Source: a virus
Reading direction: 5' to 3' (one strand)
Virus record (IMG/VR): IMGVR_UViG_3300031369_000007
Span: 1 to 36,739 of that record
DNA length: 36,739 nucleotides
Shown: piece after piece, positions 1-36,739 of the stretch
How the letters are laid out: each line of letters begins with the position of its first letter
How positions within the stretch are numbered: the stretch's first letter is position 1
Notes under the pieces: generated by a model
Told to the model about the DNA's origin: nothing
The model's database searches: none
What the model saw: only the letters and a program-made list of their open reading frames with translations
Translations under genes and position numbers: made by a program

Positions 1-127
1 TGGTTCATGCGGCTCCCGGGCCTGATCTCCGAGAACGCCGGGAGGATCCCGGGGATCGTGAGCTCGGCGTTCTCGCAGATGGCGAATCTGGCCGCGTACT
101 GGACCGGGTACGCGGTCGGCTGGACCG
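1..127. repeat. Terminal direct repeat, left copy (circular overlap)
   Basis: These 127 bases are identical to 36613-36739. The tape measure reading frame continues in phase across the joint (36,612 is divisible by 3), so the molecule is circular or circularly permuted and the duplication is an assembly overlap rather than a biological repeat. An overlap of exactly 127 is what a k=127 assembler would leave, which is an inference. Confidence 0.95.
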
Positions 128-807
128 TTCTGCAGCTCGCGCTGCTACCGGTCCGGGCCCTCTCGGCGATCGCTGCTCTGCCGGGTCTGGTCGGTCAGGT
201 CCTGTCCTGGGCGGCATCGCGTGGGCAGTCCGGGGGCGCTGTTGTCGTGTCCTGGGTCACGGCTCAGTTCCGTAGGATCCCTGGGGCGGTCGGGCGAGCA
301 CTGTCTGCCCTTCCTGGGACCGTGCAGTCCGCTGCTTCCGGAGCCGGGTCGTGGCTGTACCGGGCGGGGCAGGACATCGTCCGGGGCGCTATCCGTGGCG
401 TGCAGTCCATGGCCTCCTCGGCGTACAACTCCGTCGCGAACATCGGCGGCAACATGGTCTCGGGGTTCCGGGACGCTATCGGCTGGCATTCTCCGGCGGC
501 GGCTTTCATTCCTGGTGGTCAGGCCATCGTGCAGGGGATCCAGCAGGGGATCGGCCAGGCGTCCTCTCCCGCTGTGATGGCGGTCTCCGGGCTGGGGACT
601 CAGCTGGCCTCTGCCCTGCCCGGGCCGGCGGCGTCTTCCCCGGCAGCCCTGGCCTCGGGGGGGGGCGGGGCGACTCGGCTTCTCGTCGAGATCCGGGGCG
701 GAGACGGCTCCGCCCTCGACGACCTGCTCGTCCAGATCCTGAGGAAGAGGATCAGGGTCGAGGGCGGGGGCAGCGTCCAGGCTGCTTTCGGCACGGGGGG
801 ATGGTGA
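1..807 (+). CDS. Tape measure protein, C-terminal part
   Basis: This is the 3' end of the tape measure gene that starts at 34828. The window opens in the middle of the gene, and the frame is continuous when the 127-base overlap is collapsed, giving a protein of about 863 residues. The part here is rich in Gly, Ala and Ser. It contains the segment GWHSPAAAFIPGG, a W-H-S-P motif that recurs in the C-terminal region of siphovirus tape measure proteins. It ends with TGA at 805-807, one base before the ATG of the large tail protein at 809. The tape measure protein sets tail length and is packed inside the tail tube. I see no lytic enzyme domain in this part. Confidence 0.9.
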   Translation, partial: WFMRLPGLISENAGRIPGIVSSAFSQMANLAAYWTGYAVGWTVLQLALLPVRALSAIAALPGLVGQVLSWAASRGQSGGAVVVSWVTAQFRRIPGAVGRALSALPGTVQSAASGAGSWLYRAGQDIVRGAIRGVQSMASSAYNSVANIGGNMVSGFRDAIGWHSPAAAFIPGGQAIVQGIQQGIGQASSPAVMAVSGLGTQLASALPGPAASSPAALASGGGGATRLLVEIRGGDGSALDDLLVQILRKRIRVEGGGSVQAAFGTGGW

Positions 808-808
808 G

Positions 809-3800
809 ATGGCCTGGCCGGAGGAGCCCCTCCCGATCCAGATCGATCTGGACGTAGCCGGCACTACGACTAATGTCACGTCGTTCCACTATTCTCCGCG
901 GGGTATTCCGCGGGTGGTGCGGGGTCGGTCCGATGAGCAGACCTCTCCGTCTCCGGCCCGGATCGAGGGCCTGGTCCTGAACAACCGTGATGCCCGGTTC
1001 TCTCCGAGGGTTCCGGGGTCGCCGTGGTACGGGCTGATCGGGCGAGGTACTCCTCTGGCCATCGGTCTCCAGGGAGCTCCGACGCGCCTACTCCTGCCGG
1101 GGACGAAAGGCGACGTGATCGACGCTCCGGACTCGGCATCGCTGTCGATCACCGGGGACATCGAGGTCCGAGTAGACGCCCATCTCCTCCTGTATCGACC
1201 GCAGATCTGGTACCTGGCCTCGAAATGGGACTCGGCCGGGAACCAACGATCCTGGCTCCTGCGCGTCGAATCCGACGGGATCCTGCGCTGGTACTGGACC
1301 GCTGACGGCTCCACCCAGCTCTACGCAGCATCCACCGTCCCCCTGGAAACCAGTACCGGTCGCCTCGCGCTCGCCGTCACCCACGACGTGAACAACGGGG
1401 CCGGAGGGAACACGGCAAGGTTCTGGACGGCGCCGACCATGGCGGGACCCTGGACCGAGCTGGGAGACCCCGTGATCACGGCGGGGACCACGAGCCTGTA
1501 CGACTCCACCGCCGGCACAGAGATCGGAGGAGCGTCCCAGATCGTCTACCCGGACGCGGTCGGGGCCCTGTACGGGTGGGAGCTCTGGTCGGGGATCGCG
1601 ACCGCGGGCGGGACCCTGGTCTCCGGGATGGACCTGTCCGGACAGGCACCGGGCGCCGGGACGGTCTCGGACGGGACCCGGACCTGGACCCTCCAGGGAG
1701 GGACCTCTCTGGTCGATGTGGATCCCCGCGGGACCGCGGAGGTGGCGTCTCTGCCTCCCCGGTGGGATGTCACCGGACGAGACGCCACGGTCCTCCCGGA
1801 CGTGGCCGGGGTCCTGCGGCGTCTGGGGACAGGAGGGTCGTCCCTACGGTCTGCTTTGTACCGGTCGATCATGGGACAGGACCCGGACGCCTACTGGCCC
1901 TGCGAGGACGGGACCGACGCCACCTCCCTGGGATCACCGATACCTGGGGTCGAGCCGATGCAGATCACCGGGACACCGTCCCTGGCCTCGGACTCCTCGA
2001 TCGTAGGATCCGAGCCGCTGCCGATCCTCAAAGATGCGCAGCTCACGGGGTGGATGCCGCTCCCGTACTCGGCGACGGGTCAGTGCTCCGTGCAGTGGGT
2101 GATGCACGTCGACACCACCTCGGTGGCCCCGGGCGGTGGGCAGACCATCATGAGCGCGTACCTGACCGGAGGAACCGTCAGCCGGTGGGAGCTGTCCTAC
2201 CGCACGGGCGGAGGACTACGCCTCCTGATCTACGACACCGCAGGGACGATCGTGGATGACTCCGGGTCCATCGCCTTCGACCTGGACGACAAGATCGAAT
2301 TCGTGCAGGTCAGCCTCGTGGACAACGGGTCTGATATCGACTGGCGGATCATCGTGATCTTCTCCGGTCAGGTGGTGGCCCTGTACTGGGCCGATACTCT
2401 GGTCGGCTACTCCACGGGCGGGGTCCGGGTCGTCCGCGTGAACGAAGGCGGCGGTCTGGTCGATGTGACCGTCGGCCACGTGTATATCAGGTCAGCGGAG
2501 GTGACGACCGAGCACGACCTGGGGCTGTCTCTCGGTGGGTGGGCCGGAGAGACAGCAGCAGAGCGGATCCTGCGACTGTGCGACGAAGAAAATCTTCTCG
2601 GAGATGTCCGGGGAGATCCCGGACGGACCCCGGTGATGGGTCCTCAGCCCCGAGGGACTCTCCTGGCAGCGCTTACGGAGTGTGAGACCGCGGATGGGGG
2701 GCTGCTGTACGAGCCGCGGAACTGGGTCGGGATCGGGTACCGGACCCTACGGTCGATGCTCGACCAGGCCCCGGCCGTGTCCCTGGCGTACGCCGGACAT
2801 CAGCTGGCCCCTCCTTTCGAGCCTGAGGACGATGACCAGCGGGCTCGGAACGACGTGACGGTCCGGCGCACGGAGGGATCGCTGGCCCGGGTGGTGGACG
2901 TGACGGGTCCGGTAGGGACGACAGAGATCGGCGTGTATGCCGAGGACGTCCAGGTCAATGTCCAGACGGATGGGCAGCTCGCTGACCTCGCTGGATGGCG
3001 TCTCCGTCAGGGGACCGTGGCTGACCCACGTCTCCCGAGGCTGAAGGTGGATCTGGCGACTCCTGAGGTCCTGGCTGATCCCGTGGTGTCCGAGGACATC
3101 CTGGCAGTGGACATCGGGGACATCGTGGAGGTAACCAGTCCGCCGGCGGAGCTGTCTCCGAATCCTCTGCGGTTCCGTGTCACGGGGCTGGCGGAGACGA
3201 TGGCCCAGTACCAGCATTCGGTGGAGGCTTCGGGAGGGCCGGCTGCCGGCCTGGACACGATGATCTGGCAAACAAGCGTTACTTTCGGTGACGATTTCGA
3301 GTCGGGGGGGACGGCGGCGTGGCCGACGGTCACGGGGGCGGTGTCCGTGGTCGCGGCCGCGGCCCGGGCCGGGTCGTACGGGCTACGGCTCAGCCCCGGC
3401 GGGGGGGCCGCGGCCACGGTCGCGACCTCGACCACGAAATGGGACCAGGACATGGTCTGGGGGACGGCTGTGTTGCGGTTCCGGCTCGGGACGCTCACCG
3501 CGTCCGGGACGTCGATGGACCTGGTGACGCTCCGGAACACCGCCGGAACCGGACACCTGGATTTCTTCGTCCATTCGACGGCGAGGACGTTCTGGGTTGA
3601 TCTGGTGGGGGGGTCCAGTGAGCTCGACACGGGGGTGACCGCGGACACGGGGGTTTGGCACGACCTGCAGCTGCGGGTGTTCTATGGGCATACGCAGTGG
3701 TGGGCGTGGGTTCAGCTCGATGGGGTCGAGTACGGGCCGATCACCCAGGCCACAGCAACGCCCTCGTTCGTCCGGTCCTTCCACCTGGGGACCACGTCAA

Positions 3801-4168
3801 CCACGAAAACGTACGAGGTCGATGTCGACTCGGTAGCCATCGTGGTCGGGGATCAGGAGCCGGACTCGTGGTGGGAGGTGTGCTCCCGGTGGGACACGTC
3901 TGCGGCAACGCTCACGGCCGGAGTCACGGCGGCCGCGACGACTCTCCAGGTCACAACCCCGGCCGGAGACCCCGTGTGGACCACGAACGAGGAGGATCTG
4001 CCGTTCGATGTCGGTGTGGGGGGGGAGCGGATCCGGGTCGAGGCCGTGACCGGGGCGACATCGCCGCAGACCATGACCGTGGTCCGGTCCGTGAACGGCG
4101 TGACCCTGACCCACGCCGCGGGGGATCCGGTCAGTTTGTGGAAGCCCTCGTACTACGCGATCAATTAG
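809..4168 (+). CDS. Large minor tail protein with lectin-like domains
   Basis: This 1,119-residue protein follows the tape measure gene directly, where distal tail or tail-associated proteins are encoded. Its N-terminus resembles the first domain of actinophage minor tail proteins. About residues 95-295, 355-565 and 825-1025 each look like a concanavalin A or LamG-type beta-sandwich: alternating beta strands, W-rich edges, and phrases such as IWYLASKWD, DPDAYWPCEDG and HLDFFVHSTARTFWV. Between the second and third lies a region like a baseplate-hub fold. The C-terminus (about 1035-1119) has the DLPFDVGVGGERIRVEAVTG phrase common at the end of Streptomyces phage tail proteins. It is probably the main host-surface-binding protein. 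Domain boundaries were judged by eye. Confidence 0.8.
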   Translation: MAWPEEPLPIQIDLDVAGTTTNVTSFHYSPRGIPRVVRGRSDEQTSPSPARIEGLVLNNRDARFSPRVPGSPWYGLIGRGTPLAIGLQGAPTRLLLPGTKGDVIDAPDSASLSITGDIEVRVDAHLLLYRPQIWYLASKWDSAGNQRSWLLRVESDGILRWYWTADGSTQLYAASTVPLETSTGRLALAVTHDVNNGAGGNTARFWTAPTMAGPWTELGDPVITAGTTSLYDSTAGTEIGGASQIVYPDAVGALYGWELWSGIATAGGTLVSGMDLSGQAPGAGTVSDGTRTWTLQGGTSLVDVDPRGTAEVASLPPRWDVTGRDATVLPDVAGVLRRLGTGGSSLRSALYRSIMGQDPDAYWPCEDGTDATSLGSPIPGVEPMQITGTPSLASDSSIVGSEPLPILKDAQLTGWMPLPYSATGQCSVQWVMHVDTTSVAPGGGQTIMSAYLTGGTVSRWELSYRTGGGLRLLIYDTAGTIVDDSGSIAFDLDDKIEFVQVSLVDNGSDIDWRIIVIFSGQVVALYWADTLVGYSTGGVRVVRVNEGGGLVDVTVGHVYIRSAEVTTEHDLGLSLGGWAGETAAERILRLCDEENLLGDVRGDPGRTPVMGPQPRGTLLAALTECETADGGLLYEPRNWVGIGYRTLRSMLDQAPAVSLAYAGHQLAPPFEPEDDDQRARNDVTVRRTEGSLARVVDVTGPVGTTEIGVYAEDVQVNVQTDGQLADLAGWRLRQGTVADPRLPRLKVDLATPEVLADPVVSEDILAVDIGDIVEVTSPPAELSPNPLRFRVTGLAETMAQYQHSVEASGGPAAGLDTMIWQTSVTFGDDFESGGTAAWPTVTGAVSVVAAAARAGSYGLRLSPGGGAAATVATSTTKWDQDMVWGTAVLRFRLGTLTASGTSMDLVTLRNTAGTGHLDFFVHSTARTFWVDLVGGSSELDTGVTADTGVWHDLQLRVFYGHTQWWAWVQLDGVEYGPITQATATPSFVRSFHLGTTSTTKTYEVDVDSVAIVVGDQEPDSWWEVCSRWDTSAATLTAGVTAAATTLQVTTPAGDPVWTTNEEDLPFDVGVGGERIRVEAVTGATSPQTMTVVRSVNGVTLTHAAGDPVSLWKPSYYAIN

Positions 4169-4180
4169 AGGAGAGTTGGC

Positions 4181-4618
4181 ATGGTTCTTGCTGGTGAGAG
4201 GGCTAAAGCCTCGGATCTCGCGGCGCTGGAGTCCGTGGCCTGGACTCCTTTCACACCGACGTGGACGAACCTGACGGTCGGGGCCGGGGGGGTCGGCACG
4301 TACTCGTACTGCAAGATTGGGCGCCTGATCGTGGCGTCGTATGAGTTCGTGTTGGGGACGGGGTCGGCGGTGGGGACGGGGCCGTACGTGACGCTCCCGG
4401 TCCCGGCGTCCTCGAACCAGCTGATCGCAGCGGTGTCGGAGTACCGGGATTCGGCGCCAGCGGGCGTGTACTGGGGGGTCGCGTTGCAGTCTGGGTCGGT
4501 GATGCTGATGTGTCGGATGAGTGCGGAGGCTCGGACGGCGGTCACGGCGGCGGCGCCGTTCACGTGGGCCACCGGAGACAGCATCCGGTTCACCATCACG
4601 TACCAGTCAGCAAGCTGA
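4181..4618 (+). CDS. Small tail-tip or minor structural protein
   Basis: A 145-residue protein starting 12 bases after the large tail protein, with AGGAG 8 bases before the ATG. The N-terminus (GERAKASDLAALE) and the following WTPFTPTWTNLTV..G..TYSYCKIGR pattern match a small beta-rich protein often encoded at the end of actinophage tail operons. It is thought to be part of the tail tip or fibre. No catalytic motif is visible. It is the last rightward late gene, and the leftward tRNA-like genes begin 5 bases downstream, so transcription converges here. Confidence 0.65.
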   Translation: MVLAGERAKASDLAALESVAWTPFTPTWTNLTVGAGGVGTYSYCKIGRLIVASYEFVLGTGSAVGTGPYVTLPVPASSNQLIAAVSEYRDSAPAGVYWGVALQSGSVMLMCRMSAEARTAVTAAAPFTWATGDSIRFTITYQSAS

Positions 4619-4622
4619 TATG

Positions 4623-4723
4623 TCCCGTAGGTCGGATTCGCACCGACGTCCTTGCCCGTGGGTGGATTGTCCCCAGCTGTAGGTCCACCGACGGAGCACG
4701 CTCTACTGCTGAGCTACTACGGG
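4623..4723 (-). tRNA. tRNA-like gene with a 36-nt anticodon loop
   Basis: Read on the minus strand, this 101-nt element forms a near-canonical cloverleaf. The acceptor stem is CCCGTAG with CTACGGG, followed by TA, D arm GCTC-AGCAGTA-GAGC, one G, anticodon stem TGCTC with GGGCA, variable region AGGAC, T arm GTCGG-TGCGAAT-CCGAC, and discriminator A; CCA is not encoded. The anticodon loop is 36 nt instead of 7 and has its own hairpin (GGTGGA with TCCACC). There is no T33 in the expected place, so no anticodon can be assigned. It could be an intron-bearing tRNA, a decoy, or a decayed tRNA. The D loop also lacks the usual GG pair. Confidence 0.55.
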
Positions 4724-4726
4724 CAC

Positions 4727-4744
4727 CCCGGTGCTCGTCCCGGG
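4727..4744. other. Hairpin just 5' of the first tRNA-like gene
   Basis: CCCGG and CCGGG close a loop containing GTGCTC, ending 3 nt before the 5' end of the tRNA-like gene on the minus strand. A hairpin with the same GTGCTC element sits 2 nt before the other tRNA-like gene (5082-5102), which suggests a shared 5' processing or protein-binding element. Confidence 0.4.
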
Positions 4745-4801
4745 ATGATGTCCGCTTCTCCCGTGCTGAGCGATCACGCCTGGCGGCGTGCACCACGGGC
4801 C

Positions 4802-4847
4802 ACGGCCATGACCGGTACTCTATCTCTCGACCGCTGAGCTCGGCCGT
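4802..4847 (-). other. Small tRNA-like fold without a T arm
   Basis: On the minus strand a closing stem ACGGCC with GGCCGT encloses a D-arm-like hairpin (GCTC-AGCGGTC-GAGA, 3 good pairs) and a second hairpin with a 7-nt loop GTACCGG. The D-arm wording is very close to true tRNAs, but there is no T arm and the sequence runs straight into the closing stem. It may be a decayed third tRNA or a distinct small structured RNA. Confidence 0.3.
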
Positions 4848-4869
4848 CGCCTGTGGCCGGGCTCGACAG

Positions 4870-4947
4870 ATAGTCCCCACCCGCGTGGGGGTGGCCCGGT
4901 GTAGGTGAGCCGTAGCGAGTTGTCCCCGCCCACGCGGGGGTAGGAAA
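4870..4947 (+). repeat. Pair of type I-E CRISPR-repeat-like hairpins
   Basis: Two 29-nt units, 4870-4898 and 4919-4947, each have the form TNGTCCCC followed by a six-base hairpin stem (CCCCAC with GTGGGG, and CCCCGC with GCGGGG) and GGT. The second unit matches the mini-array repeat at 18087 in 22 of its first 24 bases. The gap between them is only 20 nt, shorter than the 32-33 nt of true I-E spacers, and the 3' ends diverge. They read on the + strand although the surrounding genes are on the minus strand. Whether they are solitary repeat units, a decayed array or unrelated hairpins is open. Confidence 0.5.
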
Positions 4948-4952
4948 CAGTT

Positions 4953-4980
4953 GAGCCCCCCACCATGAGGTGGGGGGCTC
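4953..4980 (-). terminator. Strong hairpin, probable leftward terminator
   Basis: A perfect 12-bp stem (GAGCCCCCCACC with GGTGGGGGGCTC) closed by the tetraloop ATGA on the + strand. On the minus strand it lies just downstream of the tRNA-like gene at 4994-5079 and is followed by AACTGTTTCC, a weak U-rich tail. It may instead stabilise the 3' end of the leftward transcript. Confidence 0.55.
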
Positions 4981-4993
4981 GCTGGCGTTGTTG

Positions 4994-5079
4994 TCCTGTC
5001 GGACGGATTCGAACCGTCGTCTGCCCACGGCGGACGTGAGTCCCAACGTGGGTCCTCTTGGCCACTGAGGTACGACAGG
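4994..5079 (-). tRNA. tRNA-like gene with a 19-nt anticodon loop
   Basis: The minus strand gives an 86-nt cloverleaf with perfect stems: acceptor CCTGTCG with CGACAGG, then TA, D arm CCTC-AGTGGCCAA-GAGG, A, anticodon stem CCCAC with GTGGG, variable CAGAC, T arm GACGG-TTCGAAT-CCGTC, and discriminator A; CCA is not encoded. The anticodon loop is 19 nt, with an inner GGAC-TCAC-GTCC hairpin. If about 12 nt were an intron after position 37, the loop would begin GTTGGG and read as tRNA-Pro(TGG). That is inference, since bacterial tRNAs rarely carry such short introns. An automatic caller may report a type II tRNA because of the 86-nt length. Confidence 0.65.
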
Positions 5080-5081
5080 CA

Positions 5082-5102
5082 CCTCCAGTGCTCACCTGGA
5101 GG
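5082..5102. other. Hairpin just 5' of the second tRNA-like gene
   Basis: CCTCCAG and CTGGAGG close the loop TGCTCAC, 2 nt before the 5' end of the tRNA-like gene on the minus strand. It shares the GTGCTC element and position with the hairpin at 4727-4744. Confidence 0.4.
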
Positions 5103-5216
5103 AGGGACTGCTGGTCACGGTTGAGCCTCCCGGTACCACTGCTGTCCACCAAGAATACCGATACTACTAGGCAGCAAACAGAGAGTCATACCGATTAAAA
5201 ACCTCCATTCTTTAGG

Positions 5217-6047
5217 CTATTCGATCGAGTGACGGGGGCATTGCTGGTACCGGGCGGTTTCCGGGCAGGTTCGGCCTAACGCGAGCAGCATCCCATGGTG
5301 TCCCTCCCGTAGCGGGACTCCCTTAGGGACCGGGACAGCCTTTACGTAGACGAGCTCATGACCGGTGTACTGGCACTCGGACAGGGTCGCGAACAGGTCG
5401 TTCGCGGTGATGGGCACGGCCGGGTAGTCGACCCCGCCGACCGCGTACCCCGTGGACTCGGCCATGCACGCGATCGCGTACGGCGCCCCAGGCCGGAGCG
5501 ACCGCAGGAACGAACACACAGCGGCCGCGAACTCTGCCCTGGACGAGGTCATGGACTCAGCGACGAAACACATCGTCCCAAGATCGAAAGCCTGTTCCAT
5601 CCCCAGGGACAGGAGGTCTGCCCGTGACGTGTTGAGCGCTGTCCGGGCCATCGCCCAGGTCAGGGTGGTATTCAGCCAGGGGTTCCCTGCTTCCCGAGCC
5701 CGGTCCCAGTACGGGTCCCACCGTTCGAGGGCCTCACGGTCCCCGGAGCGCAGCAGTCTTATTTCTGATTTCAACCAGTCCAGGTTGGCCTGACCGGGGT
5801 CGATGAGGACGATTTCGGCGGTTAGGGGCATCATCGTCATCGCCGGGTACAAGTTCGACCCGGCACCCATGTCCACACCGATGGGATAATCCTCTGTCTG
5901 AGGATGCTCCAGGAAATGTTTCTTGAAATGATTGGCGCACGCCAGGATGATCCGCGCGTCATCGTCGCGGACCTGTGGTGAGTAGTTCTTTTCCTGGTAT
6001 GTTACCGGGTCAAACCGGTCCCAATCGATGGAGGAGTTTTTTTCCAT
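5217..6047 (-). CDS. SCO2525-family SAM-dependent methyltransferase
   Basis: This 276-residue protein has the Rossmann motif I as GVDMGAGSNLYPA (about residues 57-69), followed by an acidic EIVLIDPG at the end of strand 2, as in SAM-dependent methyltransferases. The N-terminal wording (WDRFDPVTYQEKNY) and the N-L-Y-P signature match the actinobacterial SCO2525 family, whose substrate I do not know. It belongs to small-molecule-type methyltransferases rather than DNA methyltransferases: no DPPY or PC motif is seen. Its ATG overlaps the stop of the upstream exonuclease gene by 1 base (TGATG), so the two are translationally coupled. It is the last protein gene before the tRNA-like region, so its target could be a structured RNA or a host metabolite; this is speculation. 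Confidence 0.7.
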   Translation of the reverse strand: MEKNSSIDWDRFDPVTYQEKNYSPQVRDDDARIILACANHFKKHFLEHPQTEDYPIGVDMGAGSNLYPAMTMMPLTAEIVLIDPGQANLDWLKSEIRLLRSGDREALERWDPYWDRAREAGNPWLNTTLTWAMARTALNTSRADLLSLGMEQAFDLGTMCFVAESMTSSRAEFAAAVCSFLRSLRPGAPYAIACMAESTGYAVGGVDYPAVPITANDLFATLSECQYTGHELVYVKAVPVPKGVPLREGHHGMLLALGRTCPETARYQQCPRHSIE

Positions 6048-6721
6048 CAGGGGGTCTCCTCCAGGGCTTCGGCGGCGGCCTCCCAGATACCATGCTGCCA
6101 GTGCTGGGAGAGCACACGGGGATCACCCCGGTGCACGGTATCCCATATCTCCGCTGCCCATCTGGCGTCTCTGCCGGCGGTGTGCCTGATCCCCGGTCCG
6201 GGAGGTTCGACACCGACAGCCAGCGATAGGGCCGTTGAGTTGTATGGCGGTGTCAGGATGCGGCGGAGCGCGTCCCGCTCAGGAGCCGTCAGCACGGTTG
6301 TCTGCTCCAGGGCCCGCAGATAGCCGACCGCCAACGTTTCCACATCCTGGACGTGGTAATGCCAGGGGGGGTCGAAGCCGGGGAGCGACTGCCGGATGAT
6401 CCGGTCGTTGAATCCTGGCACGGCCCCGACAAGGATCGGCTTCGTCCCGTCTGGATTGGGGGTGAAGGTTTTCTTCAGCCAGGCAGCTGCCTCCGTTCTG
6501 TCGAGGGCTGCGACCGAGTCGTACCGGTCCTCGTAGTCCGCCCGGAATGTCTGGGGCAGTCTCAGGTAGTCGTAGGGCCCGAAGGGCTGGACGAAGACTG
6601 CCGAGACCTCTCCTGGCCCAGTGCTGAGACATGGACAGACCGCGATCTCCCAGATGGAGGCCCGGGAGTCGAGACCCGTGGCCTCGGTGTCCAGGGCAAT
6701 GACGCGGGTCACAGTGGCCAT
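6047..6721 (-). CDS. DEDDh 3'-5' exonuclease (second of a pair)
   Basis: 224 residues with ExoI DTEATG near the N-terminus, an ExoII-like GFNDRIIRQSL, and ExoIII HTAGRD (H-x4-D) near the C-terminus, as in the DnaQ/RNase T superfamily. I chose ATG 6721 because DTEATG then lies about 10 residues in, as usual; the longer open frame upstream is an antisense-like Arg/Pro-rich shadow. The start overlaps the end of the first exonuclease gene by 13 bases. It probably degrades DNA or RNA ends; the natural substrate cannot be told from motifs. Confidence 0.7.
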   Translation of the reverse strand: MATVTRVIALDTEATGLDSRASIWEIAVCPCLSTGPGEVSAVFVQPFGPYDYLRLPQTFRADYEDRYDSVAALDRTEAAAWLKKTFTPNPDGTKPILVGAVPGFNDRIIRQSLPGFDPPWHYHVQDVETLAVGYLRALEQTTVLTAPERDALRRILTPPYNSTALSLAVGVEPPGPGIRHTAGRDARWAAEIWDTVHRGDPRVLSQHWQHGIWEAAAEALEETP

Positions 6722-7512
6722 CCTCGGGACAGGACCTCGGCGGCGTCCTCGGGCCGGCCCTGACGCCTGAGCCACCCAGCGAACGAGCTGCGCTGAGCCG
6801 CAGCCCACGTGATCTGCCGCTCGTGCAGCTGCACGGGCGTCAGGGTGGCCAGGCGCATGTTTCTCAGCTGCCGGAGGGCGACCGCGCAGGACGCTGCCGC
6901 GTCTGCCGCCGAGGAATGCGCGTCCACCAAGTCCACCCCGTACAGCTCTGCCTGCTCGGTAAGTGTTCGTTTTCCTCTCCGGTAGGGGTCCAGGTGTTTG
7001 TCCAGGACCAGGGGGTCCAGGATCCGTCCGCGCTGGGGCATCTCCCAGCCCAGACCGCCGCAATGACGGCGGGACTCGGAATCCAGCAGACCGAGGTCGA
7101 ACGGGGCGTTGAACACCACGAGGGGAAGCTTCGTGAGCATCCGGTGGTGCTCTGCTGCGTACAGCAGCGACAGGACCCCGTCGAGGGCCACGTCCGTGCT
7201 GGTGCCGTCGTCGGCGGCCTGCTGGGTGGTGATCCCGTGGACTGCCGTAGCAGCCTCCGGGATCTCGACGCCCGGGTTCACGAGCCAGGTGGCCTCCCAC
7301 AAGAGGCCCTTACTGGCTGAGACCAGGACCAGGCTGATCGTGACGATCCGGTCGGTTTCCGTGTCGGTACCGGTGGTCTCGGTGTCGAGTCCGAGGACGG
7401 CGTGCTCCTCGGCGTGCTGACAGAGGCCATCCTTTGTCCAGGTGTCCTCTACGAGGGTTTCTGCGGCCCGGAACAACCGCGAACGGGCATCTTCGAGTTG
7501 GTTTACTACCAT
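6709..7512 (-). CDS. DnaQ-like DEDDh 3'-5' exonuclease
   Basis: 267 residues with all DEDDh motifs: LDTETTG (about 42-48), VFNAPFDLGLL (about 133-143) and HSSAAD (about 198-203, H-x4-D). This is the domain found in the DNA polymerase III epsilon subunit and in stand-alone exonucleases. The phrase PEAATAVHGIT between ExoI and ExoII is typical of the epsilon family. No polymerase is encoded in the phage, so it may act in host-nucleotide scavenging, repair with the ERF protein, or RNA trimming. It lies downstream of the amidase with a 22-base gap and overlaps the second exonuclease gene. Confidence 0.8.
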   Translation of the reverse strand: MVVNQLEDARSRLFRAAETLVEDTWTKDGLCQHAEEHAVLGLDTETTGTDTETDRIVTISLVLVSASKGLLWEATWLVNPGVEIPEAATAVHGITTQQAADDGTSTDVALDGVLSLLYAAEHHRMLTKLPLVVFNAPFDLGLLDSESRRHCGGLGWEMPQRGRILDPLVLDKHLDPYRRGKRTLTEQAELYGVDLVDAHSSAADAAASCAVALRQLRNMRLATLTPVQLHERQITWAAAQRSSFAGWLRRQGRPEDAAEVLSRGWPL

Positions 7513-7534
7513 GCCCTCAATCTTATGATACTTG

Positions 7535-8302
7535 TCATTCTTTCTGCAATTCCGTCAGCAGGTCTTTCACTTCCTGTAGGCGCTTCAACATCGTTGCCGA
7601 ATCGTACTTGAACTTTTCAACATCCTCCTTCAGGCTCCTCATGTCCTCTCTCATCCTGTTGACAGTATTGCGGATCTCCAGGGGCGTCAGGTAGGCGCCG
7701 CGGACGGCGGACGCCGCATTGAAAGGATGGGCCGGGTCCCCGGCCTTGGAGACGATCTGATCTTTGAGCACGTCATCCTCCGATGTCGTTTTCCGTAGGG
7801 CGATCGCTCTACGGATGATTTCTTTACGCTGTCCGGCTCGGATTGGTCCGGGGCAGGCGTGCCCGCCCCACGCTGCCCCTCCCATGGAGTGGGTCCCGAT
7901 CCCCTGACCCCCCACGGAGTCGGTGACCCTGTCGGCGGCCCCGCACCAGACGTGCCATCTGGCGAGCTCGGTCAGCTGGGCATCGGTGAGCTCTTCATCT
8001 GGTGTGCCCTCGGTCTCTACCGAGATCCATCCGGAGTTCCCGTCCCTCTGTGCCCAGGACCAGCGGTTCAGCGGCACATACTGCTCTATATCGCCCTTCC
8101 GGGAGACCCATAAGTGTGAGTTCTTCCGGTTTGGGTATTTCAGGTCCCGGAACCAGCGCAAGGGTCCGTCCCCTGCCTGGCAGTGGAGGACCCAGCGTGT
8201 GGGCTGGGGCGAGAACACGGGGACGGTCAGGCTGCCGTCCTTACGCCGCTCCTTCAGGTACGGGACTAAGTACAGTGTCGCTGGCGTGTAGCGGGCTCTC
8301 AT
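7535..8302 (-). CDS. N-acetylmuramoyl-L-alanine amidase (endolysin)
   Basis: 255 residues. The N-terminal half has the Amidase_2/PGRP layout: WVLHCQAGDG with the first zinc histidine (H40), SHLWVSRKGDIEQYVPLNRWSW, where the substrate-groove aromatics lie, and GGHACPGPIR near 147-156 with the second His and the zinc Cys. It would cut the amide bond between MurNAc and L-Ala. The last 55 residues (RNTVNRMREDMRSLKEDVEK onward) form a likely coiled coil rather than a known cell-wall-binding domain. ATG 8302 is preferred; an upstream start at 8332 would lie inside the long hairpin at 8319-8358. No clear Shine-Dalgarno is seen. The holin-like gene is far away on the other strand, at 19144. Confidence 0.85.
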   Translation of the reverse strand: MRARYTPATLYLVPYLKERRKDGSLTVPVFSPQPTRWVLHCQAGDGPLRWFRDLKYPNRKNSHLWVSRKGDIEQYVPLNRWSWAQRDGNSGWISVETEGTPDEELTDAQLTELARWHVWCGAADRVTDSVGGQGIGTHSMGGAAWGGHACPGPIRAGQRKEIIRRAIALRKTTSEDDVLKDQIVSKAGDPAHPFNAASAVRGAYLTPLEIRNTVNRMREDMRSLKEDVEKFKYDSATMLKRLQEVKDLLTELQKE

Positions 8303-8318
8303 GGTGGTCACGATACGA

Positions 8319-8358
8319 GGCAGGGCCAGCACCGTTGAGAGTCGGTGCTGGCCCTGCC
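8319..8358. promoter_or_regulatory. 15-bp perfect inverted repeat
   Basis: GGCAGGGCCAGCACC and GGTGCTGGCCCTGCC are separated by 10 nt. The repeat lies between the divergent genes at 8302 (leftward) and 8394 (rightward). There is no U-tract on either side, so it is either an operator, an mRNA-stability element in the leader of both genes, or a terminator for leftward read-through from 8736. Confidence 0.6.
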
Positions 8359-8393
8359 ACGTACCGTGTAGTGGTCATATCGAGGAGGAAACC

Positions 8394-8732
8394 ATGGACG
8401 AGGACACTGCCCGCACGGCGATGACGATCCTGACCAGGGCCCTCAATTCGGATCTGGTGATCTTCGCGGGAGACCGCAGCGACGAGAACCTTGAGGCCCT
8501 GAAGATTCTTCTCAGCGATGGCCTCGCTGAGCTGACCGTCCTTCCCACCCGGGGCCTCACGATCTTCCCGACGGCGGCAGGGATCGCTCTCCTTGATGCT
8601 GTCAGTGAGATTCGCCGTGAGGAGGAAGCTGAGGCCCTTGCTCGGACGGATGCCCGTGTTGCTGCTGCCTACGCAGAGGCGGCAGCTAGGGCGGTTGCTG
8701 GGGCTCCTGTCACCCTGCCACGGGTTCCGTGA
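8394..8732 (+). CDS. Acidic protein of unknown function, lone rightward gene
   Basis: 112 residues starting at ATG 8394 with a strong GAGGAGG 6 bases upstream. It is rich in Ala, Asp and Glu, with a long helical C-terminal half (IRREEEAEALARTDARVAAA). I do not recognise the family. It is the only rightward gene inside a 9-kb leftward block, convergent with the gene ending at 8736 (3-base gap) and divergent from the amidase. This placement, with its own leader hairpin, is typical of a separately acquired and separately transcribed gene (a moron). A role against host defence is possible but only inferred from position, size and acidity. Confidence 0.65.
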   Translation: MDEDTARTAMTILTRALNSDLVIFAGDRSDENLEALKILLSDGLAELTVLPTRGLTIFPTAAGIALLDAVSEIRREEEAEALARTDARVAAAYAEAAARAVAGAPVTLPRVP

Positions 8733-8735
8733 TGG

Positions 8736-9032
8736 TCATGTCGGGTCCGGGGGGGTCCAGCCGATGTCCTCCAGGAGCGCGTGCGTGGCCTTGTCGAGGC
8801 TGACGTCGAGGTTGACGCCTGTGCCTCCTGCGTCGATCATCAGGCTCCGTGGTGAGAGAACCAGCGTGACCTGCGGACGCTCCATCAGCAGATACGGCTT
8901 GCCATCGAGTCCGGAAACATCCAAGGTACTCATACTGACCTTGATGCTGGCCAGCATGGTGGAGACGTCATGGCCATTGATAGTGACGGCCGTGCCATGA
9001 GTGGTGTCGATGGTGATGTGGTTCTCGGTCAT
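8736..9032 (-). CDS. Hypothetical protein, 98 aa
   Basis: Beta-rich protein (MTENHITIDTTHGTAVTING) with GAGGAG 7 bases before the ATG. The ATG overlaps the stop of the 58-residue gene upstream (ATGA), so the two are coupled. No known motif. The repeated short strands resemble small phage accessory proteins of unknown role. Confidence 0.65.
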   Translation of the reverse strand: MTENHITIDTTHGTAVTINGHDVSTMLASIKVSMSTLDVSGLDGKPYLLMERPQVTLVLSPRSLMIDAGGTGVNLDVSLDKATHALLEDIGWTPPDPT

Positions 9033-9205
9033 GGTGTCTCCTCTTCAGCGTTGTCACTTTCGTCGAATCCGTCGAGTACTTGTTGCAGCATCTCTTCGGG
9101 TATCTCGAAGGTTATGGTCTTACCACCAAGCAACAGATCCTGTGAGTATTCGTCTTGTTCACCTTCCGTATCGAACTCGATTCCGATGATGCGGTGTTTG
9201 CACAT
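9029..9205 (-). CDS. Acidic small protein, 58 aa
   Basis: Short gene with GAGGAG 8 bases before ATG 9205 and a 4-base ATGA overlap with the next gene. The product begins MCKHRIIGIEFDTEG and is strongly acidic, ending DESDNAEEETP. I do not recognise it. The tight coupling on both sides and good ribosome site support that it is real. Confidence 0.6.
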   Translation of the reverse strand: MCKHRIIGIEFDTEGEQDEYSQDLLLGGKTITFEIPEEMLQQVLDGFDESDNAEEETP

Positions 9206-9216
9206 TGTGTGTCTCC

Positions 9217-9318
9217 TCAGGTGGTGATGATGAGGGTGGTGATCCAGAGCCAGTGGTCCGCGACGACGTGGCCCACGTACAGAGCAGCGAACACCATGCC
9301 GATCACCGTTTCAGCCAT
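9217..9318 (-). CDS. 33-residue single-span membrane peptide
   Basis: ATG 9318 lies in the last codons of the upstream gene and the stop is at 9217, 12 bases before the next gene. The product begins MAETVIGMVFAALYVGHVVA and is almost entirely one hydrophobic helix. Its GHVVADHW phrase recalls the start of longer actinobacterial membrane proteins, of which it may be a shortened relative. That is a resemblance only. Confidence 0.45.
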   Translation of the reverse strand: MAETVIGMVFAALYVGHVVADHWLWITTLIITT

Positions 9319-9860
9319 ATCTGGTGCCACTGTGTCCAGATGTCAACCATGTCTGGTGCCACGAGGCCAGGATGTTGCGTGACCTCGACGAACACAGGTT
9401 CTCCTGTCCGCTGCTCGTAGAGCCTGATCGGTCCCAGGGGCAGGTGCTCGCTGGTGATCTGTACGAGCGTGCACCGTCGTGTTGCCGCTGCGTAGATCGA
9501 TGACGGTTCGAATTCCTTGGCTGCGGCCATCGCCGCGCTGATCGGGCTTGGCGTGTCATCGGTGTCGCTGTCGCTTACATGGATGGTGCTGCCTACGCGG
9601 ATGTCCGCTACGAGTCCGTGTTCGCTGAGATGTCCTTCGTAGACGAAATTTCCACCGTAGAGAGGACCTTTGTCCGATGGTGTCCAGGAGAACCCTGGAG
9701 TGTTCTCGCAGGCTTCCTGGATACGGTCTTCTGTTATCGTGCTTTCATCTACTTTCATTATTGCTCGACTACGGCGTTCGTCGATGCAGAGTTCTCTGCA
9801 TCCTATGGTCTGCGCGAGACGTTCGAACGCGATAAGGAATTCTTGGATTCTTTGCGTCAT
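9303..9860 (-). CDS. Hypothetical protein, 185 aa
   Basis: Soluble mixed alpha/beta protein with an N-terminal helical part (RIQEFLIAFERLAQTIG) and a beta-rich C-terminus ending WTQWHQIWLKR. No catalytic motif is recognised. It overlaps the kinase gene by 4 bases, so it is translated in the same leftward operon. Confidence 0.65.
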   Translation of the reverse strand: MTQRIQEFLIAFERLAQTIGCRELCIDERRSRAIMKVDESTITEDRIQEACENTPGFSWTPSDKGPLYGGNFVYEGHLSEHGLVADIRVGSTIHVSDSDTDDTPSPISAAMAAAKEFEPSSIYAAATRRCTLVQITSEHLPLGPIRLYEQRTGEPVFVEVTQHPGLVAPDMVDIWTQWHQIWLKR

Positions 9861-10585
9861 CGGGCGCTACTTTCCCTAGCGGTGGCCATCTTCCGGATGA
9901 CGTCCTCGCCGACGCTGTCCTCACGGAGCGCGTCGCGTGCCACACACTCCCCAACAGGGGTGTCAAGAGTGATCACGGTCGGCACGACAGAGAGGTCGGC
10001 CGCTAGCTCGACCAGTCTTTCGATGCTGATCTGGTAGAGGTTCGTCGAGTCCTCAACGACCCAGTGTGCTCCGCTAGCGAACACGGCACGGATCATCGCC
10101 TCCTCCAGCTCAGTGACGATGTCTTCCTGTTCACGGGTCCCAATGCATTTTTTGCGTGGGGCGCTTCCCAGACACAGGAGGTTTCGGATGTCGTCCCGGC
10201 CGATCCGGAACGCTGATCTTCCTTCCGCGGCCCTCGCCCTGACGAAGTTATGGGCGAAGGTCGTCTTCCCGGCGGCGGGTAGTCCACTCATGATGATCAG
10301 GCCCCGGGGGGATTCTGCGACGATCTTGGCTACGATCTCGTTTTGTTCCCGAAGCTGAATATTTCTGAGACACAGTCGTAAATTGTGCAATATACAGTCT
10401 AGGTCCATCTCTTCCGGAAGCGTATAATCTGTCTGATCTTTTCTGATTACCTCAAGTATGTCGTCCATCTGGTGAGTAAAGCAATAAATGAGATTTTCGC
10501 ATTTTTCTTTGCAGTCAGGTCCGTTTACTCCTCCGTGGTAGTCATCTTCAAGCATGATCATTATTTCTTCATGGGTGAATTTCAT
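9857..10585 (-). CDS. P-loop kinase, polynucleotide-kinase-like
   Basis: 242 residues. Residues 1-95 are a Cys-containing, lower-GC extension without a known fold (CKEKCENLIYC). Residues 96-242 are a P-loop kinase: Walker A GLPAAGKTT (about 101-109), then RIGRDDIR, the second acidic motif VVEDSTN, and a lid-like CVARDALREDSVGEDVIRKM. The R-D-x-x-R and lid-plus-V-I-x-x-M pattern matches the 5'-OH polynucleotide kinase domain of T4 Pnkp and the AAA_33 family, so end-healing of nicked RNA or DNA is likely. No phosphatase or ligase domain is seen. The start overlaps the stop of the DUF2637-like gene (ATGA). Confidence 0.7.
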   Translation of the reverse strand: MKFTHEEIMIMLEDDYHGGVNGPDCKEKCENLIYCFTHQMDDILEVIRKDQTDYTLPEEMDLDCILHNLRLCLRNIQLREQNEIVAKIVAESPRGLIIMSGLPAAGKTTFAHNFVRARAAEGRSAFRIGRDDIRNLLCLGSAPRKKCIGTREQEDIVTELEEAMIRAVFASGAHWVVEDSTNLYQISIERLVELAADLSVVPTVITLDTPVGECVARDALREDSVGEDVIRKMATARESSAR

Positions 10586-11595
10586 GCTGTGTGCTCCTGT
10601 CGTGTGCAGCGCCGGAGGGCGCGTTTGGCGGTGGATTCGGAGACGGTCCGGGGGATGGGCCCGGTGCCGTCGAGGGGGTCACCGGTCATGGCCGCGTGAA
10701 TGACCATTCCCCTGGTGGCCCTAGTGGTGAGCGCCTGGGTGACCCAGGCGTCGATGTCTGCCGTGGGACGGGTCAGGGGGGTCACGACCCGGGGGGTCAC
10801 GGGGTCAGGGGGGTTACTGACCCGGGGGGTCACGGGGTCACGGGTCACGGGGTCAGGGGTCACCGGGTTCTGACCCCCTGGGGTCACGGGGTCAGGGGGG
10901 GTCACTCGGCCGTGACCCCTGGGGTCACCCGGGTCACGGGTCACGGGGTCACTCGGGTCACGGGGGTCAGGGGGGTCACTGACCCGGGGGGTCACCGGGT
11001 CACGGGTCACGACCCGGGAGGTCACCGGGTCACCGGTCACATGACCCCCCGCAGGGTCAGTCAGCCCCAGCACGACCCTCCTCCACGACCTGACCGTCGA
11101 CACCGGGGCCAGGACTACCCGCACGACCCTGGGCCACGGGACCGGCACCGGGGCAGGCAGGCCCCGGCGCCGCATGACCTGCCGGCGCAGCTCCCCCAGG
11201 ATGACCTCCCACGCCAGGTTCGCCGCGACCGGGATTCCCGCGGCGATCGCGAGCGCGATCCGGTCCCGGGGGGACTCGGTGCCCAGGCGTAGGGCGGCGG
11301 CGGCGAGGTTCGAGGCTGCGCTCGCGGTGACGGCGAGCGCGGTGCCGAGGCGTGCTCCGAGGGCTGGGCGGCCGTCGAGGGAGGCGGCGAAGGCCACGGC
11401 GGCGAGCGCGGCGGCCAGGCCGTCGAGGACGACGGGCAAGAGCCAGGGGATGTCGAAGGCCAGGTCGTGGGCGAGGTCGGTCTGCTCGCGGAACGACCAG
11501 ACATCGCCTGAGATCACGACTACTAGGACTCCGGTGAGTGCCCCGGCCATGACCGGGGAGATGACCCTGGGTCGGGGGGTTGCGGGGGGGGTCAT
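10582..11595 (-). CDS. DUF2637-like membrane protein with DPVT repeat tail
   Basis: 337 residues. The first 150 hold four hydrophobic segments, with WLLPVVLDGLAAALAAVAF as the hallmark of DUF2637 (SpdA-like) proteins of Streptomyces plasmids and phages. Residues about 180-275 are a low-complexity tail of D-P-V-T and R-V-S/T-P-P-D-P repeats, encoded by dense GGGTCAC DNA. The last 60 residues (TADIDAWVTQALTTRATRG and ESTAKRALRRCTR) look like a winged-helix end. The family is associated with plasmid spread and replication regions; the function is unknown. It starts in an ATGA overlap with the stop of the previous gene. Confidence 0.65.
   Translation of the reverse strand: MTPPATPRPRVISPVMAGALTGVLVVVISGDVWSFREQTDLAHDLAFDIPWLLPVVLDGLAAALAAVAFAASLDGRPALGARLGTALAVTASAASNLAAAALRLGTESPRDRIALAIAAGIPVAANLAWEVILGELRRQVMRRRGLPAPVPVPWPRVVRVVLAPVSTVRSWRRVVLGLTDPAGGHVTGDPVTSRVVTRDPVTPRVSDPPDPRDPSDPVTRDPGDPRGHGRVTPPDPVTPGGQNPVTPDPVTRDPVTPRVSNPPDPVTPRVVTPLTRPTADIDAWVTQALTTRATRGMVIHAAMTGDPLDGTGPIPRTVSESTAKRALRRCTRQEHTA
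10770..11045. repeat. GGTCAC-rich repeat tract, first block
   Basis: About 275 bases made largely of GGGGTCAC, GGGTCACGG and the reverse GTGACCC, with irregular 6-12 base spacing. It lies inside the DUF2637-like gene and encodes its DPVT tail. The same word fills 11590-11945 across another gene, so selection at the DNA level (iteron or binding array) or slippage expansion are both possible. Confidence 0.8.
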
Positions 11596-11945
11596 GGGGT
11601 CACCAGGTCAGGGGTCAGGGGGTCAGGGGTCACAGTGACCGTGCGGGGGGTCAGGGGGTCAGGGGTCACCGTGACCGTAGGGGTCACGGGGTCAGGGGTC
11701 ACAGTGACCGTGCGGGGGGTCATGACCCGCTGCACCCACAGCAGCATCAGCGTGAAGATCACGACGACCGCGATGATCCAGGGTGTGACCCGGTCACTCA
11801 GGTCACGGGTCACCCGGGTCATTCGGGTCAGGGGGGTGGTGACCCGGGGGGTCACTCGGGTCAGGGGGTCAGGGGTCATGGGGTCGTGACCCTGAGGGTC
11901 ACCAGGGTCACCAGGGTCATAGGGGTCACTCATCCCGTAGGGGTC
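11590..11945. repeat. GGTCAC-rich repeat tract, second block
   Basis: GGGGTCA, GTCACGG and GTGACC units recur over most of this 355-base block, interrupted only by the membrane-helix codons near 11735-11795. Together with the block at 10770-11045 it covers parts of two genes and their overlap, which is unlikely to reflect protein needs alone. Confidence 0.75.
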
Positions 11946-11951
11946 ACTCAT
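11592..11951 (-). CDS. Single-span membrane protein with DP(V/L)TP repeats
   Basis: 119 residues. An N-terminal Pro/Asp-rich part (MSDPYGMSDPYDPGDPGDPQ) is followed by one membrane helix, WIIAVVVIFTLMLLWV (about 58-73), and then a TVTVTPDPVTP repeat tail. The start overlaps the upstream stop by 8 bases and the stop overlaps the next ATG (ATGA). The tail is encoded by the same GGTCAC DNA as the DUF2637-like tail. A role with that membrane protein is likely from position and shared composition. Confidence 0.55.
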   Translation of the reverse strand: MSDPYGMSDPYDPGDPGDPQGHDPMTPDPLTRVTPRVTTPLTRMTRVTRDLSDRVTPWIIAVVVIFTLMLLWVQRVMTPRTVTVTPDPVTPTVTVTPDPLTPRTVTVTPDPLTPDLVTP

Positions 11952-12555
11952 CCTCGGTCTCCTTGATGTCTCGCGCCTGACGGGCCAGCCGCCGGGCAGT
12001 GGACTCCGACATCCCCGCGAAACGTTCCCGGACGGCGTGCGCGAGACGCGCCACCACGACCGGGGCGTCGAGGGGGGCCTGGTCGAGGCGCTCCAGGAGC
12101 CACCGGACCCGCTCGTCCAAGCGCTCGCGGCCCCGAACCTGAACCTCACCTTCGTCGGTCTCGGGCTCGTCGGTCTCGGGCTCCGGGGCGGGGTCGACGA
12201 GGTCCAGGACGTCGTCCCGGTCCCACCCGGACGCCACCAGGACGTAGGGCGTCGTGCGCTCGCCGTCGTGGCGGGGATCGTCGATCATGAGGGTGGTGGC
12301 GTCGATGACGTCTCCGCCCCGGGTGGGCCACAGGATCCGGCGGCGGGACCACCACGCCTCATCCACGGGATCCACGGGGGTGGGGGGGTTCACGGCGGGG
12401 GGTTCACTGGGGGGTTCACGACGGCGAGCGAACCCCCCATTTCCCCTGGTGGGGGCACTTTCGGGGGCCGATGTCGGTGGGGGAGGGGAGGGGTGAACCC
12501 CCCCCTCCCGCTCCTCAGCCGGGAGAGCGTCCCGGAGGGTCTGGAGCCAGCTCAC
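11944..12555 (-). CDS. Hypothetical protein with C-terminal helix-turn-helix-like end
   Basis: 203 residues. The first 65 are Pro/Ser/Arg-rich and disordered; the middle has a beta-rich stretch (TTPYVLVASGWDRDD) then an acidic linker; the end (ERFAGMSESTARRLARQARD) looks like a helix-turn-helix. That C-terminal pattern resembles the end of the DUF2637-like protein (ESTAKRALRR). It overlaps the 52-residue gene by 4 bases. Possibly a DNA-binding partner in plasmid-like maintenance; function not known. Confidence 0.55.
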   Translation of the reverse strand: MSWLQTLRDALPAEEREGGVHPSPPPPTSAPESAPTRGNGGFARRREPPSEPPAVNPPTPVDPVDEAWWSRRRILWPTRGGDVIDATTLMIDDPRHDGERTTPYVLVASGWDRDDVLDLVDPAPEPETDEPETDEGEVQVRGRERLDERVRWLLERLDQAPLDAPVVVARLAHAVRERFAGMSESTARRLARQARDIKETEDE

Positions 12556-12710
12556 GGCGCATCCACCGTGGCCGTAGGCGCGTAGGGGGCGTACCGGGTG
12601 TCCCAGAGGACGTCACCGGCGCGCTCGCCGAGGCGGGCCAGGACACCGGCGCTGAAAATCAGAGCGGCGGCCATGATGACGGCGCGGCGTTGGCGTCGGC
12701 GGCTCATCAT
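12552..12710 (-). CDS. Small membrane or exported protein, 52 aa
   Basis: Begins MMSRRRQRRAVIMAAALIFS, a very basic start followed by one hydrophobic segment, then GVLARLGERAGDVLWDTRYA. It fits a single-pass protein with the N-terminus inside. TGATG coupling to the upstream gene and ATGA coupling to the downstream gene support it. Confidence 0.6.
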   Translation of the reverse strand: MMSRRRQRRAVIMAAALIFSAGVLARLGERAGDVLWDTRYAPYAPTATVDAP

Positions 12711-13267
12711 CAGTAGCCGACCATGAAGTGTGTTACAGCGCTCCCGGCGTTACACAGGAGCGCGAGCACGGGGTACGTGACGGCTCCGATGAAACCCGAG
12801 GTCATGGGAAACGCGCCCACAAAGCCAGGCAGGACCCAGACCTTCGGGTTGAAGCGGGCGTTCTGGTTCTTCCGCTTGAGTTCGAAGCGGGCGATCCTCC
12901 CGGCCTTGGCCTTCCACTTCTTCGGGATCAGGGCCCCGGCGAGGAAGGCCAGGGCGATGAGGCCGATGAGGTCGGTGACCAGGGCGGCCCAGACTGCGTG
13001 CATGTGGAGCTGCTGAAGCAGGAGCACGTTGGTCCGGCCGGGGCCGAAGACAAGCAGCTGGCTGAGACCGGTCATGACCAGGATCGCGGCGATGCGGTCG
13101 CACCAGTGATCGGGACCGACACCGAAAAAATCGAAGACGGCAGCGAGCGCCAGAGCGGCACAGCCGGACATGACGGCGGCGGAGGGTGGGACGGTCCAGT
13201 CCCACTGCCAGGAGGGCTTCGGGGCCGGGGCGGCAGTGATCCCCAGGAGGAGGGGGAGGGGTGTCAT
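12710..13267 (-). CDS. Multi-pass membrane protein, 185 aa
   Basis: Four likely membrane helices, near residues 30-50, 60-80, 90-115 and 155-180, with a basic loop KKWKAKAGRIARFELKRKNQ between the third and fourth. AGAGGA lies 7 bases before ATG 13267. No family recognised. It belongs to the membrane-protein group at the head of the leftward operon, together with the DUF2637-like protein. Confidence 0.6.
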   Translation of the reverse strand: MTPLPLLLGITAAPAPKPSWQWDWTVPPSAAVMSGCAALALAAVFDFFGVGPDHWCDRIAAILVMTGLSQLLVFGPGRTNVLLLQQLHMHAVWAALVTDLIGLIALAFLAGALIPKKWKAKAGRIARFELKRKNQNARFNPKVWVLPGFVGAFPMTSGFIGAVTYPVLALLCNAGSAVTHFMVGY

Positions 13268-13341
13268 GCTTGGTTCCTCTCGTGGTAGCGAGGGGGGCCG
13301 CCGGGTGGTGCTGGAGGGCTACGCCCGGCGGCCGCAAGGAG

Positions 13342-13596
13342 TCAGTCGTCAGCGTCGATCTCGGCGTCGATCTCGGCCGAGATGACGACGAAGAGGACCG
13401 TAAACATAGCCACCATCAGGATGAGTACTGTGCTCGCTCCGGCGAGCGGGTGCACCTCCCAGGCGCGGGAGGTGAGCACCCCGATGCTGGGGCTCCCCAC
13501 GGCCACGATCTGGGACGACAGACGGCCGAGGCTCAAAAGCCTCATGATGATGTACAGGGGGATTCCGATGGCCGAGATGGTGATGAGGCAGGACAC
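13342..13596 (-). CDS. Two-span membrane protein, 84 aa
   Basis: I chose GTG 13596 because AGAGGA lies 7 bases upstream; the longer frame from 13686 runs through the switch-region inverted repeat. Two hydrophobic segments, LITISAIGIPLYIIMRLL and STVLILMVAMFTVLFVVI, and an acidic end. It is the first gene of the leftward operon. A 74-base gap separates it from the next gene. Confidence 0.5.
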   Translation of the reverse strand: MSCLITISAIGIPLYIIMRLLSLGRLSSQIVAVGSPSIGVLTSRAWEVHPLAGASTVLILMVAMFTVLFVVISAEIDAEIDADD

Positions 13597-13653
13597 TGTG
13601 CCGTCCTCTCGTGTCGTGTGGGACGATGCTCCTGTCCCTTTCGTGGTGGTTGT

Positions 13654-13699
13654 GGGACTGGGTGTGCGTCGTGTCGCGGCGCACACCCTTTTCAGTCCC
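13654..13699. promoter_or_regulatory. Long inverted repeat in the divergent switch region
   Basis: GGGACTG then GGTGTGCG pair with CGCACACC and CAGTCCC, an interrupted stem of 15 pairs with an 11-nt apex. It lies between the leftward operon start (13596) and the rightward one (13737). A TTTT after the inner stem on the + side could make it a weak terminator; an operator for the adjacent ribbon-helix-helix protein is equally likely. Confidence 0.5.
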
Positions 13700-13736
13700 T
13701 ACCAAGCATGCTAGCACAATGATGTACTATGCCAGT

Positions 13737-13895
13737 ATGACAGAGCACATGAAGGTCATCACAATTCGAGTTCCAGAATCCCTGCATTCCAAGGTGCACG
13801 AGGATTCCCAAGCGGAACGTCGGTCAATGACGGCGTATATCCGCGTCGTCTTGGAGTCTCATTTCGCTGCTAAGGATGCTAAGGAGGAGAAATGA
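13737..13895 (+). CDS. Ribbon-helix-helix DNA-binding protein
   Basis: 52 residues from ATG 13737 (starts at 13719 or 13722 would add 5-6 residues). The sequence KVITIRVPESLHSKVHEDSQ is a typical Arc/MetJ/CopG ribbon strand with first helix, followed by SMTAYIRVVLESHF, the second helix. It would bind DNA as a dimer. It sits at the divergent junction beside a long inverted repeat, so it is the best candidate for an operon regulator. No Shine-Dalgarno is seen; TACTAT 7 bases upstream of the ATG could be a -10 box giving a leaderless transcript. Confidence 0.75.
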   Translation: MTEHMKVITIRVPESLHSKVHEDSQAERRSMTAYIRVVLESHFAAKDAKEEK

Positions 13896-14344
13896 TTAGT
13901 GGAGTTCTATGGACAATAGCGGTACTGATAATATGTTTCAGCTATTGCGTTATTGTCACAGGCATTCTCATCGTGGCGCACAACCTTATCGTCGCTTTGA
14001 AGCAGAAAATTGTTCTGTGCGTACGACGAGCCCTGCGCGTACGACGAGCGGGAGGTCGCCCACGAGGTCGCCATGTCAATGAGCCAGACCCAGAGATGAC
14101 TCCCAAGTCTGCGCCGAATGAGCTTCCGGCGTCCGGGTACATCCTGCCCGACCGACTGCCCAAGCAGCACCCGGCCACCAAACCACTACCCCAGATACCC
14201 CAGGTATCTCAGGTCTCAGTCACCGAGCCCGTTGACCCCGTGCTGCTAGCGCGAGTCCTCACCGGGCTCAGACCCCCACAACGGGGACTACTAACGCGGA
14301 TCCTCACCAGACTCAAGACCCCACAACGGAGACATCATGGATGA
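13892..14344 (+). CDS. Single-span membrane protein with basic tail
   Basis: 150 residues, with AAGGAGGAG just before the ATG and a 4-base overlap with the regulator gene. A membrane helix fills residues 5-30, followed by a very basic stretch (CVRRALRVRRAGGRPRGR) and a Pro-rich region. The end carries a tandem duplication of about 15 residues (LLARVLTGLRPPQRG and LLTRILTRLKTPQRR). Function unknown. Confidence 0.6.
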   Translation: MISGVLWTIAVLIICFSYCVIVTGILIVAHNLIVALKQKIVLCVRRALRVRRAGGRPRGRHVNEPDPEMTPKSAPNELPASGYILPDRLPKQHPATKPLPQIPQVSQVSVTEPVDPVLLARVLTGLRPPQRGLLTRILTRLKTPQRRHHG

Positions 14345-14729
14345 AGCGCTCGCCACCGCCTGGATCATCCTGGCGATCTGGCTGATGACGCTCGTCGGAG
14401 GTCTGCTCATGCTGCTGGCCGTGTGGGCCAGCTATGGGGTCATGCGGCACCAGGACCCGGCCTCGGACCGGCGGGATCCTGACCCGGCCTCGGATGAGGC
14501 GGCCTTTGTCCTGCCGGACCGGTGGCCCCAGGACGAGGAGACTCCGGAGCTCCCGCATCCGCGCATCGGTGGCGACGATGGTCTGTCCCCGGACGAGGCC
14601 GCAGCGCTGGACGAGCGGATCCTGCTCCTCCTGCATGGTTCTGGCCCGAGTGGTCAGCTCTCAGATGATGACGTCTGGAGGTGGATAGACAGGACCATGC
14701 CACCGCGGCACGGTCCTACCGATGGGTGA
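14337..14729 (+). CDS. Single-span membrane protein, 130 aa
   Basis: One strong membrane helix near residues 8-33 (IILAIWLMTLVGGLLMLLA) followed by an acidic soluble domain with helices (SPDEAAALDERILLLLHG). Overlaps the upstream gene by 8 bases. It shares the P-D-R-x-P pattern (VLPDRWPQ) with the preceding protein (ILPDRLPK), so the two may be distant relatives. Function unknown. Confidence 0.6.
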   Translation: MDEALATAWIILAIWLMTLVGGLLMLLAVWASYGVMRHQDPASDRRDPDPASDEAAFVLPDRWPQDEETPELPHPRIGGDDGLSPDEAAALDERILLLLHGSGPSGQLSDDDVWRWIDRTMPPRHGPTDG

Positions 14730-14772
14730 CGGGTACGGGTAGTGACCTATCTTGGTCACTACACGACAAAAC

Positions 14773-14805
14773 AGATCTGGCCCCCGCGGCAAGGGGGCCA
14801 GATCT
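14773..14805. terminator. 13-bp perfect hairpin
   Basis: AGATCTGGCCCCC and GGGGGCCAGATCT close a 7-nt loop GCGGCAA. It lies in the gap after the 14729 stop. On the + strand no U-tract follows; on the minus strand TGTTTTGT follows. It may be a rightward terminator or attenuator, or a leader element before the replication gene. Confidence 0.55.
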
Positions 14806-14830
14806 CGATACTCGAAAGAGACGAGACAAC

Positions 14831-14899
14831 ATGGTAGCGAACCATCGTAAAAACCGCGAATCGATCATCGTAGTGCCCGAGTCGGTGCTGTACGCATGA
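14831..14899 (+). CDS. Possible 22-residue leader peptide
   Basis: MVANHRKNRESIIVVPESVL then YA. The stop overlaps the ATG of the replication initiator (ATGA), as in translational coupling. AAAGAG lies about 12 bases upstream. It may control initiator translation. Too short to be certain. Confidence 0.35.
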   Translation: MVANHRKNRESIIVVPESVLYA

Positions 14900-15903
14900 G
14901 CGTCGAGGCAATGGCCATCGTCCTGCACCACTCACGGTCCAGGGGCACCGACAAGGTCGTCCTCCTCGGGATCGCCAACCACGACGGCGACGGCGGGGCC
15001 TGGCCCACGCTCGCGACACTGGCACGGTACGCGAACGTCGACATCCGGAATGTTCGGGCAGCATTACGTCGCCTGGAGTCTGCCGGGGAGATCCGGACCC
15101 ATCTCAACGACGGCGGGACACGGCGTACCCCTGGACACGAACGCCCGAACCGGTACGAGATCACGATCTGTTGCCCGGTCGAGTGCGATCGGACATCGAA
15201 CCATCGGATGCCAGGGGACTACGGATACTCCTGCCGACAGGGGGGGATGCCAGCATCCCCACCCCCCCGGATGCCAGCATCCCCACCCCCCCGGATGCCA
15301 GCATCCCCCGAACCATCCCCCGAACCATCAGATGAACCGTCCCTCCCCCCCTCCCCCCAGCCCAACAGCACCACCGCCGACATGACGGGAACACCAGGAG
15401 GGAGAGGAAACTCCCAGAAGACCTCCTACGGGGAGCACAGCATCAGCGCAGGCCACACCGACGACGGAAAACCAGCCGCCGGTCAACCAGACCTCCTAGC
15501 GGGGAGGGAGGACGACTCCCTGGACAAGGCCCTCCGTGCCGTGGTCGAGGGCGTGGGGAGGCCTGACCTCTCCCCTGCTCTCCTGGCCTCCTCGCCGCTA
15601 CGTGCGGCCGTGACGGCACTCGTCCGTGCCGGTGTGACGTCCAGGGCGCTGCGCGGGTCCTGTGAGGCGCACCGGTGGGCTGGTGCTGGGGTGGGGGCGG
15701 TGGTCCGGTACGTGCAGGGCCTGCGGGCCGGGGACCTCGTGGTGCGGGCACCGGTGGGGCCGCCGGAGTGTCCGGAGCATCCGGGGCAGCCGGCGGGTCG
15801 GTGTCGGGAGTGTGAGCGGGCGAGTGTGCCGCGGGCGTTGGTGGCTGGTCTGGCGGAGGGGCTCCGGGCGGCGGTGAGAACCTCCCACACCGTAAACGTA
15901 TGA
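14896..15903 (+). CDS. Winged-helix replication initiator
   Basis: 335 residues. Residues 1-95 form a winged-helix of the HTH_36 type: VVLLGIANHDGDGG, WPTLATLARYANVDIRNVRA, LRRLESAGEIRTH, then RPNRYEI, the wording seen in phage and plasmid replication initiators. Residues about 115-150 are a Pro/Ser linker with three PRMPASP units encoded by 24-bp iterons. The C-terminal half is helical and ends with a Cys/His cluster, PPECPEHPGQPAGRCREC, that may bind zinc. With the iterons inside the gene, this looks like a lambda-O-type arrangement in which the initiator binds its own coding region. No helicase gene is seen, so a host helicase would be recruited. Confidence 0.65.
   Translation: MSVEAMAIVLHHSRSRGTDKVVLLGIANHDGDGGAWPTLATLARYANVDIRNVRAALRRLESAGEIRTHLNDGGTRRTPGHERPNRYEITICCPVECDRTSNHRMPGDYGYSCRQGGMPASPPPRMPASPPPRMPASPEPSPEPSDEPSLPPSPQPNSTTADMTGTPGGRGNSQKTSYGEHSISAGHTDDGKPAAGQPDLLAGREDDSLDKALRAVVEGVGRPDLSPALLASSPLRAAVTALVRAGVTSRALRGSCEAHRWAGAGVGAVVRYVQGLRAGDLVVRAPVGPPECPEHPGQPAGRCRECERASVPRALVAGLAEGLRAAVRTSHTVNV
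15245..15328. repeat. Iterons inside the initiator gene, candidate origin
   Basis: Three copies of the interrupted palindrome GGATGC-CA-GCATCC, at 15245-15258, 15269-15282 and 15293-15306, with an exact 24-bp period. They are followed by two copies of a 12-bp unit containing CCCCCGAACCAT (15305-15328). A half copy lies near 15207. Period and symmetry suit initiator binding on one DNA face. Confidence 0.6.
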
Positions 15904-15904
15904 T
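15891..15904 (+). promoter_or_regulatory. Shared GTAA-N-C-GTATGAT promoter motif, copy 1
   Basis: CGTAAACGTATGAT, with TATGAT as probable -10. The next gene starts 12 bases later without a Shine-Dalgarno, consistent with a nearly leaderless mRNA. Related copies precede 16731, 19710 and 20388. Confidence 0.5.
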
Positions 15905-15915
15905 ACGATGTTGCC

Positions 15916-16218
15916 ATGACCACCACACAGATCAACTGGCCCACCCGGATCGGCCTCTCCCTACAGGCGTACGTAGGAACCTGGGCAAACGAGACAGAAC
16001 TCGGGTTCCACGACGACGAAATCGCAAAGATCACCTCGGACCTGGTGGATTACGTGAACCGGGTTCTCACCTGGCGTCTTTCCGGCCAGGTCCGGATCGC
16101 GTCGTCCGGGCCGATCCTCGCGGAGGACAGCGACGTCCCCGAGGAACAGATCATCCGGATCGTCGTCGAGGCGGTGGAGGGGTTCGACCTCTTCGGGTTG
16201 GTTGACCCCGATGCCTGA
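15916..16218 (+). CDS. Hypothetical protein, 100 aa
   Basis: Acidic protein with an N-terminal helix-rich part (HDDEIAKITSDLVDYVNRVL) and a short beta region. No ribosome site is seen; the promoter motif just upstream suggests leaderless translation. It overlaps the next gene by 8 bases. Family not recognised. Confidence 0.6.
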   Translation: MTTTQINWPTRIGLSLQAYVGTWANETELGFHDDEIAKITSDLVDYVNRVLTWRLSGQVRIASSGPILAEDSDVPEEQIIRIVVEAVEGFDLFGLVDPDA

Positions 16219-16663
16219 GCAGCTGTCGCTGTTCGAGGACCAGGACGTCCAGGACGTCCCGTGCCGGTGCCCCTGCTGCGGCGCCACCGGCACACTCCAG
16301 GAACTCATCGCCGGCCAGCATCTGTCCCTGCACGATCAGCGGACACATACCGGTGAGCTCGTCGCGTGTCTTGCTCAGCGAAACGACGCCGAGGCTGAGG
16401 CCCGACGCTGGGAGGGTCCGTTCCCGGAGGAGTACACGAGGTTGACCACGATCAACCCCGACGGCAGTCGTGTCATCTACACCTACGAGGGTTTCACCGA
16501 TGCGCCGGCCCGTGAGCAGCCGGGTTGGCGGTGTCCGACCTGTGGGCTCGTCGAGTTGAGCCCGGCCCGACTCGCAGCACACCACGGCGTCCTACCAGGA
16601 GATCGGGCGACCTGGAGGCGTGTGAGGTGCTGGTCCACGATAGGTACCCCCCTCACTGGCTAA
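16211..16663 (+). CDS. Zinc-ribbon protein with clamp-binding motif
   Basis: 150 residues from ATG 16211; a TTG at 16202 is an alternative start. The N-terminus PEQLSLFED holds QLSLF, a textbook fit to the bacterial sliding-clamp (DnaN) pentapeptide QL(S/D)LF. Next is CRCPCCGATG, a zinc-ribbon half, and later WRCPTCGLVELSPARLAAHH, the matching half with two His. This suggests a replication-associated adaptor that recruits or blocks the host clamp. The middle part (LTTINPDGSRVIYTYEG) is beta-rich and unrecognised. The motif match is direct; the function is inferred. Confidence 0.6.
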   Translation: MPEQLSLFEDQDVQDVPCRCPCCGATGTLQELIAGQHLSLHDQRTHTGELVACLAQRNDAEAEARRWEGPFPEEYTRLTTINPDGSRVIYTYEGFTDAPAREQPGWRCPTCGLVELSPARLAAHHGVLPGDRATWRRVRCWSTIGTPLTG

Positions 16664-16673
16664 CATATGATAT
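16660..16673 (+). promoter_or_regulatory. Shared promoter motif, copy 2
   Basis: CTAACATATGATAT, with TATGAT at 16666-16671. The gene at 16731 follows after a 55-nt leader with GAAAGGA. The spacing between TAA and TATGA is slightly shorter than in the other copies. Confidence 0.45.
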
Positions 16674-16730
16674 GGTTACACCAGTGGGGGAGACACCACC
16701 CACCACACCAATCGATCTGAAAGGAAAAAA

Positions 16731-17084
16731 ATGAGCACTCTCGAATTCTGCACATGGAAGCACGTCACCGGATCAGACACGGTCACCGATACCGTGATAA
16801 AGAGGTTCGAAAGTGACATGTGTGTCAGCGCCGTCGAACTTCGGGCTATCGCAGCTGCCTATGAGGCGGCCTGTGACTTTGCTCTGCAGAGACAGTGCAG
16901 CGTCCCGGAGTTCGCCGACTTCGTCTGCCTCGCCAACAACACCATCTACAGCGACCCCTACGAGAACGACACCACGGTCGACACCGTCAAGTCCGTGATC
17001 CGTAGCGTGCCCCTCGACAAGATCATCAAGGGTGTTCTCGCTGTGACGCGGCCGTCGGTCGCCGATTGCCTGCCGGCTGACTGA
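16731..17084 (+). CDS. Hypothetical protein, paralog A
   Basis: 117 residues, GAAAGGA before the ATG. It is clearly related to the next gene: both begin with CTW(K/Q)-(H/T)-(V/I)TGS, share AIxAAYEAACD(F/Y)AL and end with TRPSVADC. A conserved cluster (RQC and VP, LDKII) suggests a compact alpha-helical fold. No function is recognised. The two copies arose by a tandem duplication that also copied the 3' flank. Confidence 0.6.
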   Translation: MSTLEFCTWKHVTGSDTVTDTVIKRFESDMCVSAVELRAIAAAYEAACDFALQRQCSVPEFADFVCLANNTIYSDPYENDTTVDTVKSVIRSVPLDKIIKGVLAVTRPSVADCLPAD

Positions 17085-17090
17085 CCGGCC

Positions 17091-17114
17091 CAGCTCGGCT
17101 GCGCGCAGGCGCCG
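17091..17114 (+). repeat. Duplicated 3' flank of paralog A
   Basis: CAGCTCGGCTGCGCGCAGGC plus GCCG, repeated exactly at 17518-17541 after paralog B. The core CTGCGCGCAG is a palindrome. Confidence 0.75.
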
Positions 17115-17172
17115 GTGGCACCTGGATCACGACTAGGCAGGACACGCACACCACAACCGAGGAAGGACACCA

Positions 17173-17511
17173 ATGACCACCACCCAGATGTGTACCTGGC
17201 AGACAATTACCGGGTCGGCAACAATCGCCGAGACCGTGGAAAAGAAGCTCGCAGGATCTGCCAGCCCCGTCGAGTTTCGTGCGATCGTGGCCGCCTACGA
17301 GGCGGCGTGCGACTACGCCCTCAGCAGGCAATGCCCTGTTCTCGAAACCGAAGCTTTTGTCCGTCTCGTCGGAGACGTCGTCTACAACGACCCCGATGAT
17401 TACGAAACGACGGTCGGCGACGTCAAGTCCGTGATCGAGAGTATTCCCCTCGACAAGATCATCGAGAAAGTTCTCGAGGCTACGCGGCCGTCAGTCGCCG
17501 ATTGCCGCTGA
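17173..17511 (+). CDS. Hypothetical protein, paralog B
   Basis: 112 residues, related to the gene at 16731 over its whole length. GAGGAAGGACACC precedes the ATG. It is more acidic than its partner and lacks the C-terminal LPAD. The pair and their shared 3' flank make recent local duplication with divergence the simplest reading. Function unknown. Confidence 0.6.
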   Translation: MTTTQMCTWQTITGSATIAETVEKKLAGSASPVEFRAIVAAYEAACDYALSRQCPVLETEAFVRLVGDVVYNDPDDYETTVGDVKSVIESIPLDKIIEKVLEATRPSVADCR

Positions 17512-17517
17512 CCGATC

Positions 17518-17541
17518 CAGCTCGGCTGCGCGCAGGCGCCG
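17518..17541 (+). repeat. Duplicated 3' flank of paralog B
   Basis: Second exact copy of the 24-base element at 17091-17114. Confidence 0.75.
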
Positions 17542-17598
17542 CAGGCCCACGACCTAGCCGAGCACGAAACCACCCGACCCACACAAAAGGAGACCACC

Positions 17599-17952
17599 AT
17601 GGCCCTCTTCCGCAACCTCACCCCCCACGAAGTCAACCTGGTCCAGGGCGACACCCGGACCACCTACCCCGTGGACGGGCCAGCACCCCGCGTCACCACG
17701 ATCGAAGAAGCAGACGCTCCCATCCACGACGACGTCAACAGCATCGACATCGACGTCATCGTCAGTACCCTCAGCGACAAAATTACGGACCTGCCGGACC
17801 CGCAGCATGGTGTCGTCCTGATCGTTTCCAGGATGACCGCAGAGGCCGCTCTCACGCGGACGGATCTGGTCTACCCCGAGGGCATCGTCCGGGGACCGGA
17901 CGGCGTTCCCATCGGATGCAAGAAGTTCGGCAGGGTCCGGCCCACCGGCTGA
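17599..17952 (+). CDS. Conserved phage protein of the LTPHxVxL family
   Basis: 117 residues, AAGGAG 9 bases before the ATG. The opening LFRNLTPHEVNLV and the end DLVYPEGIVRGPDGVPIGCKKF match a family found in many actinophages and other phages, with LTPH near the start, VVS-x-L/M-x-A-E in the middle and an I-G-C-x-x-F end. No function has been established for it to my knowledge. Confidence 0.7.
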   Translation: MALFRNLTPHEVNLVQGDTRTTYPVDGPAPRVTTIEEADAPIHDDVNSIDIDVIVSTLSDKITDLPDPQHGVVLIVSRMTAEAALTRTDLVYPEGIVRGPDGVPIGCKKFGRVRPTG

Positions 17953-17957
17953 TCGCG

Positions 17958-18068
17958 ATGACGATCTACCTCCTGGCCTACCTGGACGGTGAAGAACTCG
18001 GTCTTCTCGGAACCGTCGAGGTCGATACCAGCACAGAAGATGAGCCCGACTGCACCGAGAATGACTGA
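17958..18068 (+). CDS. Small acidic protein, 36 aa
   Basis: MTIYLLAYLDGEELGLLGTV then an acidic tail ending CTEND. The start is 5 bases after the previous stop and no good ribosome site is seen, so translation would rely on coupling. It ends 18 bases before the mini-CRISPR. Moderate support only. Confidence 0.4.
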   Translation: MTIYLLAYLDGEELGLLGTVEVDTSTEDEPDCTEND

Positions 18069-18086
18069 ATGGGTAGTCTGGGTAGT

Positions 18087-18177
18087 GTTGTCCCCGCCCG
18101 CGCGGGGGTGATCCGTGGAGAGCTCTGATCGAGGCACGGACGTACAAGGTGTTCCCCGCGTAAGCGGGGGAGGTGGA
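18087..18177 (+). CRISPR. Two-repeat, one-spacer type I-E-like mini-array
   Basis: Repeat 1 (18087-18115, 29 nt) has the core TTGTCCCCGCCCGCGCGGGG and ends GTGATCCG. Repeat 2 (18149-18177, 29 nt) has the core GTGTTCCCCGCGTAAGCGGG with a diverged 3' end, as last repeats often do. Between them is a 33-nt spacer beginning TGGAGAGCTCTGATCG. Repeat length, 62-nt period, six-base stem with 4-nt loop, and terminal GTGATCCG fit type I-E repeats of actinomycetes. No cas gene is present. It lies downstream of the rightward early genes and is closed by a terminator at 18179, so it is probably transcribed with them. Confidence 0.7.
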
Positions 18178-18178
18178 G

Positions 18179-18209
18179 GGGCCCCGGTGAGAATCGGGGC
18201 CCTTTCTGT
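18179..18209 (+). terminator. Rho-independent terminator after the mini-array
   Basis: GGGCCCCG and CGGGGCCC close the loop GTGAGAAT and are followed by TTTCTGT. It ends the transcript that carries the mini-array. Confidence 0.75.
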
Positions 18210-18221
18210 GTAGTGGTGGAC

Positions 18222-18250
18222 TTGCCATGATGCCGCACGTGAGGCATAAT
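18222..18250 (+). promoter_or_regulatory. Sigma-70-type promoter
   Basis: TTGCCA at 18222-18227, a 17-base spacer, and CATAAT at 18245-18250. It follows a terminator directly and precedes the gene at 18282, so it starts a new transcription unit. It is the best consensus-like promoter noticed in the window. Confidence 0.6.
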
Positions 18251-18281
18251 AGTGGCAACACCAACCACCACGGAGGACATC

Positions 18282-18602
18282 ATGGGTGCTCGAACCGTGT
18301 ACGGATACTTCAGCGACTTTGAGTTCAGCGCCAACACCCCCGCCGACGTCGTCGCATCTTACATCAACGGCGCTGGCACCGACTGGTGCGAGCGCGCTGT
18401 CGCGAACGGAGCCTTCCAGAACATGGTGGACGACTACACCGCCGAGATCCAGGCCGCCCTTCCCGAGGGCGTCCTCCTCTCGGGCAGCGAGCTGACAGGC
18501 CCATACAGCTCGTGCAACGACCCGGACCTGAAGGAAAAGATCATCATCGCCATCACCGAGGTGGACCTCGAAGAGATCGTGAAACGTCACGATTTCGAGT
18601 AA
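18282..18602 (+). CDS. Hypothetical protein, 106 aa
   Basis: ATG 18282 chosen because ACGGAGGA lies 8 bases upstream; a start at 18252 lies at the likely transcription start. Mixed alpha/beta, acidic (DLKEKIIIAITEVDLEEIVK near the end). No family recognised. Confidence 0.65.
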   Translation: MGARTVYGYFSDFEFSANTPADVVASYINGAGTDWCERAVANGAFQNMVDDYTAEIQAALPEGVLLSGSELTGPYSSCNDPDLKEKIIIAITEVDLEEIVKRHDFE

Positions 18603-18670
18603 GGCGCTGGTAACGGCCCGCCTGACCCTCAGGGGCCAGACGGGCCATCACCATAAGGAGAAGATGAAAG

Positions 18671-18865
18671 ATGAAACAAGAATGGGACTACCAACAGATA
18701 GCTAGGTTCTTGGGGACGTCGTCTCTGGGATCTACTCGGAAGACCTTGTCCCGGTGGGGTGTCCGCCCCCTCCGGTACGTGCTGGGTCCCTCGGGGCGTC
18801 CCGAGGCCCGGTACGACGCGGCCGCGGTCCGAGCAGCACACGCCACCCGCCCCAGAAACCACTGA
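18671..18865 (+). CDS. Small helix-turn-helix protein
   Basis: 64 residues; AAGGAG 9-10 bases before the ATG. WDYQQIARFLGTSSLGSTRK then TLSRWGVRPL reads as a MerR- or excisionase-like helix-turn-helix, followed by RPEARYDAAAVRAAHA, a pattern seen in small DNA-binding proteins. It could be a regulator or a recombination directionality factor, but no integrase is visible. The gene ends just before a strong terminator. Confidence 0.6.
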   Translation: MKQEWDYQQIARFLGTSSLGSTRKTLSRWGVRPLRYVLGPSGRPEARYDAAAVRAAHATRPRNH

Positions 18866-18880
18866 CGACGTAGCCCCGAC

Positions 18881-18919
18881 GTAGCCCCGATCTCCGACGA
18901 TCGGGGCTACACCCTTTTT
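18881..18919 (+). terminator. Rho-independent terminator
   Basis: A 12-bp stem (GTAGCCCCGATC with GATCGGGGCTAC), loop TCCGAC, then ACCCTTTTTG. A near copy of the 5' arm (GTAGCCCC) lies 11 bases upstream. It ends the small HTH gene unit. Confidence 0.85.
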
Positions 18920-18929
18920 GTCAGGACCC

Positions 18930-19154
18930 TCACATCCCGGTACTCCGGTAGGACCAGAAGACCATTTGGAATACGGCATTTCCCGCTGCCTCCCAAGATT
19001 TTCTGATCTCGAGACTGAGGCAGGACCATGCCGGGAGTGACTCACCGGAGACCAGCGATACCCCGCCCGCCTCCTTCACGTACGCCTCGTACGCGATCTT
19101 GCCGAGCGCTACAGGAGAGAACACCGGACTCGTATCACCGATCATGGGTTCCAT
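18930..19154 (-). CDS. Conserved small phage protein, leftward
   Basis: 74 residues from ATG 19154; ATG 19145 is possible. The wording KIAYEAYVKEAGGVSLVSGE followed by LPAWSCLSLEIRKSWEAAGN matches a widespread small protein of phages and prophages (Y-E-A-Y ... G-G-x-S-L-V-S-G-x-x-L-P ... W-x-A-A), whose function is not known to me. It is the only leftward gene in this rightward region, and its start overlaps the start of the holin-like gene on the other strand. Confidence 0.6.
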   Translation of the reverse strand: MEPMIGDTSPVFSPVALGKIAYEAYVKEAGGVSLVSGESLPAWSCLSLEIRKSWEAAGNAVFQMVFWSYRSTGM

Positions 19155-19500
19155 GAGAATCAATCATGTCCGGGCCGCGGCCCGCACGGTCCTGCACGGT
19201 GTCCTCGTCGCGGCCGTCGTGATCGCCGTAACCGCGCCGCAGGTTGTCCAGGCCCTCGGTCTTGAGGGGACCGGTGGGGTGGTCGGGGGCCTGGTGGTGG
19301 CGTCGGTCGTCATCGCGCGGCTGATGGCGCTGCCGGCTGTCGAGGCCCTCCTGCGGCACCTCGGGATCTCCGTGCAGGACATCCACGATGAGCTCGGGGG
19401 CGGGCCGGCCGGCGGTGGGGCCGGCGGGTCTCGGGGATCCGGTGGCAGGTCGGTGGAGGGGCAGGGTCCGGGGTCGGGGTCGTCCGGGTCGCTGCGGTGA
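19144..19500 (+). CDS. Holin-like two-span membrane protein
   Basis: 118 residues from ATG 19144 (ATG 19153 possible). A basic start (RINHVRAAARTVLHG), membrane helix VLVAAVVIAVTAPQVVQAL, a short Gly-rich turn, and a second helix VVGGLVVASVVIARLMAL, then PAVEALLRHLGI and a Gly/Ser-rich tail. The R-x-M-A-L-P-A-V-E-A-L-L phrase is one I associate with actinophage holins. A holin would release the amidase at 7535-8302, though the two genes are 11 kb apart. No Shine-Dalgarno is seen. Confidence 0.55.
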   Translation: MGSMRINHVRAAARTVLHGVLVAAVVIAVTAPQVVQALGLEGTGGVVGGLVVASVVIARLMALPAVEALLRHLGISVQDIHDELGGGPAGGGAGGSRGSGGRSVEGQGPGSGSSGSLR

Positions 19501-19603
19501 CGACGGCGCGGAACCAGACGGGCATGGCGACGGCGTGGCAGGGGCAGTCGCAGCCGGTGCACACGTGGTGCTCTCCGGTGGCGCAGCATCTGGACACGGC
19601 CAT
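19310..19603 (-). CDS. Possible Cys-rich small protein
   Basis: From ATG 19603 the frame begins MAVSRCCATGEHHVCTGCDC and continues PCHA. Five Cys and two or three His in under 20 residues look like a zinc-binding motif found in small actinophage proteins. The rest of the frame (Pro/Arg-rich) is antisense to the holin-like gene and may be shadow. No ribosome site is seen. Doubtful, but the Cys pattern is unlikely by chance. Confidence 0.3.
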   Translation of the reverse strand: MAVSRCCATGEHHVCTGCDCPCHAVAMPVWFRAVVTAATRTTPTPDPAPPPTCHRIPETRRPHRRPARPRAHRGCPARRSRGAAGGPRQPAAPSAAR

Positions 19604-19664
19604 GATCACAATGGTGACGTTGTTGGGAGTGTCTGGTCAATGTGATACCCCATGGCCACCGTGG

Positions 19665-19678
19665 TAAGGCGTATGATA
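19665..19678 (+). promoter_or_regulatory. Shared promoter motif, copy 3
   Basis: GTAAGGCGTATGAT, with TATGAT at 19673-19678. It precedes the 30-residue peptide gene at 19710. Confidence 0.5.
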
Positions 19679-19709
19679 TGGTGTAGTCACACCATGAAAG
19701 GAGCCCACC

Positions 19710-19802
19710 ATGGGTGACAAGGACAAAGACAAGGACACCAAGGACACCAGCAAGGACGACGGCCAGACCGTCGAGATCAACCCCTTCGGATGGATGCGCT
19801 GA
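19710..19802 (+). CDS. Micropeptide of 30 aa
   Basis: GAAAGGAG 7 bases before ATG 19710. MGDKDKDKDTKDTSKDDGQT is almost all charged, then VEINPFGWMR. Promoter motif, ribosome site and following hairpin give it a complete expression unit. A short hydrophobic end after a charged, disordered part is reminiscent of peptides that dock on a host protein or of RiPP precursors, but no modification enzyme is present. Confidence 0.5.
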   Translation: MGDKDKDKDTKDTSKDDGQTVEINPFGWMR

Positions 19803-19816
19803 GTTCCCTGTACGAC

Positions 19817-19840
19817 GTGCCCCCTCCCCGGAGGGGGCAC
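19817..19840 (+). terminator. GC-rich hairpin after the micropeptide
   Basis: GTGCCCCCTCC and GGAGGGGGCAC nearly abut, giving about 9 pairs. No U-tract, so it may be an mRNA-stabilising or partial terminator element before 19861. Confidence 0.5.
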
Positions 19841-19860
19841 ACCCATGAAAGGACGCACCA

Positions 19861-20292
19861 ATGACCGATCTACTCGGCACACGCCAAGTGGTTGAGATGA
19901 TCAACTCTTCGGGGTGGAAATCCCGGCACGGGACTCCCATGACAGCAGAAAGGCTCCGCGTGGTCCGCGCGGAGGGCTCCCTCGGGGGGTTCCCCGAGCC
20001 CGACGCCTACGGAGAAACCTCCGGGTGGCCGCTCTGGGAACGGGCGTCGGTCCAGCAGTGGATCGACACGCGAGCAGCCCTGCGGGGGCTGCTGTCTACC
20101 AGTGAAGTGCGGGCCGCCGTACTCCGACGGCTCCGCGAGGAGCTGGGGGACGGGATCAGCGTCTCGAATAAGCGTTTACAGAAAGAGCTGAGAGCGCGCT
20201 ACGGAGCTCCCCTCAGGGATGGGGGGGCTTATTGGTGGCCGGCGGAGGCGCCGGCGGTGGTTCTGCGGAGCGTCAGGGACACGCAACCGTAA
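19861..20292 (+). CDS. Helix-turn-helix DNA-binding protein
   Basis: 143 residues; GAAAGGA before the ATG. The opening LLGTRQVVEMINSSGWKSRH and later PEPDAYGETSGWPLW then WERASVQQWIDT follow the layout of MerR/excisionase-like winged domains, which usually open with a start-helix, wing, and final PxP ... VxxW. The C-terminal half is helical (TSEVRAAVLRRLREEL). It could regulate the ERF operon next to it. Confidence 0.6.
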   Translation: MTDLLGTRQVVEMINSSGWKSRHGTPMTAERLRVVRAEGSLGGFPEPDAYGETSGWPLWERASVQQWIDTRAALRGLLSTSEVRAAVLRRLREELGDGISVSNKRLQKELRARYGAPLRDGGAYWWPAEAPAVVLRSVRDTQP

Positions 20293-20301
20293 CCGTATGA
20301 G
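20289..20301 (+). promoter_or_regulatory. Shared promoter motif, copy 4
   Basis: GTAACCGTATGAG at the stop of the previous gene. It drives the ERF gene through a leader of about 80 nt that holds a hairpin. Confidence 0.5.
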
Positions 20302-20326
20302 ATGTGTTACCATGGGAGCACAGGAA

Positions 20327-20354
20327 AGGGCCGGGGCGGCAAGACCCCGGCCCT
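20327..20354 (+). promoter_or_regulatory. Leader hairpin of the ERF gene
   Basis: AGGGCCGGGG and CCCCGGCCCT close the loop CGGCAAGA. It lies between promoter motif copy 4 and the start codon, and overlaps the alternative upstream start at 20304, which it argues against. It may protect or attenuate the mRNA. Confidence 0.5.
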
Positions 20355-20387
20355 CCACCACCTGAAGACCACATGAGTGGAGACCCA

Positions 20388-21233
20388 GTGTCCGACACCA
20401 CCACCGGAAACGCAACACACCCCAATCTCGTGATGGCTCTCGCCGCGGTCCAGGGCGAAATGCCCACGGTCCAAAAAGCCGAGACCGCCAACGTCCGGAT
20501 GAAGACCGGGGGAACGTACCGATACCGGTACGCCAGCCTTGCGGACATTCACGCGGCAGTGCTGCCCGTCCTCGCTCGCCATGGCTTGGCCTGGATCACC
20601 ATGCCGACCCTCCGCCCCGACGGCCACGGCTACGTCCTGGTGTGTGAGCTAGCCCACGCATCCGGGGAGTCTCGCACTTGCGAGATGCCACTACCTGTGT
20701 CGGCCGGAGCCCAGGAGCTCGGCTCCGCCATCACGTACATGCGCCGGTACGCCATCTGCGCCGTCTGCGGGATCGCGACGGACGAGGACGACGACGGTGC
20801 GGCTGCCCCCGCTGCTGTCGCCGCCCCCCAGCAGCAGCGTCCGGCCCCCCAGGACCACGCCCCCGCCGCCCGAACCCGCCGCCAGCCCACCAAAAAGCCG
20901 ACGGCGGAAGCACAGCCCCAGGACGATGACATTGTCAAGATCCTGGACACAGCTCTGAAGACGACGGACCGAGACTGGCACGTGGGAACGTGGAAGACCG
21001 CGCCCAGGTCAGCTCCGCTGCCCCTGTCGCAGATGACAAGTCACCACCGGCGATGCCTCAGGGCCGCCGGACTCGACATGACCAAGCGCGACCTTACGGT
21101 CGAGGACGCCCTCGAAGCGATCGGATTTGCGGTGAAGTCCACGGGCGAGACCGTGACCGCGCTCGTGGCCCCCGACGGGGCCCCCGACCCCGTTGTCGAG
21201 GAGGTCGTTTCCCTACTCGCCGAAGGCCAATAG
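20388..21233 (+). CDS. ERF-family single-strand annealing protein
   Basis: 281 residues from GTG 20388, which has GGAG 5 bases upstream; ATG 20373 is an alternative. The core RYRYASLADIHAAVLPVLAR, then HGL-x-W, SGAQELG-like SAGAQELGSAITYMRRYAI, and DDDG match the ERF superfamily (phage P22 Erf): Y-A-x-L-x-x-I then G-S-x-x-T-Y-x-R-R-Y. It anneals single-stranded DNA in recombination or circularisation of the genome. Residues about 140-180 are a Gln/Pro/Ala linker, followed by a basic segment and a helical C-terminus. Confidence 0.85.
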   Translation: MSDTTTGNATHPNLVMALAAVQGEMPTVQKAETANVRMKTGGTYRYRYASLADIHAAVLPVLARHGLAWITMPTLRPDGHGYVLVCELAHASGESRTCEMPLPVSAGAQELGSAITYMRRYAICAVCGIATDEDDDGAAAPAAVAAPQQQRPAPQDHAPAARTRRQPTKKPTAEAQPQDDDIVKILDTALKTTDRDWHVGTWKTAPRSAPLPLSQMTSHHRRCLRAAGLDMTKRDLTVEDALEAIGFAVKSTGETVTALVAPDGAPDPVVEEVVSLLAEGQ

Positions 21234-21259
21234 CTCTCCACCCCCCTCCCAGTACGAAC

Positions 21260-21308
21260 GTGGCCCTGGTGGCGCCCTCTCACCTTTGGGGGCGGCCACC
21301 AGGCCCAC
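21260..21308 (+). terminator. Imperfect long hairpin between the ERF gene and the next gene
   Basis: GTGGCCCTGGTGGCGCC pairs imperfectly with GGGCGGCCACCAGGCCCAC around CACCTTTG. It lies in a 134-base gap that also holds an ACC/ACA-rich tract (21313-21346). It may be a partial terminator or mRNA stabiliser. Confidence 0.4.
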
Positions 21309-21367
21309 GGAAAACCCACCACCACCACAACCACCACCACAACCACCCGTCGGAGGGACTACAGGTT

Positions 21368-21982
21368 ATGGACGACACCAGGAAGAAGACAATGGCCGAG
21401 CTCACTGAACTGATCATCCAGGCCGACAAGGCCGTGACCGTGGCGAAAGCGCGCTCGGATGCCCTGCGCGCCCACACACTGCGGCTGCTCACCGAGCAGG
21501 CCGCGACCGACGGGGCCGCCCCGGCCTGGCGCACCACCGACGGCACGGTCTCCCTCGACGCCTGGGACGCTGAGGCAAAGGCACAGATCACGGACGAGAA
21601 CGAACTCATCCGCTACTTGGCTGAAGAGACACCAGCAGACGAAATCGACCGGTACGCGAACGCGACCATCACAGTGCCGGTTTCGTACCTGGACGAGGTC
21701 CGCGAGGCCGCCGAAAAAGCGGTCGGTCCCTTCGGTGAGGTGGCGGCCAGCCGTAGCCTCACGCCCGAGGGCCGGGACTGGGCCTTGTCCCAGGCGGTCT
21801 GTAACACGGTCTGCGAGACCGTGGACCTGGTCGACGTCGAGACCGGGGAGGTCCTCACGGAGGACGCCCCGGGCCTGATGCCCGTCAGGGCCCGTCCCCG
21901 TCTTGTCCTTCGTAGGAAGGGCAAGGCGGCCGAGGCCAAGGCGGCAGCAGAGGCCGCCCTGGAAGAAATCGCCAACATCTGA
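21368..21982 (+). CDS. Hypothetical protein next to ERF, 204 aa
   Basis: GGAGGG 9 bases before ATG 21368. Mainly alpha-helical: ELTELIIQADKAVTVAKARS at the start, TDENELIRYLAEETPADEID in the middle, and a basic end with KGKAAEAKAAAEAALEEI. The extended open frame upstream is shadow. The position just after ERF suggests a recombination or single-strand DNA partner. No motif is recognised. Confidence 0.55.
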   Translation: MDDTRKKTMAELTELIIQADKAVTVAKARSDALRAHTLRLLTEQAATDGAAPAWRTTDGTVSLDAWDAEAKAQITDENELIRYLAEETPADEIDRYANATITVPVSYLDEVREAAEKAVGPFGEVAASRSLTPEGRDWALSQAVCNTVCETVDLVDVETGEVLTEDAPGLMPVRARPRLVLRRKGKAAEAKAAAEAALEEIANI

Positions 21983-22013
21983 TCGAAACCCACAACCACC
22001 ACAAGGGGAAGAC

Positions 22014-22214
22014 ATGAGCAGAAGGCAACGGTGCCCACGCTGCGACACGATCATGATTATCAGTGCTGGTGACGCAGACGGCTGGTGCTGGTGGTGTAAA
22101 GCGAGGAGGGACATCGTCAACCTGAGGACGTACTGGCCACGCCGGATGGACCAGAGTCTCCGTGTTAACGAGCGCGCCCGTCGCGCTCTCCATCGCGAAC
22201 TAGGCCAGTCCTGA
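22014..22214 (+). CDS. Small zinc-ribbon protein, 66 aa
   Basis: AAGGGGAAG before ATG 22014. CPRC at the start and CWWCKARR after 18 residues form a simple zinc-ribbon, followed by a basic helical end. Such proteins are common in actinophage genomes. Role unknown. Confidence 0.55.
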   Translation: MSRRQRCPRCDTIMIISAGDADGWCWWCKARRDIVNLRTYWPRRMDQSLRVNERARRALHRELGQS

Positions 22215-22225
22215 CAGCACGAGTC

Positions 22226-22257
22226 CTGCCCCCGCCCAGCATCCCGGGCGGGGGCAG
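22226..22257 (+). terminator. 12-bp hairpin before the packaging genes
   Basis: CTGCCCCCGCCC and GGGCGGGGGCAG, loop AGCATCCC. It separates early genes from the terminase operon. No U-tract, so termination would be partial. It could also be part of the packaging region. Confidence 0.5.
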
Positions 22258-22292
22258 ACCCATGACCCCATACTGAAGGCGGTGAGATCAAC

Positions 22293-22712
22293 ATGACAGA
22301 AGCACGACGCCTCGACCGGGGCCACCTCAGAGCCCGCCTCATCCGCGAGATCGCGGGCCGCACCGAGTCCTACGCCCAGATCGCCCGCCATCACGGCGTC
22401 ACCAGATCCGCCGTCTCGCAGTTCGCCGCCCGGCACCAGCTCGCGATCCTCGACGCCCGCCAGGCCCTCGACGACGACACCGCCGCCCTCTGGGTCAGCC
22501 GCCGACGAGACCGCCTCGCCGAGATCCAGCAGACCATCGAGGACCTCGACGCCCAGCTCGACGCCCAGCCCGAAGACCGGGCCCAACTATGGCGTCTGCG
22601 CCTGCAGGCGATCCGGCAGGCCGCCGAGGAAACCGGACAACTCCGCGACACCGCCCCCGTCCACACCGTCGAGATCCGCCTGAACGGCGTCGACCTCGAC
22701 CAGCTCACCTGA
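22293..22712 (+). CDS. Terminase small subunit
   Basis: 139 residues. The N-terminal helix-turn-helix (SYAQIARHHGVTRSAVSQFA) would recognise the packaging site. A long central coiled coil (VSRRRDRLAEIQQTIEDLDA onward) fits the ring-forming part. It overlaps the large subunit gene by 1 base and starts the late operon; the identification rests on this context and fold. Confidence 0.75.
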   Translation: MTEARRLDRGHLRARLIREIAGRTESYAQIARHHGVTRSAVSQFAARHQLAILDARQALDDDTAALWVSRRRDRLAEIQQTIEDLDAQLDAQPEDRAQLWRLRLQAIRQAAEETGQLRDTAPVHTVEIRLNGVDLDQLT

Positions 22713-24061
22713 TGGGCCTGTCCCTGGTCCACGAGTACTCGCCCTACGGCGCGGCCCGGACCCTCCTGACCGCCCGCGACGACGAGGTCCTCCTGTCCGG
22801 CCCGGCCGGGACCGGGAAATCCCGGGCCTGCCTGGAGAAGATCCTCGCGGTCATGCTGTCGGTACCGCGAGCGCGCGCGCTCCTGGTCCGCAAGACCCTG
22901 GCGTCTCTGTCGTCCACGGGCCTGGTCACGTGGCGTGAGCACGTGGCCGCCGAGGTCCTGGCCGCCGGCGTTGTCCACTACTACGGCGGGTCCAGCGTGG
23001 AGCCGCCGGCGTACATCTTCACCAACGGGTCCCGGGTCCTCGTCGGGGGCATGGACAAGGCCACGAAAATCATGTCCTCGGAGTACGACCTGATCTTCGT
23101 GCAGGAGGCCATCGAGCTCACGCAGACGGACTGGGAGCACCTGACAACCCGTCTGCGCAACGGCAGGGTCTCCTACCAGCAGGTCATCGCGGACACGAAC
23201 CCCGACAAGCCCTCCCACTGGCTCAAGACACGGTGTGACCAGGGCCGTACCCGGCTCATCGCCTGCCACCACGAGGACAATCCCCGCCTCGTCGACCAGG
23301 ACACCAGAAAGCCCACCCCCGAGGGCGCCGTGTACCTGGCGCGCCTGGACAACCTCACCGGCGTCCGGCACAAGCGCCTGCGCCTGGGCCAGTGGGTCGC
23401 GGCCGAGGGCCAGATCTACGACGAGTGGGACCCGGACGTCCACGTCGTCGAACCTCGGCCCCTCCCGAAATCCTGGACCCGCCTGTGGTCCGTGGACTTC
23501 GGCTACCTGCACCCGTTCGTGTGCCAACGATGGGCGGTGGACCCCGACGGCCGGATGATCCTGTACGCCGAGCACTACCGCACCGGGTGGACCATCGACC
23601 AGCACGCCGCCCAGCTCCTGTCCGAGGTCACCGACCCCAACACCGGCCAGTGGCTCGAACCCCGCCCCGCAGCGATCGTCTGCGACCACGACGCCGAGAG
23701 CCGGGCCCGCCTCGAAATCCTCCTCGGCCAATCCACCACCCCCGCCGACAAACGCGTCCTCGAAGGCATCCAGGTCGTCCAGCAGGCCCTGCGGGTCCCG
23801 GTCGATCCCACGGCCCACTCCGACCACCGGCCGCGGCCCATGCTCGTCGTCCACCGGGACGCCGTCCGCCACCGCGACCCCGTCCTCGTCGATGCCGTCG
23901 CCCCCACCGGTACCGCCGAAGAGATCCCCGGCTACGTCTGGGACGACCCCACCAAACGCGAACAGCCCGTCAAACTTCTCGACGATGGTTGTGACGCGAT
24001 GCGGTATGCGGCCATGTGGGCCCGGCAGCCACGGGGAGTACAGATCCGCGACCTGTGGTGA
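22712..24061 (+). CDS. Terminase large subunit
   Basis: 449 residues. Walker A GPAGTGKS (about 30-37), a coupling-like region, and YDLIFVQEAIEL as Walker B with catalytic Glu, then motif III around ADTNP. The C-terminal nuclease part has SVDFGYLHPF with a metal-binding Asp, IVCDHDAESRARL as the second acidic site, and a final DDGCDAMRYAAMWA. It pumps DNA into proheads and cuts it. The pattern fits the Terminase_3 (PBSX-type) family. Start ATG 22712 overlaps the small subunit stop. Confidence 0.9.
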   Translation: MGLSLVHEYSPYGAARTLLTARDDEVLLSGPAGTGKSRACLEKILAVMLSVPRARALLVRKTLASLSSTGLVTWREHVAAEVLAAGVVHYYGGSSVEPPAYIFTNGSRVLVGGMDKATKIMSSEYDLIFVQEAIELTQTDWEHLTTRLRNGRVSYQQVIADTNPDKPSHWLKTRCDQGRTRLIACHHEDNPRLVDQDTRKPTPEGAVYLARLDNLTGVRHKRLRLGQWVAAEGQIYDEWDPDVHVVEPRPLPKSWTRLWSVDFGYLHPFVCQRWAVDPDGRMILYAEHYRTGWTIDQHAAQLLSEVTDPNTGQWLEPRPAAIVCDHDAESRARLEILLGQSTTPADKRVLEGIQVVQQALRVPVDPTAHSDHRPRPMLVVHRDAVRHRDPVLVDAVAPTGTAEEIPGYVWDDPTKREQPVKLLDDGCDAMRYAAMWARQPRGVQIRDLW

Positions 24062-24092
24062 CGTACCTCATCCGCGCCCGTAGGATCAGGAC

Positions 24093-26321
24093 GTGGCGAT
24101 CACCTGGAGAAGCATCCTCCCCAGGAGACGCAACCCGTCCGCGCAGGCCCCCATCGCCTACGTCAACCCGACCCTCGGAGGCCTCCTCACCGGTGAGGGC
24201 GGAGCCAGCCTCGCCCACCGCGAGGAAATCCTCCGCACCTCGATGGGCCGCTCCGGGACCCTCACCGCCGTCCTCGACGGCATCGTGTCCTCCGTCGCTG
24301 CCGTCCGCTGGCACCTCTACCGGTCCTCCCCCTCCGGGCTACCCGAAGACCGCCTCGAAATCACACAGCACCCAGCGCTCGCCGTCCTGACCAGACCGAA
24401 CCCGCACCTGTCCTGGATGGACCTGGTCTCCACCTGGACCCTGCACTACGAGCTCGTCGGTGAGGCGTACGGGATCCTGACCCGGATGGGTCGTGTCCCG
24501 GTCGAGATCTGGCCAGCCCGCCCGGACCGCATGAACCCCGTCCCCTCCCGAGAGGACTTCATCAAGGTCTGGGAGTACCGGGGGCCGGACGGGTCGATCA
24601 CTGAGATCCCTGTCGAGGACGTCATCTGCTGGCGTTCACCAAACCCTTGGGATCCGTATCACGGGATCGGCGTCCTGCAGTCCATCCTGGTCGAGACCGA
24701 ATCAGCCGCCTACAGCGCCGAATGGAACCGGAACTTTTTCCTGAACAGTGCGACGCCTGGTGGGGTCATCGAGTTCGACCGGGTCCTGTCCGATGACGAG
24801 TGGGCGACCCAGCAGAAGAGGTGGCGCGCCTCCCACAAGGGCGTACGGAACGCCCACCGGGTCGCGACCATCGAGGGCGGCGGCAAATGGGTCAACGCCT
24901 CCTACAGCATGCGGGACATGCAGTTCACCGAACTGCGGAGAATCAGTAGCGAAGCGATCCGGGAGGCCTTCCGCTACCCGCTCCCGCTCCTGGGGACCAC
25001 GACCGACGTGAACCGGGCGACCGCTCAGGCCGCTATCGCGATCCGCCAATCAGAGATCACCCTCCCCCTCGTCGAGAGACTGAGGGGAGTCCTGAACCGC
25101 AGTCTCCTGTCCCAGTACGCCGGGGCCGAGCGCTTGGAGTTTGATTTCGAGAATCCGGTCAGCGCGGACGAGGAGCTGGAGAACGCTGGCTTGGCCATCC
25201 GCGCTACCGCCGCCCGGGCCCTCGTCGAAGCCGGCTGGTCCCCGGACGACGTCCTGACCACGGTCGATCTGCCAGCCATGGAGTGGATCGGCCCTACAGC
25301 CACCACGACCACCACGACTACCACGATCGGGAAACGGACAGACACCACCACCGACGGGGACGGTGATGGTGGAGGCCCCTCTGCTGACGAGAGAAATGCC
25401 GGCCGGCGACAGCGTCCTACGGGGGTAGACACGACGCCAGCAGAAACAGCAGAGAGGCCTCACCAACACTGTCCCACCTGTACCCCGCGAGCGCAGCAAG
25501 AACTCCCCACACCCCCCGAGGGCATTCCCGCCGAACTCTCCGAGGACCCCGACCTCGATGCCGTCCAGACCACGTGGGAGAACGCCCTCGAACAGATCCT
25601 CGACGTCTGGGGCCCGGTCCTCGCCGCCCAGTACGCCGACCTGGCCCGGCAGGTCCGTGACGCCGTGGACTCCGGTGACCCCACCTCCCTGATCGGCCTG
25701 TCCACTGCCACCGGTCAGGCCCTCGAAGTCCTGTCCGCCGCCATGGAAACCCTCGCCGAACAGTCTGCCGACCAGATCGCCGACGAGGCCGAGGACCAGG
25801 ACGCCACCATTACCCCCGTGCCCGCCGACGGCCCCTGGATCACCGACCACGCCCACGTCGTCACCGCCCTCCTGGGGGCCACGCTCGCGATCGCCGCGGC
25901 CCGCGTGGCCCTGCGCCACATGCAGGCCGGGGCCACCGGCGCCGAGACAGCGAAAGCCGTCCGCGAACACCTCGACTCGCTGACCGACGCGCAGCCGCGT
26001 CTGGCTCTCGGGGCCGCGCTGACCGCTGCGCAGAATCAGTCGAGAATCGCGACTCTCGCCGCCGCCGAGGCCGCGGCCGCTACCGGTGACGGCCCGATCC
26101 CCGCGTACTACGCGAGCGAGGTCCTCGACCAGAACACGTGCCCGGCCTGCCGCTGGGTCGACCGGAAATGGCTCGGGAACTCCATCGAGGACGTGCGGGC
26201 CCTGTACCCGTCCGGGGGGTACGTCGACTGTGAGGGCGGACCCAGGTGCCGGGGCACCGTCGTCGTCGTCTGGCGTCCCGGAGAGGACACCACGAAGTGG
26301 AAGGAGAAAGAACCCCTGTGA
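24093..26321 (+). CDS. Portal protein fused to a MuF-like domain
   Basis: 742 residues from GTG 24093. Residues 1-395 are an HK97-type portal: NPHLSWMDLVSTWTLHYELV, GEAYGILTR, PDRMNPV, DVICWRSPNPWDPYHGIG and FREAF-like AIREAFRYPLPLLG. Residues about 397-465 are a Thr/Asp/Gly-rich linker. The C-terminal 270 residues are helical and end with the MuF-like block YASEVLDQNTCPACRWVDRK and later GGYVDCEGGPRCRG, with four Cys that may bind zinc. The portal forms the packaging ring; the MuF-like part is normally a separate minor head protein. Confidence 0.85.
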   Translation: MAITWRSILPRRRNPSAQAPIAYVNPTLGGLLTGEGGASLAHREEILRTSMGRSGTLTAVLDGIVSSVAAVRWHLYRSSPSGLPEDRLEITQHPALAVLTRPNPHLSWMDLVSTWTLHYELVGEAYGILTRMGRVPVEIWPARPDRMNPVPSREDFIKVWEYRGPDGSITEIPVEDVICWRSPNPWDPYHGIGVLQSILVETESAAYSAEWNRNFFLNSATPGGVIEFDRVLSDDEWATQQKRWRASHKGVRNAHRVATIEGGGKWVNASYSMRDMQFTELRRISSEAIREAFRYPLPLLGTTTDVNRATAQAAIAIRQSEITLPLVERLRGVLNRSLLSQYAGAERLEFDFENPVSADEELENAGLAIRATAARALVEAGWSPDDVLTTVDLPAMEWIGPTATTTTTTTTIGKRTDTTTDGDGDGGGPSADERNAGRRQRPTGVDTTPAETAERPHQHCPTCTPRAQQELPTPPEGIPAELSEDPDLDAVQTTWENALEQILDVWGPVLAAQYADLARQVRDAVDSGDPTSLIGLSTATGQALEVLSAAMETLAEQSADQIADEAEDQDATITPVPADGPWITDHAHVVTALLGATLAIAAARVALRHMQAGATGAETAKAVREHLDSLTDAQPRLALGAALTAAQNQSRIATLAAAEAAAATGDGPIPAYYASEVLDQNTCPACRWVDRKWLGNSIEDVRALYPSGGYVDCEGGPRCRGTVVVVWRPGEDTTKWKEKEPL

Positions 26322-27127
26322 TGAAGAATCTGCACGCGCTTCGTGGACTCGCCAGCCATCGGCCCATGGCCCTGACGGACGCTGACACGCTCCAGATCGA
26401 CCTGTACGGCGTCATCGGCTGGGACATCTGGACCGAAGACCTCATGACCGAGATCGGGCAATCCACCGCCACAGCGATCAGCGTCTACGTCAACTCGCCC
26501 GGGGGTGACGCGTTCGACGGGATCGCCCTGTACAACGCGCTCGCAGCCCACCCAGCAGACGTGACCGTCGACGTCCAGGGCCTCGCCGCCTCCGCAGCAT
26601 CCATCGTGGCCATGGCCGGCGACGACATCATCATGCGCCCCGGATCCACGATGATGATCCATGACGCCATGATGATGTGGGTGTCCGGGAATGCCTCCGA
26701 GCTGCGCAAGGCAGCGGATTCCCTCGACGTCATCTCCGACGGGATCGCGTCCGTGTACGCGACCCGTGCCGGTGGCGCTGTCGCCACCTGGCGGCAGGCC
26801 ATGCTCGACGAGACCTGGCTGACCGCCGAGGAGACCGTCACCGCCGGCCTCGCAACCAGGGTCGAGGCCGGGTGCGGGACGAAGAAGCCTCCGCAGAGCA
26901 GCAGCGGTGACGGGACCGACGGTGAGCTCAGCCCCGGCGAAGAGGCCGCGACCGAGGCCATCGTCCGCGAACTCATGGCGGACTGGCGGTGGAAGGGCCG
27001 CGACACTGCCCCACCACCGGCCCGGCTCATCGCCGCACTGGCACATCCCGTACCGGATCAGATCAGCACAGACAGACGGGTAGCAGCTCTCAGGGCGGCG
27101 CTCGCAGACTACGGAGGTCACTCGTGA
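26321..27127 (+). CDS. ClpP-like prohead protease
   Basis: 268 residues from ATG 26321 (GTG 26318 possible). VYVNSPGGDAFDGIALYNAL and VQGLAASAASIVAMAGDDI are the typical ClpP-fold blocks, with the probable catalytic Ser at about 91 (in AAS) and His at 114 (in MIHDA). It would trim the capsid protein and scaffold during maturation. Residues 185 onward are a flexible tail, possibly scaffold-like. Overlaps the portal stop by 1 base and the capsid start by 4. Confidence 0.85.
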   Translation: MKNLHALRGLASHRPMALTDADTLQIDLYGVIGWDIWTEDLMTEIGQSTATAISVYVNSPGGDAFDGIALYNALAAHPADVTVDVQGLAASAASIVAMAGDDIIMRPGSTMMIHDAMMMWVSGNASELRKAADSLDVISDGIASVYATRAGGAVATWRQAMLDETWLTAEETVTAGLATRVEAGCGTKKPPQSSSGDGTDGELSPGEEAATEAIVRELMADWRWKGRDTAPPPARLIAALAHPVPDQISTDRRVAALRAALADYGGHS

Positions 27128-28485
27128 CTACGGTCATTCCCACGTCGCCCGACGAGCTGCGGGAAATGCTCGCCGACGCCGGCAAGATGAACGAGGTCCT
27201 CGCGGACCCGAAGGCTCTCGCAGATTTCGTCCGGTCCTACGCAGCCACCGCGATGACCGACGAGCTCAAGGCCCAGGTCAAGGAGGGCATCGAGGCCGGG
27301 GTCGTCGAGTTCGCGCAGAACCAGGCCAAGCAGGACGGTGGACGTATCACGTTGCCGTCCCAGCGGTCGCCCCTGGATCTGCGCCCGGCCGCTGCGAAGA
27401 CCTCGGCGCAGCGGACAGCGTCGTACTGGCCCGAGGCACCTGGAGCGTGCCTCGACAAGTACAACCTCGACCTCGCTGGGTTCGCGAGGTTGTCGTACCA
27501 CAACCAGCAGGACCCGAAGTTTCTGGATCTGCGCGGGAAGTACCGCAACGACTACTCCAGTGTGGTTCCCGCCGAGGGTGGGTTCCTCGTCCCGGAGGCG
27601 CTGTCGTCCCAGCTGATGCAGCTGGCCCTGGAGAGTGCGATCGTCCGTCCCCGCGCGATGGTCCTTCCGATGACCACGCAGACCCTGGCGATGCCCGCCG
27701 TGGACGAGACCACGCACGTCGGATCCCTGTCCGGGGGGATCACGACCCAGTGGGCCGCCGAGGGCCAGGCCCTCACAGCGTCCGAAGGAAGTTTCGGCCG
27801 GGTCGTTCTTCAGGCCGCGAAACTCTGCGCGCGCGCCGACGTCCCCTCCGAGCTCCTCGCGGACTCTCTCCCGGCGTTCGCGGAGTTCATCCAGACTGCT
27901 TACCCTGCTGCGATCGCGTTCGCCGAGGATCAGGCGTTCCTCACTGGGGATGGCGTCGGCGAGCCTTTGGGATTCCTGAACGCGGCGTCCCGGGTCGCTG
28001 CCGCTGCTGAGGCAGGGCAGGCGGCGAACACGATCATCTGGGAGAACATCCTGGACATGTACTGCCGGATGCTCCCGTCGTCGTTGGGGCGTGCGGTGTG
28101 GATCGCGTCGATCGATTCGTTCCGTGAGCTGTACACGATGGGTCTGTCCGTGGGGACGGGCGGCGGACCCGTCATGATCAACTTCGGTGGTGGTACCTCA
28201 GCCCCAGTCCTGACCATCCTCGGACGGCCCGTGATCTTCACCGAGAAGGTCCCAACCATCGGCAACGAGAAAGACATCTCGTTCGTCGATCTGGGCTACT
28301 ACCTCATCGGTGACAGAAAGCTCCTCATGGCCGAGTCCTCGGCGCACTTCCGGTTCGGGAACGACGTCGTGGTCTACCGGTTCATCGAGCGCGTCGATGG
28401 CCGCCCGTGGCTGCTGTCGTCCATCACTCCAGCCAACGAAGGCCCAGAACTGTCCGCGTACGTCACCCTCGCCGACCGCCTCTGA
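27124..28485 (+). CDS. Major capsid protein, HK97 fold, with N-terminal delta domain
   Basis: 453 residues from GTG 27124, overlapping the protease stop. Residues 1-120 are helical and likely the delta or scaffold domain removed by the protease. The mature part begins near GKYRNDYSSVVPAEGGFLVP, a standard HK97-family start, followed by PMTTQTLAMP, a P-domain segment, AFLTGDGVGEPLGFLN, and ILGRPVIFTEKVPTIGNEKD near the end. It forms the capsid shell. Confidence 0.9.
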   Translation: MTTVIPTSPDELREMLADAGKMNEVLADPKALADFVRSYAATAMTDELKAQVKEGIEAGVVEFAQNQAKQDGGRITLPSQRSPLDLRPAAAKTSAQRTASYWPEAPGACLDKYNLDLAGFARLSYHNQQDPKFLDLRGKYRNDYSSVVPAEGGFLVPEALSSQLMQLALESAIVRPRAMVLPMTTQTLAMPAVDETTHVGSLSGGITTQWAAEGQALTASEGSFGRVVLQAAKLCARADVPSELLADSLPAFAEFIQTAYPAAIAFAEDQAFLTGDGVGEPLGFLNAASRVAAAAEAGQAANTIIWENILDMYCRMLPSSLGRAVWIASIDSFRELYTMGLSVGTGGGPVMINFGGGTSAPVLTILGRPVIFTEKVPTIGNEKDISFVDLGYYLIGDRKLLMAESSAHFRFGNDVVVYRFIERVDGRPWLLSSITPANEGPELSAYVTLADRL

Positions 28486-28506
28486 GCACGGAAGGACCCA
28501 CACCTC

Positions 28507-29022
28507 ATGGACGCCATTGGACGCCTGTTCGATGTGTCGGTCGGGTTTGTCCCCGTCGACATGCAGGCCGCCGCGAACACCGGCGCGAGATTCCACCTGC
28601 GCGACTGCGGCGCCGTCACCGCCGTCGTCTTCAAGGCCGTCGGCACGGCTGGTGATGATCCGGTCATCACCCTCCAGGAACACACCGCGTACACCGGTGG
28701 TACCTCAACAAATCTCGCAGCCATCGACAAGTACTGGCTCAAAGCCGAAGCCACCCTCGACGGTGACGAGCAGTGGGTCGAGTTCACGCAGACCGCCGCA
28801 GCGACCATCACCGACCCCGGCGGAGCCCTCACCTCAGCTGAGGAACAGCAGATCATCGCCTTCACGATCGAGGACGAGGACCTCACCGACGGCTACGAGT
28901 GGATCAACGTCAGCGTCGCCGACGTCGGCGGCAACGCCCAACTCGGCTGCTGCCTGTACCTCCCGCACGATCTGCGGATCCAGCGAGCGCCCGCGTCCAT
29001 GCCCCAGTGGCTCACAGCCTGA
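28507..29022 (+). CDS. Probable capsid-associated protein, 171 aa
   Basis: Beta-rich, starts MDAIGRLFDVSVGFVPVDMQ, and ends in a hydrophobic C-rich stretch QLGCCLYLPHDL. It follows the capsid gene by 21 bases with a fair ribosome site (GGAAGGA). Placement directly after the capsid gene in many actinophages goes with decoration proteins; no specific family is recognised. Confidence 0.55.
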   Translation: MDAIGRLFDVSVGFVPVDMQAAANTGARFHLRDCGAVTAVVFKAVGTAGDDPVITLQEHTAYTGGTSTNLAAIDKYWLKAEATLDGDEQWVEFTQTAAATITDPGGALTSAEEQQIIAFTIEDEDLTDGYEWINVSVADVGGNAQLGCCLYLPHDLRIQRAPASMPQWLTA

Positions 29023-29034
29023 CAGGAGGACGAC

Positions 29035-29496
29035 ATGAGCGTCTACGTCCCAGGGGACGTCTACACCAAGGGCCTCCTCGGCCTCCATGTGGCCAGGGCA
29101 ACCGCCACCCTTCCCCAGACCACCCAGGGCGCCCTGTTCACCGTGTCCGGTGGCCGGATCGCCCTGACAGCGATCGTGGGAGAAGTCACCACGATCATCC
29201 AGAACCAGGCCAACAACACCAAACTCATCGCAACCCCGACGACTGGCACAGAGGTCGACCTCTGCGCCGTCCTGAACATCGCCGCTGACGAGGTCGGCTG
29301 CCTGTACGGCATCACCGGCCTGTTCTCCGACGCCCTCGTCGGAGCAGCCGCAGGGGCCTCGGTCCTCCCCCGGAACCGGATTGTGATCCCCGAGGGAACG
29401 ATCGACCTGCACTGCGCGGCCTCGGACTCGGGAGCGGTCGCGTGGGACCTGTGGTACGTCCCGCTCGACGCCGGTGCCGCTGTCGCCGCAGCATGA
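29035..29496 (+). CDS. Probable structural protein, 153 aa
   Basis: AGGAGGA 7 bases before ATG 29035. Beta-rich with a GTEVDLCAVLNIAADEVGC middle. It is likely another head surface protein. The fold resembles the previous gene in composition, but no motif match is claimed. Confidence 0.55.
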   Translation: MSVYVPGDVYTKGLLGLHVARATATLPQTTQGALFTVSGGRIALTAIVGEVTTIIQNQANNTKLIATPTTGTEVDLCAVLNIAADEVGCLYGITGLFSDALVGAAAGASVLPRNRIVIPEGTIDLHCAASDSGAVAWDLWYVPLDAGAAVAAA

Positions 29497-29696
29497 TGAC
29501 GGTCGATCCAGCCGTAGGGCCGGTAGTACGTCATCCCCTGCTGATGTGTGGCCGGTGCGGCACCCTGTACACGGGAACCGCACCGGCCTGCCCGGCCTGC
29601 CGCACCACCAGCAGACAGGCCACACCCGTCAAGGCAAAGCCAGCCGAGCGCAGGAGACACCGTGCCCGCAAACCACGTGACTCAGACACGCACTGA
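29493..29696 (+). CDS. Small zinc-ribbon protein in the head operon
   Basis: 67 residues from ATG 29493, overlapping the previous stop (ATGA). MCGRCGTLYTGTAPACPACR is a C-x2-C ... C-x2-C zinc-ribbon, followed by a very basic tail (ERRRHRARKPR). It overlaps the next gene by 35 bases. Role unknown. Confidence 0.5.
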   Translation: MMTVDPAVGPVVRHPLLMCGRCGTLYTGTAPACPACRTTSRQATPVKAKPAERRRHRARKPRDSDTH

Positions 29697-30489
29697 CGAG
29701 GCGGGCCTGGCCGTCGTCCTCGCCCCGGCCGGTGGAGCGGACAGCACCCACCCGGCGCTCGCCGTGACCCAGGCATCGGACGGTCCCGGAGTGCAGGTCG
29801 TGTCCGACTCGACTACGTCCCCTGCCGTGTGCGTGTCCGGCGGGACCGGTGTCGCCGTCCGTGCCACCCCCGGAGCGCGACAGCCCGTCATCCACCTCGG
29901 AGCAGACGGCACCCTGCAATGGGGCCCGGGGACATCCTCCACGGACACCTCGATTTACCGGTCCGGTACCGGGGCCCTCACCCTCGACGCGGACATCACC
30001 ATCACCGGAGTCGTCACCCTCTCCGGCGGCACCACCATCCAAAGATGCGTCTGGAAAACCGCTGACGAGACCATCAACAACAGCATCGCGCTGCAGGACG
30101 ACGACGACCTCGCCCTCACGGTCGTCGAGAGCACGGTGTACACCCTGGACGCAATGATCATCAATTCGGCGAGTACGACCTCGGACATCCAGTTGGCGTT
30201 CACCGGTCCCGCCGGTGCTTCCCTGGACTGGGTACCCCGGGGTCTGTCGACCCTCGCGGCCGCGACCGTCGGGGAGGTCACGCTCGCAGCATCCGTCATC
30301 GGAGATGCCGGAGCCCTCGTCACCGGCACCGCCGGCGTCGGCACGAAAACAACGACTCTGGTCACTGGTCTGCTCAGGGTCGGGGCTACCGCGGGGACTC
30401 TCCAGCTGCGGTGGGCACAGGGCACCGTAGACGCGACGGACTGCGTCGTGCACGAGGGCTCCTACATGGTGCTGCGGCAGGTGTCCTGA
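29662..30489 (+). CDS. Beta-rich structural protein, possible head fibre
   Basis: 275 residues from GTG 29662 with AGGAG 5 bases upstream. Repeating beta segments such as LGADGTLQWGPGTSSTDTSI then YRSGTGALTLDADITITG look like the phage fibre repeat in which a G-T-G-x-L element recurs. The C-terminal half is a beta domain ending EGSYMVLRQVS. It sits among head genes, so a capsid-bound fibre is the best guess. Confidence 0.55.
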   Translation: MPANHVTQTRTDEAGLAVVLAPAGGADSTHPALAVTQASDGPGVQVVSDSTTSPAVCVSGGTGVAVRATPGARQPVIHLGADGTLQWGPGTSSTDTSIYRSGTGALTLDADITITGVVTLSGGTTIQRCVWKTADETINNSIALQDDDDLALTVVESTVYTLDAMIINSASTTSDIQLAFTGPAGASLDWVPRGLSTLAAATVGEVTLAASVIGDAGALVTGTAGVGTKTTTLVTGLLRVGATAGTLQLRWAQGTVDATDCVVHEGSYMVLRQVS

Positions 30490-30671
30490 TGGCCGACTCA
30501 GGATGGGGGACCCTCAGAGGGATCCTGGAGGAAGCTCGGTCTCTGCAGGCCGAGGAGGACGCCCGGGAGCGTGACCCCGTGGACTGCCCGCACTGCGGTA
30601 CCCCCCTGCGCGACGGCGGCCCAGACGGCACGACCAGGTACTGCCCGTTCGACGGGTGGCGATCACGATGA
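30489..30671 (+). CDS. Small zinc-ribbon protein with CPxC...YCxFDGW
   Basis: 60 residues, TGATG overlap with the previous gene. CPHCGTPLRDGGPDGTTRYC then PFDGW is a short zinc-ribbon motif that recurs in small actinophage proteins between head genes. Role unknown. Confidence 0.55.
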   Translation: MADSGWGTLRGILEEARSLQAEEDARERDPVDCPHCGTPLRDGGPDGTTRYCPFDGWRSR

Positions 30672-30693
30672 TCCGGTCCCGTAGGATCCGGTC

Positions 30694-31782
30694 ATGACCA
30701 CGTCCCGTCCCTGGTACGCGACCCGGGGCATGGTCATCCACGCGCTCGACACCACTCCCACCCCTCGCCTGGCCGCTGCGATCGACCGGGCCCTGACCGC
30801 AGCCTCGACCATCGTCGAAGAACGCGCCGGTGGAAGATTCTTCTATCCCTGGTGGAGTACCCGGTCGTGGGACTGGCCGGATGCCGAGGCCTACACGGGG
30901 CGCCGTCTCCACCTGTGGTCGGCTCCTCTCACCCAGGTCACTGCGATCACCGTCGGCGGTACTGTCCTCGCGGCGGGTTCGTACCATCTGCGACCCGTCA
31001 GCGGGCCGCCGTACGATACCGTCCTGCTCGACCAGGACACGCTGCCCGGCTACTGGTCGACCAACCCCACCACCGGTGTCGAGGACGCGGTCACGATCGA
31101 GGGCCTGTGGGGACACGGAGCAGACAAGACAACCCCCGCGGGGGCACTCACTGCTGCCGGGATCACGGACAGCGCTACCACCCTGCTCCTGGGCGCCGTG
31201 TCCCAGCCGCTCCGGGCCGACGTCGGGGGCATCCTCGAGATCGAGGACGAGATCGTCCTGGTCACCGAGGCGTCCTGGGTTGATACGACCATCGATGTGG
31301 GGGTCGGGGGCCTGGCAGCGTCCGTCCAGGCCACGGTCTTGCCTGTGACGTCCACGACGGGCCTGTCCCCCGGCCAGTGGATCATCGTCGGGGGCGAGAA
31401 GCTCCTGGTCGTCGATGTCCTGGGGGCGGCGAGTCTGCTGGTGGCCCGGGCCCAGCACGGCACGGTTCTGGCCTCGCACGCTGGTGGTGACGCCGTCCTG
31501 GCGCCGTGGTCGCTGACGGTAGAGCGCGGTTTGCTCGGGACTACCGCTGTGGCGCATGCCGCGTCCACGCCGGTCTCGGCGCACACTCCCCCGGGCCTGG
31601 TCGAGCAGGCCACTATCGCGTCCGCGATCGCGCAGGTCCTGGACCAGACTGCCGGTTACGCCTCCCCAGCGGGCCCGTCCGGGGGCGCCCAGAAAGCCGG
31701 CGTCACCGGGGCTGGGGCAGGTTACCTCCTGGACCTGGTTACCTCCACGTACGCCCTGTCCACGCGGAGGGGGGCGATCTGA
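30694..31782 (+). CDS. Head-tail connector protein
   Basis: 362 residues. Residues about 25-60 (LAAAIDRALTAASTIVEERA, GRFFYPW) and 75-115 match the first connector type in actinophages, which docks under the portal. The middle part has two or three beta-rich segments like ILEIEDEIVLVTEASW and WIIVGGEKLLVVDVLGAASL that look like repeated modules. Placement between portal/capsid and the tail genes supports the call. Confidence 0.65.
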   Translation: MTTSRPWYATRGMVIHALDTTPTPRLAAAIDRALTAASTIVEERAGGRFFYPWWSTRSWDWPDAEAYTGRRLHLWSAPLTQVTAITVGGTVLAAGSYHLRPVSGPPYDTVLLDQDTLPGYWSTNPTTGVEDAVTIEGLWGHGADKTTPAGALTAAGITDSATTLLLGAVSQPLRADVGGILEIEDEIVLVTEASWVDTTIDVGVGGLAASVQATVLPVTSTTGLSPGQWIIVGGEKLLVVDVLGAASLLVARAQHGTVLASHAGGDAVLAPWSLTVERGLLGTTAVAHAASTPVSAHTPPGLVEQATIASAIAQVLDQTAGYASPAGPSGGAQKAGVTGAGAGYLLDLVTSTYALSTRRGAI

Positions 31783-32177
31783 TGGAGATCAGTGTCGACG
31801 TCGACCCCTCGGGGGCCTTGCTGTCGGGAGTGGCGCGTCGGGTTCTCGATGAGGCCCTGTCCTATGCCCTGACCCAGGCCGGACAGGAGGCCTCCGAGCG
31901 GATCCACCGGATCCTGGATGAGCGGATTGTTCATCCGACGCCGTACTACGAGACCCAGATCACGACCGATGTTGCTCCCGGGCATGTTCGGATCCATGAC
32001 CGGGGCGTGTCCTACGGTCCTTGGCTTGAGGGGATCTCTCCGGAGAACGCCCGGTCGCGGTTCAAGGGCTACCGGGCGTTCGGGTCGACCCTGGATTACC
32101 TGGTGGAGTCGAACAGGGCTCAGGTCATAGTCCAGCAGGCCCTGGACCGGTACCTCGCCCGGATCGGAGGCCACTGA
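31782..32177 (+). CDS. Neck protein, HK97 gp10-like
   Basis: 131 residues, 1-base overlap with the connector gene. The pattern LSYALTQAGQEASERIHRIL then TPYYETQI and YGPWLEG matches the HK97-gp10-like head-closure/neck family. It should join connector and tail. Confidence 0.6.
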   Translation: MEISVDVDPSGALLSGVARRVLDEALSYALTQAGQEASERIHRILDERIVHPTPYYETQITTDVAPGHVRIHDRGVSYGPWLEGISPENARSRFKGYRAFGSTLDYLVESNRAQVIVQQALDRYLARIGGH

Positions 32178-32635
32178 TGGTGTCGTACCAGGTCCTGCGG
32201 GACACGGTGGAGTCGCATCTGCTCGCTACCGGGCTGTTTGCGTCGGTGAATGGGCATCAGCCGTTGGCGGCGCCGTCGGGGCCGGTGACGGCCAGTGTGT
32301 GGGCCGGTCCGATCGACACCGTCCGGGCCGCTTCTGGGCTGTCGACGGTGAAGTTGCGCCTGATCCTGTATGTCACGCTGTACGTGCCTTTGACCGATCC
32401 GCTGGATGAGGTCGAGGTCCTGGTCGTGGATGACAGCGTGGCCGTGATGGAGCTGATGTGTGGTGATTTCGAGCTGGGGGGGGCGGCGGAGATGGTGGAT
32501 CTGCTGGGGGCGTACGGGCAGCAGGTCGGCTCCCAGTTGGGGTACGTGCGGATCGGGGATGGTGACTATCGGACGTCGACGGTCACGATCCCGGTGATCC
32601 TCGCGGAGGCCAGTGACGTGACGGAAACACCCTGA
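32177..32635 (+). CDS. Tail terminator-like protein
   Basis: 152 residues. Begins YQVLRDTVESHLLATGLFAS, has a beta core, and includes LRLILYVTLYVPL and YVRIGDGDYRTSTVTIPVIL. This order (neck, then terminator, then major tail protein) is standard and gives the main support for the call. Confidence 0.6.
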   Translation: MVSYQVLRDTVESHLLATGLFASVNGHQPLAAPSGPVTASVWAGPIDTVRAASGLSTVKLRLILYVTLYVPLTDPLDEVEVLVVDDSVAVMELMCGDFELGGAAEMVDLLGAYGQQVGSQLGYVRIGDGDYRTSTVTIPVILAEASDVTETP

Positions 32636-32644
32636 GGAGGCACT

Positions 32645-33385
32645 ATGGCCAAGCAGTCCGGGCTCGGGGACGCCTTATACGCGGCAGGGTACGACCTGTC
32701 CGGTGACTCCAACAGCGTCGAGATCTCCTCGACGATGGACACGATCGATGTCACTGGGCTCCCGTCCTCCGCCATGGAGCGAACCGACGGACACCGGGAC
32801 TCCAAGATCGGCTGGAAAGCTTTCTGGAACCCGACCGGGGCCCACCCGGTTCTGAGTGCGCTTCCCACCGCGCAGACTCTCGCCACCTACTGCCGGAGCA
32901 CGGTCCTCGGCGCCCCCGCGTTCTCCCACTGCTGCAAGCAGCTCGGGTACGACCCGTCCCGGGGGAGTGACGGGACCCTGACCATGGCCGTGGAAACCGT
33001 CGGGGACCAGTACGCGGGAGAGTGGGGTGTCCAGCTCACTCCCGGGGTCAGGGTGGATACCGCTGCCACGGACGGCGCCACCGTCGACGACATCGGAGCA
33101 GCCGGGGGCTCCCTCGGGGCCCAGGCGTATCTCCACGTGATGGCGTGCACAGCAGTGGACTGCACGATCACCGTGCAGGACTCCCCCGATGACTCCACGT
33201 GGGCTGATCTGATCGTGTTCACGTCGGTGGCGACGGGGTCGGCGCCGACGTGGGAGCGGGCCGTGACCGGTCCGACCGAGGACGTCGACCGGTACCTGAG
33301 AGTAATCACGTCCACGACGGGGGGCCTGACCAGCGTCAGCTTCGCGGTGATGGTGGTCAGAAACCTCACGGCCACGGCCTTCTGA
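32645..33385 (+). CDS. Major tail protein, long form
   Basis: 246 residues, GAGGAGG before the ATG. Starts MAKQSGLGDALYAAGYDLSG with DVTGLPSSAMERTDGHRDSK, the usual first block of actinophage major tail proteins; DPSRGSDGTLT follows in the middle. Residues 155-246 form a separate beta domain, possibly exposed on the tube, absent from the short paralog at 33829. It should polymerise to form the tail tube. Confidence 0.75.
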   Translation: MAKQSGLGDALYAAGYDLSGDSNSVEISSTMDTIDVTGLPSSAMERTDGHRDSKIGWKAFWNPTGAHPVLSALPTAQTLATYCRSTVLGAPAFSHCCKQLGYDPSRGSDGTLTMAVETVGDQYAGEWGVQLTPGVRVDTAATDGATVDDIGAAGGSLGAQAYLHVMACTAVDCTITVQDSPDDSTWADLIVFTSVATGSAPTWERAVTGPTEDVDRYLRVITSTTGGLTSVSFAVMVVRNLTATAF

Positions 33386-33825
33386 TGATGGGCCGAGGAT
33401 TCGATCTTTCCCGGTACTACCAGGTGTTCTCGCTGCGTCAGCCGGTCGGAGATCAGTTCAGAATCGTGGACTGCGAGGCGTTCGGGTGCCGATGGTGGCG
33501 AGACGGGTTCAAGGTCCGGGTGGATCTGGCGACCAGGATCGGGCAGGAGCGGGCCGTGTACCTGCGGTCGGGAGTACACCGACGCCGATACAGCGAAGAC
33601 CGTGATCCTGCTTTCCCCACGATCGTGATGTTCCGGTTCCCAGCAGGCACCCCGTGCTTCGAGCAGCACCGGGTCCTGCTGGAGCGGCCTTGTTTCCATC
33701 TCATCCGGTCTGGTCTGCCGGGGCGTCCCCAGGGGCCAGTCCGCCAGGTCGGACCCGGGCAATGGCAGGAGGAGCACGCCGAGAACCAGATCAAATTATT
33801 GGCCCGACAACAGCAAGGATGGTGA
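33385..33825 (+). CDS. Hypothetical protein between the two tail-tube genes
   Basis: 146 residues from ATG 33385 (33388 possible), overlapping the previous stop. GFDLSRYYQVFSLRQPVGDQ at the start, a Cys/Trp-rich middle (CEAFGCRWWRDGFKV), and a HR/RR-rich part. A similarly sized protein is commonly encoded in this place in actinophages. Function unknown. Confidence 0.55.
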   Translation: MMGRGFDLSRYYQVFSLRQPVGDQFRIVDCEAFGCRWWRDGFKVRVDLATRIGQERAVYLRSGVHRRRYSEDRDPAFPTIVMFRFPAGTPCFEQHRVLLERPCFHLIRSGLPGRPQGPVRQVGPGQWQEEHAENQIKLLARQQQGW

Positions 33826-33828
33826 ATC

Positions 33829-34239
33829 ATGGCAAAAACCTCTGGCCTCGGATGGACAACCCTCTCGATCGATGACTCAGCCGGGGCACCACAGGCCCTG
33901 AAGAATGATTTCCTGTCGTTGGATGTCTCGACGCCGCGGGCCACGTTCGATGTAACTGGCCTGGACAAGTATGCGATGGAGCGGCTCTTGGGACTCGCAG
34001 ACGCCACTGTGGGCGGGGAGCTGGCGTTCAATCCGGCGGCGACCATGGGGCATGCCGTTTTCAGGACGATGTCTTCGACATCGGTCCCACGGACCGTGTC
34101 GCTGGAGCACTCCTCGCAGACCCTGCCGATGGAGATGCTGATCACCACGTACGACCTGTCCCGGGGGAGTGACGGGAAATTGACGTCGAAGGTGGAGCTT
34201 GTGCTTCAGGATGGGACGGCGCCGACGTGGGGTCCCTGA
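33829..34239 (+). CDS. Major tail protein paralog, short form
   Basis: 136 residues. The start MAKTSGLGWTTLSIDDSAG, DVTGLDKYAMERLLGLADAT and DLSRGSDGKLT align with the first two thirds of the 246-residue tail protein, so the two are paralogs. It lacks the extra C-terminal domain. It may form the tube core while the long form adds the outer domain, or form a special segment of the tail. Confidence 0.7.
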   Translation: MAKTSGLGWTTLSIDDSAGAPQALKNDFLSLDVSTPRATFDVTGLDKYAMERLLGLADATVGGELAFNPAATMGHAVFRTMSSTSVPRTVSLEHSSQTLPMEMLITTYDLSRGSDGKLTSKVELVLQDGTAPTWGP

Positions 34240-34664
34240 TGGCCGAGGATCAGACGCCCCCGCCCGGGCGGTGGACCAGACGCAGCCCCGTCAAGGCCCT
34301 GCAGTTTGCTGATGGCGACCTGGCCGGGCTCGTCATCCGGGTCCGCGTCATGGCCGTCGGAGCCCTCCAGGAGCTCCTGACCAAGCTAGACGAATTGTCC
34401 AACGTGGAGTCAATGCCCTACATCGCCCGATCTCTGGCCGATCACCTGATCGGCTGGAACATCGACGACGAGGACGGCAACCCCGTCCCAGCGACCTACG
34501 AGGGCATCCTGTCCCTCGCCCCGGCCGAGCTGGGCAAAATAGGCCATGTCTGGATGAAGTCCCTAGCAGGGGCCGTGCCGGTGGACTCCCCTTTGGACGA
34601 CAGCTCGCCGAGTGGCGTGCCCTCGGCGGGCGAGGAACCCGAACTGCCGATGGAGAGCCTCTGA
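34239..34664 (+). CDS. Tail assembly chaperone, short form
   Basis: 141 residues, 1-base overlap with the tail gene. It starts MAEDQTPPPGRWTRRSPVKA, with FADGDLAGLVIRVRVMAVGA and LADHLIGWNIDDEDGNPVPA, typical of the gpG-like chaperone before the tape measure gene. Its last third carries the slippery site for a -1 shift. Confidence 0.7.
   Translation: MAEDQTPPPGRWTRRSPVKALQFADGDLAGLVIRVRVMAVGALQELLTKLDELSNVESMPYIARSLADHLIGWNIDDEDGNPVPATYEGILSLAPAELGKIGHVWMKSLAGAVPVDSPLDDSSPSGVPSAGEEPELPMESL
34589..34595 (+). promoter_or_regulatory. Candidate -1 ribosomal slippery site
   Basis: C CCT TTG in the chaperone frame fits X-XXY-YYZ and re-pairs as CCC TTT after a -1 slip. The -1 frame is open from here to 34843, and the shift replaces 24 C-terminal residues with 84. 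Confidence 0.5.
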
Positions 34665-34843
34665 CCCTTCCCCCCGGCGTGGCCATGGCCCGGACCATCC
34701 TGGCGCTGGCCGAGAGGTTCGGGCAGCTGCCCTCGACGATCGCCGCGGAACCCGCCGACGAGCTCCTCCCGCTCCTGGAGCTGGAGCGGCTCTCGACCAT
34801 CCCCCCTGACGACGGCGGTGAGACAGCGTGGCCTCCGAGGTAG
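34592..34843 (+). CDS. Frameshifted C-terminal extension of the tail chaperone
   Basis: Read in the -1 frame: FGRQLAEWRALGG, then LTLPPGVAMARTILALAERF and GQLPSTIAAEPADELLPLLE. The second part matches the pattern of gpT-like domains that bind the tape measure protein. A short stand-alone frame could start at ATG 34685. The full product would be about 201 residues and end within the tape measure start. Confidence 0.5.
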   Translation, partial: FGRQLAEWRALGGRGTRTADGEPLTLPPGVAMARTILALAERFGQLPSTIAAEPADELLPLLELERLSTIPPDDGGETAWPPR

Positions 34844-36739
34844 AGATCGTCATCACCGGGCAGGACCGGTCCGGGCCTGCCTGGGAGAGCCTCCGGCAGG
34901 AGGCACAGCAGACCATCCGTGGCCTGGTCTCTTCCATCCGGCAGGGCACCGAGCAGATCGACGATGACCTGGGGAAGGTCGCGAATGATCTTTCCTCTGG
35001 GCTGTCGGACTCGGCGGCGGCCGGGATCGCCGGGATGCGCCCAGCCATCGACAAGGGCCTCAACAACATCACTGCGGACTTCGCCGAGGCCGGGCAAGAG
35101 GCCGGGAAGATCCTGGCCGATCACCTGCGGTCCGGGGCCGCTGGAGTGGAGCAGGAGGCCGAGAAGGCCGGGAAGCGCGCTGGGGATGCCCTCGTCGGTG
35201 GCATCTCCGGCGAGGTCCGTAGAGGCGGCTCAGAGATCGGATCGGCCACCGACCGGTCCCTGAGCGGCGTCGTCGGAGCCGCCGACGACGCCGGGAAGAA
35301 AGCCGGCAACAAGCTTCAGGACGGTCTGAAGGCTGGGGCGGTGGCTGCCGGGGCCGCTGCCGGGGCCGCCCTGATCACGGCCCTGGACACCTCGGCCGTC
35401 CAAACGAGGCTCGCTGCGAGCCTGGGGGCTGAGGGGGACTGGGCCGCCGATCTCGGGAGAATCACCGGCGAGGTGTACTCCCGGGGCGTGGTGTCCTCGG
35501 TCGAGGAAGCGGGCCAGGCCGTCCAGGCCGTCTGGCGAACCGGCCTGATCCCAGAGGACTCTACGAATGCAGCGTTGGAGTCGATTTCGGCGAAGGTCGC
35601 TGATCTTGGGACGGTTTTCGGTGAGGATCTGACGCCCCTGGCCGCGGCCGCCGCGAAGATGGTGAAAACGGGGCTGGCCGAGGACGGTGCGCAGGCCCTC
35701 GACATCCTGACCGTCGGCCTCGAAGGCTCAGCGAACGTCGCCGGGGACCTGGTGGATACTTTCACCGAGTACCCGACCCAGTTCCGTAAGTTGGGTTTGA
35801 CCGGTGGACAGGCTCTGAAGCTGATCCAGCAGGCCCTACGGGGTGGAGCACGAGACTCCGACATCGCCGCCGACGCCCTCAAGGAATTCTCGATCCAGGC
35901 CATGACCTCGATCTCCGAGGTCGACTCTAAAGGCGGTACCAAGCTCACGGCTGTCGGACAAGCCTTCAAGGATGTTGGTTTGGATGGTGCCCAGGCTCAG
36001 GCCGAGCTCGCGAAGGGCGGAGTCCACGCGTCCACCGTCCTGGGGAAGGTCCTCGACGGCCTGCGTGGCATCAAGGACCCCGTCGATCGGTCCCAAACGG
36101 CGGTCGCCCTGTTCGGTACCCAGGCCGAGGATCTCGGGGACGCCCTGTACGCGATGGACCTGGACAGCACCACACAGGGCCTGGGACGAATGGCCGGAGC
36201 AGCGGACCGCGTCGGGAAGACGATGGAATCCTCGGCCTCGGCGCAGGTCACAAAATTCCGTCGGGAAGCCGAGCAGATGCTCACCAATGTTGCCGGCGGT
36301 TTCCTGAAATTTGCGGCGGACAATTCGGCGGTCATGGGGCCGCTGATCGCTGCGATCGGCGGTATCACCATGGCCCTCCTAGGCGCCGCGGCCGCGATGG
36401 CCGTCTTCAACATGGTGACCGCTATGAACCCGATCGTCCTGGTGGTGGCGCTCGTGGTGGCGGCTGTGGCTGGGCTCGTCGCGGCCCTGATGTACCTGTG
36501 GCAGACCAACGACGCTCTCCGGGAAGCTGTCACCGCGGGATGGTCGGCGATCGGCTCCGCCATCTCGTCCACTGTGGGAGCCATCGGCCCGGACCTGGCC
36601 AGCGTCGGCGCCTGGTTCATGCGGCTCCCGGGCCTGATCTCCGAGAACGCCGGGAGGATCCCGGGGATCGTGAGCTCGGCGTTCTCGCAGATGGCGAATC
36701 TGGCCGCGTACTGGACCGGGTACGCGGTCGGCTGGACCG
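34828..36739 (+). CDS. Tape measure protein, N-terminal and central part
   Basis: Starts at GTG 34828, overlapping the chaperone extension by 16 bases. Residues 1-170 are helical and Ala/Gly/Glu-rich; about 185-480 are a phage tail tape measure domain (SSVEEAGQAVQAVWRTGLIP; VDTFTEYPTQFRKLGLTG; RGGARDSDIAADALKEF; GLDGAQAQAELAKGG). Two hydrophobic segments near 504-525 and 529-552 (GPLIAAIGGITMALLGAAAA; NPIVLVVALVVAAVAGLVAA) probably act in DNA passage at the membrane. It runs off the window and continues at 1-807. Confidence 0.9.
   Translation, partial: MASEVEIVITGQDRSGPAWESLRQEAQQTIRGLVSSIRQGTEQIDDDLGKVANDLSSGLSDSAAAGIAGMRPAIDKGLNNITADFAEAGQEAGKILADHLRSGAAGVEQEAEKAGKRAGDALVGGISGEVRRGGSEIGSATDRSLSGVVGAADDAGKKAGNKLQDGLKAGAVAAGAAAGAALITALDTSAVQTRLAASLGAEGDWAADLGRITGEVYSRGVVSSVEEAGQAVQAVWRTGLIPEDSTNAALESISAKVADLGTVFGEDLTPLAAAAAKMVKTGLAEDGAQALDILTVGLEGSANVAGDLVDTFTEYPTQFRKLGLTGGQALKLIQQALRGGARDSDIAADALKEFSIQAMTSISEVDSKGGTKLTAVGQAFKDVGLDGAQAQAELAKGGVHASTVLGKVLDGLRGIKDPVDRSQTAVALFGTQAEDLGDALYAMDLDSTTQGLGRMAGAADRVGKTMESSASAQVTKFRREAEQMLTNVAGGFLKFAADNSAVMGPLIAAIGGITMALLGAAAAMAVFNMVTAMNPIVLVVALVVAAVAGLVAALMYLWQTNDALREAVTAGWSAIGSAISSTVGAIGPDLASVGAWFMRLPGLISENAGRIPGIVSSAFSQMANLAAYWTGYAVGWT
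36613..36739. repeat. Terminal direct repeat, right copy (circular overlap)
   Basis: Identical to 1-127. These bases should be counted once. Confidence 0.95.

Follow-up and report, generated by a model that had tools for sequence, protein, structure and literature searches.

The use of CRISPR by one virus against another has been documented mainly for archaeal viruses, and phage mini-arrays were thought not to adapt. The SPV1 and SPV2 portogloboviruses of Sulfolobales carry Cas-less mini-arrays of 1-2 spacers that are directed against other viruses (PMC6858448); these viruses are archaeal and non-lytic, have recognizable host-like leaders and show reciprocal targeting of sister viruses (PMC6858448). 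The phage mini-arrays known by then were without leaders and may gain spacers by recombination (PMC6858448), and in a 2024 review, mini-arrays directed at related viruses are already counted as established (PMC11656645). A further kind of virus-borne repeat is the Racr, an RNA made of a solitary CRISPR repeat that phages encode unaccompanied by cas genes and of which type I-E cases have been described (PMC10651486). Virus mini-arrays being already known, what is new at the locus reported here is the turnover of spacers at the leader end of an array in a tailed phage.

We analysed a stretch of viral DNA, the window, that makes up a 36,739-base IMG/VR record in full; its direct terminal repeat of 127 bp marks it as a complete genome. 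Neither cas genes nor an integrase were found among the ~36 window proteins scanned (PHROGs and/or Pfam, with the smallest ORFs partly covered). The array, at 18087-18177, lies at the 3′ end of a run of + strand genes, in the interval between the genes for replication initiation (14896-15903) and Erf annealing (20304-21233); the 'early operon' setting given to it in the first-pass annotation of this DNA is plausible. Two relatives were compared: G001 (L005; IMGVR_UViG_3300031277_000014) is collinear with the window at 90-97% identity across most common stretches, and in the other, G002, the longest common stretch is 83% identical to the window. The window and G001 are both metagenomic assemblies.

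On the + strand, a leader-like flank (18061-18086) is followed by repeat R1, GTTGTCCCCGCCCGCGCGGGGGTGATCC + G (18087-18115), whose last base is the PAM-derived position, and then by the spacer TGGAGAGCTCTGATCGAGGCACGGACGTACAAG (18116-18148), which is 33 nt long, or 34 nt when the PAM-derived G at 18115 is included. A diverged terminal repeat R2, GTGTTCCCCGCGTAAGCGGGGGAGGTGGA (18149-18177), closes the array, and a predicted intrinsic terminator of the array transcript (18177-18204; hairpin AGGGGCCCCG-GTGAGAAT-CGGGGCCCTT-TCTGT) comes directly after. Both repeats contain perfect CCCCGC-NNNN-GCGGGG stems, at 18092-18107 (loop CCGC) and 18154-18169 (loop GTAA), with a period of 62. The layout that the first-pass annotation had described, from the coordinates, 29-nt units, stems and 4-nt loops to the period of 62, the 33-nt spacer and the terminator, holds in every part. 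Further along the same strand, a sigma-70-like promoter motif for the next gene, TTGCCA-17-CATAAT, lies at 18222-18250.

Taken alone, the window makes a weak case for CRISPR, because the stem pattern (≤2 mismatches) occurs in 13 copies against 13.9 expected from shuffles, R1 and R2 differ at 11 of 29 positions, and the folding energy of the array region is unremarkable (z -1.09), the best fold pairing one repeat with the other. No Rfam family was found at its gathering score; a BjrC68-like match over the repeat and terminator reached 20.4 bits, below the cut-off of 39.

The decisive evidence comes from the orthologous locus. When IMG/VR was scanned for the pattern of the first repeat, the matches were a single further phage, G001, with two copies, and a Pseudonocardia prophage. 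The orthologous locus of G001 comprises four repeats and has spacers of 33 to 34 nt, which makes it certain that the array is real. In G001, the 26-nt flank is followed by a repeat, spacer 1 (CGTCACCGAGGAGGTCTCCCGCGTCGTCTTGGC), a repeat, spacer 2 (GGAGATGGAGCAGTTCACCGCTGCCGTCACCGC) and repeat 3, after which come the window's spacer, unchanged and in the leader-distal position, the diverged last repeat, the same as R2, and a terminator that differs by one base. The flank is kept in both phages, is identical as far as R1 and bears a weak likeness to the ends of host I-E leaders; window positions 18061-18114 are 100% identical to G001 2319-2372. Repeats 1 and 2 of G001 both have the sequence of R1 (28 nt), and repeat 3 has one substitution (GTAATCC), as is expected of leader-end duplication. 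With two repeats in the window and four in G001, the terminal unit is retained and the difference lies at the leader side. A distal end that is kept while leader-side units vary is the polarity of CRISPR arrays. The window element is a real, dynamic mini-CRISPR, and its array would be the one-spacer state of a G001-type array, either ancestral or derived by deletion.

The array occupies the same slot in these two genomes. A 117-aa gene upstream (17599-17952, + strand; phrog_30542, function unannotated), 94% identical in G001 and 69% in G002, is by its conservation the left border of an accessory slot, and a conserved 106-aa gene downstream (18282-18602, + strand), 92% identical in G001, forms the right border. 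Between the homologues of these two genes, G002 has an HTH-like ORF and a 120-aa ORF in place of the array, and its array-less slot ends at the same terminator as in the window. The array is therefore cargo of an accessory slot directly before the operon terminator. That the repeats are generic terminator hairpins was considered and rejected, since G002 keeps the terminator without the repeats and the spacers of the sister array have protospacers.

Relatives of R1 are found beside host CRISPR machinery. In Streptomyces sp. NBC_00464, a 36-repeat array with repeats 4/28 mismatches from R1 adjoins a complete I-E operon (cas3, casA, casB, cas7e, cas5e, cas6e, cas1e and cas2e), and S. albus presents a similar case, with R1-like repeats by a complete I-E cas operon. 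The likeness to type I-E that the first-pass annotation had read from the layout therefore extends, on comparison, beyond the GC stem, and its view of the locus as an actinophage mini-array of type I-E that comes without cas genes is borne out by these I-E repeats, by the proteins scanned, among which there is no cas gene, and by the G001 orthologue. Host arrays have repeats 3-5 mismatches from R1, the nearest one found being that of a MAG, with 14 repeats, 3 mismatches from R1. The exact repeat is absent as a host array from the 395 actinomycete genomes sampled, and no Cas6e was detected in the two genomes whose repeats come closest. In G001 the spacers begin, after 28 nt of repeat, with G or C, and so do most of those in the array of the MAG, matching the PAM-derived base.

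The two leader-side spacers of G001 both have targets. Spacer 2, in a degenerate, in-frame scan of IMG/VR, matched two contigs from other viruses, L174 and L175, each at 33/33 positions, preceded by GAA with the spacer's first G and within a portal-protease-capsid fusion gene. Spacer 1, whose target came from a scan of all fetched DNA, matches 29/33 positions in the major tail gene of L175; the four mismatches fall at positions 20, 25, 26 and 29 and leave the seed intact. An AA PAM is adjacent to both protospacers, directly before them. By comparison, the best L175 match of any of 500 random 33-mers from the window had at least 9 mismatches; for 13 natural spacers, taken from an unrelated actinomycete array, the count was 10-14 against the window, G001, G002 and L175. 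The two G001 spacers are not self-targeting, as their best matches in the window and in G001 are at 11-12 mismatches. L175 (IMGVR_UViG_3300025563_000002) is a 14.5-kb contig from a tiny siphovirus of the Arthrobacter phage Decurro/Mariposa kind. It has a fused portal-protease-capsid gene and, at one contig end, a 27-bp tandem repeat. L175 and the window both encode a phrog_5313 tail protein and a replication-initiation protein, the latter 82% identical at the DNA level across 115 nt, which makes a common host plausible.

With a probability of roughly 75%, and on comparisons of sequence, we interpret the locus as a genuine Cas-less type I-E mini-CRISPR of a tailed actinophage, used via host Cas6e and Cascade against co-infecting phages. 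The array would be co-transcribed by read-through from upstream genes, its RNA would be cleaved by host Cas6e, the resulting crRNA would be taken up by host Cascade, and Cas3 would destroy a rival phage on its entry into that cell, amounting to superinfection exclusion. Host Cas1-Cas2 would probably add new spacers at the leader end during mixed infection; as an alternative source of the G001 spacers, recombination with a host array could be invoked. Superinfection exclusion had been put forward in the first-pass annotation, and it is supported by the orthologous G001 array, which carries two spacers against another phage.

Recombination is also at the centre of a rival account, in which the array is a passive relic: the phage would have acquired it, repeats and spacers alike, from a host I-E array and would neither use nor renew it. 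Earlier phage mini-arrays, without leaders and with spacer gain thought to occur via recombination (PMC6858448), offer a precedent; the flank here is weakly leader-like, and the slot in G002 has two other ORFs in place of the array. A relic would, however, sit poorly with a terminal unit and terminator that are kept while leader-side units differ, with an array in the same slot of two genomes, and with two extra G001 spacers that match one and the same phage, and we regard this account as unlikely. In another, the window spacer is aimed at the host or a host defence element. Phage ICP1 reportedly carries a spacer against its host or against a defence element in the host, and the window spacer is without a phage match, is identical in both phages and is always the oldest unit. 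Searches for a protospacer of 18116-18148 found none in phage or plasmid records at BLASTN sensitivity, none by an in-frame degenerate scan of IMG/VR, none within 9 mismatches across all fetched loci and none among 297 actinomycete genomes at up to 3 mismatches; the spacer search that the first-pass annotation had suggested among phages, plasmids and actinomycetes thus returned zero matches at these sensitivities. The IMG/VR scans presuppose a single coding frame and exact peptides, so further targets could be missed; for a reason of this kind, the 29/33 target of spacer 1 escaped the scan made with that spacer. The empty results from the 297 genomes (≤3 mismatches) and the plasmid records (BLASTN sensitivity) count against a host target, as do the two sister spacers with known targets, both of which match a phage, and we judge such targeting improbable.

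Still less probability attaches, in our estimate, to a Racr-like decoy, whose repeats would draw Cas6e/Cas7 into dead complexes and so shield the phage from host CRISPR. The last repeat is indeed diverged and a single spacer is left in the window, and two I-E Racr candidates inhibited an I-E system of P. aeruginosa (PMC10651486). But the handle of the first repeat is of the standard I-E form, the spacer after it has the normal length of 33 nt, the spacers of the sister array have protospacers, and Racrs are solitary repeats (PMC10651486), whereas the repeats of the window and G001 are paired around spacers. The first-pass annotation had offered an RNA that poisons Cascade as its second possibility for 18087-18177; given normal 33-nt spacers, a 5′ handle that is kept and spacer turnover, that possibility goes unsupported. 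Decoy action fits better, and is possible, for a short-spacer element at 4870-4947. For 18087-18177, the mini-CRISPR directed against co-infecting phages remains our preferred reading.

The element at 4870-4947 was missed by the first-pass annotation. On the + strand, repeat 1, ATAGTCCCCACCCGCGTGGGGGTGGCCCG (4870-4898), is followed by a 20-nt spacer, GTGTAGGTGAGCCGTAGCGA (4899-4918), which is conserved in G001, and by repeat 2, GTTGTCCCCGCCCACGCGGGGGTAGGAAA (4919-4947), whose handle is degenerate; the period is 49. The repeats, with 6 and 7 mismatches to R1, are present in the window and in G001, and the pair is located after the last tail gene. A strong hairpin, GAGCCCCCCACC-ATGA-GGTGGGGGGCTC (4953-4980, + strand), stands directly after it and, having no T-run, is not a canonical terminator. 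Nearby, at 4630-4725 on the - strand, there is a tRNA-like sequence, uncalled by ARAGORN, and a tRNA-Thr gene lies at 4993-5079.

Pairs of this kind recur. An oriented IMG/VR scan for I-E hairpins in pairs, with periods from 43 to 60, returned 67 matches spread over 49 stretches, 34 of them at period 49-50 and ≤8 at every other period; the matches at periods 48 and 55 belong mostly to a palindromic GTCATCCCCGCG family. The oriented scan of 395 actinomycete genomes gave ~43 matches, nearly all at period 58-60 within ordinary arrays. Period 49 occurred in three of the 395: G003, which is a Pseudonocardia contig classed as viral by IMG/VR, G024, where the pair lies between endolysin and integrase genes, and G275, where it adjoins a head-tail adaptor gene. 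As an ordinary host array, the short class (period 49-50) was absent from these 395 sampled genomes. Actinophages and prophages with period 49-50 pairs include L004, L019, L044, L059, L073, L075, L080, L081, L087, L104, L110 and L129, and further loci are L133, L138, L139, L142, L144-L147 and L152-L156, often with a terminator following. A terminator-like hairpin lies ≤75 nt away from 17 of 26 terminal short-class pairs, compared with 22 of 400 random stretches. Separately, an IMG/VR census (L015-L093 and on) recorded at least 120 viral stretches with paired CCCCGC/GCGGGG hairpins at CRISPR-like distance; many two-repeat arrays of 61-nt period, among the matches listed, close with a diverged repeat.

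As a group, the short class folds its handle plus spacer more strongly than shuffled sequence does (mean z -0.75 versus -0.07; Mann-Whitney p ~4e-4), which would suit a decoy; the window's own short pair has z = +0.63, so a conserved central hairpin is not claimed for it. Six loci (L073, L080, L104, L139, L147 and L155) have in common a spacer motif, AG-CTYAGGGGCG-like, able to pair with the 5′ handle GGCCC. Regulation by self-targeting was rejected for the short class, since seed matches to its own nearby DNA are not enriched. The fixed 49-50-nt period implies a spacer of 20-21 nt, 12 nt under normal, and 12 nt equals two 6-nt Cas7 steps of Cascade. In E. coli, I-E complexes shorter by 6 or 12 nt still supported slow degradation (PMC7296934), and in an I-B system spacers of 21-24 nt led to repression of transcription and no interference (PMC10989794). 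We put at somewhat below even odds the proposal that actinophages carry, in addition to ordinary mini-arrays, a distinct class of short-spacer I-E crRNA-like elements, built of two or more diverged repeats, that load host Cascade as truncated complexes and serve as anti-CRISPR decoys or transcriptional repressors, not in immunity; the elements are potentially a new class.

Set beside known systems, the short pair resembles CreA/CreTA and CreR, in which two diverged repeats surround one spacer-like sequence (PMC9458426, PMC12737573); those elements, however, are cellular and linked to cas loci or toxin RNA, and no cas gene was found near 4870-4947. Considered as CreTA-type guides, which pair with the promoter of a toxin RNA next to them, the window spacers showed no near match in the window or in G001. 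Recurring elsewhere and present in the same genome as a mini-array, the short-spacer element could be a new RNA class that acts on host Cascade.

The array at 18087-18177, unlike a Racr, has paired repeats and full-length spacers, with known protospacers in the sister phage. In having the same genomic site with different spacers in close relatives, and in the host Cas proteins that are thought to be exploited, it is like SPV1 and SPV2 (PMC6858448), but its carrier is a tailed actinophage, its type is I-E and the targets, those of the G001 spacers, lie in an unrelated tiny siphovirus. Near-identical tailed phages that differ by leader-end spacers matching the capsid and tail genes of a rival phage make it a directly testable question in actinobacteria whether phages update their own CRISPR memory via host machinery in coinfection. 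The phage and prophage mini-arrays of earlier surveys likewise have few spacers, host-type repeats and spacers directed at other phages, and they are reported to be without leaders or evidence of adaptation (PMC11656645, PMC6858448). Here, unlike in those surveyed arrays, two near-identical phages differ mainly by their leader-end units, and the older unit is kept.
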